Shown: positions 1-64,000 of the stretch, in pieces
How positions within the stretch are numbered: position 1 is the first letter of the stretch
Layout: each line of letters opens with the position of its first letter
From: Pseudanabaena sp. Chao 1811
GTDB taxonomy: Bacteria; Cyanobacteriota; Cyanobacteriia; Pseudanabaenales; Pseudanabaenaceae
Direction: 5' to 3'
DNA: 64,000 nucleotides
Assembly: GCF_027942295.1 (NCBI RefSeq)
Contig: NZ_CP101416.1
Span: 4,078,501-4,142,500 of the forward strand
Made by a program: the position numbers and the translations under genes
The notes under the pieces: model-generated
Databases searched by the model: none
What the model saw: the letters and a program-made list of their open reading frames with translations, nothing else
Told to the model about the DNA's origin: nothing

Positions 1-615
1 TCCATCTCCTCCAGTAATTATCACCTTGCTATCGGGAAATTGCGATCGCCAATCATCGAGATAAGCTTGCAAACCCGCTAAAAATATGTGAGCAATTCCC
101 GTTTGAATTGAGCTAGGCGTATCCATGCCCCAACGATTTGGTAAGGATTCAGGAATATGCACATCGGGCAAAGCTGACGTATTTTCATACAAACTTAAAA
201 ACTGCGATCTCAAACCTGCCACAATTGCCCCACCAACCAAAGCACGATCCGCATCAATTCCCGTTAAAGTAATCGCTGTCCCCGCATCAATTACTAAGAC
301 AGGATAGCCATAGACTTCCCCTGCGCCATACGCCGCCAAAGCGCGATCGCATCCCATCGTTGTGTACAAATCTCGCAAAGGCACATCGCTAGTTCTCAGA
401 ATTTTGGTTTGCGGTAGATGATGCCAACTGGTGAGCAATTCAGGAACTACCGAGGCGATCGCAATGTTTGCAAAATCTCGATCAGTAAGCTTTGCTTCTA
501 AAATTGGTAATTGGTCATGGGTAAAGGCATATTCCTCAAGAATTTGGCGATCACTACCAAAAATAACTGCCTTAATTCTGGTGTTGCCAATGGCGATCGC
601 AAGATACTTATTCAT
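1..615 (-). CDS. coaX: type III pantothenate kinase, 3' end cut by window
   Basis: The first 205 residues of a CoaX-type pantothenate kinase (ATP-dependent phosphorylation of pantothenate, first step of CoA synthesis, cytosol). The start is the ATG complementary to 613-615. Visible motifs are the N-terminal nucleotide-binding strand with IGNTRIK, the PLRDLYTTMGCDRALAAYGA block corresponding to the family's P-x-x-LGxDR motif, VIDAGTAITLTGID (second phosphate-binding motif) and GGAIVAGL. The Asp usual before GNT is Ala here. The gene runs off the left edge. It is divergent from the XRE fragment at 685 with about 70 bases between. coaBC, a later step of the same pathway, lies at 16755. Identity is firm; the missing end cannot be judged. 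Confidence 0.93.
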   Translation of the reverse strand, partial: MNKYLAIAIGNTRIKAVIFGSDRQILEEYAFTHDQLPILEAKLTDRDFANIAIASVVPELLTSWHHLPQTKILRTSDVPLRDLYTTMGCDRALAAYGAGEVYGYPVLVIDAGTAITLTGIDADRALVGGAIVAGLRSQFLSLYENTSALPDVHIPESLPNRWGMDTPSSIQTGIAHIFLAGLQAYLDDWRSQFPDSKVIITGGDG

Positions 616-684
616 ATCGATCTATGTTCAAAATGAGACGAATTGTCCGTTGTTGTTTTGTCTGCATTATTTTAGTTTTATTTC

Positions 685-813
685 ATGGATGATGACGCAA
701 AGCTAGCACTACAGCTTCTAGCAGAACAAATTAAAAAAAGACGGAAAATCCTTGGACTATCTCAGGAAAAGTTAGCTGAAAAGTGTGGCTTTGATAGGGC
801 ACTGGTCAGTTAA
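685..813 (+). pseudogene. XRE-family HTH regulator, truncated 5' part
   Basis: An ATG at 685 opens a 42-residue frame. About 38 residues look like the start of a Cro/CI-type helix-turn-helix (LLAEQIKKRRKILGLSQEKL, then AEKCGFDR), ending where the second helix should continue into the recognition helix. From about 798 the reading runs into unrelated DNA and stops at 811-813. A normal XRE domain needs about 20 more residues, so this is a 5' fragment broken by the mobile-element cluster to its right. A short open stretch at about 4820-4857 (ending LDEKM, stop) could be the lost 3' end, but nothing recognisable proves it. Confidence 0.6.
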
Positions 814-941
814 GGCGTGAGGGAAGTAAAGCCTCGTAATGAGAGCAACTCCAACATGGAAAGCGGACGATGATATAGCCCCATCGCCATAACTGGAGTC
901 TTGTTCTTGCCTAAGCCCCCATGAGGTCTTACCCAGTTGTG
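798..941 (+). other. unassigned segment, possibly a group II intron 5' fragment
   Basis: About 144 bases between the broken XRE frame and the left end of the outer IS256-family copy. It has no coding potential. The segment AGTTAAGGCGTGAGGGAAG followed by TAAAGCCTCGTAATGAGAG and ATGGAAAGC resembles the start of domain I of bacterial group II introns (AGTTAA, GTAAAGC, TAATnAGAG, ATGGGAAA spacing), recalled from family knowledge and not aligned. No intron-encoded reverse transcriptase or domain V was found in the window, so if the assignment is right only a 5' fragment remains. It could equally be leftover target DNA. Confidence 0.25.
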
Positions 942-1690
942 GAGAGTGTAAAGTGAAGTGTGTAAAGTCTGGGATATATACAGAGAGATGATCTAGACAC
1001 ACAATTACCAACACTAAAACTGATGAATATACGCAAAGAATTGCTCGACGAATTGCTGCAAGAATGTAAAACACCACCTGACCTATTCGGAGAAGGAGGA
1101 ATCCTGAAGCAACTGACGATCGCATTAGTGGAGCGAGCATTGGAAGCATAACTATCCATGCATCTGGGCTACGGAAAACATGAACCAAGACCAGAAGGAC
1201 AAACTAACAGTCGCAACGGTTATAGCCAGAAAAAAGTCCAAGGGGACTTTGGCGTAGCAGAAATTGCAGTACCGCGAGATCGCAGTGGTGAGTTTGAACC
1301 ACATCTGGTGAAGAAAGGACAAAGCCGCTTGCCAGGACTAGATGAAAAGATCATCGCTCTGTATGCGCGAGGGATGAGCGTCAGGGATATCCAAGCGCAG
1401 TTGCAAGAAATGACCAACCCTCATTTCCAATGTCACTGATGAGGTAATTGATGAAGTAAAGCAATCGCAAAATCGTCCCCTCAATGCGGTCTACCCGATC
1501 GTATTTCTGGACTGTCTGGTGATCAAAGTTCGAGACAATGACCGAATGAACAATAAATCACTGTACTTTGCCTTGGCAGTGAATATGGACGGGTACAAGG
1601 AATTATTGGGTATGTGGATTTCCCCGAATGAGGGTGCAAAGTTCTGGCTATCGGTACTCACCGAAATTCACAACCGTGGAGTCAAAGATA

Positions 1691-1698
1691 TTTTGATT
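1691..1698 (+). repeat. target site duplication of ISKra4-family insertion, left
   Basis: TTTTGATT, repeated at 4415-4422. In the intact IS256-family copy this site reads uninterrupted (ttttgattgcctg on the transposase coding strand), so the duplication came from insertion. A 9-base reading including the next G is also possible. Confidence 0.85.
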
Positions 1699-2019
1699 GG
1701 GTGTGACCAAAATTTGATGTAGCAATTAGAGAGAGAAACCATAACGATTGATTTTAGACCAGAATTGCTGCCAACGCCCCTTGGTATAAGACAAAGATCT
1801 AAGGCTCAAAACTACAGAAGCACCCCAATCTTTCCATTTCATGCCAGAACAGCCCAGTCGAGCCTTGATAATAACTTTGCAAGCAGTTTCGGTGATCCCC
1901 GAGCCGATGGGTAGATTGGAGGAAATGGCTTCAATATAGAGCATCTGGTGATGATGATTGCGAAAATAAGTAATAGCATCTTGAAGCCCTTGAAGAATCG
2001 ATTGAGAAACACGCTTGGG

Positions 2020-2027
2020 TTGAATAG
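2020..2027 (+). repeat. target site duplication of nested IS256-family element, left
   Basis: TTGAATAG immediately left of the element; the same eight bases lie at 3355-3362 on the right. Eight bases is normal for the IS256 family. Confidence 0.92.
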
Positions 2028-2061
2028 GAGACTGTCAAGTAAAATGTGTAAAGTCTAGAAG

Positions 2062-3138
2062 CTAGACGTGGAGACGATCCTCGAAGAGGATGGCAAAGCG
2101 ATTAAGAGCAGGTTTCCAATCACGAATCGGCATCGTCCACTTCTTCGAGATATTCCGCATTGCTAAATAAACGAGCTTGAAAGCAGCATCATCAGAGGGA
2201 AAAATCTGTTGGGATTTAATCACCTTCCGCAAACTACTGTTCATCGACTCAATCGCATTGGTGGTATAAATCGCCCTGCGAATCTCGGTCGGGAAAGCAA
2301 AGAAGGGGATAATGTTTGCCCAATGACTGCGCCAAGACTTGGAGATTGATGGATATTGCTTGTCCCACTTTTCAGCAAAGAGTTCGAGATTAAACTCAGC
2401 CTCCGATTCCGTCGCCGCGCTATAAATAGCCTTGAGGTCAGCACAAACTTGCTTGCGTTGTTGCCAAGGTACAAAAGCGACCGAGTTTCTGACCATGTGG
2501 ACAATGCATAACTGCACCTGAGTTTTAGGAAATACCGTCTCAATCGCATTAGGGAAACCAGTCAAGCCATCGACACAGGCAATCAAAATATCTTTGACCC
2601 CACGGTTGTGAATTTCGGTGAGTACTGACAACCAGAATTTCGCACCTTCATTCGGAGAAATCCACATACCCAGTAATTCCTTGTACCCGTCCATATTCAC
2701 GCCCAAGGCAAAGTACAAGGATTTGTTAATCACTCTGCCATTGTCTCGGACTTTGATGACTAGACAGTCCAGAAAGACGATTGGATAGACTGCTTCAAGG
2801 GGACGGTTTTGCCATTGCTTCACCTCGTCAATTACTGCATCTGTAACATTGGAAATAAGTGTTGGTGATACTTCAACACCATACATTTCTTGCAACTGGG
2901 CTTGAATATCCCTGACACTCATACCTCGTGCGTAGAGAGCAATGATCTTTTCATCTAGTCCTGACAAGCGACTTTGTCCTTTCTTCACCAGATGTGGTTC
3001 AAACTCACCACTGCGATCTCGCGGTACTGCAATTTCTGCTACGCCAAAGTCCCCTTGGACTTTTTTCTGGCTATAACCGTTGCGACTGTTAGTTTGTCCT
3101 TCTGGTCTTGGTTCATGTTTTCCGTAGCCCAGATGCAT
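2062..3138 (-). CDS. IS256-family (mutator) transposase
   Basis: 358 residues from ATG 3138. Family features are the [12 protein letters not shown] start of the conserved part, [11 protein letters not shown] (first catalytic Asp), [19 protein letters not shown] (second Asp), the C-x2-H-type CIVHMVRNS segment, and [18 protein letters not shown] (catalytic Glu). IS256 transposases are usually about 400 residues. An upstream in-frame 42-codon piece (3273 to 3145) supplies the expected N-terminus but is separated by TAA at 3145-3147. The decayed plus-strand copy has the same stop. A GGAAG about 12 bases before the second ATG could allow restart. Whether this protein is active is unknown. Confidence 0.88.
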
Positions 3139-3144
3139 GGATAG

Positions 3145-3273
3145 TTATGCTTCCAATGCTCGCTCCACTAATGCGATCGTCAGTTGCTTCAGGATTCCTC
3201 CTTCTCCGAATAGGTCAGGTGGTGTTTTACATTCTTGCAGCAATTCGTCGAGCAATTCTTTGCGTATATTCAT
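3145..3273 (-). pseudogene. N-terminal piece of IS256-family transposase before in-frame stop
   Basis: 42 residues (MNIRKELLDELLQE ... LVERALEA) then TAA, in the same frame as the 358-residue transposase that starts two codons later. Related transposases read LVERALEAEL at this point, so the stop most simply reflects a GAA to TAA change. Confidence 0.8.
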
Positions 3274-3354
3274 CAGTTTTAGTGTTGGTAATTGTGTGTC
3301 TAGATCATCTCTCTGTATATATCCCAGACTTTACACACTTCACTTTACACTCTC

Positions 3355-3362
3355 TTGAATAG
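3355..3362 (+). repeat. target site duplication of nested IS256-family element, right
   Basis: TTGAATAG, matching 2020-2027. Confidence 0.92.
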
Positions 3363-4414
3363 TTTGCATTTCTGTGAGTATCCTTGATGCTGCACCAACT
3401 TCATGTTTAAGGCTGTGACAACGATTATCCATCCAAGCTTTTTGAGCCTGTTCATCGCGTGGATAAATCGCCTTAGCTGCTTTGTCTAAGTACTGGGTGG
3501 CATGGTAAAAGTCCAATGTTTGGGTATCGGTTACAGTATTCAGAAAAGCCCAGTTTTCGGGAGCACCATCGGCTAAACCTTGATAATGCGCGTTGGGATA
3601 CAATTGTTTGACAGTCTCAACTTCCCGTCGCAGTCGTCCTAAAAAGGTCTCTCGTCCATATTCTGGAGCCGCAGCGATGTAAGTTGTGTGTTGTCTTTCT
3701 CCTTCTTGGTCATACAAGCTAATCGTACCTACCATTGCTTGGCGATATCCTTCATCACATAACAACATACAAGTCCCATCTAATCCAATGCTCACCGTTG
3801 GAATTGCTATGCCCAGTTTTGGGGTGCGATAAGCCCAGTCTTCTTCTTTACTAAGCGCGATACTGCCTACTGCTTCCACTAAGGTTTGCACAAATGAACG
3901 ATGGACATCTCTGCCATGATTCTCTCGTAAATCTTCGACTAGTCTCACACTACTCATTTCTGCATATTTGTGGCTAATCTGCTTGGCTAATCTTGGCGTT
4001 GAGGTAATTATGATCCTTGCATCTACTTCTAACGGACAGTATGTTGCTCCTCCTGTACTTCCTTGATAAACGTGACGATTGATGGCGATGCTGCCATAGG
4101 GTGTTTGATACGTTTTTCCCTGTTTTCCCTTACTCGTCATTATTCTCCCTTCTACTTCGATGGGCATTCCATCCGTATCCAACTGTTTTAATGCTTCTCC
4201 GCTTGCGACTGTCCCCGCTTCATTTAACGCTGACTGGATGTTTGCTTCTGTTTCTAAGAAAGATTTGCTGTATGGTATCTTAATTTTCAGGGTTACAAAT
4301 TTCTCGTTGCTCTCAATTATTGTTGTATTCATACATTAATCTTTCCCTTACAGGTTGCCCAAACCCTATAACCTTATCAGCTTTTCTCTCCTACATCAAA
4401 TTCTGGTCACACCC

Positions 4415-4422
4415 TTTTGATT
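4415..4422 (+). repeat. target site duplication of ISKra4-family insertion, right
   Basis: TTTTGATT, matching 1691-1698. Confidence 0.85.
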
Positions 4423-4909
4423 GCCTGTATCGATGGCTTGACTGGTTTCCCTAATGCCATTGAGACTGTGTTTCCTAAAACTCAGGTGCAGTTATGCATT
4501 GTCCACATGGTCAGAAACTCGGTCGCTTTTGTACCTTGGCAACAGCGTAAGCAAGTTTGTGCTGACCTCAAGGCGATTTATGCTGCGGCAACGGAATCGG
4601 AGGCAGAGTTTAACCTCGAACTCTTTGCTGAGAAATGGGACAAGCAATATCCGTCGATTTCCAAATCTTGGCGCAGTCATTGGGCGAATATTATCCCCTT
4701 CTTTGCTTTCCCAACCGAGATTCGCAGGGCGATTTACACCACCAAGGCACTTGAGTCGATGAATAGCAGTTTGCGTAAAGTGATTAAATCTCAGCAGATT
4801 TTTCCCTCTGATGAGACTGCCCCTTCAACTGATTTCAGCCTAGATGAGAAAATGTAGATTTGTAAAAGATTACTAAATCAATAAGTTGTCCCAAAGAGGA
4901 GATTTCATA

Positions 4910-5179
4910 ATGACTGAGCCAAATGATCTTGAATCCGTCCTCACACCAGAAGAACTAAAAGCAGGACGCGATCGCATTGCCGCCGCCAATATCAATAATG
5001 TCCTCCATCACTGTCGCAAATGCGATTATGAATGGGTTGCCTCCCATGCCGAGGCATGTCGTTGTGGCTCCAAAAATGTCGAACGGATTATGTGTTGGCA
5101 ATTTCCCGATGATTTAGAAGGCGATCGGCTATTACCAGCAATTTTTCAAACTTCAACAGGTTGCTCAAACAGTTTATGA
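4910..5179 (+). CDS. small zinc-ribbon protein
   Basis: 89 residues. The start is taken as ATG 4910 because AAAGAGGAGA lies 7-17 bases upstream; a frame-extending start at 4886 has no such site. Residues 34-54 hold a CxxC (HCRKCDYEW) followed by CRCGSKN, a short zinc-ribbon signature with four candidate metal ligands. The remainder is acidic and featureless. Its stop overlaps by six bases the 3' end of the convergent DUF2235 gene. It lies just beyond the mobile-element nest. Function unknown; a nucleic-acid or protein-binding adaptor is possible but not shown. Confidence 0.7.
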   Translation: MTEPNDLESVLTPEELKAGRDRIAAANINNVLHHCRKCDYEWVASHAEACRCGSKNVERIMCWQFPDDLEGDRLLPAIFQTSTGCSNSL

Positions 5180-6193
5180 ATTAAGCTCTTTACTTAAATG
5201 CAATAAATTCTCTGGTCGATAGCTGGGATCTTGCTGCCAACGTTGCTTTACAGTCTCATGTAGCACTGAGATACCACCTTCCACTGTTCGCCAAACTTGT
5301 TCATCTAATTTGAATACACCAGTAGGTTGGTTGTTGAAGTGAGTATTAAAATTGGGATTGAGTTTATATTCAAGATGTTGGCGATCAAGGGCTAGTCCTA
5401 ATCCCTCAACTCGTTCCATCATCCAAGACAAGGTAATGTCCGACAAGCCATAGGTAGCTTCAGTACCTCCACCGATACAGCCATGTTCGCCCACAAACCA
5501 TAACTGTTGAATATTAGTGTCAGCATCATCACTGTGTTTCATTGGCGTTACCAAAAACGACTTACGGATTTCATCGATCGCGATCGCATGAAAAGCATTT
5601 TGGATATAGCGATTTAGTTGGGTATCGAAAAATTCGTACTTCTTGTTAATCCAGTTATCTAAAGGAAAGTAAGGAATCAGATCGGGAATACCCAAGGAAC
5701 CTACAGTGTCCCAGCAGCACAATGCCCGAATATGAACGCGATCACCATAATTTTGACGAAATTGAATAGGTCGATCGCTACTGGGTTTGGCATCATCACC
5801 GCGATCGCGATAGAGTTCGTAAGCTTCAGGAGCCTTACGAATATATTGCCGCCTTAGCAAGCCAGAGCAGTAAATGAATCCCGCCAAACAACGTACTGTA
5901 TAAGCTCCGCGACTAAATCCAAATAGATAGATCTCATCACCTTCCTCATAGTTCAAGCTCAAAAATCGATAGGCAGCCTTGATTTTTTGATCGATTCCCA
6001 CTCCAAAAGCACCACCTCCTATCCGATCAAGAAAATCGCCTTCAGTACCAATACCTTCATCATAAAAAACAATTTGTGGCGTTCCTTCATCATCTGTAGC
6101 CCGAATTGCTTGGGTAATTTTTACCACATTAGTAGCGCCAGCACTTTCTAGCTTTTGCCAAGTTCCATCACAGCATACAACGAGTCTTTTCAT
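5174..6193 (-). CDS. DUF2235 (Tle1-like) alpha/beta hydrolase
   Basis: 339 residues. The N-terminus KRLVVCCDGTWQ and the nucleophile elbow YLFGFSRGAYTVR (Gly-x-Ser-x-Gly) are hallmarks of the DUF2235 family, which includes type VI phospholipase effectors and uncharacterised hydrolases. A downstream GEHGCIGGG segment fits the region carrying the catalytic acid/His. There is no signal peptide, and no secretion-system gene or immunity partner is adjacent. A housekeeping hydrolase is as likely as an effector. The promoter should lie in the 207-base AT-rich gap shared with divergent dapF. Confidence 0.85.
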   Translation of the reverse strand: MKRLVVCCDGTWQKLESAGATNVVKITQAIRATDDEGTPQIVFYDEGIGTEGDFLDRIGGGAFGVGIDQKIKAAYRFLSLNYEEGDEIYLFGFSRGAYTVRCLAGFIYCSGLLRRQYIRKAPEAYELYRDRGDDAKPSSDRPIQFRQNYGDRVHIRALCCWDTVGSLGIPDLIPYFPLDNWINKKYEFFDTQLNRYIQNAFHAIAIDEIRKSFLVTPMKHSDDADTNIQQLWFVGEHGCIGGGTEATYGLSDITLSWMMERVEGLGLALDRQHLEYKLNPNFNTHFNNQPTGVFKLDEQVWRTVEGGISVLHETVKQRWQQDPSYRPENLLHLSKELNS

Positions 6194-6400
6194 GAGGTTT
6201 ACTCTTGTTGAGATTTAACAGCTTTTGAGGGATTAGAGGCTTGATGATTTTTTAAAAACCTTATTTTACAAGGCTTTGAAAAAATTATTTGATTTTTTGT
6301 TAGCGTGCAAAGCGCTATAAAATAGTTAAAACCTATTGTTTCACTTTGATAGTCGAAACAACTACATTGTTAAAATTCTTAAAATATACCGAAACAACTC

Positions 6401-7246
6401 ATGGCGATCGCATTTAGTAAATATCACGGCTTAGGTAATGACTTTGTATTGATTGATAACCGTCATAGCGCTGAGCCAATCCTCACACCAGAGCAATCAA
6501 AAAAATGGTGCGATCGCAATTTTGGCATCGGTGCAGATGGCGTAATCTTCTTGCTAAATGCTGATAATGGCGAACATCGGATGCGAATCTATAACTCCGA
6601 TGGTTCCGAACCAGAAATGTGCGGGAATGGAATTCGCTGTTTAGGTAAATTTATGCAGGATTTGGGAATCCCCACCATTGACGGCAAATATCCCATTCAC
6701 ACAGGTGCAGGCTTGATCGTGCCTCAAATGGATGCTGATGGACAGGTAACTGTAGATATGGGCAAGCCATTTTTGACTGCTGCCGAGATTCCCACCACTT
6801 TGGGCGAAAGCGATCAAAAAGTAGTCAACCTTCCCCTCGAAGTCGGTGGCAAAACTTGGAATGTGACCACTGTAAGTATGGGCAATCCCCACTGCATGAC
6901 CTTTGTGGATGATGTTGATAGTATTCCCTTAGCCGAAATCGGCGTTCTCTTTGAACATCATCCCGTATTCCCTAATCGTACAAATACTGAATTTGTGGAA
7001 GTCGTCAATCGTGGCTATGTCAAAATGCGCGTATGGGAACGTGGCGCTGGCGCAACCCTCGCCTGTGGAACAGGAGCCTGTGCCACCGTCGTTGCAGGAG
7101 TCTTAAATGATCTCTGCGATCGCACCTGCACCGTAAATCTCCCTGGAGGCGATCTCAAGATTACTTGGTCAGCCGAAAGCGATCGCATTTTGATGACAGG
7201 CCCTGCAAAACTAGTATTTACAGGCTCAGTTGTTAACGAATTGTAA
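6401..7246 (+). CDS. dapF: diaminopimelate epimerase
   Basis: 281 residues, full length for DapF. It interconverts LL- and meso-diaminopimelate, the lysine and peptidoglycan precursor, without a cofactor. Both catalytic cysteines are present in their motifs: Cys74 in MCGNGIRC and Cys222 in LACGTGACA. The N-terminal [15 protein letters not shown] is typical. ATG 6401 is the family start. A stem-loop with a T-run follows the stop directly. murD, another peptidoglycan precursor gene, is 0.5 kb downstream but separated by a palindrome and the HIT gene. Confidence 0.97.
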
Positions 7247-7280
7247 ATGAGAGAGGGGGCTTAGCCCCCTCTCTCATTTT
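7247..7280 (+). terminator. dapF terminator hairpin
   Basis: A perfect 14-base-pair stem (ATGAGAGAGGGGGC / complement) around loop TTA, followed by TTTT. It begins two bases after the dapF stop. Confidence 0.8.
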
Positions 7281-7319
7281 TGGGTTCGCTTTGTGTCACC
7301 ATAGCAAAAATGATTTTAG

Positions 7320-7667
<348 letters not shown>

Positions 7668-7673
7668 GGCTCC

Positions 7674-7698
7674 GACAACCGTGCAAAGCACGGTTGTC
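7674..7698 (+). repeat. palindrome after HIT gene
   Basis: GACAACCGTGC-AAA-GCACGGTTGTC, a perfect 11-bp stem with a GC-AAA-GC centre. It lacks a clear T-run, so termination is only possible. Confidence 0.7.
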
Positions 7699-7771
7699 AG
7701 ATCTTTGGCACTCATGATCCTGTATCGTTTATTATTAAATTTTTAATAAACCTCTATATCAAGCGATCGCA

Positions 7772-9163
7772 ATGCCTCAAGCGTATGTACTGGGACTGGG
7801 ACAGTCGGGAATTTCTGCTGCTAAGCTACTCAAGGCTGATGGTTGGCAGGTGATAGTTAGTGATAGTAATGCCAGTCCTAGCCTCGAACAGCGCAAGCTT
7901 GATTTAGAGGCTGAGGGCATTGCCATTGAACTTGGAGGCTTTCCCGACTTTGAGAATTTAATTAAGACGAGCCAACCCGTAGATCTAGTAGCCGTCAGTC
8001 CGGGTGTGCCTTGGGATCGTCCTGAGGTTGAGCAAGCGCGATCGCTAGGTCTGGATACCATTGGCGAGATCGAGTTGGCATGGCGCTATCTCAAGCATAT
8101 TCCTTGGGTGGGGATCACAGGAACCAATGGCAAAACTACGGTTACATCCTTGACGGCAGCCATTTTTCAAGCGGCAGGGCTTAAGGCGATCGCCTGTGGC
8201 AATATCGGTCTACCTGCTTGTGAGATTGCGCTGCAAGTATTACATCAACAAATTCAGCCTGACTGGATCATTGCGGAACTAAGCAGCTATCAGATCGAGT
8301 CATCGCAAAGCGTCAAACCCCATATCGGGATCTGGACAACCTTTACCCCCGATCACCTCAATCGCCACTATACCCTTGAGAACTATCGAGATATCAAGGC
8401 AAAGTTGATTGACCCCTCTAGTCACATTGTCCTCAATGGTAACGATCCCTTTTTGCTTAATTTTGGGGCGGCGATGTGGCCAAAAGCAATATGGACGGGC
8501 ATTGATGATCAAGTGGTAGAAGCGATCGCCGATGGAGCTTGTATCCATGATGGTTGGGTCAAGTTTCGCGGTGAACCCGTTTTTCCAATTTCCCATTGGA
8601 CTCTATTGGGTAGCCATAACCGCCAGAATTTATTAATGTCTGTTGCGGCGGCAAAATTAGCAGGCATTGCCTCAGAGCATATCGATCAAGCTATATCTGC
8701 ATTTCAAGGTGTACCCCATCGCCTAGAGCATATTCGCTTTTATGAGGGGATCGCTTTCATCAATGACAGCAAGGCAACAAATTATGATGCGGCGGAAGTG
8801 GGCTTACGCGCCGTGAAACCACCTGTGGTCTTGATTGCGGGTGGTCAGCCGAAGCAGGGCGATGCTAATGCATGGTTAGAGCAGATTCGCCAAAGAGCGA
8901 TCGCTGTTTTATTAATCGGTGAAGCTGCACCTTTATTTGCAGAAATGCTCAAGGATGCAGGGTTTAAGAATTATGAGATTGTGGAAACCCTCGAACGCGC
9001 TGTCAAGCAAGCCGCCCATATTGCTCACAACCGCGCCCATAATCACCCTAGCCAGCCTTTGCCAACTGTGCTATTCTCGCCTGCATGTGCAAGCTTTGAC
9101 CAATTTGCTAACTTTGAGCAACGCGGCGATCGCTTCCGCCAACTTTGTCAAGAACTTTCATGA
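7772..9163 (+). CDS. murD: UDP-N-acetylmuramoyl-L-alanine--D-glutamate ligase
   Basis: 463 residues. It adds D-glutamate to UDP-MurNAc-L-Ala in the cytoplasm. Domain 1 begins YVLGLGQSGISAAKLL (UDP-binding Rossmann-like), the ATP P-loop is VGITGTNGKTTVTS at about residues 113-126, and the C-terminal ligase domain includes the family signature around GVPHRLE and NDSKATNYDA. Its TGA overlaps the next ATG (ATGA at 9160-9163), so murD and ftsI are translationally coupled. Confidence 0.97.
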   Translation: MPQAYVLGLGQSGISAAKLLKADGWQVIVSDSNASPSLEQRKLDLEAEGIAIELGGFPDFENLIKTSQPVDLVAVSPGVPWDRPEVEQARSLGLDTIGEIELAWRYLKHIPWVGITGTNGKTTVTSLTAAIFQAAGLKAIACGNIGLPACEIALQVLHQQIQPDWIIAELSSYQIESSQSVKPHIGIWTTFTPDHLNRHYTLENYRDIKAKLIDPSSHIVLNGNDPFLLNFGAAMWPKAIWTGIDDQVVEAIADGACIHDGWVKFRGEPVFPISHWTLLGSHNRQNLLMSVAAAKLAGIASEHIDQAISAFQGVPHRLEHIRFYEGIAFINDSKATNYDAAEVGLRAVKPPVVLIAGGQPKQGDANAWLEQIRQRAIAVLLIGEAAPLFAEMLKDAGFKNYEIVETLERAVKQAAHIAHNRAHNHPSQPLPTVLFSPACASFDQFANFEQRGDRFRQLCQELS

Positions 9164-11103
9164 CTCCATCTTTTCTTCCCAAGGATCTTGCCACCATTAA
9201 TCTATTCAAGCGCCGAACTGTCCTAATTTGGATCATTTTGGCGCTATCGATGCTGGGATTAATTGTGCGCTTAGTTTATTTACAGGTAATTACCTCGCCC
9301 GACCTGCTAGACAAGGCGCGTAAGCAACAAATGTTTACGCTACGCCCATTTATTCCCCGTCGCACGATTACTGATCGCAAGGGTAATGTTTTAGCCTTAG
9401 ATCGTCCTGTCTATACCCTATTTGCCTATCCCCATCTATTTGAGAAAAATAACAGAGATATTGGCAAAGATCCCAAGAAGAAGAGCTTTGAAGAAATTAC
9501 TACGGAAATTGCGACAAAACTTGCACCAATCCTGAGAAAATCGCCAGAAAGGTTAGTGAGTATCCTCAGTCGCGATACTACTTCTATTCAAGTCGAATAT
9601 TGGCTATCGGAAGAAAGTGCCGATCGCATTTATGCCTTACAGATAGAAGGGTTAGAGCTAATCCAACAGCGTCATCGCCTCTATCCCCAACAGGATCTCG
9701 CCGCCGAACTAATCGGCTATGTCAATGTTGATCATCGCGGTCAAGCGGGTATCGAGCTTAGTCAAGAAAAATTATTAGAACGCACCGATCAAACTCCTGC
9801 GGTTGCTCAGGATGGCAATGGCAAGTTAATCCCCAACCGTGTACCTGCGGGGATGATCCGTAGCGATCGCACTAGCTTGCAAATGACCATTGACTCGCGG
9901 ATTCAGCGCACTGCAAGGCAAGTTCTGAAGCAGCAAATGGTCAAGTTTAATGCTAAGCGTGGCTCAGTTATCGTCATGGATGCTAGGGATGGTGGTCTAC
10001 TAACACTCGTTACCGAACCAACCTATGACCCCAACCGCTATTATGAAGCTGATGTCAAACTCTTTAAAAACTGGGCAGTTTCCGATCTTTATGAGCCCGG
10101 TTCTACCTTTAAGCCAATCAATGTGGCGATCGCCATCGAAGCAGGAGCCATTCAGCCTGACACCGTATTTAATGACGAAGGAGCTTTAACTATCGGTGGT
10201 TGGCCAGTAGCTAACTTTGATTATGAACAAGTCGGCGCAGTTGGTCCCCTCAGCATTAGTCAAATCCTCGAGCGATCGAGCAACGTGGGTATGGTACATA
10301 TCATCCAACGCATGAAGCCATCGGTTTACTATGGTTGGCTAGAACGGATCGGATTAGGTGATATTTCGGGTGTGGATTTACCCTCGGAAACGCCAAGCAC
10401 TCTCAAGCCTCAAGAACAATTCAATGAGTATGTGATTGAGCCTGCAACTGCTGCCTTTGGACAAGGATTTTCACTTACTCCCATTCAAATGGTGCAGCTC
10501 CACGGCATTTTGGCTAGTGGCGGTAAATTACTCACACCTCATGTAGTGAAAGGACTGATCAATGAAGAGGGTGAAGAGTACTATCAGCCCAAATTACCGA
10601 CTCCTCGCCAAATCATTTCCCCAACCACTGCTCAGAAGGTGATAGAGATGATGACTAATGTGGTGGAAAAAGGCACAGGTTTACCTGCACGCATTCCTGG
10701 TTATCGGATTGCAGGTAAAACGGGTACTGCTCAAAAAGCATCATCTACTGGTGGCGGTTATGCCAATACAAAGATCACCAGCTTTGTTGGTACTTTCCCT
10801 GCCAAAGATCCTCGCTATGTGGTGCTAGCAGTGGTTGATGAACCCGTTGGTTCCGATGCCTTCGGCTCTACGGTAGCTGCTCCCATTGTCAAGACTGTGA
10901 TCGAAGATATCATTGTCACAGAAGGTATTCCCCCTAGCCATCCTGAAGAATTAATTTCTAAGATACCAACTCTTCCTGAACCACAGCCCACACCTGCTCC
11001 TACGGTTTCCCCTTCCCCCTCTCCTTCAACTCAAAATTCATCACCTTCTCCCAGTCCTTCTCCTAGTTCTCAACCAAAACCACCATCCCGCGATCGCACT
11101 TAA
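9160..11103 (+). CDS. ftsI: peptidoglycan D,D-transpeptidase (PBP2/FtsI type)
   Basis: 647 residues from the ATG overlapping the murD stop. One N-terminal membrane segment (about residues 20-40, VLIWIILALSMLGLIVRLVY), a PBP dimerisation domain, then the transpeptidase. The three active-site motifs are Ser315-Thr-Phe-Lys, Ser373-Ser-Asn and Lys520-Thr-Gly. It cross-links septal peptidoglycan. The last ~50 residues are Pro/Ser-rich (repeated SPSPSP), a low-complexity tail of unknown role. Coupling to murD gives a short dcw-type pair. The septal assignment over an elongation PBP is an inference from the neighbourhood. Confidence 0.93.
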   Translation: MTPSFLPKDLATINLFKRRTVLIWIILALSMLGLIVRLVYLQVITSPDLLDKARKQQMFTLRPFIPRRTITDRKGNVLALDRPVYTLFAYPHLFEKNNRDIGKDPKKKSFEEITTEIATKLAPILRKSPERLVSILSRDTTSIQVEYWLSEESADRIYALQIEGLELIQQRHRLYPQQDLAAELIGYVNVDHRGQAGIELSQEKLLERTDQTPAVAQDGNGKLIPNRVPAGMIRSDRTSLQMTIDSRIQRTARQVLKQQMVKFNAKRGSVIVMDARDGGLLTLVTEPTYDPNRYYEADVKLFKNWAVSDLYEPGSTFKPINVAIAIEAGAIQPDTVFNDEGALTIGGWPVANFDYEQVGAVGPLSISQILERSSNVGMVHIIQRMKPSVYYGWLERIGLGDISGVDLPSETPSTLKPQEQFNEYVIEPATAAFGQGFSLTPIQMVQLHGILASGGKLLTPHVVKGLINEEGEEYYQPKLPTPRQIISPTTAQKVIEMMTNVVEKGTGLPARIPGYRIAGKTGTAQKASSTGGGYANTKITSFVGTFPAKDPRYVVLAVVDEPVGSDAFGSTVAAPIVKTVIEDIIVTEGIPPSHPEELISKIPTLPEPQPTPAPTVSPSPSPSTQNSSPSPSPSPSSQPKPPSRDRT

Positions 11104-11108
11104 AATCA

Positions 11109-11135
11109 GATGAGTGGCGCTTCGCGCCACTCATC
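11109..11135. terminator. bidirectional hairpin between convergent ftsI and purH
   Basis: GATGAGTGGCGC-TTC-GCGCCACTCATC, perfect 12-bp stem, five bases after the ftsI stop and ten before the purH stop. Position suggests a shared terminator. There is no strong T-run. Confidence 0.6.
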
Positions 11136-11144
11136 CTACATGCC

Positions 11145-12719
11145 TTAATGCAAGAAGTGACGAACACCAGTAAGTATCATTACTAAGCCAAGTTCATCGG
11201 CTGCCTTGATCGAGTCAGCATCACGTAAACTGCCCCCTGGTTGCACGATCGCCGTAATACCCGCCGCCGCCGCAGTCCGCACCGAGTCATCAAAGGGGAA
11301 GAAGCCATCGCTAGCGAGAAATGCACCTTGAGCCTTTTCGCCTGCTTGCTCTAGGGCAATTTTCGCAGAACCGACGCGATTCATTTGCCCTGCACCGATA
11401 CCGATGGTGGTGGAGTCTTTAGTAATGACGATCGCATTGGATTTGACGTGACGGCTTACTTTCCAAGCGAAAATCAATTCCTGTAACTGTTCTGGGGTGG
11501 GTTGCTTTTGGGTGACGACTTTCCATGTGTCAGGCTTGACCGATTCATCATCGGATCTTTGGACGAGCATTCCCCCTGCGATCGTTTTTACAGTTTCATG
11601 GGAACCTTGATGGAAATCGGATAGAACTAGTACTCGCAGATTTTGCTTTTTGCTAAGAATTGCCGCTACACTAGGCACACAGGCAGGCGCAACTACACAT
11701 TCCAAAAAGGTTTTATTGAGAAGTTGGGCTGTCTCTTCATCAATAGGACGATTGAGGGCAACGATACCACCAAAAGCAGAAGTAGAATCGGCTTCAAAGG
11801 CTTTTTGGTAGGCTTCGGCAATGGTTGAGCCGATCGCTACGCCACAGGGGTTATTGTGCTTGATGATCACCGCAGCAGGCTGATCATCCCCAAATTCGGC
11901 AATAATGCTACGAGCTGCTTCAAGATCGAGGAGGTTATTAAAGCTGAGTTCTTTCCCTTGTAATTGTTGGGCGGCTGACCAACCTTTAGGAGTTGCTCCC
12001 ACTTGATACCATGTGGCGGGTTGATGAGGATTTTCACCATAGCGCAAGGGCTTAGGATTGTTGCATAACAAAGTATAGGAAGAAGAAAGTGTATTGGTAG
12101 ATTTTTCTTCGAGACTGACCAGATTCGAGACTAAATCATCACTCAAGTATTTAGCGATCGCCGTGTCGTAGGACTGGGTATGTTTGAAGGCGGCAACTGC
12201 TAATTTTTTGCGGAACTCTAGAGTCGTCTCACCATTGTTCGACTTAAGTTCTTCGAGCAACTCGGCATATTGGCTAGGACTGGACAGTACAGCCACATGC
12301 TTATAATTTTTTGCCGAAGCGCGGATCAGAGTAGGTCCCCCAATATCAATATTTTCGATCGCATCTTCGAGGGTGACATTAGGCTTGGCGATCGTTTCTT
12401 CAAATGGATAGAGGTTCACGACCACAATCCGAATTGGCTGAATGGCGTTATCATTCAAGTCTTGCTGATGTTCGGGCAGGTCGAGTCTCGCTAAAATGCC
12501 ACCATGAATGCGTGGGTGCAAAGTCTTGACCCGTCCGCCCAAAATTTCTGGTGCTCCCGTATAGTCAGAAACCTTAGTAACTTCAAGCTCTGCCGCCTTG
12601 ATTGCCTTTGCTGTGCCACCGCTACTGATTAGCTGAAAATTGTAGGTGGTGGATAGCTCACGGGCAAGGTCGAGTAGTCCTGTTTTATCAGAAACACTCA
12701 AAAGGGCAAGGGGTTTCAT
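11145..12719 (-). CDS. purH: bifunctional AICAR formyltransferase / IMP cyclohydrolase
   Basis: 524 residues. It performs the last two steps of IMP synthesis. The N-terminal MGS-like cyclohydrolase domain starts LALLSVSDKTGL and holds GGRVKTLHPRIHGGIL. The C-terminal transformylase domain holds LRYGENPHQPA and IKHNNPCGVA. The frame is open upstream to 12893, but that extension translates a palindromic repeat and is not protein-like. ATG 12719, preceded by GGAGC at a normal spacing, is the family start. A palindromic element (12763-12850) sits in its 5' flank. Confidence 0.96.
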   Translation of the reverse strand: MKPLALLSVSDKTGLLDLARELSTTYNFQLISSGGTAKAIKAAELEVTKVSDYTGAPEILGGRVKTLHPRIHGGILARLDLPEHQQDLNDNAIQPIRIVVVNLYPFEETIAKPNVTLEDAIENIDIGGPTLIRASAKNYKHVAVLSSPSQYAELLEELKSNNGETTLEFRKKLAVAAFKHTQSYDTAIAKYLSDDLVSNLVSLEEKSTNTLSSSYTLLCNNPKPLRYGENPHQPATWYQVGATPKGWSAAQQLQGKELSFNNLLDLEAARSIIAEFGDDQPAAVIIKHNNPCGVAIGSTIAEAYQKAFEADSTSAFGGIVALNRPIDEETAQLLNKTFLECVVAPACVPSVAAILSKKQNLRVLVLSDFHQGSHETVKTIAGGMLVQRSDDESVKPDTWKVVTQKQPTPEQLQELIFAWKVSRHVKSNAIVITKDSTTIGIGAGQMNRVGSAKIALEQAGEKAQGAFLASDGFFPFDDSVRTAAAAGITAIVQPGGSLRDADSIKAADELGLVMILTGVRHFLH

Positions 12720-12762
12720 TCGATTAGCTCCATATTCATTCAACTTTATTTTATACCGAATT

Positions 12763-12850
12763 GCCCTCACCCCCCAGCTCCCTCTCCCAGAGGTAGAGGA
12801 GGAGGGAAAATTTCCCCTCTCCCAATGGGAGAGGGACTGGGGGTGAGGGC
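12763..12850. repeat. G/C-rich palindromic repeat (CCCTCACCCCCAG... type)
   Basis: 88 bases beginning CCCTCACCCCCCAGCTCC and ending in its near-complement CTGGGGGTGAGGG, with two internal hairpins. Related copies are at 17468-17510, 21806-21842, 37880-37974 and 60184-60289. Here it fills the gap between the GST stop and purH. Confidence 0.85.
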
Positions 12851-12853
12851 TTT

Positions 12854-13537
12854 CTAGCGCAAAATTGCAATTTTTTCTTGGTCTGGTGTCCATATAGGAA
12901 ATTTCTGCATGACAAACTCGAAGATTTCGCTGGTTTCATTCCAATGGAGCCACTTTTGGAGATAGGTATAAGGGCTAGAGTTAAACCAATCGATATTTAC
13001 ATAGGCGAACTGTCTCACAAAAGGGAAAATTGCCATATCTACAAGGTTTTGGCGATCGCCAATCAAGAAATTATTTTGCTGAAGTTGATTCTCTAAGACT
13101 TGCAGAACTTCTTCGGCTTGTTGACGATAAAACTCCTGTGATTGCTCAGGAAAGCGATTGGGATATTTATAGCGATCTAAAGCCTTCTTAAACTCGCCAT
13201 CATTAGTTTTAATTAATTGTTGAGCGATCGCCAAATCTGCGTCCGTTAGATTTTGCCAATTACAGGGATCATTTTGCTGGATAGCCCAATTCATAATGTC
13301 CAAGCTCTCTTCAAGAATTAAAAAACTTTGATCAGAATCTTGATCAGAGTTCTCAACATCCTTAAAAACCTGCATTACTGGGGTTGTCCCCTTAGGCGAA
13401 ATCTCTAGCATTTCCTTGGGTTTGTTTTTGAGCGAAACTTCCCTCAGTTCGTAAGCAATCCCTGCATAGGCAAGCGTCATTCTTGCCCGAATTGCATAGG
13501 GGCAGCGTCGAAAAGAGTAAAGAATTGGCAAGGTCAT
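12854..13537 (-). CDS. glutathione S-transferase family protein
   Basis: 227 residues. An N-terminal thioredoxin-like domain (about 1-80) has the redox-type CPYAIRAR motif (Cys12) and the GTTPVMQV cis-Pro region. An all-helical C-terminal domain carries a GDRQNLVDMAIFPFVRQ N-capping-box region. Cys at the catalytic position groups it with glutaredoxin-like GSTs more than conjugating Tyr/Ser GSTs. Transcribed toward purH with a palindrome between. Substrate unknown. Confidence 0.87.
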   Translation of the reverse strand: MTLPILYSFRRCPYAIRARMTLAYAGIAYELREVSLKNKPKEMLEISPKGTTPVMQVFKDVENSDQDSDQSFLILEESLDIMNWAIQQNDPCNWQNLTDADLAIAQQLIKTNDGEFKKALDRYKYPNRFPEQSQEFYRQQAEEVLQVLENQLQQNNFLIGDRQNLVDMAIFPFVRQFAYVNIDWFNSSPYTYLQKWLHWNETSEIFEFVMQKFPIWTPDQEKIAILR

Positions 13538-13695
13538 AGTTCAAGAAGATGATATTCAAAATAGAGTTGAGGCACTTTGCGCCCTAACTCTATTTTCCTA
13601 ATCTAGCTGAGTAAGGCTAATAAGGGCAAAATTAAGATTACGATATTGCTCAGCAGTTAATCGATTTTAATAATATCTAAAAATATTAAGAGTAT

Positions 13696-14199
13696 ATGAA
13701 TTATTTGGTTAGTGTTTGGAGCGATCGCTTGAAGGCTGAAGAGGTATATACCCAGCTAGAAGCGGCTAATTTTCCGATGGAAGCAATTTCGATTTTGGGT
13801 AAAGGCTACAAAAGTGCCGAAGAATTTGGTTTTATCGATCCCCTTGTCCAAGGTCGCAAACAAGCCTTTTTTATGTCCTATTGGCTAGTTCCCTTTGGCT
13901 TTTTAGCCGGCATCGGGTTTAGTCTCGTTACCGACTTACATACCTTTGCTTGGGCTGGCAGCATCGGCAATCATCTAGTCGGTGGCTTGCTCGGTGCATT
14001 TGGTGGCGCGATGGGCAGCATATTTATCGGTGGCGGTGTTGGCGTTGCTACTAGCAGTGATTCTGTGCCTCTCCGCAATCGTCTTGAGGAAGGCAAATAC
14101 CTAATCGTTGTCCAAGGTACAGATCAACAGGTCGTCCGTGCGAATCAAATTATGCGTCCCTTACGTCCTGAGAATATTCAAGGCTACGTTGCGCCCTAG
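13696..14199 (+). CDS. conserved membrane protein with glycine-rich segments
   Basis: 167 residues. The N-terminal ~50 residues form a soluble ferredoxin-like-looking module (YLVSVWSDRLKAEEVYTQLE). Then come two glycine-rich hydrophobic stretches at about 62-85 and 95-120 (WLVPFGFLAGIGFSLV, HLVGGLLGAFGGAMGSIF). The tail resumes a soluble pattern (GKYLIVVQGTDQQVVRANQI), matching the N-terminal module in style. The layout resembles general-stress-type membrane proteins of cyanobacteria; function unknown. A small hairpin follows at 14209-14234. Confidence 0.7.
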   Translation: MNYLVSVWSDRLKAEEVYTQLEAANFPMEAISILGKGYKSAEEFGFIDPLVQGRKQAFFMSYWLVPFGFLAGIGFSLVTDLHTFAWAGSIGNHLVGGLLGAFGGAMGSIFIGGGVGVATSSDSVPLRNRLEEGKYLIVVQGTDQQVVRANQIMRPLRPENIQGYVAP

Positions 14200-14293
14200 T
14201 TATTACATTTCAAAGGCTTGCATTGCAAGTCTTTGTGGAAATTATTAGGTTTAGCGCTCCTATCGTATATCTCAAGTTAAATTAGAAATAAAT

Positions 14294-15019
14294 ATGAAAT
14301 CACGGCGAATCTTTCACTATATTTGGCGTATTAATGCTGTCATTATTTTGATGGCTGGACTTCTGGCGACACTCTCATTATCAGCCTCAGCAATTTATGT
14401 CATCGTACAAGCTACGAGAACTAGAGGAGTTGATAGTGTCATTAATATCTCGAAAAATGAGCAAATTAAGGCAAAGACAGAAATTGGTACATTTACACCG
14501 ATCGCAGGCTCAGAAATCCTGCAAGCGCCGCTATATCTGATTCAAGACTATGACTACAGGGCAGGTTCCAAAGAATCTAGTTCTATCCAAAACTATATGT
14601 TCTTTGACCCTAATCAAAAGCGCTCCTATTGGTTGCGTCCCAAAAGTGAAGGACTATTCCTATCTGCGATCGCCTTAGCAGCAAATGGCAATCCCATTGT
14701 CAATAATTCTATTGTGAATACCAATACTGAAGAGAAGCAAGTTCCTGTAGCTGCCTTTCTGTATGTGTTAGTAGATAAAGACACCAATAACGATAAACGT
14801 ATCAATGATAGCGATCAGAAACAAATTGCGATCGCTAACGCCGCAGGTACGAGCTTTAAAGTGTTGATCGATCAGGTGGATCGATTTAACGGTTATTCCG
14901 CAATTAAAAATAATCGGCTGTCGGTTTTATATACCTCTTCCAATAAACTCAAAGTCGCTGAAATTGATTTGCGATCGCAGGAAATCGTCAGTAACTCTGA
15001 ATTTAGCAATCAACCATAG
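14294..15019 (+). CDS. membrane-anchored protein of unknown function with EF-hand-like loop
   Basis: 241 residues. One N-terminal membrane segment at about 14-40 (AVIILMAGLLATLSLSASAI), the rest probably periplasmic or lumenal. Around residues 160-175 the run DKDTNNDKRINDSD has the spacing of a Ca-binding EF-hand or dockerin-like loop. The remainder is beta-rich and includes LSVLYTSSNKLKVAEIDL, propeller-like in style. No recognised domain. It lies downstream of another membrane protein in the same direction with a 94-base gap. Confidence 0.65.
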   Translation: MKSRRIFHYIWRINAVIILMAGLLATLSLSASAIYVIVQATRTRGVDSVINISKNEQIKAKTEIGTFTPIAGSEILQAPLYLIQDYDYRAGSKESSSIQNYMFFDPNQKRSYWLRPKSEGLFLSAIALAANGNPIVNNSIVNTNTEEKQVPVAAFLYVLVDKDTNNDKRINDSDQKQIAIANAAGTSFKVLIDQVDRFNGYSAIKNNRLSVLYTSSNKLKVAEIDLRSQEIVSNSEFSNQP

Positions 15020-15112
15020 AGTTTATTGTAAAATTGAAAAGACATTGAAAATGCATTAAAAAGACAAAGAGTAACTAGGCTCTGTTAACTTATCGTTCAG
15101 GAGAACGTGACT

Positions 15113-15688
15113 ATGATTGTTGCAAGCCCTTTGCTCACACTGGCAGAATATCTTGCTTACGATGATGGAACAGATACAAGGTATGAATTAGTAAATGGAG
15201 AACTAGTAGCGATGGCGCAGCCTACAGGAATTCATGGCGGCATGAGTGAATTTGTCAATGATAACTTTCGTTTAGAGATTCAACGTTTACAGTTACCTTT
15301 AGTTTCTAAGCAAGATTTAATTGCGGTGCAAACGGGGCGAGTCGGTGGCAAAATAACCTGTCGGGTTCCTGATGTGGTAGTGATTACATCTGATCAGTGG
15401 CAGGATATGCGATTTCGTGAGGCAGTATTAACTGATTCGGTTCCACTTTTAGTTGTAGAAATCGTTAGCGATAGTACTCGCAATATTGACTATCGCAAGA
15501 AAAGAGCAGAATACAATGCGATCGAGATTCCTGAATATTGGATTATTGATTTTAGCGATCACAAAGTGACAGTTTTATTGCTTGAAGATGGGCTATACGA
15601 AGAAACATTGTATCAAGGTGATGAAATAATTAAATCTTTGCTATTTAACGAGTTAAAGCTAACTCCTGAGCAAATTTTTACAGCCTAG
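15113..15688 (+). CDS. Uma2-family (DUF820) restriction-endonuclease-fold protein
   Basis: 191 residues. ATG 15113 lies 9 bases after AGGAG; a GTG at 15107 is too close to that site. Uma2 proteins, greatly expanded in cyanobacteria, have a PD-(D/E)XK-like fold. Visible here are [12 protein letters not shown]...YELVNGELV, the VPDVVVIT strand (Asp), [12 protein letters not shown] (Glu-x-Val) and [19 protein letters not shown] (Lys and the Pro-Glu-Tyr-Trp motif). The catalytic residues look intact. The biological target is unknown. Confidence 0.9.
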
Positions 15689-15757
15689 ATGAAACAAAGT
15701 GTATTGAATAGTCGGATGTAATATATGACGAAATATCATGGAGTTGAAAGACAACTT

Positions 15758-16123
15758 TTAGTTAATCCAGTTACTTAGAAACTCTACTTGTCCTTGCATA
15801 GTTTCTAGAGATTTGGTGTTAATCAACTTTAATACTCCACGCATCAAGTCACCAATTCCATATCGCTGTTGGGGAGCCAAGATAATTCCACCATGAGACA
15901 AACCTTGTTCAATAAGAGCAGTATGTAATCGATAAAAATCTCTGGTGTTAAAACTAAAGATGACTCGATGATTTTCTCTTGCCCACTCTAACTGTTCTTC
16001 GTCTGATTTATGTAGCATTCCGACATCAGCAACAGTCAACACATCGACATTACGCGATCGCAAAGCTTGCACAAAATCCTCATCCATTGAATCTTCGTCA
16101 ATGTAAAGTAATATCTTGCTCAT
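15758..16123 (-). CDS. DUF5615 PIN-like toxin candidate
   Basis: 121 residues. PIN-like fold pattern: MSKILLYIDEDSMDEDFVQAL (acidic pair near the N-terminus), EEQLEWARENHRVIFSFNTRDF (second acidic cluster with the typical TRDF). This family pairs with DUF433 proteins. Its start codon overlaps the end of the upstream DUF433 frame (16120-16123), so the two are coupled. RNase activity is a family-level expectation, not demonstrated. Confidence 0.85.
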   Translation of the reverse strand: MSKILLYIDEDSMDEDFVQALRSRNVDVLTVADVGMLHKSDEEQLEWARENHRVIFSFNTRDFYRLHTALIEQGLSHGGIILAPQQRYGIGDLMRGVLKLINTKSLETMQGQVEFLSNWIN

Positions 16124-16422
16124 TTGTAAATCAGTTCAGCTTTTGAGCTATGTAATTCTGCTAATCGCCAATATTCTGCATCGGATTCTGCCAACTCTGT
16201 TTCAATTTCATCGCGATTGGCATGGTAATAAGCTAGGGCGGCATAAACTTGAGCAAGGTTGAGATGACTAATGCGGCGGGAAATTTCAACGGCATCTGCA
16301 CCTTGTTTATACAAGACTACAATTCTACTTACTGATGTTTTTGTGCCTGTAATCATGGGGCGGATGTTTCCTTTGTCATTAGTGCGAGTTACTAATGTGC
16401 CGATGTCAATAGCAGTGAGCAT
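16120..16422 (-). CDS. DUF433 antitoxin-like protein
   Basis: 100 residues with IRPMITGTKTSVSRIVVLYK and the helix-turn-helix-like ISHLNLAQVYAALAYYHANR, the DUF433 signature (winged-HTH, antitoxin-like). First gene of a two-gene unit with the DUF5615 protein, overlapping by four bases, the usual order for this pair. Probably DNA-binding and autoregulatory by analogy with type II systems. Confidence 0.87.
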   Translation of the reverse strand: MLTAIDIGTLVTRTNDKGNIRPMITGTKTSVSRIVVLYKQGADAVEISRRISHLNLAQVYAALAYYHANRDEIETELAESDAEYWRLAELHSSKAELIYK

Positions 16423-16501
16423 ATTTTTTAAGTCGCAAATTTTAAGACTATCTAGCCTTTATGATAACGTAAATCAAATATAGCTATTAAATGAAGTATT
16501 T

Positions 16502-16702
16502 ATGCTAAATCAATTGTTCTATTGGGATAATCTTGAGGTGTTGCGGAGGTATATCAAGGATAAGACAGATGATATTGCGACTCAGGGTTTGGCGGAAATT
16601 CAAGACAATTATTTAGGTCATGGTACTTCCCAACGTATCGATCTGCTTTCTGATTTGGCTAGGGTTTTGGGTAAAGGTAGTCTGTTGGTTTATTTAGTAT
16701 GA
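16502..16702 (+). pseudogene. remnant of a site-specific DNA methyltransferase, internally deleted
   Basis: 66 residues. The first ~23 (LNQLFYWDNLEVLRRYIKDK) match the opening of adenine-type methyltransferases of restriction systems (NQLFYGDNLEVLR..., followed by the DPPF motif). Here the frame jumps straight to an unrelated-looking ~40-residue segment ending GKGSLLVYLV, with no AdoMet or DPPF motif. The simplest reading is a large internal deletion joining the first residues to the end of the gene. The next small ORF (16699-16758) may be the start of the partner endonuclease. Confidence 0.55.
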
Positions 16703-16758
16703 CTTTGCAAATTGATGAATTCTATCGAATTATAAAACCAACTTTACCAAGACTATGA
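16699..16758 (+). pseudogene. 19-codon ORF, possible start of a lost restriction endonuclease
   Basis: ATG at 16699 overlaps the preceding stop (ATGA). The peptide MTLQIDEFYRIIKPTLPRL ends in a TGA that overlaps the coaBC start. Overlap on both sides suggests a once-coupled downstream gene now reduced to its start. There is no direct family evidence. Confidence 0.3.
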
Positions 16759-17960
16759 ATCATGTATTAATTGGAATCTCTGGAGGTATTGCCGCCTATA
16801 AAGTTTGTGAAGTAGTTTCCAGCTTAGCGAAAAGTGGTGTTGAAGTTCGCGTAATCCTGACAAGATCGGCAGCCGAATTTGTTACGCCACTTACCTTTGC
16901 GACCCTTTCGCGCCAACCTGCCTATACTGATGCTGACTTTTGGCAGCCGACAAATGGAAGACCTCTACATATTGAGCTAGCAGAATGGGCAGATGTATTT
17001 TTGCTTGCGCCTGTGACTGCAAATACTTTAGCGAAGCTAGCCTATGGCATGGCAGATAATTTGCTCACAAATGCTGTTCTTGCGTCCAACTGTCCAATTC
17101 TCTTTGCCCCAGCGATGAATACAACGATGTGGCTACAACCCACTGTGCAGGAGAATTGGCAGAAATTATTACAAGATTCTCGCTATACAGCGATCGCACC
17201 GACGGATGGTATTCTCGCCTGTGATGCTGTGGGTACTGGTCGAATGGCAGAACCAGAAATAATTTTAGAATATCTAGAATCTTTCTTGTTTACAAAAGGC
17301 AAACAGGATTTGAAAGGGAAGCATATTTTAGTTAATGCAGGGGGAACTCGCGAATTTATTGATCCTGTAAGGTTTATTGGCAATCCATCGACAGGTAAGC
17401 AGGGAATTGCGATCGCCAAAGCTGCAATCCATCGTGGCGCAAAAGTCACCCTCATCACTACATCTAAATTCCCTCTCCCTATGGGAGAAGGGCTGGGGGT
17501 GAGGGAAGTTCGCACTTCCACAGAAATGCACCAAGCCATGCTCGCAGAATTCCCTAGCGCTGATATTACGATCGCAGCAGCAGCAGTTGGTGATGTGCGT
17601 TCTAAAACAACCAGCGATCGCAAGTTCCCAAAATCAGAATTACCCTTAAATCTAGAACTCGAATATATTCCCGATATTGTGGCTGATCTTGCTAGCCGTA
17701 AACGTCCTAACCAAATCTTAGTGGGATTTGCCGCGCAAACTGGTACAGAGCAGGAAGTGGTGATTGCAGCAAAAGATAAATTAGAACGCAAAGGGCTAGA
17801 TGCGATCGCCGCTAATGCTGTTAATAGTTCCCAAACTGGTTTTGGTACGGATACGAACCAAGCTACCTTTATTAATAAAAATGGCAAGTTTCTTTCCACA
17901 CCCCTTTGTTCTAAATTAGAACTTGCCCATCGATTATTAGATTTTGTGACCTATACATAG
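16755..17960 (+). CDS. coaBC: phosphopantothenoylcysteine decarboxylase / phosphopantothenate--cysteine ligase
   Basis: 401 residues, bifunctional CoA-pathway enzyme. The N-terminal FMN-binding CoaC domain has GISGGIAAYK, the AEWADVFLLAPVTANTLAK region, the PAMNTTMW motif and the DGILACDAVGTGRMAE loop with the catalytic Cys. The C-terminal CoaB domain starts about residue 190 (GKHILVNAGGTREFIDPVRF) and continues to AANAVN. At about residues 238-252 a peptide PLPMGEGLGVREV, encoded by the G/C-rich palindrome, is inserted in frame in the CoaB domain. It is probably tolerated in a surface loop, since both flanks remain conserved. Confidence 0.95.
   Translation: MNHVLIGISGGIAAYKVCEVVSSLAKSGVEVRVILTRSAAEFVTPLTFATLSRQPAYTDADFWQPTNGRPLHIELAEWADVFLLAPVTANTLAKLAYGMADNLLTNAVLASNCPILFAPAMNTTMWLQPTVQENWQKLLQDSRYTAIAPTDGILACDAVGTGRMAEPEIILEYLESFLFTKGKQDLKGKHILVNAGGTREFIDPVRFIGNPSTGKQGIAIAKAAIHRGAKVTLITTSKFPLPMGEGLGVREVRTSTEMHQAMLAEFPSADITIAAAAVGDVRSKTTSDRKFPKSELPLNLELEYIPDIVADLASRKRPNQILVGFAAQTGTEQEVVIAAKDKLERKGLDAIAANAVNSSQTGFGTDTNQATFINKNGKFLSTPLCSKLELAHRLLDFVTYT
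17468..17510. repeat. palindromic repeat inserted in frame in coaBC
   Basis: ATTCCCTCTCCCTATGGGAG followed by AAGGGCTGGGGGTGAGGG, a half-length copy of the repeat at 12763-12850. It encodes the extra peptide FPLPMGEGLGVRE in the CoaB domain. Confidence 0.8.
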
Positions 17961-17962
17961 GA

Positions 17963-17997
17963 TTAGTGGGCTGACCGCGTAGCGGTCAGCCCACTAA
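17963..17997 (+). terminator. coaBC downstream hairpin
   Basis: TTAGTGGGCTGACCGC-GTA-GCGGTCAGCCCACTAA, perfect 16-bp stem directly after the coaBC stop and before the convergent small gene. Confidence 0.65.
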
Positions 17998-18024
17998 ATC
18001 TGGGTTTGCTAAAGATGGAACTTT

Positions 18025-18246
18025 TTAATAGCTATCGGTTTTGCTGACTGTTGTATTAATCAATTGCTGATTAGCTTGATTAAGTCGATCCGCGATCGCT
18101 TCACGAACACCCGTATCTATATGGGAATCAGCGAGAACTTGCTGTGCCATTTCGCGATATTCGGCACTAGTAGTGAGGTCTACCTGATCGAGATTGCTGA
18201 GATTTTCATACACCATTTCAGGAGAAACCGAAACATTGCTTGCCAT
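18025..18246 (-). CDS. small conserved hypothetical protein
   Basis: 73 residues, acidic and helical, no membrane segment or Cys (SPEMVYENLSNLDQVDLTTS, AIADRLNQANQQLINTT). It looks like the short helical proteins common in cyanobacteria, but no family was recognised. AAGGAACAAATT lies before the ATG, giving a usable ribosome site. Separated from gltD by a hairpin (AAGGGGC/GCCCCTT, 18273-18290). Confidence 0.6.
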   Translation of the reverse strand: MASNVSVSPEMVYENLSNLDQVDLTTSAEYREMAQQVLADSHIDTGVREAIADRLNQANQQLINTTVSKTDSY

Positions 18247-18304
18247 AATTTGTTCCTTGAGTTATTACAGGTAAGGGGCTTACGCCCCTTGTCACGAAAC
18301 TGAT

Positions 18305-19789
18305 TTAGGGTAAATCTGTATCACCCATCAGATAGCGATCGCATTCACGGGCAGCACCACGACCCTCGTTAATTGCCCAAACAATAAGGCTTTGACCACG
18401 ACGGCAGTCTCCCGCCGCAAATACCTTGGGAAGACTAGTGGTGAATTGACCATGATTCGCTTTGACATTACTACGGGGATCACGTTCCACACCAAGAGAA
18501 TCAAGTAAAGGTTGCTCAGGACCAAGGAAGCCCATTGCTAAGAGAACTAATTGAGCAGGAATTACCTTCTCAGTGCCAGCTACATGCTTAGGAATGAACT
18601 GACCTTTTTCATTGCGTTCCCATTGCACTTGCACGGTGTGAACAGATTTGACCTGACCGTTTTCGTCTCCTTCAATCTTAGTCGCAGTAGTGATATAAGC
18701 TCTAGGATCGTCACCAAACTTAGCACTCGCTTCCTCTTGTCCATAGTCCATCTTGTAGACTTTGGGCCATTCTGGCCAAGGATTGTCCTTAGCGCGAGTT
18801 TCAGGAGGCTTAGGCATAATTTCTAGCTGGACAACACTATTGCAGCCATGACGAATTGAAGTGCCAACGCAGTCGGTTCCTGTATCACCACCACCAATGA
18901 TCACGACATCTTTACCTTGTGCCGAGATGAAGTCATCACCAGCTTGACCATTGAGAACTGCCTTAGTATTTGCAGTGAGAAATTCCATTGCAAAATGAAT
19001 TCCCTTAAGTTCACGCCCTTCAATGCTGAGATCGCGAGGTTTGGTTGCTCCTGTGCAGAGAACTACAGCATCAAATTCATTGAGCAGAGTCTCCGCAGGT
19101 AGATCTTTACCAATTTCGGTATTACAGACAAACTTTACCCCCTCTTGTTCGAGGATATTCAAGCGGCGCATCACCACCTTTTGCTTGTCCAATTTCATGT
19201 TAGGGATTCCATACATTAGTAATCCCCCTGGGCGATCGGCGCGTTCATATACAGTTACCCAATGCCCTGCTTTGTTCAGTTGAGCTGCGGCACTTAATCC
19301 TGCGGGGCCTGAGCCAATCACAGCAACCTTTTTGCCAGTACGTTTAGCAGGTGGTTCAGGAACAATCCAGCCTTCTTCCCAACCCTTATCAATGATGGAA
19401 TACTCAATATTCTTAATCGTTACAGGTGGGTTGGTGATCCCCAAGACACAGGAACCTTCGCAGGGGGCAGGGCAAACACGACCTGTAAATTCTGGGAAAT
19501 TGTTGGTTTTATGCAGACGATCCAGAGCCTCTCGCCATAGTCCGCGATATACCAAGTCGTTCCATTCGGGAATGAGGTTATTGATTGGGCAGCCGCTTGC
19601 CATGCCACTAATGAGATTGCCTGTATGACAAAATGGCGTACCACAGTCCATACAGCGTGCACCCTGATTGCGAAGCTTTTCATCGGGCATATGCAGATGA
19701 AATTCATCCCAATTTTTGATGCGATCGCTTGGTGGTAGTTCAGACGGTGCTTCGCGGAGGTACTCAATAAATCCTGTCGGTTTTCCCAT
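18305..19789 (-). CDS. gltD: glutamate synthase small subunit (NADPH-type)
   Basis: 494 residues. N-terminal Fe-S region with [28 protein letters not shown] and [13 protein letters not shown] (two [4Fe-4S] ligand sets). FAD site [18 protein letters not shown], pyridine-nucleotide site [17 protein letters not shown], and the C-terminal [18 protein letters not shown] flavin motif. It passes electrons from NAD(P)H to the large subunit, which is not in this window. Length and order match GltD; related NADPH-dependent oxidoreductases are the alternative. Confidence 0.94.
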
Positions 19790-19840
19790 TGCTTTTCGTT
19801 TCTATGTTTTATCAAATAGCCTATAAGGGTTCTGCGATTT

Positions 19841-19902
19841 AATAAAGAACCAGTTTTTTGTGGCGCGGCAAAGCCGCGCCACAAAAAATCGGTTCTTTAT
19901 TT
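19841..19902. repeat. palindrome upstream of gltD
   Basis: Arms AATAAAGAACC and the complement, with inner stem TTTTTTGTGGCGCGGC-AAA-GCCGCGCCACAAAAAA. Long near-perfect inverted repeat with a GC-AAA-GC centre. Confidence 0.8.
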
Positions 19903-20016
19903 TACTGCTAGTCCCTAAATTATTTTTAAACTGCTTAACTTGTTCTAAGCAGATTTTACGGGTTTCCTTAATATTAGTTAACGTTGTCACCTCAGACAAC
20001 ATTTAATATCCTTATT

Positions 20017-20165
20017 TAACGTCAGTTCGGGTTAAGCTGGCAAATTTTAACAGTCCAAAAGTAAAAGCCTTGCTAAGCAAGGCTTTTACTTTTAGTTTTT
20101 GAGAGAGGGTTTGCTACGCAAACCCTCTCTCAAAAAACGTTTCAAATTATCCCGAACTCGCGTTA
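20017..20165. repeat. TIR-bounded double-hairpin element, copy 1
   Basis: Begins TAACGTCAGTTCGGGTTAAG and ends in the complement of TAACGCGAGTTCGGGATAAT. Inside are two perfect hairpins: AAAAGTAAAAGCCTTGC-TAA-... and TTGAGAGAGGGTTTGC-TAC-.... Other copies are at 27382, 32051, 40866 and 55510. Confidence 0.88.
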
Positions 20166-20304
20166 TTTAATGAAGAAGCCGACTTTTTGTGGTACGACTA
20201 AGCTGCACAACAAAAAGTCGGGGCTTTACGAAGGGCTTTAATACAAAGCTATGTCATCCGAGATCCCCAACTTTTAGGAAAGCCAGAGATCTCAACATCG
20301 AATT

Positions 20305-22719
20305 TTAAAGAGTCACAGTGATCGCAATTTCATCACCGTCATATTTAGCAAGATCGATAAAATTCCCTTCCACAACCTGACCATTAACAAGCATCTGTTT
20401 CACAGCACTATGATTAGTCACTGTAAGTGAGAGAGTCTTGCCGCGAAACTTGCGCTCTGCCGTAAATCCAGACCACTCGCTCGGAATTTTGGGATCGATG
20501 ATCATCCCTGTAAATGTGGGCTGGAAACCTAAGATGTAATCAATACCAATACGAAGCATCCATACGGCTGTACCTGTGAGCCATGAATGGCTTGCCTGAC
20601 CTTGGGTTTCGTGATCTGGACTGGTGACATATTCAGGATAGACGTATGGCTCAGTCTCAAAGCGATCGCATTTTGCCTCAGTCGCCTGTGAGGAATTAAT
20701 CGGCATCATGCGGCGATAGATTTCCCAAGCAAATTCCGTATCACCATTGAGAAGAGAAGCTAGCACAAACCATGAGGAAGCGTGGTTAAACACTGCGCCA
20801 TTTTCTTTCTTCCCAGGGACGCAACGACTGATTAGCCCAACAGTATCATCTATTTCCGTAAAAGATGGCGCGACGATTTGCATTCCGAAAGGTGTGGCGA
20901 GATATTCACGACTGCTTGCTAGACAACGGTCAGCGCGATCGCTTGGTGCAAGTTCCGAAATTACCGCCCATGATTGGGCATTGAGGAAGATTTTGCCCTG
21001 AGTTGCACTCGATACGCCGATGGGTTCGCCATTGTCACGGAAGGCGCGTAAATACCATTCGCCATCCCAACAGACATCATTGGTCACTTGGCGCAAATGC
21101 TCATAGAACTTTTGGAAACGATCTAAGGCGGCGCGATCGCCTTGCTGTTCGCAGACGGGCAGAGATTTTTTCAGCACATAGCCCAAGAAAAATGCGCCCC
21201 AAGTGGTTTCGCCTTTACCCTGTGCGCCGACATGGTCGAGAGTGTCATTCCAATCCCCTGTGAAAATGCGCGGCATTCCTCTTTCGCCTGTATTGGCGAT
21301 CGCAAAGTCTAGCGCCCTTACCAAATGCTCATAGACTGTGCCTGAAGTCTCATCATGATAGGGAACGACTTCTTCAAGAATTGAAAAATCACCAGTTTCC
21401 TTGAGATATTCGACAATTCCAAAGGGAATCCATAAAGGCGTATCGGAATGGTTAGTGCGTTCGCCTGTATTGGTTAGGACAAAATAATTATGTAAAGTGG
21501 AACCATCCTTAAATTGGAAGTTCAGCGCTTTAATCAATCTTTCTCTCACTCGTGCAGGATCGACCATGACTACGCCCAGAATATCCTGAAAGCGATCGCG
21601 CATTCCCGTACCAAACAGCAATCCGCCGTGATAATAGCCCGAATTTCGCGCCATATCAAAGGTGACAGCCGCCTGATACTGATTCCAGACATTGATCATC
21701 GCATTAAAGGCTTCATCGGGCGTATGCACCTGCACACAGGACAAATGCTGATCCCATTTTTGTCTTAAATTACTGAAATAGTTATCAACTATTTCAATAA
21801 TCTTGCTCCCCTCTCCTGCGGGAGAGGGGCTGGGGGTGAGGGCGGGACTTTCTCCCTTTGGTGCAATCTCCAAAGTCACCGCAAAATCCACAGAACTATT
21901 TGCCGCCAAGCTAATCTTCGACTGCAAAGCCACCACAGGATCACCTGCCGTAATCTCCGTATTCTGCATCACCCCTGTTTCCACGGCAACAGGATTGGCT
22001 TCCGATCGCCATCTGCCGATAAAAGTATCAAGACTACTATCAAAGCCAGAGATCGGCAGGCTTTGCGAGAAATAAATCTGATACTTCCAATCAATATTTG
22101 GTTGCTTAACCGAAACTCCCTTATTCAACACCCAATAGCGGCGCGTAGCGACTAGAGCTTGCAAATCTTGATCAAAATGTATATCTGTAAAATGCTTATC
22201 ATTGGGCTGATTGATTTGATCATTGAGAGCATTGCCCATCAACAATTCCAAGAAGGAATAAATCTCTAAATCACGGGCTTGTCCAGAAAGTTCCGTTAAC
22301 TTCACGCGCCAAACTTCCGCATTGGTATCTGTCGGCACAAAGTAAGTAATTTCCCCACGAATTCCATTAATCTCCGTGGTAATCTTTGTGTAGCCCTGAC
22401 CATGCCGACATTCATAAAAGTCATAGTTCAAATCAATCGTCGGAGCCCAACTCAGTGACCAATATTTCCCCGTTGCACTATCTTTGACCATCACATAACG
22501 TCCGGGGCGATCCCAAGGTAGACAGTTATAGCGCATTCGACTGATGCGGTTATCCCGTGGCGATTCCAAAAAGCTAAAGCCGCCACCTGTATGGGAAATT
22601 AGCCCTGCATACTGGCTATTCCACATATAGTTAAACCAAGGGCGCGGGGTGCGCGGATTTGTAATCACAAATTCCCGATAATCTTCGGTGTAATAGCCGT
22701 ATTGGTTTGCGATCGCCAC
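20305..22719 (-). CDS. GH94-family glycoside phosphorylase-like protein
   Basis: 804 residues, about the size of cellobiose/cellodextrin/chitobiose phosphorylases. The GTG start is forced by a TAA two codons upstream. Conserved parts are the beta-sandwich N-terminus (WFNYMWNSQYAGLISHTGGG), NSGYYHGGLLFGTGMRDRFQ of the (alpha/alpha)6 barrel, and RIFTGDWNDTLDHVG with the catalytic-acid Asp region (about residue 486-497). Probably phosphorolysis of a beta-linked disaccharide; the substrate cannot be read from sequence. A palindrome-encoded peptide (ALTPSPSPAGEG) interrupts residues ~293-305. Divergent from the EndoU gene. Confidence 0.87.
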   Translation of the reverse strand: MAIANQYGYYTEDYREFVITNPRTPRPWFNYMWNSQYAGLISHTGGGFSFLESPRDNRISRMRYNCLPWDRPGRYVMVKDSATGKYWSLSWAPTIDLNYDFYECRHGQGYTKITTEINGIRGEITYFVPTDTNAEVWRVKLTELSGQARDLEIYSFLELLMGNALNDQINQPNDKHFTDIHFDQDLQALVATRRYWVLNKGVSVKQPNIDWKYQIYFSQSLPISGFDSSLDTFIGRWRSEANPVAVETGVMQNTEITAGDPVVALQSKISLAANSSVDFAVTLEIAPKGESPALTPSPSPAGEGSKIIEIVDNYFSNLRQKWDQHLSCVQVHTPDEAFNAMINVWNQYQAAVTFDMARNSGYYHGGLLFGTGMRDRFQDILGVVMVDPARVRERLIKALNFQFKDGSTLHNYFVLTNTGERTNHSDTPLWIPFGIVEYLKETGDFSILEEVVPYHDETSGTVYEHLVRALDFAIANTGERGMPRIFTGDWNDTLDHVGAQGKGETTWGAFFLGYVLKKSLPVCEQQGDRAALDRFQKFYEHLRQVTNDVCWDGEWYLRAFRDNGEPIGVSSATQGKIFLNAQSWAVISELAPSDRADRCLASSREYLATPFGMQIVAPSFTEIDDTVGLISRCVPGKKENGAVFNHASSWFVLASLLNGDTEFAWEIYRRMMPINSSQATEAKCDRFETEPYVYPEYVTSPDHETQGQASHSWLTGTAVWMLRIGIDYILGFQPTFTGMIIDPKIPSEWSGFTAERKFRGKTLSLTVTNHSAVKQMLVNGQVVEGNFIDLAKYDGDEIAITVTL
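21806..21842. repeat. palindromic repeat inserted in frame in GH94 gene
   Basis: CTCCCCTCTCCTGCGGGAGA followed by GGGGCTGGGGGTGAGGG, half-length relative of the 12763 and 60184 repeats. It is read as ALTPSPSPAGEG in the protein. Confidence 0.82.
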
Positions 22720-22854
22720 AGTTTAAAATTTTCCTTATTTGTATTGGATTTGTATTGAATGGTTAAGGTTCTATGACTTATCATAAAACCTAAGTAAATT
22801 GCGCCATTGATTATCTCAATTTTTCACCCAATTTTTTAGAGTAGCTGCAAAACT

Positions 22855-23415
22855 ATGGCAAATCCCATGATCTCTAAATTAGCCGTTGGCTTTGCATCAC
22901 TAGGGGCAATATTTAGCGCAGGTTTCCTCAACCCTCAAGTTGCCGAGCTACCAACCAAGCCTGCGGCGATGATTGTCCAGACTTCAAATACGACCATTGC
23001 CAAAGCCCCAGTCGCGAAGCCACTCACAATTAATCAAAAGCACATTTTTGAAGGAGAAATCAATCGTAAGGGATTAGCAGTCGGCTATCACCACCGACCT
23101 AATGGTAAGGATACTGCTAATGCGAGAATGGTCAAGCTCACAGGTATGCCGAATACGCAAGGTGTATATATAGGTCGCGTTGAAATTCGCAATCTAAATA
23201 CGGGTAAATGGGTCAGCAAATTATCCAGCTCTACTTTTTTCCCCGATCGCTGGTCTCAGGCACAAGTTTTGACAGAAATTCAGGGTGCTTTTGCATCGGC
23301 AAATAAAAACAAGGAACCTTGGCAAGGTACTTCTCCAAGTGGGCTCAAAATCGAGGGTTACTACAACAAAACGACAAATACAATTACCACCGCTTATCCC
23401 ATCTATCGCCGATGA
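22855..23415 (+). CDS. exported EndoU-type nuclease domain protein
   Basis: 186 residues. A hydrophobic N-terminus (about 6-30) looks like a signal peptide or anchor, followed by a low-complexity linker to about 56. The rest matches the bacterial EndoU nuclease fold of contact-dependent toxins: HIFEGEI (His63), GLAVGYHHRPNG (His79/His80), and the C-terminal ITTAYPIYR (Thr178-Thr179, Tyr181). The candidate catalytic His pair and the Thr/Tyr motif are present. EndoU domains cut RNA. There is no large delivery protein here, so it is a stand-alone exported toxin or a scavenging RNase. Its TGA overlaps the next gene (ATGA), implying coupled expression. Confidence 0.75.
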   Translation: MANPMISKLAVGFASLGAIFSAGFLNPQVAELPTKPAAMIVQTSNTTIAKAPVAKPLTINQKHIFEGEINRKGLAVGYHHRPNGKDTANARMVKLTGMPNTQGVYIGRVEIRNLNTGKWVSKLSSSTFFPDRWSQAQVLTEIQGAFASANKNKEPWQGTSPSGLKIEGYYNKTTNTITTAYPIYRR

Positions 23416-23741
23416 TTAATATTCAGTTTTATAGAGATGCGGAAGGCTACTTCAAGGCTGATACTGACGCACAGTATTTACTGCTCGGTCAATACTTTGA
23501 GACGGAAGTGCAAGGTGTTATCGGAGTCTGTGCAGATCTTTTGGAAACAATCCAAGAAATTGAAATAGGCGATCGCAATGGACTAGAAGGGGTGGGTAAT
23601 GCCTATGGGCTTAAAATCAATTCTACAAGAGTAACGATCTGGAATGAGTTTGCTGAAAACGAACAAACTTTAGATATTCCTTTATCTGACTTTAAGCAAG
23701 TTCTAGAAAATTGCTACATATTTTTACAAACGATGAGTTGA
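23412..23741 (+). CDS. YacL/UPF0231-like protein, candidate EndoU immunity
   Basis: 109 residues starting at an ATG that overlaps the stop of the EndoU gene. The pattern FYRDAEGYFKADTD ... GNAYGLKINSTRVTIWNE ... LSDFKQVLENCYIFLQ resembles the YacL/UPF0231 layout, by inspection only. No signal peptide; acidic (net negative), as expected for a protein binding a basic RNase. Tight coupling to the toxin-like gene makes an immunity role plausible but unproven. Confidence 0.6.
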   Translation: MINIQFYRDAEGYFKADTDAQYLLLGQYFETEVQGVIGVCADLLETIQEIEIGDRNGLEGVGNAYGLKINSTRVTIWNEFAENEQTLDIPLSDFKQVLENCYIFLQTMS

Positions 23742-23746
23742 AATTT

Positions 23747-24157
23747 ATGGGAACTTGGGCTGTTGATGCTTTTGGTAACGATGATGCTTGTGATTGGACG
23801 TATGAACTGGAAAAAGTAAATGATCTCTCGTTAGTAGAAGCTGCTCTTGACGTAGTGCTTAACTCTGGTGAAGAAGGGGTGGAATCCTCAGAAGCTACTG
23901 AGGCGATCGCGGCGATTGAAGTCATTGCAAGATTGCAAGGCAATTGGGGCAAGCGGAGTGCCTATTCCGAGAGGCTGGATCAGTGGGTGAAAAATAACAA
24001 AATTCAGCCATCAACCGATCTAGTTCACAAAGCCCATTTAGCGATTGCGTGTATTCTCAGCGATAATTCTGAATTAAACGAATTATGGCAGGAAACTGAG
24101 GACTATGAAGATTGGTTAGCATCTATCGCTGACTTAAAAAATCGTGTCAACAAATAG
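23747..24157 (+). CDS. DUF4259-like protein
   Basis: 136 residues from ATG 23747, five bases after the preceding stop. The N-terminus MGTWAVDAFGNDDACDWTYE is the typical start of DUF4259 proteins (MGxWGxxxFxNDDAxDW). Acidic and helical. Such proteins are often orphan single-domain genes and also appear near polymorphic-toxin loci. Third gene of the EndoU cluster. Confidence 0.8.
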   Translation: MGTWAVDAFGNDDACDWTYELEKVNDLSLVEAALDVVLNSGEEGVESSEATEAIAAIEVIARLQGNWGKRSAYSERLDQWVKNNKIQPSTDLVHKAHLAIACILSDNSELNELWQETEDYEDWLASIADLKNRVNK

Positions 24158-24214
24158 TGAAGAATATGCCGTCTGCTAAGCAGATGGCTATTGTTTTTTA
24201 ATAGGAGCGGATTA

Positions 24215-24643
24215 ATGGGAACGACAATCTGGGTCTTAAGTAAGAACAAAACAACGGAAGGTGATGACTGGGATCATTCAGCCCTATTTTATGCCGTAGA
24301 GAAACTTGACTCTATCTGCGATCGCTTGGGATTATCAAAGCTTTCCTCATTTCTCGACTGGATGGATTTTGATTTAAATATGTCTGAAGATGAGGATGAG
24401 GAATTTCCTGATGAAGACGTATTGATAGATAGAGCATCGTGGTTTAATCCCTCAGAAGCTTTGCCAATGCTGAGAGCTTTACGCGAATATGTGGCGAGTA
24501 ATGAGTCTGAGCTTGTCAGTCTTTTGGAGCAAGGCAAAGAGCATCTCTCCGAAGAGCTGCTAGAAGACTTAGATGATTGCATATCCAAAGTTGAGAAAAT
24601 TGCAACAGAGGGAGATTTATTCCATTTCTGTGTTGTCATGTAA
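24215..24643 (+). CDS. acidic hypothetical protein, possible immunity-type gene
   Basis: 142 residues; ATG 24215 follows TAGGAGCGG at a good distance, while the frame-extending TTG upstream is unneeded. Strongly acidic, including a run of Asp/Glu near residues 56-66 (SEDEDEEFPDEDV) and a helical C-terminus. The N-terminus MGTTIWVLSKNKTTEGDDWD and the phrase SWFNPSEALPMLRALREYV resemble small intracellular immunity-like proteins, but no family is certain. The start of the cysteine desulfurase gene is 6 bases after the stop. Confidence 0.6.
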   Translation: MGTTIWVLSKNKTTEGDDWDHSALFYAVEKLDSICDRLGLSKLSSFLDWMDFDLNMSEDEDEEFPDEDVLIDRASWFNPSEALPMLRALREYVASNESELVSLLEQGKEHLSEELLEDLDDCISKVEKIATEGDLFHFCVVM

Positions 24644-24648
24644 ATAAT

Positions 24649-25803
24649 ATGAAAAGACCAATTTATCTTGATTGCCATGCTACAACTCCCGTCGATAAAC
24701 GAGTGTTGGAAGCGATGCTTCCCTATTTTTCCGCATCCTTTGGCAATCCCGCTAGTGTTGGTCACTTTTATGGATGGGAGGCAGAAGCCGCAGTCAAATT
24801 GGCACGGGAGATAATTGCCAATTCTATTAATGCAACACCTGAAGAAATTATCTTTACCAGTGGTGCAACGGAATCGAATAATCTGGCGATCAAGGGTATT
24901 GCTGAAGCCTATCATCACAATGGCAAACACATTATCACCGTGCAAACAGAGCATAGTGCGATTCTCGATCCCTGTGCTTATTTAGAATCCCTTGGTTTTG
25001 AGATTACCTACTTACCCGTTCAACCCGATGGCTTGATTGATTTACAGGAACTAGAAGCAGCGATTCGTTTCGATACGATTTTAATTTCGGTAATGGCAGC
25101 AAATAATGAGATTGGGATCTTGCAACCGATCGCTGAAATTGGACAAATTTGTCGTGATCGCCAAGTTTTATTTCATAGCGATGCTGCTCAAGCGATCGGT
25201 AAAATCCCCCTTGATGTGATGGCAATGAATATTGATTTGATGTCATTCACTGCCCATAAGATCTATGGGGCAAAGGGTATTGGAGCGTTATATGTACGTC
25301 GTCGCAATCCGCGAGTGAACATTGCCCCCCAGTTACATGGCGGTGGACATGAGCGGGGAATGCGTTCAGGTACTCTTTATACACCACAAATTGTGGGGTT
25401 TGCGAAGGCTCTAGAAATTGCGATCGCATCTCAATCTGAAGAACAGCAACAAACATTAACTCTACGTCAACATCTATGGAAAAGATTGGGCGAACTTGAT
25501 GGCATTATGCTCAACGGACATCCCACTCAACGCCTTGCAGGAAACCTGAATGTGAGTTTCTCAAAGATCAATGGATCAGCCTTGATGAAATCTCTGCAAC
25601 CAATTGTAGCGGTTTCATCGGGTTCTGCTTGTACTGCTGCCAAAACTGCACCATCCCATGTTCTCATGGCTCTAGGTCATTCCAAAGATTTAGCCTATGC
25701 TTCCATTCGGTTTGGAATAGGTAGATTTAATACCTTTAATGAGATAGAAACAGTCGCTAATCATGTCATAGCTACAGTGCGATCGCTAACTTCTCAAAAA
25801 TGA
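24649..25803 (+). CDS. cysteine desulfurase (NifS/IscS-like)
   Basis: 384 residues, PLP-dependent aminotransferase class V. It takes sulfur from cysteine for Fe-S clusters and thio-modification. PLP lysine Lys204 lies in SFTAHKIYGAKG; the persulfide Cys328 lies in SGSACTAAKTAPSHVL; N-terminal PIYLDCHATTPVDKRVLEAM is standard. Whether it is the housekeeping IscS or a specialised paralogue cannot be decided: no iscU, sufBCD or nif gene is adjacent. Six bases after the acidic protein gene, so possibly cotranscribed with the EndoU cluster. Confidence 0.93.
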   Translation: MKRPIYLDCHATTPVDKRVLEAMLPYFSASFGNPASVGHFYGWEAEAAVKLAREIIANSINATPEEIIFTSGATESNNLAIKGIAEAYHHNGKHIITVQTEHSAILDPCAYLESLGFEITYLPVQPDGLIDLQELEAAIRFDTILISVMAANNEIGILQPIAEIGQICRDRQVLFHSDAAQAIGKIPLDVMAMNIDLMSFTAHKIYGAKGIGALYVRRRNPRVNIAPQLHGGGHERGMRSGTLYTPQIVGFAKALEIAIASQSEEQQQTLTLRQHLWKRLGELDGIMLNGHPTQRLAGNLNVSFSKINGSALMKSLQPIVAVSSGSACTAAKTAPSHVLMALGHSKDLAYASIRFGIGRFNTFNEIETVANHVIATVRSLTSQK

Positions 25804-25899
25804 TTAATTTAAGTCAGCGTCCCGTTTAATAAGATCAATTGGAACTATTACAAACAATGTCCCGTCATCCGTAGGTACTCCTGAAACTCCTCACAACAT

Positions 25900-26487
25900 A
25901 TGTCAAAACTTTCTCATCTAAAAGCTGCTAATATCTTACCCAATCAAATTGCGACTTCTTTAGCATTAACCACCATCCTATCTATAAGTGGTAGCTTAAC
26001 CTTTATCCATAATTTTCCTGCTTTTGCCGATCCTATTAACACTGATTACAGCAGTAAAAAAGTTGAAATCAAGCCTGTTGTTATCCCGCAAAATCAGTTG
26101 CCAGAGCCTTTACAACGTGCGGTAATTTTTCGAGAGATATCTAGTGGTGGTATTACGGGAGCCACCTATCAAACAGTTTTGCTCAATGACGGAACTTTAA
26201 ACCGTATACGCATTGGGGATACGAATGATTCAGAACGCAGTGTTCGTAAAGTGTCTGTGGAGCAATTAAAACAGTTTAAAAAATTGTTGCAGAAACATAA
26301 TATAGCTAAGTTCAACAATCTTAGCTATCCCGCACCTAGAGGCGCAGCAGATTACATTACCTACACCATCAGCAGCAAAGAAGGGACATTTCAATACAAC
26401 GACATTTCTCAAAACGGACTGCCCAACAAATTGCAATCTGTAGTTTTCGCTTGGAAGCAGATTAAAACTAATGCAAAACCCTTATAA
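25900..26487 (+). CDS. exported protein of unknown function
   Basis: 195 residues. A long hydrophobic segment at about 18-37 followed by FPAFADP suggests Sec export with cleavage after the Ala-x-Ala near residue 43. The mature part has IFREISSGGITGATYQTVLL, a pattern seen in small periplasmic cyanobacterial proteins, and a C-terminal IKTNAKPL tail. No known domain. A perfect hairpin (26504-26554) follows the stop. Confidence 0.65.
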   Translation: MSKLSHLKAANILPNQIATSLALTTILSISGSLTFIHNFPAFADPINTDYSSKKVEIKPVVIPQNQLPEPLQRAVIFREISSGGITGATYQTVLLNDGTLNRIRIGDTNDSERSVRKVSVEQLKQFKKLLQKHNIAKFNNLSYPAPRGAADYITYTISSKEGTFQYNDISQNGLPNKLQSVVFAWKQIKTNAKPL

Positions 26488-26503
26488 GCTTTAGTATGCT
26501 TAT

Positions 26504-26554
26504 AACCCAGATTGTAGTGCCGCTCGCGTGGCGAGCGGCACTACAATCTGGGTT
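26504..26554 (+). terminator. hairpin downstream of exported protein gene
   Basis: AACCCAGATTGTAGTGCCGC with centre CGC-GTG-GCG, perfect 24-bp stem, followed by TATTTTAT. Likely terminator and one of the GC-NNN-GC palindromes. Confidence 0.7.
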
Positions 26555-26639
26555 TATTTTATAGTAAGTTATGACATCGGACGATGAGAGAATAATTACT
26601 TAAATAATTATTTTTAAAACTAACTTGAGATAAATCTGC

Positions 26640-27377
26640 ATGACTCAAACTTTAAAAGCTCCTCTACGTGAGCAACAATATCCTTTAATTCATACTTTAG
26701 CTAATTGTATTGAAACTGTATGGCGCGAAAATTTAGATTTATCCCCCTACCAAATTCCAGAGGATCTCGGTTATGTGGAAGGAGCATTGGAAGGTGAGAA
26801 ATTAGTAATTGAAAATTATTGTTATAGTACACCCCAGTTTCGGAAGTTGCATTTAGAACTTGCACAGGTAGGCAATGGGTTAGACATTCTGCACTGTGTC
26901 ATGTTTCCTAATCCTGAGTATGACATTCCTATCTTTGGAGCCGACTTAGTTGGGGGGCGTGCAGGAATTAGTGCAGCGATCGCCGATCTATCTCCTCTTT
27001 ATCCCGCCTTTGCTTTGCCAACCAAGTATCACCAAGCTTTATCTAATTTACCTGTTGTCAATTTCCAGCAACCTCGCGAATTGCCACAATGGGGCGATAT
27101 CTTCTCAGAATTTTGTTTATTTGTTCGTCCCGTGGGCGATCGCGAAGAGTCAGATTTTCTTGACAGAGTGCGATCAATTTTAACTTTGCATTGTCAACTA
27201 GCAGTCGCCACAATACCTTTCACTACTTCTGAGGAAATTAGTAAGATTCGGGATGGACATCGCTATTACTGTCAAAAGCAACAACAAAATGATAAAACGC
27301 GACGGGTACTCGAAAAGTCCTTTGGTAGCGAATGGACAGAGCGCTATATGACAACGATGCTTTTTGATTACGTTTAG
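26640..27377 (+). CDS. pcyA: phycocyanobilin:ferredoxin oxidoreductase
   Basis: 245 residues. It reduces biliverdin IXa in two 2-electron steps to phycocyanobilin, the chromophore of phycocyanin and phytochromes, using ferredoxin. Family residues are present: Glu73 in LHLELAQ, His85 in LHCVMFPNP and Asp102 in GADLVGG (equivalent to Glu76, His88, Asp105 of the characterised enzyme). It lies 0.8 kb upstream of cpcBA in the same direction. A palindromic element and hairpin between them make separate transcripts likely. Confidence 0.97.
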   Translation: MTQTLKAPLREQQYPLIHTLANCIETVWRENLDLSPYQIPEDLGYVEGALEGEKLVIENYCYSTPQFRKLHLELAQVGNGLDILHCVMFPNPEYDIPIFGADLVGGRAGISAAIADLSPLYPAFALPTKYHQALSNLPVVNFQQPRELPQWGDIFSEFCLFVRPVGDREESDFLDRVRSILTLHCQLAVATIPFTTSEEISKIRDGHRYYCQKQQQNDKTRRVLEKSFGSEWTERYMTTMLFDYV

Positions 27378-27381
27378 TAGA

Positions 27382-27513
27382 AGAACTCGCGTTCGGGATA
27401 ATTTGAAACGGTATTTGAGAGAGGGTTTGCGTAGCAAACCCTCTCTCAAATACCAAAAGTAAAATTTTGCTTTTGGTATTTGAAAATTTGCCAACTTAAT
27501 CCGAACTGACGGT
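27382..27513. repeat. TIR-bounded double-hairpin element, copy 2
   Basis: Left AACTCGCGTTCGGGATAATT (partly scrambled end), hairpin TGAGAGAGGGTTTGC-GTA-..., a degenerate second hairpin (AAAGTAAAATTTTGC), right end complement of TAACGTCAGTTCGG with changes. More worn than the other copies. Confidence 0.8.
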
Positions 27514-27548
27514 AAAAGAGGAGAGATGCTTTGCATCTCTCCTCTTTT
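27514..27548 (+). terminator. hairpin downstream of pcyA
   Basis: AAAAGAGGAGAGATGC-TTT-GCATCTCTCCTCTTTT, perfect 16-bp stem with flanking A/T tracts; a terminator in either direction is plausible. Confidence 0.7.
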
Positions 27549-28138
27549 ACTAAGAACATAAATAAATGTAAAGATTTCTACCCTCCAATACTCTTAACAA
27601 AAGTTTACCTAGAAGCAAACTTTTGCAAACCATATAAAAAGAAAAAATAGGGCATGACTAAGTTACATCCCTATATTTAGATTCAGCAAAAGATTCAGCA
27701 AATCAATATAGTTAAAACAATCAAAATACAAGTTTGTTACTAATCTTTATATTGTAAAGAAATGAAACCAAATGCAACGATAGGTTCACATTTAACGATT
27801 AGGTGTAAACGCTTAGATACCTTGCTAGATAGAGGTTTACAGATATTCTTTGTAAGTTTAATTTAACTTGATCTCTACCTTTTGATTGATTGCACAAAAT
27901 CTGCACAAATTAGTTGTTTTAATCAATTCAATCCAAAAGCCACTGAACCCAAAACAACTTAAAAAGTTGAGGTTGAGTTCCATTAAGTAAATTGAGAAGC
28001 TTGGTTATCGCTTTAATCAATTGACCCTTTAGGATTCTCTTGGATTGGATATTTCGCAAAATAAATACTCCAAACAATAGAAAGGCTCGGAATCATTCTC
28101 GATTTATATATTTAATTAATAAAAAGGAGACTCTTTAA
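27549..28138 (+). promoter_or_regulatory. phycocyanin operon upstream region and leader
   Basis: 590 AT-rich bases without an ORF before cpcB. A short inverted repeat AAAAGTTTACCTAGAAGCAA/AACTTTT lies at 27600-27625, and a strong ribosome site (AAAAAGGAGA) at about 28121-28130. Such long leaders are usual before cpc operons. No promoter box can be assigned with confidence. Confidence 0.55.
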
Positions 28139-28657
28139 ATGCTAGATGCTTTTACTAAAGTAGTTGCTCAGGCAGACACTCGCGGTACTTTCGTTGCCGA
28201 TTCTCAAATCGATGCTTTGAAGCAATTGGTTGCTGATGGCACAAAGCGCTTGGATGTTGTTAACCGTATTACATCAAACGCTTCTGCGATCGTTACAGAT
28301 GCTGCTCGCGCACTATTTGAAGATCAGCCTCAATTGATTACTCCTGGTGGAAACGCTTATCCTCATCGTCGTATTGCTGCTTGTATGCGCGATATGGACA
28401 TCATCCTTCGTTATGTTACCTACGCTATCTATGCTGGCGATGCAAGCGTATTGGAAGATCGTTGCCTCAATGGTTTGCGTGAAACCTACAGCGCATTGGG
28501 CGTACCTGGTGGATCCGTTGCCGTAAGCATTGAGAAGATGAAGGCAGCCGCGATCGCACTTGCTAACGATCCTAATGGCGTAACCCGTGGCGATTGTAGC
28601 GCTCTTATCGCTGAAGTAGCTAGCTATTTTGACAAGGCAGCAGCAGCAGTAGGCTAA
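28139..28657 (+). CDS. cpcB: phycocyanin beta subunit
   Basis: 172 residues, the usual length. Bilin-binding cysteines are Cys82 (AACMRDM) and Cys153 (TRGDCSAL); Asn72, the methylated asparagine, is in [17 protein letters not shown] is canonical. It forms the alpha-beta building block of phycobilisome rods on the thylakoid surface. Length and three key residues exclude the longer phycoerythrin beta; a phycoerythrocyanin beta is the main alternative, but the paired alpha subunit is phycocyanin-like. Strong ribosome site upstream. Confidence 0.95.
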
Positions 28658-28801
28658 ATTTTTTTCAAGCTTATGTAATTGACTGTTAGAAATCAATTTA
28701 TAAAGCTGACTAAAACTTTAATTTACTTTCTTTTTTGCTCAATTTTCTTTTTGTCTGACCCATTTTTTAATCTCACATAACTTTTTAGAGGTACATTAAA
28801 C

Positions 28802-29290
28802 ATGAAGACTCCTTTAACCGAAGCAGTTGCTACAGCCGATTCTCAAGGTCGTTATATCAGCGTACCTGAAATGCAAGCAGCTTTTGGTCGCTTGCGTACC
28901 GCAGCAGCTAGCCTTGATGCTGCAAAGACTTTGAGTGCTAAGGCTTCCAGCTTGGCTGAAGGTGCAGCAAACGCTGTATATCAAAAATTCCCTTACACCA
29001 CCACCCAACAAGGTAACAACTTCGCTTCTAGCGCTCGTGGTAAAGCAAAGTGTTCTCGTGACATTGGCTACTATGTCCGTATCATCAGCTACTGTCTAAT
29101 TGCTGGCAGCACTGGTCCTTTGGATGAGTACCTCATCAGTGGTTTGACCGAAATCAACCGCTCTTTTGACCTTGCTCCTAGCTGGTATGTTGAAGCTTTG
29201 AAGTACATCAAGGCTAATCATGGTTTGAGCGGAGATGCAGCTTTAGAAGCTAATTCCTACATCGACTACGCTATCAATGCGTTGGTATAG
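28802..29290 (+). CDS. cpcA: phycocyanin alpha subunit
   Basis: 162 residues beginning [19 protein letters not shown]. The single bilin cysteine is Cys84 in [27 protein letters not shown] and [11 protein letters not shown] are canonical. It lies 144 bases after cpcB with AGAGG as ribosome site. Partner of CpcB in rod trimers and hexamers. Codon choice is visibly biased, like other highly expressed genes. Confidence 0.97.
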
Positions 29291-29327
29291 GTTTTTTAAT
29301 TCTGCAAACAGAATCTAGAAAGCCCCG

Positions 29328-29370
29328 AAGACGATAAGTCTACCCTGCGGGGTGGGCTTATCGTCTTTTT
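29328..29370 (+). terminator. terminator/attenuator between cpcA and the rod linkers
   Basis: AAGACGATAAGTCTACCCTG / GGGTGGGCTTATCGTC stem (9 perfect pairs plus inner GC-rich pairs) followed by TTTTT. It lies 38 bases after cpcA inside an operon, suggesting partial termination, which would give more cpcBA than linker message. Confidence 0.75.
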
Positions 29371-29585
29371 ATATATAAAAATCTTCAAAACCTACAAAGT
29401 ATTTGTATCAATTTATACTTGATTTTTATAAAACTTTTGGTTTAGATTTTTGCTAATTAGCTATTTTCATTTTGTTTTTTCTTTTTGTTTATGTGGATAG
29501 TATGTCTTACCCACATAAAAACATGGGATTTTACATAACTAAATTTTTATTAAAGTTAAAATTAACAAAGTAAGGAAAACAAACT
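29371..29585 (+). promoter_or_regulatory. AT-rich spacer before first rod linker
   Basis: Roughly 215 AT-rich bases with no ORF, ending in TAAGGAAAACAAACT as ribosome site. A second promoter for the linkers may lie here; not identified. Confidence 0.4.
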
Positions 29586-30404
29586 ATGGCAATCACCAAT
29601 GCCGCTTCCCAGCTAGGAACTGCTGCCTATAGCAATGCCAGTCCCTTGGAGTTGCGTTCTCACTTTTCTGTAGATGACGCAAAGGTTGTTATTAACGCTG
29701 TTTATCGCCATGTGCTAGGTAATGACCACATCTTGGCATCAGAGCGTTTGGTTGGACTCGAATCTTTGTTGACCAATGGTCAAATCTCGGTGCGTGACTT
29801 TGTGCGTGGAGTAGCCAAGTCAGAATTGTACAAAACTAAGTTCCTTTATCCCAACTTCCACAGCCGTGTAATTGAGTTAAACTTCAAGCACTTGCTAGGG
29901 CGCGCTCCTTACTCTGAAGCTGAATTAATTGAGCACCTCGATCGCTATCAGAATGAAGGCTATGATGCCGACATCGATTCTTACATCGATTCTGATGAGT
30001 ACGAAGCTAGCTTTGGCGATTCTGTTGTACCTTATTTCCGTGGATTCAACAATAAGGTTGGCGATAGAACTGTTGGCTTCACCAGAATCTTCCGTCTTTA
30101 TCATGGCTATGCTAGCAGCGATCGCGCTCATAGCAAAAACAGAGCTACTTGGTTGTCTACAGAACTCGCCCAAAATTCGGCTAGTGCCATTCGCACACCC
30201 GGCTTTGGTCTAGGTCTTGCTGGCAACAATAGTGATGACCGTGGTCAACTCTACCGCGTCAGTGTCATTCAAGCCAATAACGGACGGACTACTCAAATCC
30301 GTCGTAGTGCTACTGAGTACTTGGTTCCTTATGATCAACTCTCTAGCACTATGCAGCGTCTGAGCAAGCGTGGTGGTCGTATTACGCAAGTTTCTCTTGC
30401 TTAG
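29586..30404 (+). CDS. cpcC: phycobilisome rod linker polypeptide, copy 1
   Basis: 272 residues. The N-terminal linker domain (about 20-155; [62 protein letters not shown]) is followed by a flexible segment. A C-terminal CpcD-like domain runs from about 215 to 272 ([12 protein letters not shown] ... [15 protein letters not shown]). It joins phycocyanin hexamers into rods. Nearly identical over the first ~190 residues to the next gene; the two diverge in the connecting segment. Confidence 0.93.
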
Positions 30405-30606
30405 TGCAATTGATTAAAGATATCCTGTAGAAAGAGTGTCACATTGTGATCCTCTTTCTAGTTTTAGTCATGCTAAAGATGGCAAGATTTAAAAGACAGC
30501 AAAATTTAAGAGTTAAGATAAGCAGTCATTTTGACTTGCTTATCTTACACTATTGAATCTTTTACCCTAATTTTTTATTTTTAAAGTAAGACAAGGAAAA
30601 TAAACT
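30405..30606 (+). other. spacer between the two rod linker genes
   Basis: 202 bases with two imperfect hairpins, AGAAAGAG.../...CTCTTTCT at 30431-30461 and TAAGATAAGC.../...GCTTATCTTA at 30516-30549. Neither ends in a long T-run. They may tune linker stoichiometry. TAAGACAAGGAAAATAA supplies the next ribosome site. Confidence 0.5.
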
Positions 30607-31476
30607 ATGGCAATTACAAATGCCGCTTCCAGTTTGGGAACTGCTGCTTATAGCAATACTAGTCCAGTAGAATTACGTCCTAATTTTTCTCCAGAGGATG
30701 CTAAGGCAGTCATTAACGCTGTTTATCGCCATGTATTGGGGAATGACTACATCTTGGCAGCAGATCGTTTGATTGGACTTGAGTCTTTGTTGACCAATGG
30801 TCAAATCACAGTGCGTGAGTTCGTACGTGCAGTTGCCAAGTCTGAACTATACAAGAGCAAGTTTCTTTATTCCAACTTCCACACCCGTGTAATTGAATTA
30901 AACTTCAAGCACTTGTTAGGACGCGCTCCTTACGCTGAAGCTGAAGTAACCGAACACCTCGATCGCTATCAAAACGAAGGCTATGATGCCGATATCGATT
31001 CTTACATCGATTCTGACGAGTACGAGGCTAGCTTTGGCGATTCCATTGTTCCTTACTATCGCGGTTTCACCAATAAGGTTGGCGACAGAACCGTTGGTTT
31101 TACTAGAATTTTCCGCCTTTATCGTGGTTATGCTAACAGCGATCGCGCTCAAGTTGCAGGCAGTGCCTCTAGACTAGCAACCGAGCTAGCCCAAAACAGT
31201 GTTTCTCCTATTGTTGGTGCTTCTGGCGGTAATGATGGCTGGGCTTATCAACCAGCAAAACAAGGCAATGCTCCTACCCGTGCCTTTGGTCGTTCTTCTG
31301 TGGGTTCTGAAGATCGCCTATACAGAATTGAAGTTGCTGCGATTTCTCTACCTAGATACCCTCAAGTTCGTCGTAGCAATAGAGAGTACATTGTCTCCTA
31401 CAAAGAGTTGAACAACACATTGCAACGCATCAACAAGTTGGGTGGCAAGGTTGCTAGTGTAACGATCGCCCAATAG
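30607..31476 (+). CDS. cpcC: phycobilisome rod linker polypeptide, copy 2
   Basis: 289 residues. Same architecture as copy 1: linker domain at about 20-155, then a longer Gly/Ser/Ala-rich connector (about 190-235, with [18 protein letters not shown]), then the CpcD-like domain ([20 protein letters not shown] ... [14 protein letters not shown]). The duplicated pair gives distal and proximal positions in the rod, as in other cyanobacteria with two CpcC linkers. Confidence 0.93.
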
Positions 31477-31581
31477 TCTTTTATTAGTATTGATTAAAGG
31501 CTCATCTATTAGGTTGCGCCTTTAATCACATTCTCAAATCTAAACTGTCCATCTATTCAAAATTTAGTAAAACTGAGTTTT

Positions 31582-31800
31582 ATGATTACTTCCGCTAAAG
31601 ATAATCGCGTTTTTGTTTACGAAGTATCTGGCCTACGTCAAAGCGATGCCACTGATCTAAATAGCTATCCTATTCGTAACAGCAGCAGCATTTTCGTTCA
31701 AGTACCTTTTAGCCGTCTAAATGAGCAAACCCGTAGAATCACTCGTCTCGGTGGCACAATTGTAGACGTTCGTCCACTGAATGCAACTTCAGCAGATTAG
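31582..31800 (+). CDS. cpcD: small rod-capping linker
   Basis: 72 residues, a single CpcD domain (FVYEVSGLRQSDATDLNSYP ... FVQVPFSRLNEQTRRITRLG). It ends rods at the core-distal tip. Last gene of the phycocyanin operon; a hairpin follows. Confidence 0.93.
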   Translation: MITSAKDNRVFVYEVSGLRQSDATDLNSYPIRNSSSIFVQVPFSRLNEQTRRITRLGGTIVDVRPLNATSAD

Positions 31801-31823
31801 GATTTTGCAATTTAATAAAAAAC

Positions 31824-31864
31824 AAATTTTTGGGGGTGCGGCTTTGCCGCACCCCCAAAAATTT
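31824..31864 (+). terminator. hairpin after cpcD
   Basis: AAATTTTTGGGGGTGCGGC-TTT-GCCGCACCCCCAAAAATTT, perfect 19-bp stem and AT flanks. Likely operon terminator. Confidence 0.75.
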
Positions 31865-31890
31865 ATATATCCTTCTGCTTATGGATAAAT

Positions 31891-32034
31891 AACCCAAGTT
31901 GCTACCTATTAAAAATCGGCTCAAAACAAGTTAAAAACAGCCTCGCTAAGTCCAAAATGACGCTATTTTTATATAAAAATCTAGCATTTTTTATTTTAAC
32001 TTTAGTCTTAAATGAATAGGTAGCAACTTGGGTT
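31891..32034. mobile_element. MITE-like element with 20-bp perfect terminal inverted repeats
   Basis: 144 bases with ends AACCCAAGTTGCTACCTATT and its exact complement AATAGGTAGCAACTTGGGTT, flanked by AAAT on both sides. The centre is AT-rich without an ORF. Structure fits a miniature inverted-repeat transposable element. No parent transposase with these ends is in the window. Confidence 0.82.
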
Positions 32035-32050
32035 AAATAGTTCTGTATAT

Positions 32051-32198
32051 TAACGCGAGTTCAGAATAATTTGAAGCGTTTTTGAGAGAGGGTTTGCTAC
32101 GCAAACCCTCTCTCAAAAACAAAAAGTAAAAGCCTTGCTTAGCAAGGCTTTTACTTTTTGTTTTTGAAAATTTGCTAGCTTAAGCCGAACTGACGTTA
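32051..32198. repeat. TIR-bounded double-hairpin element, copy 3
   Basis: TAACGCGAGTTCAGAATAAT to the complement of TAACGTCAGTTCGGCTTAAG. Inside are GAGAGAGGGTTTGC-TAC-... and AAAAGTAAAAGCCTTGC-TTA-... hairpins, both perfect. Reverse orientation relative to copy 1. Confidence 0.88.
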
Positions 32199-32291
32199 TA
32201 TTATTCTGTCTGCTATGCAGGTGGCATAATCTTCAAAGGAAGATTTCACGCTAAGATACAGACTGGCTGTTAGTGCGTAAAATATTTCCCA

Positions 32292-33071
32292 ATGTCATCA
32301 AGATCTGCCAATTCTTCACGTCTTCATACTTACTGGCAAAGGTTTTTACCTTGGCTTGAATCCTGTGCGATCGCGGCTTGGGGAATTGTACTAACGAAAC
32401 TTTGGCTATCGGGACAGCTATATCTCTTGGTGCATCCTAACTATATTCCTCTAACAGCGATCGCAGGTTTAGGACTACTCTTTGTTGGTGGCGCAGAGGC
32501 TTGGCGCGTGGCAAAAAGGCGACGTAGCTATACCAATAGTCAGCAGCATATTAATTTGATCAAGCCATCCTTGAGCAGTAGCATACTTTTGGTTGTGGCA
32601 GTTATGGCGCTATTCATCAATCCTCGTCCCTTTACTAGTGAAAAAGCCATCCACCGAGGCGTAATTGAGAATATTGCTGATGCGCGGACAATTCCTAAGT
32701 CCTTTCGGGCAAGTAATCGACCTGAAGAACGTACCCTTGTAGAATGGGTACGCACAATTAGCGCCTATCCTGAACCCGATGCCTATAAAGGACAAAAGGT
32801 CAAAATTACAGGCTTTGTTGTCCATCCCCCCGATCAAGCTGACAATATGATTTTGCTCACAAGGTTTGTGATTACCTGCTGTGCTGCCGATGTATATCCC
32901 GTCAGCCTACCTGTCAAAATCACCGAAAGTCGTTCCAATTATCCGCCTGATCGCTGGTTGCAAATAGAAGGTCAAGCGGATGTGGAAACTACGAATGGCA
33001 AGCGTCAAGTTGTCATTGTGGCAAGTAATATTACAGCGATCGCTGAACCCCAAAATCCATACGATTATTGA
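32292..33071 (+). CDS. TIGR03943/DUF1980 family membrane protein
   Basis: 259 residues. Two or three hydrophobic segments (about 20-45, 48-68, 92-112). The conserved C-terminal part reads VKITGFVVHPPDQADNM, LLTRFVITCCAADVYPVSL (double Cys signature of the family) and WLQIEGQADVE. These proteins usually pair with a DUF318/ArsP-type permease, which is not in this window. Metal or sulfur-related transport has been suggested for the family; the substrate is unknown. Confidence 0.87.
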   Translation: MSSRSANSSRLHTYWQRFLPWLESCAIAAWGIVLTKLWLSGQLYLLVHPNYIPLTAIAGLGLLFVGGAEAWRVAKRRRSYTNSQQHINLIKPSLSSSILLVVAVMALFINPRPFTSEKAIHRGVIENIADARTIPKSFRASNRPEERTLVEWVRTISAYPEPDAYKGQKVKITGFVVHPPDQADNMILLTRFVITCCAADVYPVSLPVKITESRSNYPPDRWLQIEGQADVETTNGKRQVVIVASNITAIAEPQNPYDY

Positions 33072-33325
33072 TATCTACCCCTATGTGAAGGGTAGTAGAA
33101 ATTTATAATTTGAAGTTTTTAAAAGAGTAGTCTATAGCATTTAAACCGATTTAGAACTCAGTAGGTAGACACAATTAAATATAAAGCTGCAAACCCTGAG
33201 ATATCTGCACAACAAGAAACTTAGGGTTTGAACTTATTTGTTTAATTATGCTGAGGTGCTTCTGGGAAATAACAAGTATAGTTATAGCTAATTTAACTTA
33301 GGCTAGATGTTATTAGGATTTTTCA

Positions 33326-35128
33326 ATGTCTTTAAATATTTATAAATACAAAATGTTATCAAATTTGGGTTGGGCTATTGCCGCGATCGCCTCTTCTACA
33401 CTCATAGGAGCTATTGCCCAAGCCGAAACACCAAACATTACCAAAATTACAAATGAGTCGAGTCTGATTCAAGCGATCGGTAATGATCCAATAGAAAAAA
33501 TCCCTCTTGAAAAGACGACGGCAGTAACTAACAAGCTGACTGAATCCTTACTTATCCAAGAAATTAATCAATATCAAATCGAGAGTTTATCCCAAAAAAC
33601 TTCACAAAATGTTTCTTCAGTTTCCCAGTTAAGCGATGTACGTCCTACTGATTGGGCTTTCACAGCCTTACAGTCTCTTGTTGAGCGTTATCGATGTATT
33701 GTGGGCTATCCCGATAGCACTTTTCGTGGTAGAAAAGCAACCAGTCGCTATGAATTTGCGGCTGGGTTAAATGCCTGTTTGGACAAGATCAATGAGATTA
33801 TTTCCGCAGGGCTAGCCGATAAAGTCAGTAAAGAAGATCTCGCAACTTTGCAAAAGCTACAAGAAGAATTTGCGGCAGAACTCGCTACTTTACGCGGTCG
33901 TGTCGATGCTCTTGATGCCAAAACAGCACAACTTGAAGCCCAACAATTCTCGACTACGACTAAACTTTTTGGTCAAGCAGTTTTGGGTTTACAAGGCAGA
34001 CTCAATAACAATGCCAATATTCCTAGAGTTGATGGTGCATTTTCAGCCGATCCTGCTACGAATGTTAATTTTGGGGCAAATGTGCAACTTAGTTTGTTAA
34101 CGCAGTTTCCCGATCGCAGTTTGTTGTTAACTAGTTTGCAAGCTGGTAACATTTCCACCGATGCACCATTTACAAGTTTTAATGCTCTTAATAATGGATT
34201 TACGCGCCTTGCCTACGAAGGTAATACAGCAAATACCTTGACGATAACTGACCTCAACTATCGCTTTTATATAGGAGATCGCCTCGCGATTATTGTAGGA
34301 CCTAGGGGTGTAAATGCTATCAACGTATTTCGTGGTGCTAATCGGATTGAAAGTGCAGGAAATGGACCAATCTCCCTATTTGCTCAGCGCAACCCTATTA
34401 TTAGCCTTAATGCTGGACAGGCAGGTATAGGTTTTGACTGGCAGATTGCTAAAGGTTTCAGCTTGCAAGGTGTTTACTCGGCAGGTAATCCAGAATCAGC
34501 CTCTGGTGATGGTGGATTATTTGGTGGACCAACTTCTATTGGTGTACAGTTTGCCGCAAATGTCTTTGATCGCGTCGATGCTTCTCTTTACTATCTCAAT
34601 TCTTACACTAACAACGGAACTCTCAATAATGCGATCGGCGATAACTTTATTGGTAGCACCTTCCCAACTAATAGCGCTTCAAAATTCAATACCAATGCGT
34701 TTGGAGGCTCTCTTTCTTGGCGAGCTACTAATCGACTAAATCTCGGTAGCTGGATTGGTTTTACCAACTCTAATATTCAGAATAATGGATTTTCAGGCAA
34801 TGTAAATACTTTTAATTGGATGACCTATGCTAACTTGATTGACCTATTTAAGGAAGGTGATCTCTTTGGGCTCTATGTTGGACAACCACCTAGTATCACC
34901 AGCAGTAATTTGAGTGGAAATATTAACTTTCCTAGTTTGCTCAGTCAGACAGGAGGTATTGCGGGACCTCAACCTGCTACGACAACGCATATTGAGTTAT
35001 TCTATCGCTACCCTATTTCTAAAAATATTAGCATTACCCCAGGAGTAGTTTTCATCTTTAGTCCAGGGAATACGGCAGGTAGCGACACGATCTCGATAGG
35101 TGCTTTAAGAACTACATTTACCTTCTAA
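33326..35128 (+). CDS. SLH-domain OprB-type porin, iron-uptake type
   Basis: 600 residues. Signal peptide (about 1-33, ending IAQA). SLH domain at about 100-155 (LSDVRPTDWAFTALQSLVER, YEFAAGLNACLDKI) that grips the peptidoglycan-linked wall polymer. Coiled coil at about 165-205 (LQKLQEEFAAELATLRGRVD, AKTAQLEAQQ). From ~210 a beta-barrel of OprB type ends in ALRTTFTF with the terminal Phe typical of outer-membrane barrels. Many cyanobacteria have several such porins; an iron role is inferred from relatives. Confidence 0.92.
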   Translation: MSLNIYKYKMLSNLGWAIAAIASSTLIGAIAQAETPNITKITNESSLIQAIGNDPIEKIPLEKTTAVTNKLTESLLIQEINQYQIESLSQKTSQNVSSVSQLSDVRPTDWAFTALQSLVERYRCIVGYPDSTFRGRKATSRYEFAAGLNACLDKINEIISAGLADKVSKEDLATLQKLQEEFAAELATLRGRVDALDAKTAQLEAQQFSTTTKLFGQAVLGLQGRLNNNANIPRVDGAFSADPATNVNFGANVQLSLLTQFPDRSLLLTSLQAGNISTDAPFTSFNALNNGFTRLAYEGNTANTLTITDLNYRFYIGDRLAIIVGPRGVNAINVFRGANRIESAGNGPISLFAQRNPIISLNAGQAGIGFDWQIAKGFSLQGVYSAGNPESASGDGGLFGGPTSIGVQFAANVFDRVDASLYYLNSYTNNGTLNNAIGDNFIGSTFPTNSASKFNTNAFGGSLSWRATNRLNLGSWIGFTNSNIQNNGFSGNVNTFNWMTYANLIDLFKEGDLFGLYVGQPPSITSSNLSGNINFPSLLSQTGGIAGPQPATTTHIELFYRYPISKNISITPGVVFIFSPGNTAGSDTISIGALRTTFTF

Positions 35129-35149
35129 GTTGGTTGTTGGAATTAAATT

Positions 35150-35264
35150 TAACGTCAGTTCGACGAAAGCGGAAAATGGTAAAAATCGCTAAGCGATTTT
35201 TACCATTTTCCGCCATTTGCGCGGCACTTCGCGCCGCGCAAATGGCGTTATCGAACTCACGTTA
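35150..35264. repeat. TIR-bounded double-hairpin element, sister type copy 1
   Basis: Ends TAACGTCAGTTCGA and the complement of TAACGTGAGTTCGA, like the main family. The inside differs: GCGGAAAATGGTAAAAATCG with centre CGC-TAA-GCG, then GCCATTTGCGCGGC / GCCGCGCAAATGGC. The only other copy seen is at 52492. Confidence 0.85.
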
Positions 35265-35282
35265 AACTTAAATACCTTGGAA

Positions 35283-35338
35283 AACCTAAAAATTTAAGCT
35301 CTGTGGCACAAGTGCCACAGAGCTTAAATTTTTAGGTT
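35283..35338. repeat. long perfect palindrome
   Basis: AACCTAAAAATTTAAGCTCT then GTGGCAC-AA-GTGCCAC and the complementary arm, 27-bp perfect stem. Loop AA departs from the GC-NNN-GC pattern. Confidence 0.75.
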
Positions 35339-35674
35339 GAGCCACTATACCAAGGCAATATTTATAACCTTATATAACCTAATAGTAACTATTAGATAAC
35401 CTTGACTTGGTTGCCTAGTAACTAACTGTTATATGATGATCTGATCAAGTAATCAATTAAGTTTGTACTGAGAGTTTTCTACTTTGTTGATAAATAAACT
35501 TGTGGTACATACTGCACGTATGCCAAAGGTCTTGGGCTTTTATATTTAATTGCACCCAGCTACTTACACTTATCATAAATTGAGATTGCTAATTAGATTT
35601 AGATACTCGCTTAGAGTAAATGAGATTTATAAGCTTTACTGTAAAAAACTTTACTTTTTATAAACTGAAAAATC

Positions 35675-36373
35675 ATGAAAAAATTTATTGCTTTATCTCT
35701 TTTATGTGGTGCTACAAGTGGAGCCTTTTTGGCAGTGTCGCCAAGTTCTGCTCAGACTGTTCCAATTATCGGCGGAACCCTTAATACGGTAAACACTGGT
35801 AAGTTTTTTAAATTCCCCACTAGTCTTACTAGCTCTACTCTGCTCACTCCTCTTGGTATTGTCACTGTTGATAGCAATGGGTTTAATGGTTCTCTGAGTA
35901 ATACTTTTACATTACCAATTATCGGCAAGAATACTGTTTCTTCTAAAGTGACCTCATCTGCTATCAGTGATAGTAATCCTTTTGGTAAAGGTATTCTCGT
36001 TATAGGCGTTTTTAAAGTCACGAACTCTTTAGTATTTACTGGTACTACTAATGGGACGAGTCCAAATGGAGCGTTTACAGATGCCCCTACAACTATCAAT
36101 GCGCGTATTCGTATTTCAGGATTTCCTATCCCTACACCATCTACCTATGCAGCTACAGTTACAGGTGGTTCGATTACACTTCCTGTTCCAGTCGTAGTTC
36201 CTGCTCCTATAACTTGCACTGGCTGCCTGATCGTCCGCCCTAATCTATTGGTTTCTAATGCAACATTGCTATCTTCAGATTTGCAAGAGTCTGAATATCG
36301 TCAAGAATATACAGAAGATTTTTCAACATCGCATTTTAAAGACAGTCGTGTTCTTTTCCTAGAGGATAAATAA
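35675..36373 (+). CDS. exported protein of unknown function
   Basis: 232 residues. Clear signal peptide (MKKFIALSLLCGATSGAFLA ... SSAQT, cleavage near 27). The mature part is Thr/Ser/Gly-rich and beta-like, with Val-Pro-rich stretches (SITLPVPVVVPAPITCTG). A CTGC pair near 184-187 could bind metal or form a disulfide. The last ~40 residues are charged and look added on (SEYRQEYTEDFSTSHFKD). No domain recognised. Followed by a palindrome with T-run. Confidence 0.62.
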   Translation: MKKFIALSLLCGATSGAFLAVSPSSAQTVPIIGGTLNTVNTGKFFKFPTSLTSSTLLTPLGIVTVDSNGFNGSLSNTFTLPIIGKNTVSSKVTSSAISDSNPFGKGILVIGVFKVTNSLVFTGTTNGTSPNGAFTDAPTTINARIRISGFPIPTPSTYAATVTGGSITLPVPVVVPAPITCTGCLIVRPNLLVSNATLLSSDLQESEYRQEYTEDFSTSHFKDSRVLFLEDK

Positions 36374-36400
36374 TCAATACCAAAATTTCTATTTTTGATT

Positions 36401-36438
36401 AGCAGAAAAAGAAGCGATCGCTTCTTTTTCTGCTTTTA
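36401..36438 (+). terminator. hairpin with HIP1 centre
   Basis: AGCAGAAAAAGAAGCGATCG / CTTCTTTTTCTGCT, perfect palindrome centred on GCGATCGC and followed by TTTT. Likely terminator between the two convergent genes. Confidence 0.7.
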
Positions 36439-36483
36439 TTTGTTGGAGTTCCCATAATGGTATTGCCATTGTAGGAACAGGTA

Positions 36484-38802
36484 CTACCATGAGATAAATT
36501 CAGGAAACTTCTTCGCAAGTTCTGTAATCGCAGGGCAAATTGGTGCGTTTTCAGTACGATTCTCTAAAGTATTCCAACTAAAGGGAGCCGATTGTGCTGC
36601 TGATAGCCATAACAACTTTTTCGCACGGGTCATTCCCACATAGAGCAGACGAAACTCCTCCGCCTGCTTGAGATAACTACATTGTTTCCAAGCTTCCTCA
36701 GGATTGGGAACTCGCTCATGATGCACGATCGCTCGAATCTGTGCCCTTGCTACTTCGGGCAAACCAAAATCCCCTAGAAACTTGACGGATTCAGGGATAT
36801 AGGCTTCCCCCGGACAAATGCGTTTATGCAGAAAGGGCATGAAGACCACATCCCAATCTAGACCCTTAGCCTTATGTAGACTAATAATCGTCAACTGTCC
36901 AGCAGTCATATAGCGCCCTTCTAGATTCTCATCTTCCACCGCTTCAAAGTTCTCAGATTCGACAATTTCCTTTAATTCCGCAATCACCGTTTGCATGGAG
37001 TAATTGCCCACAAGCTGTTGATTGAGGCGATCGCCTAATTTGTCGGCTGTAGCCAAGAGTCCCGCTTCGTCATCATAGAGAGTAAAGGCGATAAATGGAA
37101 TCAGGTTATAGAGAGGAAGTTCAATCTTGGCGCGGAGTAAAGCTTTGCATTTCGATTGAGCATCTTGAGCAAGTGGCGTTAGGGCAGGATCTAACAATGT
37201 AGGGTAGAGGAACTTTTCGGGATTGCTAGCGAGAGCATTTAAGTCTTGCTGGGAAGATATCTTCAGGCGATCTTTGAGAACCTCTAGAGCAGATTTGAGA
37301 TTGTCGGGTGAATGAGGACGCTCCATAAATTGCAAAATTGCCAACATGTCCATTGGCACACGCGATCGGCGATCGCTCTGTTCGACATCATAGATTTTAA
37401 TGTCATGCTCCTTGGTCAGCCATGCTAAAGCCTCCGCCACAAAGCGACCTTGATTATGTTGGCGCACTAAAATCGCCATGCTGAGTTTCGGATCTTGATC
37501 ATGCAGTTGCTTAATCCGTAAACCAATCAACTCAATTTCATGTTCAATATCATCAACTATATTGGGCAAATAGATTTCTACACCCTTGCCAATGGGTTCA
37601 GGATTAGCATTCGCCTGTGGATCATCTACATCTACAGGATGAATTCTTTGTTGACGAAATGGCTTTTCTAATTTGGCATATTCGGAATGATTGACCCAGT
37701 GCAAAACGTAATTAGCGGATCGCATCACATTGACAGTGCTACGTCCTGCTTGATCGAGAGTAGAGAGCTGTGAATTGAGTTGGCAGCGATCGCAGAATTC
37801 ATTAAAAAAGCGTGGATCGGCAGTGGTAAATGTGGAATTAATCGCCTGATTCGGATCACCGACGCGCATCAAATTTTTAATACCCTCACCCCCAGCCCCT
37901 CTCTCTGAGGGAGAGGGGAGTAATAAAGATTCCTCCCCATCTCCTTCAGGGAGAGAGGAGTAGGGAGTAAGGGCAAGAATCTCCAACAGATCAGTTTGTA
38001 ATGGGGAAGAATCCTGTGCTTCATCCTCAAATACAGCAAAAACTCTTTCCTGCCAATATTTACGAATACTGTCATTTTTTAATACTCGCAATGCACCCAA
38101 AATCATATCGTCATAGTCGATCGCTCCTTCTTGCCGCAATAGGCGCTCATAGGTTTCATAAAGCCCTGCGGCAATTTCTAAAATAGTGCCCCCATCAGGC
38201 GATTCAGCTTGGCGCAAATCCTCTGGCGTTAATTCAGAACTTTTTGCCGTAGCGATCGCTTCTCTCGCTAAGCTTGGCAAAACATCGGTGCGTAATACAG
38301 TCTGCCGCCGCAAGCGTTCCGTATCTTCCCCATCAAAGCTTCTCCCTTCGAGCAGTAGATCGTATAGTTTTGGATTCTCTTTTACCCAAAGATTCGTAGC
38401 ATTGCGAATTAAGCGCTGTTTTTGAGATTCAGAAACAATGATTGTTTCACCTGCGCCAAATCCTGATAATTCACGATGATTGCTCGCAATGGTATATGCC
38501 AAGCTATGCAAAGTACTAACAGTAAAAGCACTTTGGGGCAATCGCAAATTTTTTAAATGTTCCGATACTTTTTTGCGAATGTTGCTGACTGCTGATCGCG
38601 TAAAGGTGACAATCACCAATTGCTTTTGGCGATGTAAGTTGAAATTAGCGATCGCGATCGCGGCAGCAACTGCCATGCCCGTTGACTTTCCCGCCCCTGG
38701 CACTGCGGATACGGCAAGCTCGCCCCCCTGCCAGTCTGCCATCGTTTGCTGCCCCTTGCGGAGTGTTTTGCGTAATTCGTTGAGAGCTTCGGGCAAGACC
38801 AT
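36484..38802 (-). CDS. UvrD/Rep-type (SF1A) DNA helicase
   Basis: 772 residues. Motif I SAVPGAGKST (residues 32-41), Ia VTFTRSAVSNIRKKV, II VFEDEAQDSSPLQTDLL, III/IV region RVGDPNQAI, V SLHKAKGLDWDVVFMP, VI LLYVGMTRAKKLLWLS. It unwinds DNA 3'-5' using ATP; no fused nuclease domain. Between motif II and GDPNQAI, residues ~280-307 are encoded by the palindromic repeat (SLLLPSPSERGAGGEG). Transcribed eight bases after the DUF29 gene, so the two form an operon. Confidence 0.93.
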   Translation of the reverse strand: MVLPEALNELRKTLRKGQQTMADWQGGELAVSAVPGAGKSTGMAVAAAIAIANFNLHRQKQLVIVTFTRSAVSNIRKKVSEHLKNLRLPQSAFTVSTLHSLAYTIASNHRELSGFGAGETIIVSESQKQRLIRNATNLWVKENPKLYDLLLEGRSFDGEDTERLRRQTVLRTDVLPSLAREAIATAKSSELTPEDLRQAESPDGGTILEIAAGLYETYERLLRQEGAIDYDDMILGALRVLKNDSIRKYWQERVFAVFEDEAQDSSPLQTDLLEILALTPYSSLPEGDGEESLLLPSPSERGAGGEGIKNLMRVGDPNQAINSTFTTADPRFFNEFCDRCQLNSQLSTLDQAGRSTVNVMRSANYVLHWVNHSEYAKLEKPFRQQRIHPVDVDDPQANANPEPIGKGVEIYLPNIVDDIEHEIELIGLRIKQLHDQDPKLSMAILVRQHNQGRFVAEALAWLTKEHDIKIYDVEQSDRRSRVPMDMLAILQFMERPHSPDNLKSALEVLKDRLKISSQQDLNALASNPEKFLYPTLLDPALTPLAQDAQSKCKALLRAKIELPLYNLIPFIAFTLYDDEAGLLATADKLGDRLNQQLVGNYSMQTVIAELKEIVESENFEAVEDENLEGRYMTAGQLTIISLHKAKGLDWDVVFMPFLHKRICPGEAYIPESVKFLGDFGLPEVARAQIRAIVHHERVPNPEEAWKQCSYLKQAEEFRLLYVGMTRAKKLLWLSAAQSAPFSWNTLENRTENAPICPAITELAKKFPEFISW
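37880..37974. repeat. palindromic repeat inserted in frame in the helicase gene
   Basis: Full-length type: CCCTCACCCCCAGCCCCTCT, then a second hairpin (CTCCCCATCTCCTTCAGGGAG) and AGTAGGGAGTAAGGGC. It is translated within the helicase, between motif II and the next conserved motif. Confidence 0.82.
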
Positions 38803-38810
38803 AGCAGTAC

Positions 38811-39269
38811 TTAATTAGGTAGAAAATCTGGATCTAAAACTTGCTCCTGTGTATAGGGACAAGTATTAGGGAAAGTTTTTTTAGAAATACCTGTTTCGCT
38901 ACTAGCTAACTGAATTGCACCTGCATAGGCATCATCAAATATTTCTGCAAAGTATCGTTTGAGGCTTGGAGATTCAGTAAAGGCATCTGCGATTCGCAAG
39001 CGATGTTCAATGATACTAGACTGCCAACTTCTACTCCGATGACTAGGTTGATATTGCCATTTTAGTAAGTGCTGTAGGACGGTTCTCAGATTGCTTTTCA
39101 AGCTACTACGTGTACTTTTCCCCATGTCAGCAATTTCTTCAATAATATTGTCCCAGTCGATCGCTGTTAAGTCCCGCGATCGCAATTTGGTTAAGGTTAG
39201 TTCAACCCATGCGAGATAGTCCGTCTCGTATAGATTGGCAAGTTCTGGTTTTAGAGTTTTTTGGGACAT
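38811..39269 (-). CDS. DUF29 family protein
   Basis: 152 residues from ATG 39269; the frame is open 40 codons upstream, but the extension is a hydrophobic non-family sequence. Signature: LYETDYLAWVELTLTKLRSR, DWDNIIEEIADMGKSTRSSL and HLLKWQYQPSHRSRSWQSSI. DUF29 proteins are abundant in cyanobacteria and have no known function. Upstream of the helicase in one transcription unit. Confidence 0.88.
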   Translation of the reverse strand: MSQKTLKPELANLYETDYLAWVELTLTKLRSRDLTAIDWDNIIEEIADMGKSTRSSLKSNLRTVLQHLLKWQYQPSHRSRSWQSSIIEHRLRIADAFTESPSLKRYFAEIFDDAYAGAIQLASSETGISKKTFPNTCPYTQEQVLDPDFLPN

Positions 39270-39360
39270 CGTTTGTCTACTCTTGGAATAGTTACTCTTG
39301 AAAAATGGTTGGTAGAACTCCTTTAGTTTAATTATAGCGATGACTATGCTGAATATATAA

Positions 39361-39397
39361 ATAGAGAGTTGCGGCGCTTTGCGCCGCAACTCTCTAT
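39361..39397. repeat. palindrome between divergent genes
   Basis: ATAGAGAGTTGCGGCGC-TTT-GCGCCGCAACTCTCTAT, perfect 17-bp stem. It lies between the divergent DUF29 and PmbA genes, so a terminator role is unlikely here; regulatory or repeat origin is possible. Confidence 0.72.
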
Positions 39398-39497
39398 TGT
39401 TTTTTACAGGCTATAGCTATAGGCTATAAAATTTTTTGGATTTTAGATTGCTATGATATTAATAAGCAACGAAAAATTAAAAACGAATAAAGGGTTT

Positions 39498-40862
39498 ATG
39501 TCATCAGCGCTCAGTGTAGAAAAATTAGTCTCCGATGCCAAAGAGACCGCTAGCAAATTAGGAATTAAAAAATTTGATATTTACGGCGCGATCGTCGATG
39601 AAACTAGCGCTGAAGTCGATAGTAGCGCACCCAAACAAGTATCCGCATCCAATCGCGCCAGCATCACCGTGCGCGTCTGGAATGACGAGGGAACTGTCGG
39701 CGTTACTTCCACTACCAATATCGATCGCGTTGGCTTAGAACTTGCTCTCCAAAGCGCCCATGAAGCTAGTTTCTTTGGTGCTAAAGAAAATATTCCTGAT
39801 TTTAGTCCCGAAGCGATCGCTGATATTCCTGCCCGCGAAACACAAACTGCACCTCAAACAGCGATCGAGCAACTCGTAGAAACACTTTTGGGTGCTGAGA
39901 AGGAATTGTTAGATGCACATCCTGCGATCGCAGGGGTTCCCTATAATGGACTTTCTCAACAGGATCTCAGCCGATTCTATCTCAATAGTGATGGCGCAAT
40001 GCGAAATGAAAGTAGTTCCTATAGCTCCATTTATCTCTATACTAAAACCGAAGAAGAAGGTAGAAAACCTCGCAGTGCAGGAGCCTATCGCATTAGCCGC
40101 GACTTTGCGAGTTTAGATGTTAAGGGCTGTATTGAGGAAACTGCTGAGAAAACAATTAGCCATTTGAACTATGACAAAATCAAATCTGGCAAATACTTAG
40201 TCGTATTTTCTCCCGAAGCATTTCTGAGCTTGATTAGTGCGTTCTCTAGTCTCTTCAATGCCCAAAGTATTCTCGATAAAAACAGTCTCTCCACACCCGA
40301 ATCGATTGGTACTCAGATTGCCTCACCCCTGCTAAATGTGAGCGATGATGAACTCCATGTAGGCAATATCGGCGCATCTACCTTTGATGGTGAAGGAACG
40401 CCCACTCGCCGCATTCCTTTAATCGTAAATGGAGTTTTAACTAATTTCATCCATAGTTCTGTAACTGCAAAACGCTTAAATGCTCAACCGACGGGTAATG
40501 GGAGTGTTGGCGCAAAGGTTTCTGTCAGCCCCAACTTCTTCCATATTGAGCGTAGTGAAGCTGCTAATTCTACCAATGAGAAAGTCTATGACTTAGCAAC
40601 GGTTGAGAATGTAATTTTGATTGATGATTTGCAAGCGCTCCATGCGGGTGTACAAGCATCGCAGGGTTCTTTCTCGCTGCCCTTTGATGGTTGGTTAGTG
40701 AATAAAGGCGATCGCATGAGTATCGAGGCAGCAACGGTCGCTGGTGATATTTTGGAATTGCTCAAGGCGATCGTCTATGTCGAACCAGAGGTAAAAATTA
40801 CCCCATCAGGTGTGTCTCCTCAAGTATGGGTTGAAGGGCTTTCAATTACAGGTGAAGCCTAA
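39498..40862 (+). CDS. TldD/PmbA family protein (TldE-like)
   Basis: 454 residues. ATG 39498 fits with AAAGGG upstream; the ATG at 39453 lacks a ribosome site. Family features are the NRASITVRVWNDEGTVGVTS strand region, LNSDGAMRNESSSYSSIYLY, and the C-terminal GQ-like block PFDGWLVNKGDRMSIEAATV. TldD/TldE form a heterodimeric zinc peptidase that processes small peptides; the zinc-binding HExxxH motif of TldD is absent, so this is the TldE/PmbA-type partner. TldD is not in the window. Confidence 0.88.
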   Translation: MSSALSVEKLVSDAKETASKLGIKKFDIYGAIVDETSAEVDSSAPKQVSASNRASITVRVWNDEGTVGVTSTTNIDRVGLELALQSAHEASFFGAKENIPDFSPEAIADIPARETQTAPQTAIEQLVETLLGAEKELLDAHPAIAGVPYNGLSQQDLSRFYLNSDGAMRNESSSYSSIYLYTKTEEEGRKPRSAGAYRISRDFASLDVKGCIEETAEKTISHLNYDKIKSGKYLVVFSPEAFLSLISAFSSLFNAQSILDKNSLSTPESIGTQIASPLLNVSDDELHVGNIGASTFDGEGTPTRRIPLIVNGVLTNFIHSSVTAKRLNAQPTGNGSVGAKVSVSPNFFHIERSEAANSTNEKVYDLATVENVILIDDLQALHAGVQASQGSFSLPFDGWLVNKGDRMSIEAATVAGDILELLKAIVYVEPEVKITPSGVSPQVWVEGLSITGEA

Positions 40863-40865
40863 AAA

Positions 40866-41014
40866 TAACGCGAGTTCGGGATAATTTGAAACTGGATTTG
40901 AGAGAGGGTTTGCTACGCAAACCCTCTCTCAAATCCCAAAAGTAAAAGCCTTGCTACGCAAGGCTTTTACTTTTGAGATTTTAAAATTTGCCAGCTTAAC
41001 CCAAACTGACGTTA
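40866..41014. repeat. TIR-bounded double-hairpin element, copy 4
   Basis: TAACGCGAGTTCGGGATAAT to the complement of TAACGTCAGTTTGGGTTAAG. Inside, TTTGAGAGAGGGTTTGC-TAC-... and AAAAGTAAAAGCCTTGC-TAC-... are perfect hairpins. It starts just after the pmbA stop. Confidence 0.88.
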
Positions 41015-41051
41015 AAAATAAGATAGGCGCGTAAAACGCGCCTATTCATGA

Positions 41052-41435
41052 TCAATTTTTGGCATTGTATAGGTTGGTATTTTTCATTTGAGCGCCATCA
41101 AAGAGAGTCTCTTGCAAATTTGCCCAACTTAAATTCGCTCCCCGTAAATCAGCCCCACGCAGATCTGCCTTGCGTAAATCAGCCCCTTTCAGATTGGCAT
41201 GACGGAGGTTTGCACGATGGAGATCGGCACTATTTAAATTGGCATAGCTCAAATCTGCCCCAGTGAGGTTAGCTCTACAGAGTTTGGCATTGGCAAAATT
41301 AGTTTTGCTCATTAAGGCATGGCTAAAGTCAACTTTGTGTAAATCGATCGCTTTTAAATCAGCACCCACAAGATCGATATTAGAAAATACCTTTCGCCCC
41401 GCTCGATATAGCTGCAAAAATTCCTTAGCATCCAT
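41052..41435 (-). CDS. pentapeptide-repeat protein
   Basis: 127 residues. From about residue 25 to 118 it repeats A(D/N)LxxA (ANLTGADLSYANLNSADLHR and so on), forming a right-handed quadrilateral beta-helix. No signal peptide. Such proteins are common in cyanobacteria with diverse or unknown roles. AATGGATGC start context is weak. Confidence 0.9.
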   Translation of the reverse strand: MDAKEFLQLYRAGRKVFSNIDLVGADLKAIDLHKVDFSHALMSKTNFANAKLCRANLTGADLSYANLNSADLHRANLRHANLKGADLRKADLRGADLRGANLSWANLQETLFDGAQMKNTNLYNAKN

Positions 41436-41719
41436 TACTTGCTTAGCCTAGGCAAAATTTATGAGAACAGTTGAGTGTAGTTGAAATAACTTGTATTTCG
41501 CCAGAGTCTAATATAGCGTTTCTCCGACTATTAAAGTAATAGCCCTACAATAAATTGCGTACTAAAAGTTTAAACCTAAGAAGAGAGGGGGCGCGATGCG
41601 CCCCTTCCTATAGCAGTTTTTGATAAAAAGAACCACAAGAAATTTTTTAAAAGCGTTGCTTTGCAACGCTTTTAAAAAATTTCTTGGTTCGAGTTTGAGC
41701 GCAAAGCGCTGTAAAGTCA
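41436..41719. other. intergenic region with palindromes
   Basis: 284 bases, no ORF. Contains AGGGGGCGC-GAT-GCGCCCCTTCC (about 41585-41608), GAACCACAAGAAATTTTTTA ... GCGTTGC-TTT-GCAACGC (41630-41690, long near-perfect stem) and AGCGC-AAA-GCGCT (about 41698-41711). Confidence 0.65.
41630..41690. repeat. long palindrome
   Basis: A 29-bp stem with centre GTTGC-TTT-GCAAC and one mismatch. It lies upstream of the pentapeptide gene and downstream of the small membrane protein, both on the minus strand. Confidence 0.75.
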
Positions 41720-42091
41720 TTAGGAATCGAGATCTAGTGCTGCTGAGCCGCCCCGTTCTAGTTCAATTAACATTTTTCCTAATTGCCGCCACACAAGGAG
41801 CGCAATCCCAAAAGTGATGGGAATTGCGACTATATAGCCAAATATTGCAGGAAATCCAAATACTTCTAGTCCTGTTGACATAAATACAGCAATGCTAAGG
41901 GTCATGCCAAGGTAAGGGACTTTGATACTTGAGCTTTTGAGCTCTAGGATTGTGCGCGAGGATTTATTGGTTGACCAAGCTTTAACTAGATTGCGTAAAG
42001 TCACTTCAAAGGCTCGACCACAGGCAAGACCAGCAACGAGGGAGAGCATAAACAACAAATAAGGAGGATCAGAAGGAAAGTAGTAATTCAC
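41720..42091 (-). CDS. conserved small membrane protein
   Basis: 123 residues with three or four hydrophobic stretches (about 9-27, 55-75, 78-100). PPYLLFMLSLVAGLACGRAFE and LGMTLSIAVFMSTGLEVFG look like a conserved cyanobacterial core. No domain recognised. It is downstream of the chorismate-utilising enzyme on the same strand, 36 bases away, so cotranscription is likely. Confidence 0.68.
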   Translation of the reverse strand: MNYYFPSDPPYLLFMLSLVAGLACGRAFEVTLRNLVKAWSTNKSSRTILELKSSSIKVPYLGMTLSIAVFMSTGLEVFGFPAIFGYIVAIPITFGIALLVWRQLGKMLIELERGGSAALDLDS

Positions 42092-42127
42092 GGGTATATA
42101 AATTTGGGGAGTACTTGGAGTATGTTT

Positions 42128-43489
42128 TTATCTTACTAGCCCAAGCGCAGCTAGTTGCGCTTGAGCTTTTTGCAAAGATTCGTGCCATTCGCGATCGCTA
42201 ATACTATCAGCGACGATACCTGCACCGACCTGTCCCCAAATATGATCGTTGGTCTTTAGCAAAGTCCGAATCAAGATATTGAGATCCATATTGCCACGTT
42301 TGTCGATATAACCACAGGAGCCATAAAACAAACTACGTCGTTGAGGTTCTAGCTTCTCGATAATTTCCATACAGCGCACCTTAGGACAGCCTGTAATCGT
42401 TCCCCCCGGAAAAGTTGCACGAATCAGATCCACAAAATTGCGATCGCCTCGTAATGTCCCCACCACATTACTAACGAGGTGCATCACATGACTGTAACGC
42501 TCGATCACTAATAATTCATCAACTTTAACGCTTCCCCATGCACATACCTTGCCTAGATCATTGCGTTCTAAGTCAACGAGCATAATATGTTCGGCTTGCT
42601 CCTTGATGCAGGCAAGTAATTCTTGTTCAAGTTCTAGATCCTGTTGCTCAGTTTTGCCTCGTGGTCTCGTACCTGCGATCGGACGAGTTTCGGCATGGCG
42701 ATCGCGCAAACTCACGAGACGCTCTGGTGAGACACTGATCACTTCGCCCCAAGTGGTGCGCCAATAGCTAGCAAAGGGTGATGGATTGATTTTTTGTAAA
42801 TGACGGTATAGTTGCCATCCATCCGATGCCCAAGGATAGCCATATCGCATTGAGAGATTTGCCTGAAAAATATCACCCGCATAGATATGCTGCTTGGCAG
42901 TTTCTACCATTGCTTCATAACCTTGTTTTTCTGGTGAATAAGTTGGGTTAGCTTGACTGTGATCTTTACTAGCATAGGCAATGGGCTTAAGCCCATTGTT
43001 CTCTAAATTGCTAAGACGATCTCTTAATTCGTCTAGTTCATTGCGATCGCTAGCGGCTAGCCAAACAGTTTGAGTCTGATGATCGATGACCGCAAAACTA
43101 GCTGGCTCATACCAAAAGGCAACTGGGAATGGTAAATTGTCAGATTTGGTATAGGGCAAGCGCTCGATTTCCCATGCGAGGTCATAGCCTAGCCAGCCTA
43201 AATATCCTCCAGTGAAGGGTAAGTGATTTGGTAAATCAGGATCATTATTTGGAGCAGATTGCATCCACGATCGCAGTTTTTCTAGGCATGGCAAAATTTC
43301 ACCAACTTCAGGAGTCCAGATTTGCCGAGGTTTGCCTGCGGCGATCGAGTATCGAGCTAATTTTGAAGGAACTGTGGTGGGGCTTTCTAATAAAACTGTA
43401 ACTGGCTCATAGGCATAAAGTGATTCCCATAGATCTGCTCCCGTTATTTCAGTAGGTAGCGATCGCTGAAGCCACACCCAATCGGTCAT
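42128..43489 (-). CDS. chorismate-utilising synthase component I (PabB/TrpE family)
   Basis: 453 residues, the length of PabB. The chorismate-binding domain has ETRPIAGTRPRG, LVDLERNDLGKVCAWGSVKV, ATFPGGTITGCPKVRCMEII and YGSCGYI. It transfers the amido group from a glutamine amidotransferase partner onto chorismate. The PGGTITGCPK block is PabB-like, while Ala in PIAGT, where PabB usually has a catalytic Lys, is TrpE-like. Aminodeoxychorismate versus anthranilate synthase therefore stays open. No amidotransferase gene is adjacent. Confidence 0.85.
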   Translation of the reverse strand: MTDWVWLQRSLPTEITGADLWESLYAYEPVTVLLESPTTVPSKLARYSIAAGKPRQIWTPEVGEILPCLEKLRSWMQSAPNNDPDLPNHLPFTGGYLGWLGYDLAWEIERLPYTKSDNLPFPVAFWYEPASFAVIDHQTQTVWLAASDRNELDELRDRLSNLENNGLKPIAYASKDHSQANPTYSPEKQGYEAMVETAKQHIYAGDIFQANLSMRYGYPWASDGWQLYRHLQKINPSPFASYWRTTWGEVISVSPERLVSLRDRHAETRPIAGTRPRGKTEQQDLELEQELLACIKEQAEHIMLVDLERNDLGKVCAWGSVKVDELLVIERYSHVMHLVSNVVGTLRGDRNFVDLIRATFPGGTITGCPKVRCMEIIEKLEPQRRSLFYGSCGYIDKRGNMDLNILIRTLLKTNDHIWGQVGAGIVADSISDREWHESLQKAQAQLAALGLVR

Positions 43490-43620
43490 AGAGAGATTTC
43501 GTAAAGTACGGTTTTATTAAACCGTACTTTGGCAATGCAAAATGCTAACCAAATTGCAGTTTCCTAAGCTCAGTGGCATACTGGAAAACGATAAATCCTC
43601 AAACTGCAACCTAGAAATCT

Positions 43621-43806
43621 ATGAATCGCACCTTGTTTATCGGAATTCTCGTTGTAATTGGGTTGATGGTATTAGCGAGTTCATTACCGAATAGGTTCTA
43701 TGGCGCGAACGATCGCAAATTTATCATTATTACCATCGCGACTTGCATAGTTTCCGCGATCGGGCTAGCAATATTTTTCAGCGTTCCCTTTTTAACGGCA
43801 AACTAA
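43621..43806 (+). CDS. small two-segment membrane protein
   Basis: 61 residues with two hydrophobic helices at about 4-20 and 35-57, joined by a charged loop RFYGANDRKF. The ATG at 43621 lacks a strong ribosome site but the frame is clean. It resembles short cyanobacterial photosystem-associated or stress membrane peptides only in size. Function unknown. Confidence 0.62.
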   Translation: MNRTLFIGILVVIGLMVLASSLPNRFYGANDRKFIIITIATCIVSAIGLAIFFSVPFLTAN

Positions 43807-43827
43807 AAATCTTACGAAGCAAGGTTT

Positions 43828-44178
43828 TTAATACTTAGCCATATTCGGATCAACCCCATAGGCATAGGCATCAATCCCACCAGCAATATTTTTAACATTA
43901 GTAAAGCCTTGATTAATCAGCCACTGGCACATTTGCGCTGATCGCATTCCATGATGGCAAAGTACTAGTGTTTCAGCATGGGGATCAAATTTCTCTTTAA
44001 AATCAGTTGCCCATTGGTCATATTCACTGAGGGGCAAGATTGAAAACCCATCAATAGCAGCAATCTCCACTTCATCCCGTTCGCGCACGTCAATTAATTG
44101 TAAAGCTGGTTGATTCTCTGAGCGATCGCCAGCCAAACGTTCAGCGAGTTCTTGGACAGTAATTTGTATGATAGACAT
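43828..44178 (-). CDS. rhodanese-like sulfurtransferase
   Basis: 116 residues, one rhodanese domain. The active-site loop is LCHHGMRSAQ with Cys74; QLIDVRERDEVEIAAI and GFTNVKNIAGGIDAY are standard. Single-domain proteins carry persulfide sulfur, so thiosulfate or sulfur relay is plausible; partner unknown. Its 3' end faces the small membrane protein convergently. Confidence 0.92.
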   Translation of the reverse strand: MSIIQITVQELAERLAGDRSENQPALQLIDVRERDEVEIAAIDGFSILPLSEYDQWATDFKEKFDPHAETLVLCHHGMRSAQMCQWLINQGFTNVKNIAGGIDAYAYGVDPNMAKY

Positions 44179-44300
44179 ACGCGCACAATATCTCTCAAAA
44201 TATCTCTTAGGTATGAGTTAAAAACCTAGCACAAGTCTCCACTTTTAGCTCAAACTTAGATATTGCAGTTTCCCTATTACCGTAGAATCTGTCTAGACTA

Positions 44301-44768
44301 ATGAGCCAACCCATCGAAGAATTGTTGCAAGATCTCAAGAGCGAAGATGAAGATGTACGCGAGCGTGCTACTCAGGGTCTTTGGGAGATGTGGTTTATGC
44401 AAAAGGGGATGCAGGGTTTGCAGGTCTTGCGCCAAAGTCAGATGATGGCGGACAGTGGCAATGTACGTCAGGCAGAGTTAATGCTGACACAGTTGATTCA
44501 TGCTCAACCCGATTTTGTCGAAGCATGGAATCGTCGTGCAGTTTTGTTTTATATGCAGGGTGATTATAAACGCTCAATTAAGGATTGCCAAAAGGCTCTT
44601 GCCCTTAATCCTTACCATTTTGGAGCGGTGCATGGTTTGGGTTTATGCTATGCCGCGATCGGTAATTACCATGAAGCGATCGCCACTTTTCGTAGAGCAT
44701 TGGAAATTCAGCCCTATTCACTCACAAACCAAAAATTAATTCTTGAATGCACAGCAATGCTGAATTAA
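44301..44768 (+). CDS. tetratricopeptide-repeat protein
   Basis: 155 residues. Three or more TPR units from about residue 50: EAWNRRAVLFYMQGDYKRSI, YHFGAVHGLGLCYAAIGNYH and EAIATFRRALEIQPYS. The N-terminus (IEELLQDLKSEDEDVRERAT) is HEAT/Armadillo-like in style. Protein-binding scaffold; client unknown. Followed by a hairpin (44775-44805). Confidence 0.88.
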   Translation: MSQPIEELLQDLKSEDEDVRERATQGLWEMWFMQKGMQGLQVLRQSQMMADSGNVRQAELMLTQLIHAQPDFVEAWNRRAVLFYMQGDYKRSIKDCQKALALNPYHFGAVHGLGLCYAAIGNYHEAIATFRRALEIQPYSLTNQKLILECTAMLN

Positions 44769-44774
44769 TAGTAA

Positions 44775-44856
44775 TTCCCACAATGGTGCTGCCATCGTGG
44801 GAATCTAAAAATTTTGCTAGGTTTGCTAGCAGAGAGTTGCGGTGCAACTCTCTGCT
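44775..44856. repeat. two palindromes between TPR and STAND genes
   Basis: ATTCCCACAATGG / CCATCGTGGGAAT (44775-44805, one mismatch) and AGCAGAGAGTTGC-GGT-GCAACTCTCTGCT (44828-44856, perfect). They lie between convergent genes. Confidence 0.7.
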
Positions 44857-44912
44857 GTTTTTGGGGATTAGCACGTAACGCCCGCTATGCGGAGGACGTT
44901 ACATGTATATAT

Positions 44913-47012
44913 TTAGCCGAGTCTTTTATTGCGGTTAGCTTGCATCTCTTGCTTTTTTTTGCGGACTTGGGCGCGGCGATCGCTTGGTGTTGGTAGACCA
45001 ATCGGAGGCTCAATGACATTTACTTCATTGATGAAAACCAATCGAGCATCAACGGGCTGATTGAGGGTATCAGTAATTTTTACAGCTTCAAAATTCGCAT
45101 CAATCTCTGCAAATTCTGTCTCATTTAACCATGCATGATATTTCTTGCGAAGTTTAGATTGTTGCTTTAGTTCCTGTTGCAACTGCTCGAGAGAACCTTC
45201 TGGCCATTGATAGTAGAGATTTTTGCTACGGATTTGGGTTTTCGATTCGGAAGTTTGTTGTGCGAGAGGATTGTTTGCCCAAGGAATACGATGATCCCAT
45301 GTCGCAAGTCCACCAGCGCGATCGCTTTCTAGTAATCTCTCTAAAATTTGCAGATCAGAATGTTCTGTGACCTGCTCGGGGAAGCGGCAAAAGCTTTTTG
45401 TAAGATCACTTTGAGAAGCCCGTAACAAATTCATGATATTGCCCTGTGCATAGCCGATCGCTGTCTGGCGATCGCGCAGAGTTTGCATCAAGCTCTGCAA
45501 TTCACGCTGCAAAATATCCGTACTGCCATAGTGAGCTAATAGGCGATCGGTGAGAGGTTGCAGAATCTGACGAATTTGGGTTTCACGGATGTAATCTTCG
45601 GCACGATGTTGCACAAGTGCATAGCTCATCAAGAACTCAGGATTGCGCTCAATCATCGAATTGTAAACCACATCGATTAGGCGATCGGTCATATATTCCA
45701 TCACAACAGGCTGCTGCGTGAAACTATTCATATTCTTCTCAATTAGCGATCGCCAACGTAGAGAAATCACCGATTCTAGAATCTGGGATTTAGAAACCAT
45801 CGGCACAATATCTTGACGCAGATTGTCGGTGGTGATCGGTTCACGCTCGATCGCCAACCAATACATTACTTGCTGCTCTAGATCAGAAAGGCGAGCATAT
45901 TGCTGATCGATGAGGTTGCGAATGTCCCCAAATACATTCGCTTCTTGATCAAGAAATTCTTGTACATTGCCATCAAACATGCTGTAAATGGAACGGGATA
46001 CCACCGTCAGCGCAAGGGGATTGCCACGATAGAAATCGATCAACTTCCGAGTTTCAGGGGCGATCGCCAATTCTTCACGAAACATTTGTCTGGCTTCTTC
46101 CTTAAGCCCTGTCAATTGGAGAGAACGCACCATGCGATCGCTACTATCGGGAGGCAACACATCCGCAGGCTTTTCACGACTAGTCAAAATTAGGCAGCTT
46201 TGATGGCGTACCTGTCCCACTTCCCGAAATAGCTCGCCATAGCCTTCATAACCTTCGCTGTAATGACCTGTAGTTTCGCCACTACGGAGAATGGATTCCA
46301 CATTGTCTAACACAATCAAGCAGCGTGATTGCTGAAGGGCTTGGATAAACATTAGTAACAAACTATTGAAATCTTGGGGCAAAGTCGAGATCGCCTGATT
46401 TGTTAAAAAGCTGACCAATTCCGACAACATTGTTTCGACCTTGGGCGCGTTGCGGAGCGATCGCCATGCAATCAGCGTAAATTCTCCCTGTACCTGTTCT
46501 GCCAATTTCGTCGCAAAGGCAGTCTTACCGATGCCGCCAATGCCAAATACACCGAGCAAACGGCAGCGATCGCTAATCACCCAATTTTTAACCTGTGCCA
46601 GTTCTTGAGTACGACCATAAAAAATTGAAGTATCGATCGCATTACCCCAATCGCAGCGCTTAGTATTTCCATCTTTAGCAATTACCTCAATGTGGGGATT
46701 GCTTAGGGCAACAAGAGGACTCGTAATCGGTTGACTCATACTAGTAACATTGCCCATTAAACGCTTGGCATGACTACGCACCACCACTTGGAGATTGTGC
46801 TTAGTAACGCGCTCACCAAAGCCCTTAGTCAGCATCTGCCACAGACGATAGCCGACATCACGGATATAGGAAGAGTCATATCCGCAGGTCTCCGCAATCT
46901 CAGCATAGGTCTTACCTTCCCAAGTTTGGCGGAAAAGTTGCTCCTGAATGTTACTTAGGCGCTTGCCCTGTAATGCAGCATCAACAATGGCGATCGCGTC
47001 TTCAATAGTCAT
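44913..47012 (-). CDS. NB-ARC STAND NTPase with N-terminal HTH domain
   Basis: 699 residues; ATG 47012 with AGAGGAG seven bases upstream. N-terminal ~90 residues form the helix-turn-helix domain found on cyanobacterial STAND proteins (LFRQTWEGKTYAEIAETCGY, SYIRDVGYRLWQML). The NB-ARC domain has Walker A GIGGIGKT (157-165), Walker B CLIVLDNVES (about 226-236), sensor ILTSREKP and GNPLALTV. The helical part continues to about 480. Relatives usually end in WD40 or TPR sensors; here the last ~150 residues are charged and carry none. A signalling or defence switch is plausible but unproven. Confidence 0.85.
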   Translation of the reverse strand: MTIEDAIAIVDAALQGKRLSNIQEQLFRQTWEGKTYAEIAETCGYDSSYIRDVGYRLWQMLTKGFGERVTKHNLQVVVRSHAKRLMGNVTSMSQPITSPLVALSNPHIEVIAKDGNTKRCDWGNAIDTSIFYGRTQELAQVKNWVISDRCRLLGVFGIGGIGKTAFATKLAEQVQGEFTLIAWRSLRNAPKVETMLSELVSFLTNQAISTLPQDFNSLLLMFIQALQQSRCLIVLDNVESILRSGETTGHYSEGYEGYGELFREVGQVRHQSCLILTSREKPADVLPPDSSDRMVRSLQLTGLKEEARQMFREELAIAPETRKLIDFYRGNPLALTVVSRSIYSMFDGNVQEFLDQEANVFGDIRNLIDQQYARLSDLEQQVMYWLAIEREPITTDNLRQDIVPMVSKSQILESVISLRWRSLIEKNMNSFTQQPVVMEYMTDRLIDVVYNSMIERNPEFLMSYALVQHRAEDYIRETQIRQILQPLTDRLLAHYGSTDILQRELQSLMQTLRDRQTAIGYAQGNIMNLLRASQSDLTKSFCRFPEQVTEHSDLQILERLLESDRAGGLATWDHRIPWANNPLAQQTSESKTQIRSKNLYYQWPEGSLEQLQQELKQQSKLRKKYHAWLNETEFAEIDANFEAVKITDTLNQPVDARLVFINEVNVIEPPIGLPTPSDRRAQVRKKKQEMQANRNKRLG

Positions 47013-47898
47013 GGTCGTAACTCCTCTTAAATTAATATCTCGGTAAATGTCTCAGTCTTGAAATATCTCGGTCGTGAATTTAAAGATGCCTAAGAATGTC
47101 GTTAAATCTCAATTGTTAAATAAACAATAGACATTCATTTAGATGTGCATAACTTTGGAGTTTTGCAATCATATTTATCATGTTTAAGCAATGACTTATT
47201 CCTGTAATTTCAGATAATTTGATCAACATATTCTTGTTTTTCACGTTAGATAAATAGCATATATTTTTGTGTTTGCAATAGATTTGGCTGACTTTTATAT
47301 AGATCCTGATTTAATCTGACATTGGATAAACTTGATGACAATCTTTTCTTGTTTTTTCTGTTTTATGCCTGTAAACAAAGGCTTTATGGCAATCAGGTCA
47401 TATTTAAAATTTGTTCATCAAATCATAGGATGATTGTTTTTGTAAACAAAATATTGTAAAAGTATTGTCTTTCAATCTATTCCCATATTTTTGTAATTCG
47501 GCAAAGAAGTAAATAAACATTGGCAAATTATTCAAGCTGTGTTTTGCAAGAATACATAGATTGGATATGGATTGTTTTTGCAAATAATAAAATTAGAAAC
47601 CATCTAATTTCATTTGGCAATTTTATAGAATTTATCCATACATTTACTGACAAAAAATACTATTTTTTCTGGTGTGCAAATTACATTTTAGATCGTATGC
47701 TGGTTGTTAACAAAGGTCATAAAGTTGACTTGTTCACCTTTATAACCTAAGTACCGTCCTTTCGGCTCACTTACCCTCACATAAAAAGAATGTTTAATTC
47801 TTGTATCACTGGTAAGAGCATATGGCAAGAGGTAAATAGCGTTTTACGACAAAAAACGACTTTTCCTCATCTACCCTCACAAATAGAGGCATTGAAAC
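47013..47898. other. 886-base AT-rich divergent intergenic region
   Basis: No convincing gene; a 76-codon frame at 47520-47750 has no ribosome site and looks accidental. There are repeated TGTAAACAAA motifs at about 47371 (GCCTGTAAACAAAGGC, a hairpin) and 47441. It lies between the STAND gene and the two divergent small paralogues, so at least two promoters must be here. Nothing else recognised. Confidence 0.6.
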
Positions 47899-48321
47899 AT
47901 GAGCGCATCCCATCATTTGCCCCAACGTCATCTCAATTTATTACCTAGTTCCGCCCCAAGAAACTCATCGTTTTCTGTGCGTCCTAGTATCTCTGAACGC
48001 TTTTCGCAGCTAATTCATGAGATTGAAGTCTTCTTATTAGCCTGCACCTATGAGGAAATGTGTAAATTTTGGAATGCGATCGCTAATTTGCGTCACTGCC
48101 TACAAAATTGCGCTTATCCATCCGAAGTACCCCAATTCTTAACTGGTAGGCGCAGACATAGAGAGTTCTGCCGTATTTTGGAGGTGTTAGCGGATTTAAC
48201 CTATCCTCAAATGCACCTGTCTAATCACTTAGCTGTAGGAAAAGTCTCAAAGAAAACTCAAACCTATCCTCAGTCACAGCAATCAGATTTTGGCTATCCT
48301 CACTTAGTCACACAGAGATAG
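47899..48321 (+). CDS. hypothetical protein, member of a paralogous pair (A)
   Basis: 140 residues. Central helix ISERFSQLIHEIEVFLLACT followed by YEEMCKFWNAIANLRHCLQN aligns with residues 39-72 of the next protein: hydrophobic spacing, Glu-Glu, Phe-Trp and Ala/Ser-x-Asn-x-x are shared. Both termini are Ser/Pro-rich and variable. No domain name. It is eight bases upstream of gene B, hence an operon, and divergent from the STAND NTPase. Confidence 0.6.
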   Translation: MSASHHLPQRHLNLLPSSAPRNSSFSVRPSISERFSQLIHEIEVFLLACTYEEMCKFWNAIANLRHCLQNCAYPSEVPQFLTGRRRHREFCRILEVLADLTYPQMHLSNHLAVGKVSKKTQTYPQSQQSDFGYPHLVTQR

Positions 48322-48329
48322 GAGGACAT

Positions 48330-48731
48330 ATGCAAAGCGATGCCTTTCCTACTCCACCAATATATTCCCATCACTTTCAACCGCGGTTATTGTCAAACTT
48401 CACTGAACAAGAGGAAAGTCAACCAGATAGTGATCTGCATCTGAACCGCCTCCTCAATGAGGTCGAGCTATTAATTACAGAATGCTCATCAGAGGAATCT
48501 CAGGCTTTTTGGTCAGCAACTAACCGCATCAAAATCAAGCATCAAGTGATTGAATCTATGCAAAAAATTGAGAGCCTGTTTCTCGATATTGCTAGGGAGT
48601 CAACGCAAGATCCTGAACTGATATCTGCTGTTGCTGAAGGGTTACTCTATACCAGTTCTCACAGCGCCTCATCCAATCATGCTTTCAGAAAATTAGATAT
48701 TCCTCAATTTCTCAAGCATAAGGTTTGTTAA
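48330..48731 (+). CDS. hypothetical protein, member of a paralogous pair (B)
   Basis: 133 residues; TAGGAGG sits just upstream of ATG 48330. The core LNRLLNEVELLITECSSEES then QAFWSATNRIKIKHQ matches the core of gene A. The C-terminus predicts more helix (SMQKIESLFLDIARESTQ). Cytosolic, unknown function. Pairing of two diverged copies suggests a heteromeric complex or recent duplication. Confidence 0.62.
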   Translation: MQSDAFPTPPIYSHHFQPRLLSNFTEQEESQPDSDLHLNRLLNEVELLITECSSEESQAFWSATNRIKIKHQVIESMQKIESLFLDIARESTQDPELISAVAEGLLYTSSHSASSNHAFRKLDIPQFLKHKVC

Positions 48732-48861
48732 CTTTCTGATATTTTTGCTAGGCAAAATGGCTTGAAATTTTCTAAAAACCATACAAGCACCTGTCTAGTC
48801 ATATATAAACAACATTATACCGAAAATATTAAATTAATTCTCTACCCAAGACTTTAAAGAT

Positions 48862-49032
48862 ATGAAACTTTTACTATCTATTGTTTCCGCTTCTGCTTTA
48901 CTACTTCCTTTTGCTGGTAGTGCATCTGCCTATTCTCAAGACCCCCGCAGTTGTAGTGATCCTCGAACTCAATATCCGTCAAATCCCCCTTGCCAAAAAC
49001 AGCAAGATTTATTTAACGTCTATAAGGACTAA
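48862..49032 (+). CDS. small exported peptide
   Basis: 56 residues: MKLLLSIVSASALLLPFAGS followed by ASAYSQ, a clear signal peptide with cleavage after Ala-Ser-Ala (about residue 23). The mature ~33-residue peptide has two Cys (RSCSDPRTQ and NPPCQKQQ), which could form a disulfide. Short Pro-rich sequence, function unknown. It is in the same direction as the glucosaminidase 68 bases downstream. Confidence 0.6.
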   Translation: MKLLLSIVSASALLLPFAGSASAYSQDPRSCSDPRTQYPSNPPCQKQQDLFNVYKD

Positions 49033-49099
49033 AAAAATGAGCCTCTCAGTGCCACATTTTTCATTCCATAGTCATTAATTTAGATAGAGCAGAACAGAT

Positions 49100-49747
49100 A
49101 TGAGAAGAAAGCAGTTTCTTCAAATTGGGGCTGGTGCGATCGCCATGTTCATGGTTGATCGACTAGGAAAAAACTCTGTTCAAGCTCAAGATCTTTTATC
49201 TTTGCCCAGTAGCTCCCGTAGAGACCAAGTCTGCTCTCAAATTCTCACTGGCAAAATTGATCGGATTATGGGAGATGGCATCACTTCAGAAGTGCAACTT
49301 TTAAGGCTTTTACAACTTAATAGTGCACCTTTAAATATTTATGGAGACTTGCCGACGATCTATCGCGAAGAAGCCGCGATCGAAGGAGTTAATTATGACA
49401 TTGCCTTTTGTCAGATGTGCTTAGAAACAGGTTTCTTGCAATTTGACGGAGATGTCAAACCTGAACAAAATAATTTTGGTGGAATTGGCGCGATCGGTAA
49501 TGGTATACGCGGTGATAGTTTTAGCGATCGCCGCATTGGGATAAGAGCGCAAATCCAACATCTCAAAGCCTATGCAACTACGAAGCCATTAGTACAACCT
49601 TTAGTAGATCCGCGTTTTAGCCTCATCAAACGTGGTACTGCACCTTTACTGGGGCAGCTTAGTGGCAAATGGGCTGAAGATCCGAACTATGACAAAAAAA
49701 TTCTGGCAATTCTCCGCCGTCTCTATCAGTTATCTGGATTTTTCTGA
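49100..49747 (+). CDS. exported glucosaminidase-domain protein (N-acetylmuramoylhydrolase type)
   Basis: 215 residues. The N-terminus MRRKQFLQIGAGAIAMFMVD looks like a signal or anchor with an Arg-Arg pair. The catalytic region has AAIEGVNYDIAFCQMCLETG, where the Glu of LETG is the expected acid, then FDGDVKPEQNNFGGIGAIGN. Such enzymes cleave glycan strands of peptidoglycan in remodelling or cell separation. Full domain length is present. Confidence 0.85.
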   Translation: MRRKQFLQIGAGAIAMFMVDRLGKNSVQAQDLLSLPSSSRRDQVCSQILTGKIDRIMGDGITSEVQLLRLLQLNSAPLNIYGDLPTIYREEAAIEGVNYDIAFCQMCLETGFLQFDGDVKPEQNNFGGIGAIGNGIRGDSFSDRRIGIRAQIQHLKAYATTKPLVQPLVDPRFSLIKRGTAPLLGQLSGKWAEDPNYDKKILAILRRLYQLSGFF

Positions 49748-49801
49748 AAAGCTTAAAACCTTAAAGGCTTGCCAAGCAAGCCTTTAAGGTTTTAAGCTTT
49801 T
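49747..49801. terminator. long hairpin after glucosaminidase
   Basis: AAAAGCTTAAAACCTTAAAG / CTTTAAGGTTTTAAGCTTTT with centre GCTTGC-CAA-GCAAGC, 26-bp stem. It overlaps the end of the gene and is a likely terminator. Confidence 0.75.
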
Positions 49802-50325
49802 CTTCTGCTTGCGAGATTTGCTCTTGAACAGCAAAATGGTAAAAGCAAGGCATACATATCTTGGTTATGAAGCGTATTGATAAATATGCCTTACGACCTG
49901 TCTCATAGTTTATGGGGGAGCATAAACTAGAGACATTTCTAAAATATGCAAGATCTGTGGCTATATAACTAAGCCGTAACTATTCCATCACGAAATTGGC
50001 TATGCCTATTCCCTTGCATATAAATACTTGTCAAAATAGAAAAAGCTGAATGGAGCTAACCACCGATTTCTTTTTAATCAATTGTTATTTTTTATAATTC
50101 CAATATAATTTCAATATTTTTTAATGTACCTATTCCCGTGATTCCAAAATAACATATTTTGATGTAAAAACGTTATCTATAGCAAGGCAAGATAAAAAGA
50201 TGAGTGGTGGCGCTTCGCGCCACCACTCATCTTTTAGGTTTTAAATATTTTTAGCAATTTAGATAGAAATCACAAACAGAAGAAGAGATTGTACTCAGTA
50301 CAATCTCTTCTTCTGTTTGTGAAGT
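49802..50325. other. 524-base intergenic region with two palindromes
   Basis: No ORF. 50195-50235 is AAAAGATGAGTGGTGGCGC-TTC-... (perfect), and 50271-50321 is CACAAACAGAAGAAGAGATT-GTAC-TCA-GTAC-..., the latter five bases before the aroC stop and probably its terminator. The rest is AT-rich with nothing recognised. Confidence 0.62.
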
Positions 50326-51408
50326 TTATAGAGCAACTGTTTTTTGAGTGAGATAGCGATCGCATAGCACTAACGCCACCATCGCTTCTACCATTGGCAC
50401 AGCGCGAGGTAACACACAGGGATCATGGCGACCTCTACCTGTAAGCGTGGTTTCTTCCCCTGCAATTGATACCGTTTTCTGTTCTAGTAAAATCGTTGCC
50501 GTTGGCTTAAAGGCAACCCGCAAAATTATATTCTCTCCATTAGAAATACCACCTTGAATTCCACCAGAATTATTCGTCCGAGTGCGAAGGCGATCACCAT
50601 CCATATAAAACTCATCGTTATGTTCACGCCCAGTTAGGTGAACACCATCAAAACCTGAACCAATCTCAAAACCTTTACTAGCAGGTAAAGACATCACCGC
50701 TTTGGCAAGATCTGCTTCCAACTTATCAAATACAGGATCGCCCAAACCTACAGGCACATTTCGCGCCACGCATTCGACAATACCGCCAACGGAGTTCCCA
50801 TCGCGTCGGATTTTGTCGATAAAATCAATCATTTTTTCCGCCATCACAGGATCAGGACAACGCAAAATATTACTTTCGACCTGCTCTAGGGTGACTGTAT
50901 TCGGATCAATATCGGGAGCTACTAAATCTTTTACCTGTCTTACATAGGCGATGATTTCAACACCTGCGGCTTGTTTCAAGATTTTTTTGGCGATCGCACC
51001 TGCGGCAACCCGACCGATGGTTTCCCTTGCCGAAGATCTACCGCCGCCTTGCCAGTTGCGAATGCCATATTTTGCTTGATAGGTGGCATCGGCATGGGAA
51101 GGACGAAATTTTTCCGCCATTTCTGAATAGTCTTGGCTACGGGCATCTTTGTTTTGCACCAAAATCATGATTGGCGTGCCAAGGGTTTTGCCTTCAAAAA
51201 CTCCTGACAAAATTTGGGCGCGATCGTCTTCGCGGCGTGGAGTCACAATTTTGCTTTGCCCCGGTTTACGGCGATCGAGATCGACCTGAATATCAGCTTC
51301 ACTAAGCTCAAGCTGTGGTGGGCATCCATCGACGATCGCTCCCACGCCGCCGCCGTGAGATTCCCCAAAAGTCGTGACGCGAAATAAATGCCCGAATGTA
51401 CTACCCAT
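50326..51408 (-). CDS. aroC: chorismate synthase
   Basis: 360 residues. FMNH2-dependent conversion of EPSP to chorismate. Family signatures: [17 protein letters not shown] near the N-terminus (His for flavin/EPSP), [18 protein letters not shown], and [15 protein letters not shown]. Start ATG 51408. It supplies chorismate for the enzyme at 42128 and the aromatic amino acids. Confidence 0.97.
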
Positions 51409-51836
51409 AATTTAAATATTGAATCCTAAAAAATAAGTGATAGTCAAAAATTGACCATCACTTATTTTATAGTAAGCACTCTTACAAAATAGTGAGAGCG
51501 CCAAGCACTCTCTAGGTAGCTGGGCATAATTACAAAAATAAACCCTAGAAGCTGTGGTGCATGAGTAGCGTGCGCCACAGCTTCTAGGGTTTTTATCTAG
51601 CTATAGCAGTCCTAAATCATTTGTAGATTTTTGAGTTTATAGAAGCGCACCCCTTCGGGTCGCACTCTCTCAACCTATTTGGGATTGCTATATGCTAAGC
51701 CAAACGATTTGCTTAATTCTCTCGTTGATGAGACTTTCAAATTATTGAAAATCGATTGTTTGGTATCATTATGTTACTTTATTGTAAATTAATTAAAGAT
51801 ATTCTCTATAGAAAATATTTTAGAGGTAATTAAATA
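51409..51836. other. 428-base intergenic region with palindromes
   Basis: No gene. AAATAAGTGATAGTCAAAAA pairs with TTGACCATCACTTATTT (51432-51468). AACCCTAGAAGCTGTGG pairs with CCACAGCTTCTAGGGTT (about 51541-51591). The remainder is AT-rich upstream of the next gene. Confidence 0.6.
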
Positions 51837-52400
51837 ATGTTTGATTGGCAAAAATTATCTCAAATTAGAGAGCTTAAAGAATATTTTGATGCTGATTTTC
51901 AAGGATTTAAAAAATGTATTGAAGATCATATCCATGAATTGCAAAAAGTTGAGAAAGAAGAACTAGATAAACTTGCAATCATAAGAGCTATCGAGGTTAC
52001 AAATGGTTGCGTTCAACATGGATTTAGACGTAATGATGAGAACTGCCTCACAGTCGAACAAACCCGTGAATGTATGCAGAGAGTGATCGGATTTATGAAC
52101 GATCAGAAAGTATATTTTCCTAGTGGCAAGTCTATTAGTTTTATTGAATCTACAAATCAGTTAATGCGTGAGGTAAGGGAGCTTTATCAAGATGCATTCA
52201 AAAAGAATATAGCTGATCGAGAAAGAGAATTCTATGCGTGTTCTACGGCTCATTTTTTAGTATATGGTCGTCAACGATTAGAATCCGCCATGCAATTAGT
52301 CCAACAAGAATTTGAGTCCTTATTTTCAAAGCACTATATCGAAAAGGGGCGTAAATATATTGCTTCGTATATCGAAGCGATTCCATCCGAAAATATTTAG
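51837..52400 (+). CDS. hypothetical helical protein
   Basis: 187 residues; ATG after AGAGGTAATTAAATA. Charged helical protein with heptad-like stretches (IEDHIHELQKVEKEELDKLA; RQRLESAMQLVQQEFESLFS). No membrane segment. Slightly lower GC and codon use than flanking housekeeping genes, compatible with an accessory gene. No domain recognised. Confidence 0.58.
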   Translation: MFDWQKLSQIRELKEYFDADFQGFKKCIEDHIHELQKVEKEELDKLAIIRAIEVTNGCVQHGFRRNDENCLTVEQTRECMQRVIGFMNDQKVYFPSGKSISFIESTNQLMREVRELYQDAFKKNIADREREFYACSTAHFLVYGRQRLESAMQLVQQEFESLFSKHYIEKGRKYIASYIEAIPSENI

Positions 52401-52491
52401 GCGATCGCAATGGGAAACTTTTAGCATTATTTGTATAGACAGGCGATCGCTGTTTTAGTGGAAAAATTAAAATTAGCCTTTCCACTAAAAC

Positions 52492-52605
52492 AAAGTCAGT
52501 TCTAAGAAGGCGAAAAATGGTAAAAATTGCTTAGCAATTTTTACCATTTTTCGCCATTTGTGCGGCGCTTCGCGCCGCACAAATGGCGTTATCGAACTCA
52601 CGTTA
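52492..52605. repeat. TIR-bounded double-hairpin element, sister type copy 2
   Basis: Ends AAAGTCAGTTCTA and the complement of TAACGTGAGTTCGAT. Two perfect hairpins GGCGAAAAATGGTAAAAATT with GC-TTA-GC, and CGCCATTTGTGCGGCGC-TTC-.... Matches the copy at 35150. Confidence 0.85.
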
Positions 52606-52692
52606 AAACAGGTATAAATATTTACAGTAGTTTGTAATGGTTATTGCTCCAGTGTGAGATTGCACTGTAGCAGCAATCGATCCAGCAGGTTT

Positions 52693-53340
52693 CTATTCGT
52701 TTCCTTGGAGAATTGGTTGTGCCGTAGAAAATAGCTTCGGTAACAACAATCCAGATCTTGCTTTATATGCCTCAAATTCAGGATATCGGGAAAGAGATTT
52801 ATCTTTTTTAAGCATATTAGGAACAAAGATTCCTGCAAAGAAACTCCCAAGAATTAAGAAAGGAATCCAATGCTGTGTCAACATTGCAAAGCTAAAGTAT
52901 ATTAATATCTCTCCTAAATAGTTAGGATTGCGCGAACGAGCAAAAAAGCCTTCTGTTATCAATCCAGTTTTATATTTGAGTGTGTAATATTTTTGAGCAT
53001 CACTACCATAGTGCAGAAATATGCCCAATAGATTAATTAAAGCTGCTGAAGCTATCACAATAGGTGAAGGTTGTAAATTACTACTAACGAGAATAAATGG
53101 TGCAATCCAGTAAAGACCTATTACAAAAAAAGTAAATATTCCTGTTGCTAATGGAACTTCCTGTTCCCATTGTTTATCAGGATAGTAACGATCTTTGAGT
53201 AGCCAGAGGATACCATAACCACCATGCAAAGCCAGATAAATAAAAGCAGCTAATGTAAAATTGTTGTAAGCTGCCATGAGAGATAGGACAACTATAAATG
53301 TCAGTCCTTTATGCAGATTAATTGCGTGTTTGATTTTCAT
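52693..53340 (-). CDS. ICMT/DUF1295-like membrane methyltransferase family protein
   Basis: 215 residues with five or six hydrophobic segments. The C-terminal GFFARSRNPNYLGEILIYFS is the R-x-P-N/P-Y-x-G-E signature of isoprenylcysteine-type and steroid-reductase-like membrane proteins. The substrate is unknown; the family also includes phospholipid and phenol methyltransferases, so the assignment is only to family level. Start ATG 53340. Confidence 0.8.
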   Translation of the reverse strand: MKIKHAINLHKGLTFIVVLSLMAAYNNFTLAAFIYLALHGGYGILWLLKDRYYPDKQWEQEVPLATGIFTFFVIGLYWIAPFILVSSNLQPSPIVIASAALINLLGIFLHYGSDAQKYYTLKYKTGLITEGFFARSRNPNYLGEILIYFSFAMLTQHWIPFLILGSFFAGIFVPNMLKKDKSLSRYPEFEAYKARSGLLLPKLFSTAQPILQGNE

Positions 53341-53421
53341 AAATTTTAACTTTAATGAAAAAAGTTATTTGTAATGCTAGCAGTTCTTTTTGATTTATAG
53401 TTGCTGTTATGTTTACTGGTA

Positions 53422-53919
53422 ATGGATATGGCTAATATTACTGGCACATGGCTTGGAACTTACTGGCAAATGGGTAAACCAACTCGCTTTGAGGCAACCT
53501 TTATCCAGCATGAAAATATGCTTTGCGGCAATATTTTAGATGATGGCTATTTGGGAGAGGCAACATTACAAGGTGAAGTGGTAGGGCGCAATATCAAATT
53601 TGTCAAAAGCTATATATCGACTACTAAACAACGTGCTTCGGTCAACTATAACGGCACAATCACAGAAGATGGAAATTCTATGCAGGGCAGATGGGATTTC
53701 TTTGGAATGCTTGGCTTTCAAAATTGGGAAGCTCACCGTAACGAAGAAAATCTAGAAGATGAATTGAGAAAATATATAACAGTACAATCGCCCAAGAATC
53801 AGGTAGTCCTAAAAAGAAAAGGATTTATTGAGGTAATGATGGCTGTGCAAAGCGCCGCCCATCCTTACCAATCATTGAAGTTGCTATTATTACGGGGCTT
53901 GACTTCTCGCACGGGTTAA
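53422..53919 (+). CDS. conserved hypothetical, beta-rich protein
   Basis: 165 residues from ATG 53422; a second Met lies at 53428. Beta-strand pattern NITGTWLGTYWQMGKPTRFE, then MLCGNILDDGYLGEATLQGE, like small lipocalin-style or DUF barrel proteins. No signal peptide, and the C-terminal ~55 residues change to a helical basic character (VVLKRKGFIEVMMAVQSAAH), which could be a separate module or a frame extension. Unknown function. Confidence 0.55.
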   Translation: MDMANITGTWLGTYWQMGKPTRFEATFIQHENMLCGNILDDGYLGEATLQGEVVGRNIKFVKSYISTTKQRASVNYNGTITEDGNSMQGRWDFFGMLGFQNWEAHRNEENLEDELRKYITVQSPKNQVVLKRKGFIEVMMAVQSAAHPYQSLKLLLLRGLTSRTG

Positions 53920-53974
53920 CTGACCAGTGCCAATAAAGAGATAATAGTGATTTGAGTTAAGTCTGTGGATATTT

Positions 53975-55438
53975 ATGCATGAAATAGCTAGCAATTCAAG
54001 AATCCCGATCGCTTTAGTCTGGCATCGGCGGGATTTGCGAATTGATGATAATCCTGCTTTGAGTGAGGCGATCGCACAGGTGGGGGATCAAGGGATCGTG
54101 ATGGGTTTATTTATATTTGATCCCGATATTCTCGATGATGGTGTGACCGAGGGCAGCAAGGTTGACTTTATGCTCGGTTGTTTGCGCGAGTTGCAAGCCA
54201 ACTATCGACGTTTAGGCAGCGAATTGCTATTTATGTATGGACAGCCCGTGCAATCGATTCGTGAACTGGCGAAAGCAATTAATGCAAGTCATATCTTTTT
54301 TAACCAAGATGTCGAACCCTTTGCAATTAAGCGCGATCGCGAAGCAACTCAAGCTTTGCAAGAACTAGGCGTAAAGGTTCAGAGTTTTGTGGATATTGGT
54401 TTGATTGCTCCTGATGCGATCGCTACGCAATCAGGAGAACCCTACAAGGTCTACACCCCCTTTTGGCGCAATTGGCAAAGTAAACCAAAGCCTCAACCAT
54501 TCGCATCTCCTCAAAAATTAACAGGTTTAGCAGGTTTAGCAAGTTATGATAATTTGCCTGTAATTCCTTTACCAAGCTTGCGTGAACTCAAATTCATCAA
54601 TGACATTACCTTACCGAAAGTGGGCGAAGCCGCAGCTTTAGAACTATTAGAAACCTTTTGTGATGGTAATGGAATTTTGCGTTATCAAACGGAACGTGAT
54701 TTTCCTGCCCATGCGGGGACATCGACATTGAGTGCCCATTTGCGCTTCGGGACAGTTGGCATTAGAAGAGTATGGGAAAAAGCGATCGCGGCTGAGCAAC
54801 TAGTGCGTAGTGAAGAGGATGCCGCAGGAATTACTACATGGAAACAGGAACTAGCATGGCGGGAATTCTATCAGCATATTCTCTTTTACTTCCCTGAATT
54901 AGAAACAGGAGCCTATCGTCCCCAAATGCGAAACTTCCCTTGGGATGATGACGAAGAGAAATTTACTGCATGGTGTGAAGGTCACACGGGTTATCCGATT
55001 GTCGATGCAGCAATGCGGCAACTTAATCAAACAGGCTGGATGCACAACCGTTGTCGGATGATTGTCGCCAGTTTCTTAACTAAGGATTTGATAATTAATT
55101 GGCAATGGGGCGAACGCTATTTTATGCAGAAATTGCTAGATGGTGACTTAGCCGCAAATAATGGTGGTTGGCAATGGAGCGCATCTAGTGGCATGGATCC
55201 CAAGCCTTTGCGGATTTTTAATCCTGCATCACAAGCCCGCAAGTATGATCCAGAAGGTGAGTATATTTTGCGTTGGCTACCTGAATTGCAGGGATTGACT
55301 ACAGCCGAGCTTTTGAGTGGTAATATCCCGCCGCACCAATGCAAAAAACGTGATTATTCTCTACCGATTGTGGATCACAATATTCAGCAACAACGATTCA
55401 AGCAGCTCTATAAGGATTGTAAGGTTTTTCAAAACTAA
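53975..55438 (+). CDS. phrB: deoxyribodipyrimidine photolyase (class I CPD)
   Basis: 487 residues. N-terminal antenna-binding alpha/beta domain (IALVWHRRDLRIDDNPALSE) and C-terminal FAD-binding helical domain (WKQELAWREFYQHILFYFPE, GHTGYPIVDAAMRQLNQTGW, MHNRCRMIVASFLTKDLI, LDGDLAANNGGWQWSASSG). It reverses cyclobutane pyrimidine dimers with blue light. Antenna cofactor uncertain (8-HDF or MTHF). The last residues overlap a palindrome (55421-55473). Confidence 0.95.
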   Translation: MHEIASNSRIPIALVWHRRDLRIDDNPALSEAIAQVGDQGIVMGLFIFDPDILDDGVTEGSKVDFMLGCLRELQANYRRLGSELLFMYGQPVQSIRELAKAINASHIFFNQDVEPFAIKRDREATQALQELGVKVQSFVDIGLIAPDAIATQSGEPYKVYTPFWRNWQSKPKPQPFASPQKLTGLAGLASYDNLPVIPLPSLRELKFINDITLPKVGEAAALELLETFCDGNGILRYQTERDFPAHAGTSTLSAHLRFGTVGIRRVWEKAIAAEQLVRSEEDAAGITTWKQELAWREFYQHILFYFPELETGAYRPQMRNFPWDDDEEKFTAWCEGHTGYPIVDAAMRQLNQTGWMHNRCRMIVASFLTKDLIINWQWGERYFMQKLLDGDLAANNGGWQWSASSGMDPKPLRIFNPASQARKYDPEGEYILRWLPELQGLTTAELLSGNIPPHQCKKRDYSLPIVDHNIQQQRFKQLYKDCKVFQN

Positions 55439-55473
55439 AAATGGCGTAGCCATTTTTAGTTTTGAAAAACCTT
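55421..55473 (+). terminator. palindrome overlapping the photolyase stop codon
   Basis: AAGGTTTTTCAAAACTAAAA and the complement with centre ATGGC-GTA-GCCAT, perfect 25-bp stem. The final codons and stop (55436-55438) lie inside the left arm, so part of the arm is coding. Confidence 0.75.
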
Positions 55474-55509
55474 ACTGGGTTTGTTTTTTAATCCACGAAG
55501 GGGTAACAA

Positions 55510-55658
55510 TAACGCGAGTTCGGGATAATTTGAAACGGGCTTTTAGAGAGGGCTTGCGTAGCAAGCCCTCTCTAAAAGCCCAAAAGTAAAAGCCTTGCTT
55601 AGCAAGGCTTTTACTTTTGGGCTTTTAAAATTTGCCAGCTTAATCCGAACTGACGTTA
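55510..55658. repeat. TIR-bounded double-hairpin element, copy 5
   Basis: TAACGCGAGTTCGGGATAAT to the complement of TAACGTCAGTTCGGATTAAG. Hairpins TTTTAGAGAGGGCTTGC-GTA-... and CCCAAAAGTAAAAGCCTTGC-TTA-.... Perfect stems. Confidence 0.88.
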
Positions 55659-55686
55659 ACAATACTTTCGTGAATTGGTATAGAAA

Positions 55687-55728
55687 AAAGCAGCAGCCTT
55701 TGTGCCGTGACACAAAGACTGCTGCTTT
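55687..55728. terminator. hairpin between convergent repeat region and CNB gene
   Basis: AAAGCAGCAGCCTTTGTG / CACAAAGACTGCTGCTTT, 18-bp stem with one mismatch, just before the stop of the cNMP-binding gene (55730). Confidence 0.65.
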
Positions 55729-55729
55729 A

Positions 55730-56227
55730 CTAAATCGGGGAATGCTTATAGGCTTCTAACTTCTTAAGTTCTTCACTTAGTTTACTAATCTGTTCATTTT
55801 GCGAATTAATTTGACCATTTTGAGTACGAATGCGGCGAGATAGCATCCGAATAATATTTACAGCAATATCAGGAGTCTCATCGATCGCTTCATATAGTTG
55901 CTGTTGTGTTAGTACCAGACAATCACAATTAGTAATCGCTGTTACGGAAGCTGACCGTGGCTCTGCATCAAACAAAGACATTTCCCCAAAGCAATTGCCC
56001 TTGTCTAGAACCGCTAAATCTTTTTTATCATCTATATGTACTCGCACCTTACCCGCAACCACAATATAAAGCGATCGACCCTCTTGACCTTTCGCGAAAA
56101 TCATTTTGCTGGGTGGATACGAAACCTCATTCATGATCGAAGCTAGGCGCACCAAAAAATCATCCCGTAACTCCTTGAAGATCGGAACGCCCCTGACCAA
56201 TAACAGCCGATCAATACTGGTTAGCAT
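55730..56227 (-). CDS. cyclic nucleotide-binding domain protein without HTH
   Basis: 165 residues. One cNMP-binding fold (about 12-125) with the phosphate cassette CFGEMSLFDAEPRSASVTAI. No DNA-binding domain; instead a coiled-coil tail (about 138-160, NGQINSQNEQISKLSEELKK). It follows the large membrane protein by only three bases and is presumably cotranscribed. Many relatives of that transporter carry this domain fused at the C-terminus, so the pair may work as one complex. Confidence 0.88.
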   Translation of the reverse strand: MLTSIDRLLLVRGVPIFKELRDDFLVRLASIMNEVSYPPSKMIFAKGQEGRSLYIVVAGKVRVHIDDKKDLAVLDKGNCFGEMSLFDAEPRSASVTAITNCDCLVLTQQQLYEAIDETPDIAVNIIRMLSRRIRTQNGQINSQNEQISKLSEELKKLEAYKHSPI

Positions 56228-56230
56228 TGC

Positions 56231-59200
56231 CTAAGACTCCCCATACCCATTTGGTTTGCCACCCATTCTGGCTTTGATCTCGGTATCAATATCTTGACTC
56301 TCTTGGGAATTATCACTTAGATTCAGGTTATTTTTTCCATTATTTTGAAAATAATAAGAAATTGCTCTTGCCTGTGCTAGAACCAAGGAATCACGATCCT
56401 TTAATAAATGGGGTAGGATTTTTGCCAGCGATCGCGGGGAAGCAACTTGTAGATAGGCGATTACTGCTTCTCTGACAAAACCTGTTGGGTGTTCTAAGCA
56501 AGCTAGCATTGTCTCCGCAGGTAGACTCCACAATTGAGTGCGAGCCACATGGAGACAGCAAGCCAAAGTCCAATCTGATAGGCAATAGCGTAAATCTACA
56601 AGCTGTTGTAAACGCTTCATCGGCTTCATTGGTTTGTGAGGATGAATTGCCGCTAAAACATTTAACTTATCAGCGATCGACCGATTGTCCACTACTGACA
56701 ATAAAATTTGCTTAACGCTCAAATCAACGGTATTGTCCAAAATTTCCATGCCGCGAGCGAGACTACTTTTAGATCCCGATAGAGGATTAAATCCCGAGAG
56801 GATATTAAAAGAAGCCGCCTGAATTGCCGATGCCGAGTATAGCAATTTCATCAGCAGAAAAATACGCTCTAAACTATCAATTGCCTCATTTTGCAAGGAC
56901 TCTAGTAGTAGCTCCATTTCTGAAGTTGTAACCTGTGAAAAATCCTCAACTGCTGCCCAAGCTTCGGTCATTACCCCCAGTTCTTGAACTACCATTTTCT
57001 CGATACCACTACGACCGATTAGCTCCAAAATGGCTTCAATACCTTGTTCCTGAGGAATGCGAATCAAATTTCTCAAAATTTGTCGCCGATGTTTGCCCCA
57101 AGACTTAGGCAAATTGCTTGCAAGTACAGAAATTGAAGCTTGAGTTGCAATTTCCCCCAAAATATCCCAAGCTTGGACACGGATGTTATCGGCGCTTTGA
57201 TCGCTATAGGCAAGCTCTAATAATGAGCTAATGCCATCATCACCAAGATTTACTAATGCCTCATGGGCAGCTTTGCGGGTAGCTTTGTAATGCAAGCCGC
57301 GAATTAGCGAGGGGAAATATTCACTTGTACGAGTAGCAGCGATCGCTCTTAGCAATGCACACCGTACTTCGATCGAAGGATCTGCTAATAAATTCGGCAC
57401 GTAATATCGTAAAGACTGCATAAAAGCAGCTTCAGCTAAAGCTCGACAACCTAATACTCGTTCGGGCTTGGATGGGCTAGTGAGCATATGACGCAAAGTA
57501 TTCGTCGCTTCGGCAACTTGATCTTTATCCCCTAGACGCATCATGAGGGCAACCGCAGTACTCCGAATAATAGGATTTTGCTCTGGGCCAAGATAACTAC
57601 GGAGACTATAAATATCACGATTTTTTTCATCGGCTAGCAACACATAGCGCAAACATAATGCTTGTACTTGTGGTGAAGCATTAGGTGATTGCATGACCTC
57701 GTTGATGTAGGGCAGATACTTGGTTTCAGGATTTTCCAGCATTGCCTCAATACTTTGCGCCTGCAAATCTGGTGTCATCTGAGCAAGCATGGGTGCAAGA
57801 GACTCACCTACTGCCTGTGGCACAATCTGGGTTAGCAGATCAATACAAACGGATTGTTCCGTCTGAGTCTCAGCTCTAGATATTGATTCTGATACTGCGC
57901 GGCGGAGTTCGCGAGTATCAACGGTTAGTAAACTTAATTTTCCTCTTTCAACACTCTGGATTAACAGCTCTAAATAGCCGCGGCGGAGCAACCAAATCAC
58001 GATTACCCAGATCAGAGCGACAAATACAATTACTACTGCAAACCAATGGGAAGAAACTGAGAGATCAATACCTCTAGTTTTAAACACTTCACTGACAATC
58101 CAAATCAAAACCCCTGCGCCGCCAGTTGCAAGGGGATCGGCGATGCCTCTAACAAAGGATTGAATTTGGCTCCGAAACTGATCGGGTACAGCTTGAAACA
58201 ATGTCGGTGCAGTGGCGGCAACAATTGTAAATCGGAATAGTTCATCAAAAAATTTCAGAACTACAAATCCTGCAAGTAAACCAAATGGAGCAAATCCTGC
58301 GATCGTGCCTGTAATGATGATGCCAACAGGTGGCATTAACACCGCAAAAAATACACCAATGCGCTCGATAATTCGGCTAGAGCCAAAAAGCTGGAGAGCA
58401 AGCTTAAAGACTCCCATGATCCCGCCAAAAATCCCTAAAAAGCTGCCGATCGCTTCTTCGGTTTTGAGATTAACTTCCAGTTGCGTTTGGTACTGAAACT
58501 CAATCATGAAAAATAAAACTTGGGCGGCAATAAAAAAACCAAAGAGGAGCCAGACATATTTGAGGAGATTGCCCTGTAGCGATCTCGTCTCAATTTCGCT
58601 GTCTTCTTCGTTTCTATAGACAAAGTTGGGAAATGCTTGGCGATAGCGGGTGCTGAGATAAAACAACAACGCTGAACCAAGAAATAACATTACACAGGTA
58701 GCGAGGGTCATATTGGGAACGCCACCCAAACTCACCAACAGTGGGTAAGAGAAACCTCCCACAATTTCAGCAACAATGATGCCTGTACTAATTAAAGGAA
58801 AGGCTCGTTTAATTTCACGAATATTAAATAACTGGTTGGCGGCAATGTCATTATTAATGTTGCTTAATACATAAATGCCTTCAACCCATAACCGAATGCT
58901 AAATACTGATGCTAAATACAGAAACGAACCCTTGGTTTGCATCAGTCCCATCCAAGCCAAAGGAAGCGGTAAGGCAAGGAGAAAAGAGATGCCCAGCATC
59001 ACCCAACGCAGGGGGAAAAGTTTTTGCAACCATGAGTAAAAAACGCCAAAAGCCGTAACCACAAAGGCCGTAGCCATATATACCCAAGTGAGATTTTCGG
59101 CTTTATAACCTTCTAGAAACAGGGTAGAGCTAGAATACTCAAGCCATACCGCCCCAATCGATGTTGCACAATAAAATAAAAACATCAACAATGTGCGTTC

Positions 59201-59281
59201 AGCTTCATCTGGACGCAGGTTGACGATTTTTAAAAAGCGCCGCATCGGGGAATTAGAGTCGGGGATGGCAGGTGCACTCAT
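56231..59281 (-). CDS. MFS/ATP:ADP-antiporter-like membrane protein with HEAT repeats
   Basis: 1016 residues. N-terminal half (about 15-435) has ten to twelve membrane helices in the pattern of the nucleotide-transporter-like MFS family (YLASVFSIRLWVEGIYVLSN, NQLFNIREIKRAFPLISTG). After residue ~450 soluble HEAT-like repeats follow to the end (SIEVRCALLRAIAATRTSEY; KATRKAAHEALVNLGDDGIS). Such proteins typically couple to a cNMP-binding partner, found next door. The transported molecule is unknown; nucleotide transport cannot be claimed. Confidence 0.82.
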   Translation of the reverse strand: MSAPAIPDSNSPMRRFLKIVNLRPDEAERTLLMFLFYCATSIGAVWLEYSSSTLFLEGYKAENLTWVYMATAFVVTAFGVFYSWLQKLFPLRWVMLGISFLLALPLPLAWMGLMQTKGSFLYLASVFSIRLWVEGIYVLSNINNDIAANQLFNIREIKRAFPLISTGIIVAEIVGGFSYPLLVSLGGVPNMTLATCVMLFLGSALLFYLSTRYRQAFPNFVYRNEEDSEIETRSLQGNLLKYVWLLFGFFIAAQVLFFMIEFQYQTQLEVNLKTEEAIGSFLGIFGGIMGVFKLALQLFGSSRIIERIGVFFAVLMPPVGIIITGTIAGFAPFGLLAGFVVLKFFDELFRFTIVAATAPTLFQAVPDQFRSQIQSFVRGIADPLATGGAGVLIWIVSEVFKTRGIDLSVSSHWFAVVIVFVALIWVIVIWLLRRGYLELLIQSVERGKLSLLTVDTRELRRAVSESISRAETQTEQSVCIDLLTQIVPQAVGESLAPMLAQMTPDLQAQSIEAMLENPETKYLPYINEVMQSPNASPQVQALCLRYVLLADEKNRDIYSLRSYLGPEQNPIIRSTAVALMMRLGDKDQVAEATNTLRHMLTSPSKPERVLGCRALAEAAFMQSLRYYVPNLLADPSIEVRCALLRAIAATRTSEYFPSLIRGLHYKATRKAAHEALVNLGDDGISSLLELAYSDQSADNIRVQAWDILGEIATQASISVLASNLPKSWGKHRRQILRNLIRIPQEQGIEAILELIGRSGIEKMVVQELGVMTEAWAAVEDFSQVTTSEMELLLESLQNEAIDSLERIFLLMKLLYSASAIQAASFNILSGFNPLSGSKSSLARGMEILDNTVDLSVKQILLSVVDNRSIADKLNVLAAIHPHKPMKPMKRLQQLVDLRYCLSDWTLACCLHVARTQLWSLPAETMLACLEHPTGFVREAVIAYLQVASPRSLAKILPHLLKDRDSLVLAQARAISYYFQNNGKNNLNLSDNSQESQDIDTEIKARMGGKPNGYGES

Positions 59282-59305
59282 AGGTGATGGCGATCGGTTG
59301 ACGAT

Positions 59306-60115
59306 ATGGTACTACAAGAACGCAAATCTACAATGCCAGCTATTTTTCCAATTACTTCAATTTCGCAAGGACATCTCAATATCTGGGAAACTTGTCGGCG
59401 TAAGTATCAATATAAGTTTTTAGAGGCACTGAGTTTACCAGATGCTGATCTAGATAGCGCAGAAAAATTGCAGTTGGGGACAAAGTTTCATTTACTTATG
59501 CAGCAAAAAGAACTAGGGCTTGATGTTGTAGCATTGGCGAGTAGTGATGTTAGGTTACAAACTTGGTTAACTGCTTTTGATCAGCAACCTCCAGCAATGA
59601 TCTTGGGTGATCGCTTATGTGAGCATCGACGTACCTTAGAAGTTTCATTGCACAATAGTGAAAATGACAATCTCGAACAAGGGTATTTTGTCTTAACTGC
59701 TATTTATGACCTCTTGCTTTTAGGTGATCGCCAAGCGCAAATCCTCGATTGGAAAACCCATCAAAAAGCGATCGCGGCTGACAAGTTAGAAACTAATTGG
59801 CAAACGCAGCTCTATTTATATCTATTAGCGAAAACAACTGATTATGAGCCTGAGCAAATATCGATGACCTATTGGTTTGCTAACACTGCCCAGTCCGTAA
59901 TTATTAACTATTCTCCAACTGCTTACGAGCAAACTGAAAAAAAGCTACAGCGAATTTTGATGGAGATTGCGGAGGCTCAGGAATATCCCAAATTAGAGGA
60001 GATCAATAATTCTACTTGTCAATATTGTGAATTTTGCGAGCGCTGCGATCGCGGTGACATATTAACTAGCTTTGCACCCAGCAATATTGAAGATATTCCC
60101 GAAATTGCAATATAA
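59306..60115 (+). CDS. PD-(D/E)XK nuclease, RecB/Cas4-like with Fe-S cysteines
   Basis: 269 residues from ATG 59306 (another Met at 59333). RecB-type motifs: GTKFHLLMQQKEL (motif I region), AQILDWKTHQK (Asp and Lys catalytic residues), WQTQLYLYLLAK (QxxxY). One Cys at residue 30 (WETCRRKYQYKF) and three near the C-terminus (STCQYCEFCERCDRG) match the 1+3 pattern that holds a [4Fe-4S] cluster in Cas4 and AddB. No cas gene is near, so a repair or stand-alone nuclease is likely. Divergent from the transporter with 24 bases between starts. Confidence 0.85.
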   Translation: MVLQERKSTMPAIFPITSISQGHLNIWETCRRKYQYKFLEALSLPDADLDSAEKLQLGTKFHLLMQQKELGLDVVALASSDVRLQTWLTAFDQQPPAMILGDRLCEHRRTLEVSLHNSENDNLEQGYFVLTAIYDLLLLGDRQAQILDWKTHQKAIAADKLETNWQTQLYLYLLAKTTDYEPEQISMTYWFANTAQSVIINYSPTAYEQTEKKLQRILMEIAEAQEYPKLEEINNSTCQYCEFCERCDRGDILTSFAPSNIEDIPEIAI

Positions 60116-60156
60116 AAAACTGTGGCGCACGCTGCGCTTGCGCCACAGTTTTTTAT
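60111..60156 (+). terminator. hairpin after nuclease gene
   Basis: TATAAAAAACTGTGGCGCA / TGCGCCACAGTTTTTTATA, perfect 19-bp stem with T-run on the right. Confidence 0.75.
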
Positions 60157-60166
60157 ATTTACTGAT

Positions 60167-60308
60167 GTTACGTGGAACTAGGATCGCCCCTCATCCCCCA
60201 ACCCCTTCTCCTGCGGGAGAAGGGGAGTAAAACCCATATTTGTTTCTTGTTCCCCTCTCCTGCGGGAGAGGGGCTAGGGGTGAGGGCTTTAGAAGACTTC
60301 CACGTAAC
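60167..60308. repeat. TIR-bounded copy of the G/C-rich palindromic repeat
   Basis: The core 60184-60289 is the CCCCTCATCCCCCAACCCC ... GGGGCTAGGGGTGAGGG repeat with two CTCCTGCGGGAG hairpins. Outside lie inverted flanks GTTACGTGGAA (60167) and TTCCACGTAAC (60298-60308), suggesting the palindrome is part of a larger 142-base unit here. Confidence 0.8.
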
Positions 60309-60337
60309 ACCAGTATTTAGTGCTTCGCACCTAACAT

Positions 60338-63300
60338 TTATAAGCCATTGCTAATCAAGATAAAGGCTGACCAGAAATAGGGATGGGAAAAATCCTTAGA
60401 TCGGATTGTTGCCAATTGGGCTTGACGTAAAGAATTTGCCTTAGACTGATCGCTTTGTTTGATATTGCTGTAAAAAGACTGCATCAAAGCCTGTGTTCCC
60501 TCATCGCTTACCTGCCATAGAGATGCGATCGCTGCCTTTGCGCCAGCCCTTTGTACCTGATAGCCAAAGCCTAAGATTTCGATGCCATTGCCGAGATTAC
60601 CCACGCCTGTTTGACAAGCACTGAGAACGATCAAATCCACATTGGACATCGGTAAATCCTTCATCTCGTTGAGCAAAATGCGATCGCCATTGCCAAAGAT
60701 CAGAAACGAGTTTTCAGGCTTACCCGCATTAAATTCGGCATGGGTCGCTAGGTGGATCAAATTTTTAGTTTGCATTTGGGCTTCAGTTGCCTTGCGACTG
60801 AAATCATTAGCGACAAGTTTCACCGTATTCGGTAAAGCCGAGGAAATAGCTTGTACTTCGTCTACCGTAGCAGGTAGCCCCACCTGTCCAAATTTAGTGG
60901 TGTTGGGAGCGCCACCAAAAGCTCCTGCAAAGGTCTGTAATGGTTTTGGTGTTTTTGGGGTAAAGTCGCTGAGACTATAGGCGATCAGGTTATTGATACT
61001 GTACTTTTCAACTAGCCACTGGTTGCCATCATAGAGCGCCGCGATCGGAACATAACGTAGTTGTCCATCAGGAGCATAGAAAATGGTCTTCGTTTGAGCA
61101 AGTTCCGCCTCAATTGGCTTGATCAGAATGTTGTAGAGCTTAGTCGCAGGTTCGATCACATCCAATGAGGACGTATCGCGTAGCCCTGCTTTAAAGTCCT
61201 GTACTAGTTGAATGATTGCTGCTTCTTTAATTTTGACCGAGCGATGGATTGGTGGTTTGTTCGGAATAAAGAGAATCAATTCTAAGCGATCGCCTAAAAT
61301 TAGAGGATAGAGCAAAGCATGATCTTGAGGAAGGTTTTGTAAATAGGCGGGAACACGATTTAGTTCTGTAGGAGGAATTTGGCTTAACTGGTTGACAATT
61401 TTTTGATTGCTATCAATAAAAGGTTGTAGCGAAGTTAATGGCTGTTTGGCGATCGCTTGTATTTGTGCAGCTTCTTCAGGGAAAACATAGATGCCTTGGG
61501 CGGTGCGTTCATTCCCTTTGACATTCTGTAAATAGTCTTGGAGTTCTTGGACTTTGAGTAAATCAAGAACCTGTAATGCTTCCATGACTCGTCCTTGTTT
61601 CAATAGAAGATCTGCCAGAATACGGTAATTATAGGCAATTGTTTTCTGGTAAGACTTCTGCTCATCAAGGGAAAGAACACGTAACTCCTTACGGATTGCT
61701 TCGATGCCATTTACCGATTGTTTATAAAAGGCGATCGCTAATTCAGGATATTGACTTTGGAGTAAAGAGCCAATATTTCCAAACATTTTGCTCTCTTGGT
61801 TGCGATTACCAACTTCACGAGCAAGGGATAAGGCCTCCTGAAAAGCCATAAATGCTTTGTCACTTTGCTGGGACAGAGCATAAATCAAACCGATATTATA
61901 AAATGTATTGCCAATCCCAGCCCGATCACCAATGGCGCGATAGATGTCCAGAGCTTGTTTTTGATAGGCGATCGCTTGATCAGTTTGTTTGAGTTCAGAG
62001 TAGATATATCCAACTTGAGCGAGCATCGCTGCTTCCGAAGTGCGATTCCCTGATTGCTTAAAGAAATCCAACAAGCTGAGAGCCGATTGTAGTCTTGCTT
62101 GAGGATTTCTGCTAGCAGAGGAACTTAAAGCATCAAACTGAGCGACTAGTTCCTTTGCCATTTCTTGTAATTGCGGCGAGTTTTTGGTTAGTGCTGGCAG
62201 TCGCTTCAAGATTTCATTGATTTTTGTAGTTTCTCCTAGTTGGATATACAGAGTTGCCAGATACATCGAAGCAACCCCTTCGCCTTGGGTATCGCCAATA
62301 GCTTGATAAATCGATCGCGCATCTTGTAAAGCACTGAGTGCCTTCGGAAACTGACTAAGGGCTGTATAGAGACTACCTTCACCGATGAGGATACTCGCAA
62401 GGGTTTGGCGATCGCTGGGCTTGACATTAGGAACATTGGTTAGAGCTTGGTATATAGCCTTTGCCTGTTCATAGAGAGCCAAAGCCTCACGATTTTGACT
62501 TTGGGCAAGACGAACTTCAGCGATGTTTTTGAGATTCCGTCCTTCCCCTGCGCGATCGCCTAATTCCTGATAAACCTTTTGCGCTTGCCCATAGAATTCA
62601 ATTGCTTGGGGATATTCACTTAGATTCCGATAGGATGTAGCAACAGCATTTAAAATCTCTGCTTCAAGAGGTCGATCCCCTGCTTGTCGCACTAGTTCTA
62701 AAGCCTTGAGATTGAGCTGAACAACCTTTTTATACTCAAAGGATAGACTGAAAATATTACCTTCCAGATTTAACGCATTTGCCTGTCCTAATGGATTACC
62801 TAAGGCTTGATAGGCTGTGTAACTTTGTTGAGCCAGTGCTAGGGCTTGATCCTTTTGTCCCAGTAAACTATAAATAGAAGCTAGATAAAAGAGAATTTGT
62901 CCTTCGGCAGCGCGATTTCCTTCAGCACGGCTCAGTTTGAGTCCATCCTCGAAATAGGCAACTGATTTAGGGAATTCATACTTCTTAACATAAATCACTC
63001 CAATTGTGGCTAGAGTTTTGCCTTCGCGGTAGCGATCGCCTACTTCCTTGCGAATGGCTAATGACTGTTCCAGCAATGGTAAAGCATTAGCATATTGCTC
63101 CAAATTGAGATAAGCCCGTCCCAATTGATATCTTGTTTCCCCTTCGGCTTGGCGATAGCGTAACTTGTCGGCGGGGGCTAGGCTTGAGGATGGAGATTGG
63201 AGGATGGTCAATGCTTGTTGTAAATTGGCGATCGCTTGAGTTTCTTGTCTTAAACTCACCTGCACCATCCCCAAGCCTGTAAGGGCAATGGATTCTCCTA

Positions 63301-63643
63301 AGCGATCGCTTTGTTGGCGATAGAGATTGAGAACCTGTTGATATTGTTTTAAAGATTCCTGAAATCTTCCCTGATCAAACAATTTTTCTGCCTTGGGGAG
63401 CAAGTCTATGGATTTAGAAGTATTGTCGGCACTGGGTTTCTCACTGGGTTTCTCACTGGTTTCCGCAGCAATAAGCTGATGCAGATCGTTGTCTAAAACT
63501 TTCAAAGCATAGACGGGATTTAGACCAACTTCACCAAACATTTCGCCCCCAATGAGCAACATCCCCACAATAGCTGTGATAGACAGGCGATCGCGAATCA
63601 ATTTCCCTTGCATAAATACTTGTATAGATATCTTTTGGAGCAT
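60338..63643 (-). CDS. TPR-CHAT caspase-like protein
   Basis: 1101 residues; M11 (63613) is an alternative start. About residues 80-640 are TPR units (YLNLEQYANALPLLEQSLAI; EFYGQAQKVYQELGDRAGEG and others). The C-terminal ~330 residues are a CHAT peptidase domain with the His in LIHLATHAEF and the Cys in LIVLSACQTGVGNLG, the expected dyad. An N-terminal hydrophobic stretch (about 22-32 and 36-45) may anchor or export the protein. Caspase-like peptidases of this type occur in cyanobacteria in stress and signalling settings; the substrate is unknown. Confidence 0.9.
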   Translation of the reverse strand: MLQKISIQVFMQGKLIRDRLSITAIVGMLLIGGEMFGEVGLNPVYALKVLDNDLHQLIAAETSEKPSEKPSADNTSKSIDLLPKAEKLFDQGRFQESLKQYQQVLNLYRQQSDRLGESIALTGLGMVQVSLRQETQAIANLQQALTILQSPSSSLAPADKLRYRQAEGETRYQLGRAYLNLEQYANALPLLEQSLAIRKEVGDRYREGKTLATIGVIYVKKYEFPKSVAYFEDGLKLSRAEGNRAAEGQILFYLASIYSLLGQKDQALALAQQSYTAYQALGNPLGQANALNLEGNIFSLSFEYKKVVQLNLKALELVRQAGDRPLEAEILNAVATSYRNLSEYPQAIEFYGQAQKVYQELGDRAGEGRNLKNIAEVRLAQSQNREALALYEQAKAIYQALTNVPNVKPSDRQTLASILIGEGSLYTALSQFPKALSALQDARSIYQAIGDTQGEGVASMYLATLYIQLGETTKINEILKRLPALTKNSPQLQEMAKELVAQFDALSSSASRNPQARLQSALSLLDFFKQSGNRTSEAAMLAQVGYIYSELKQTDQAIAYQKQALDIYRAIGDRAGIGNTFYNIGLIYALSQQSDKAFMAFQEALSLAREVGNRNQESKMFGNIGSLLQSQYPELAIAFYKQSVNGIEAIRKELRVLSLDEQKSYQKTIAYNYRILADLLLKQGRVMEALQVLDLLKVQELQDYLQNVKGNERTAQGIYVFPEEAAQIQAIAKQPLTSLQPFIDSNQKIVNQLSQIPPTELNRVPAYLQNLPQDHALLYPLILGDRLELILFIPNKPPIHRSVKIKEAAIIQLVQDFKAGLRDTSSLDVIEPATKLYNILIKPIEAELAQTKTIFYAPDGQLRYVPIAALYDGNQWLVEKYSINNLIAYSLSDFTPKTPKPLQTFAGAFGGAPNTTKFGQVGLPATVDEVQAISSALPNTVKLVANDFSRKATEAQMQTKNLIHLATHAEFNAGKPENSFLIFGNGDRILLNEMKDLPMSNVDLIVLSACQTGVGNLGNGIEILGFGYQVQRAGAKAAIASLWQVSDEGTQALMQSFYSNIKQSDQSKANSLRQAQLATIRSKDFSHPYFWSAFILISNGL

Positions 63644-63693
63644 AAATTTCTAAACTAGACTTTATAGCGGTTTTAATTTTGACCTAGTCAAAT

Positions 63694-63736
63694 GGTTTGT
63701 GGAAGCGCACCCCGAAGGGGTGCGCTTCCACAAACC
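63694..63736. repeat. palindrome upstream of CHAT gene
   Basis: GGTTTGTGGAAGCGCACCCC-GAA-GGGGTGCGCTTCCACAAACC, perfect 20-bp stem; centre CCC-GAA-GGG. Confidence 0.72.
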
Positions 63737-63910
63737 CTATATGTATCTGCAAGGGGCAATCCCTTACATGCCGCGAGATGACCCATCATGTTGGCTTATA
63801 ATTTAACAGCTAAAGATAGGATGGTTGTTTTTTTATACTTGTTATCTTAACTAATCTAAATCCAGTCTAAATTTAACAAATATTTTTATAGGAGAATATA
63901 GCCAAAAGTT

Positions 63911-64000
63911 ATGGAAATATCTGATCTTTCTGAAGTTATTGAAGAAAACAATGATGAAGAGGAGCATAAAGCATCTGAAGATCATGGCAAATCCCCAAAG
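63911..64000 (+). CDS. start of an acidic protein, cut by window
   Basis: 30 codons visible from ATG 63911 with AGGAGA about 15 bases upstream: MEISDLSEVIEENNDEEEHK... It is acidic and Glu/Asp-rich so far. The 3' end lies outside. No family can be named. Confidence 0.55.
   Translation, partial: MEISDLSEVIEENNDEEEHKASEDHGKSPK

Follow-up and report, generated by a model that had tools for sequence, protein, structure and literature searches.

The intergenic DNA at this locus raises two linked questions: what are the short double-hairpin units that recur between its genes, and why do their stems stay complementary as their sequences change? A preliminary description of the window (the whole stretch of 64,000 nt that was analysed) had pointed out five such units, with common ends, two perfect inner hairpins and positions between genes in both orientations. 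All five are present where it placed them, with 0–2 mismatches at both ends (0 expected from shuffled sequence), and their intergenic placement in both orientations is borne out. The double hairpin also stands, but it is not always perfect, the copy at 27384 having lost the centre of hairpin 2. The copies of this family, here termed MITE-A, are listed with their state in G021, a relative genome that is 93.95% identical across 150,078 aligned query bases.

20018–20164, minus strand: MITE-A copy, a 145-bp element (20019–20163) plus one target base per side, with hairpin 2 at about 20055–20095 and hairpin 1 at 20096–20136; site empty in G021
27384–27513, plus strand: MITE-A copy of 130 bp, centre of hairpin 2 deleted; common to G021, where the hairpin 1 loop is inverted
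32052–32197, plus strand: MITE-A copy of 146 bp; common to G021, with the hairpin 1 loop inverted, a paired substitution and a paired indel
40867–41013, plus strand: MITE-A copy of 147 bp; common to G021, where the hairpin 1 loop is the same and the hairpin 2 loop inverted
55511–55657, plus strand: MITE-A copy of 147 bp with the duplication AACAAT (TAACAATA at the shifted boundary); site empty in G021

A search of the whole genome with the ends (4,729,581 bp, a single contig) returned 73 left ends with at most 3 mismatches, versus none for the reversed pattern, which confirmed that the units form a genome-wide family. Of these left ends, 71 lay in stretches that were examined, and 60 of the 71 have a right end 60–270 bp away. 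The resulting 60 copies are too short for a transposase gene: 41 are exactly 147 bp long and the rest span 92–260 bp. Terminal inverted repeats (AACGNNAGTTCGGNNTAA) are found at both sides of the element, and GCGATCGC is frequent within the window. With one copy as the query, at least 41 near-full-length matches were found in the genome among the matches listed (40 of 145 candidates scored). In the public genome collection, the exact 22-nt left end was found in 20 stretches, every one from Pseudanabaena (the source genome's own records possibly being excluded), which together with the frequency of GCGATCGC makes a Pseudanabaena-type cyanobacterium the most likely source; MITE-A matches are present in 24 of 38 relative genomes, comprising all 23 of the genus (own genome included; several weak) and one weak match among the 15 outside it. 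The 54 rows for copies in relatives frequently give a unit once per strand and are not used as a copy number. Some copies are reduced. Those at L068, L101 and L108 have one hairpin, and a 65-bp copy (L038:3937–4001) has neither and looks as if it had been deleted between two direct GGGCTTT segments, with its 7-bp duplication intact. Two other MITE-A copies, L060:1811–2070 (minus strand, 260 bp) and L035:1277–1526, are split by inserts of another palindromic kind (ends TATAGC... and ...GCTATA), possibly a further MITE family.

That these units have inserted can be read from the DNA and need not be merely inferred, because they are flanked by target duplications and have empty sites in G021. Duplications of 6, 7 and 8 bp accompany 24, 11 and 5 of the 60 copies, respectively (40 of 60), versus at most 8 copies with a duplication of at least 6 bp when flank pairings were shuffled; one copy has a 4-bp duplication and 19 are without a duplication of 4 bp or more. 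The target flanks are TA-rich and approximate TANNTA. The outermost base per side is best assigned to the target duplication, which leaves ACG...CGT as the 145-bp element proper. With AACG...CGTT taken as the ends, the duplication would be a constant 4 bp, a reading that was dropped; shifting the boundary one base inward per side gives the 6–8 bp duplications and the ACG...CGT ends. Empty sites were found in G021 for two of the five window copies, 20018 and 55511, where the flanks overlap by 8 and 6 bp, respectively; the latter site shows two base differences from the duplicated sequence. The other three copies (27384, 32052 and 40867) are common to both genomes, and synteny around 55511 in G020 and G040 yielded no further empty sites.

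No transposase had been obvious in the preliminary description. The loci around the units bear this out, but elsewhere the genome carries two IS982 copies from a sister clade (clade 1), together with three weak matches (25–28% identity). The genome has 35 PF01609 matches, and among the 30 such loci examined a matching end pair is found in L133 and L134 only. Both are 1005-bp elements with ends AACGTGAGTTCGACG, and the product of L133 is a 303-aa IS982 transposase. The IS982 assignment rests on NF033520 (257 bits; cut-off 130) and PF13612. IS982 elements in the genus are about 1 kb long, and a survey gave a match in 19 of 26 genus genomes, with two groups prominent. Clade 1, whose full-length copies are 91–97% identical in G004, G017, G022 and G040, has GACG ends. 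Clade 2 (about 50–54% identical; G011, G018, G020, G038 and G039) has the ends GGGTTAA and GGGATAA, and this unequal end pair is common to clade-2 IS982 and MITE-A. At the clade-2 loci L164, L166, L181 and L183, 17 of 18 bases match MITE-A at each end; for L184 the figures are 17 and 16 of 18, and both ends of L167 equal the MITE-A right end at 18 of 18 bases. Clade-1 ends match at 11–13 of 18 bases. An end pair was found in 17 of 30 loci, 16 of which are distinct elements, and 12 of these 16 carry 6–8 bp duplications at the boundary seen in MITE-A.

Judged by these ends, MITE-A is a family of IS982-type MITEs and IS982 is the fitting transposase family; target duplications, empty sites and IS982 elements of the genus with matching ends together bear out the earlier suggestion of non-autonomous transposable units. 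The transposase with matching ends that the preliminary description called for is thus available as clade-2 IS982 in relatives, but the clade-1 copies of the source genome match at only 12 of 18 bases. We infer that a clade-2 IS982 enzyme moved MITE-A, and put it no more strongly because this better-matching clade was found only in relatives: the survey of 26 genus genomes gave no clade-2 copy in the source genome, and no autonomous copy with exact MITE-A ends was found there. In the loci examined from the source genome and its relatives, twenty end pairs lie 300–5000 bp apart, and none of the 15 that were checked (all except two in the window, one in L050 and two in L100) encloses an IS982-like reading frame. 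Since a MITE may persist after its parent is lost, the missing parent copy lowers only the claim of current mobility. In the mechanism that we propose, an IS982-family transposase would mobilise MITE-A in trans by recognising the ends ACG(C/T)(G/C)AGTTCGGG(A/T)TAA and would duplicate a 6–8 bp TA-rich target of approximately TANNTA. Because copies without one or both hairpins exist, the ends seem not to require the palindromic core.

The second question concerns that core. Between hairpins 1 and 2 lies a 7-nt junction (consensus AAAGCCC) able to pair with a GGGCTTT segment to its left or to its right; the junction belongs to both hairpins, which are therefore interdependent, and the covariation of the two alternative junction pairings is about equal. 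The three segments are concordant in 13 of 40 ungapped copies (a 41st was excluded for low identity); where a single segment is odd, it is the left arm in 14, the right arm in nine and the junction in one, and three copies show no agreement. The junction is thus the odd segment in just one of the 24 copies in which two of the three segments agree (p = 8e-4). Per site, the three outer segments diverge most from the consensus (13–14%) and the hairpin 2 core least (2%), with the ends (5–6%) and the hairpin 1 core (6%) in between. The hairpin 2 core has both-sided changes in 13 of 680 pairs and four mismatched pairs; among 560 pairs of the hairpin 1 core, 22 are changed on both sides and 23 are one-sided mismatches. 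Loop 1 reads TAC in 20 of the 40 copies and GTA in 14, forms that are reverse complements and three substitutions apart, and it is never TTA or TAA. Loop 2 reads TTA in 13, TAC in 10, GTA in eight, TAA in five, TAT in two and ATA in two copies; by itself it is no proof of inversion, because single steps connect its forms (TTA and TAA differ by one substitution).

Stem covariation was assessed in an alignment of 65 of the 73 candidate copies (143–153 bp). Both-sided change occurs at 25 of 38 pairs, versus 6.2 in shuffles, and in 96 cells, versus 11.0 in shuffles and 10–20 with slid partners; the observed values were reached in none of 500 shuffles. Several paired changes are common to 2–7 copies, and paired length changes are present also in L053 and L079. 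The earlier claim that compensating change keeps the stems is therefore correct as a description of the pattern (96 versus 11 cells), but the pattern is less likely to be caused by selection than by templated recopying, given that loops invert and arms change together in situ, also outside MITE units.

The evidence for this comes from orthologous hairpins in G021. At a threshold of at least 10 pairs, 38 hairpins were called in the window and 23 could be aligned: nine loops are exactly inverted, seven are the same (one of them palindromic and uninformative) and seven show other changes. Inverted loops outside MITEs were found in the hairpins at 7245, 7669, 27512, 31820, 41023, 55419 and 55687, two of which are as follows.

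55419–55475: ordinary gene-end hairpin, non-MITE; loop GTA here, TAC in G021
55687–55728: ordinary hairpin, non-MITE; 6-nt loop, CCGTGA here and TCACGG in G021, plus a paired change in the stem

Among the MITE-A copies, 32052 is the clearest shared copy for in-place change. Its ends are almost unchanged, while the hairpin 1 loop is inverted, a substitution and a 1-bp indel are paired, and the junction and both outer arms are altered together.

The comparison was extended to 264 kb (the window plus G000:C1:4142501–4342500), with strong hairpins defined as those of at least 14 pairs in noncoding or edge positions. Hairpins without an aligned ortholog (86 of 131) and low-identity rows (four strong, one weak, one coding) were excluded, and overlapping hairpins were reduced to one, whereby hairpin 1 of 32052 and hairpin 2 of 40867, both inverted, were dropped. 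In this small sample from one species pair, the 22 strong hairpins comprise 10 with inverted loops, three nearer inverted, four same, three nearer same, one tie and one uninformative, so that loops are inverted at least as often as they are unchanged; inversion occurs in MITE and non-MITE strong hairpins alike. Hairpins of 10–13 pairs (n = 11) gave six same, two inverted, one nearer same and two uninformative, and coding hairpins (n = 6) five same and one nearer same. The background is 33 inverted among 16,711 noncoding 3-mers outside hairpins (0.2%). Paired versus one-sided stem changes number 18 and 20 in strong hairpins, 0 and 8 in weak ones and 0 and 12 in coding ones (Fisher p = 8e-5, strong versus rest).

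Taken together, these data make it probable that a MITE family mobilised in trans by IS982 has had its hairpins homogenised and its loops flipped by replication template switching. After insertion, DNA polymerase would switch template at the palindrome, and each hairpin would repeatedly be recopied from itself, which would make the arms match again after mutation and flip the loop in place. As the junction belongs to both hairpins, changes would spread through it to the outer arms. We infer recopying from what orthologous sites show in situ, namely inverted loops together with substitutions and indels that are paired, and prefer template switching because it predicts both arm homogenisation and spacer inversion, whereas loop inversion is not a prediction of selection for pairing.

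The strongest competing explanation also takes the units as IS982-type MITEs but has their stems kept by selection, as a folded RNA or a bidirectional terminator, with the paired changes arising by two-step compensatory evolution. The strong covariation would suit it, as would the clustering of copies at gene ends. Of the 60 full copies, 26 lie in convergent, 20 in tandem and nine in divergent spacers, and five overlap a mechanically called frame; convergent spacers thus hold 26 of the 55 intergenic copies and make up 12.9% of the noncoding bases in the 264-kb stretch (p = 6e-10). Copies lie a median of 34 bp from a gene end and 182 bp from a gene start. This bias would be expected either if insertions upstream of genes are lost or if the units act as terminators. 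Beyond the exact loop inversions, selection does not predict that both arms of one copy acquire matching indels, nor that the junction should be the odd segment in so few copies. G.T mismatches (22) are not favoured over A.C (26), although this is a weak test of RNA-level selection because copies lie in both orientations. We therefore regard selection on the stems as unlikely.

The paired changes could instead date from a small number of master copies whose transposition spread them, with the hairpins kept only as a transposition aid. The recurrence of several paired changes in 2–7 copies is what such spread would produce, but in the three copies common to G021 paired positions, loops or both have changed in place, non-MITE hairpins behave likewise, and hairpin-less copies exist, of which the 65-bp L038 copy has an intact duplication; this origin appears quite improbable. 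The likening to REP units, in the form of REP/REPIN-type elements moved by a RAYT (an IS200/IS605-like tyrosine transposase), agrees with the intergenic, palindromic, multicopy units in both orientations but is scarcely credible given their target duplications, long terminal inverted repeats and ends that match IS982, a DDE family; REP/REPIN-RAYT units are not known to make target duplications.

Template switching may act well beyond MITE-A. Long hairpins are dense here: the 264 kb hold 91 with 14 or more pairs, of which 40 are perfect, and 3-nt loops closed by GC predominate; Markov-1 random sequence gave none of that length. DNA mini-hairpins that have a GNA loop closed by GC are unusually stable. 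Loop centres are about as frequent as their reverse complements (GCAAAGC 10 and GCTTTGC 7; GCTTAGC 7 and GCTAAGC 7; GCGAAGC 7 and GCTTCGC 4; GCGTAGC 3 and GCTACGC 3). In E. coli, the only other genus looked at, 50 kb contain one hairpin of at least 14 pairs, too few for a control of loop inversion. A genus-wide reading, to which we give somewhat less than even credence, is that long palindromes of both MITEs and gene ends turn over fast by template switching, with loop orientation near equilibrium between sister species; covariation, usually taken as a sign of selected RNA structure, would then be mostly mutational, and junction-sharing hairpins would act as a copying chain.

How does this compare with known systems? 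Nezha belongs to a different transposase family from IS982. A review cites cyanobacterial MITEs such as Nezha, which by description only resemble MITE-A as short gene-less cyanobacterial repeats with terminal inverted repeats (PMC10969869). A closer counterpart is an IS982-derived MITE of about 240 bp in a Cardinium endosymbiont, which is present in many copies with IS982 inverted repeats (PMC9769881). Like MITE-A it is short, multicopy and transposase-less and has the ends of an IS982-family element; unlike MITE-A, for which the best-matching IS982 clade was found only in relatives, it shares its genome with the parent IS. The MITE-A core consists of two long palindromes sharing a junction, whereas the text on the Cardinium element makes no mention of hairpins (PMC9769881). 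Homogenisation of inverted repeats by template switching has been described for yeast genes (PMC8604942) and RNA genes (PMC8794818), where, as here, arms are homogenised, several paired changes occur at once and the loop (spacer) is exactly inverted. Loop inversions are few in the cited parts of these studies, with 10 events in yeast coding sequence (PMC8604942) and 69 loop-only cases in RNA genes (PMC8794818), whereas here inversion distinguishes about half of the strong noncoding hairpins of two 94%-identical genomes, and two hairpins are linked by one segment. We found no report of a Pseudanabaena MITE or a Pseudanabaena IS982 in the open-access papers searched, most subscription papers being outside our scope. 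The MITE kind and the template-switch mechanism are thus already known; what stands out is the extent of flipping and the junction common to two hairpins.

An abundant orphan repeat is now tied to a transposase family, and its dozens of copies, with the gene-end hairpins at orthologous sites, provide a natural test set for telling kept from selected structure. If the behaviour proves wider, covariation at DNA palindromes would by itself be insufficient to establish a functional RNA, and the orientation of loops could serve as a clock for template switching.

The window also holds a sister family, B, whose ends resemble those of clade-1 IS982 (12–15 of 16 bases) and for which at least 40 near-full-length matches were found in the genome among the matches listed (40 of 192 candidates scored).

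35151–35263, plus strand: family B copy with double hairpin, ends AACGTCAGTTCGACG / AACGTGAGTTCGATAACG, like clade-1 IS982
52492–52604, plus strand: family B copy; empty site in G021, flanks overlapping by 7 bp

Two other segments are absent from G021. About 142 bp (31892–32033) lie beside the 32052 copy, and a unit at about 60168–60308 has the ends TTACGTGGAA / TTCCACGTAA and inner CCCCTCTCCTGCGGGAGAGGGG repeats, with about 166 bp (60171–60336) missing from the relative.
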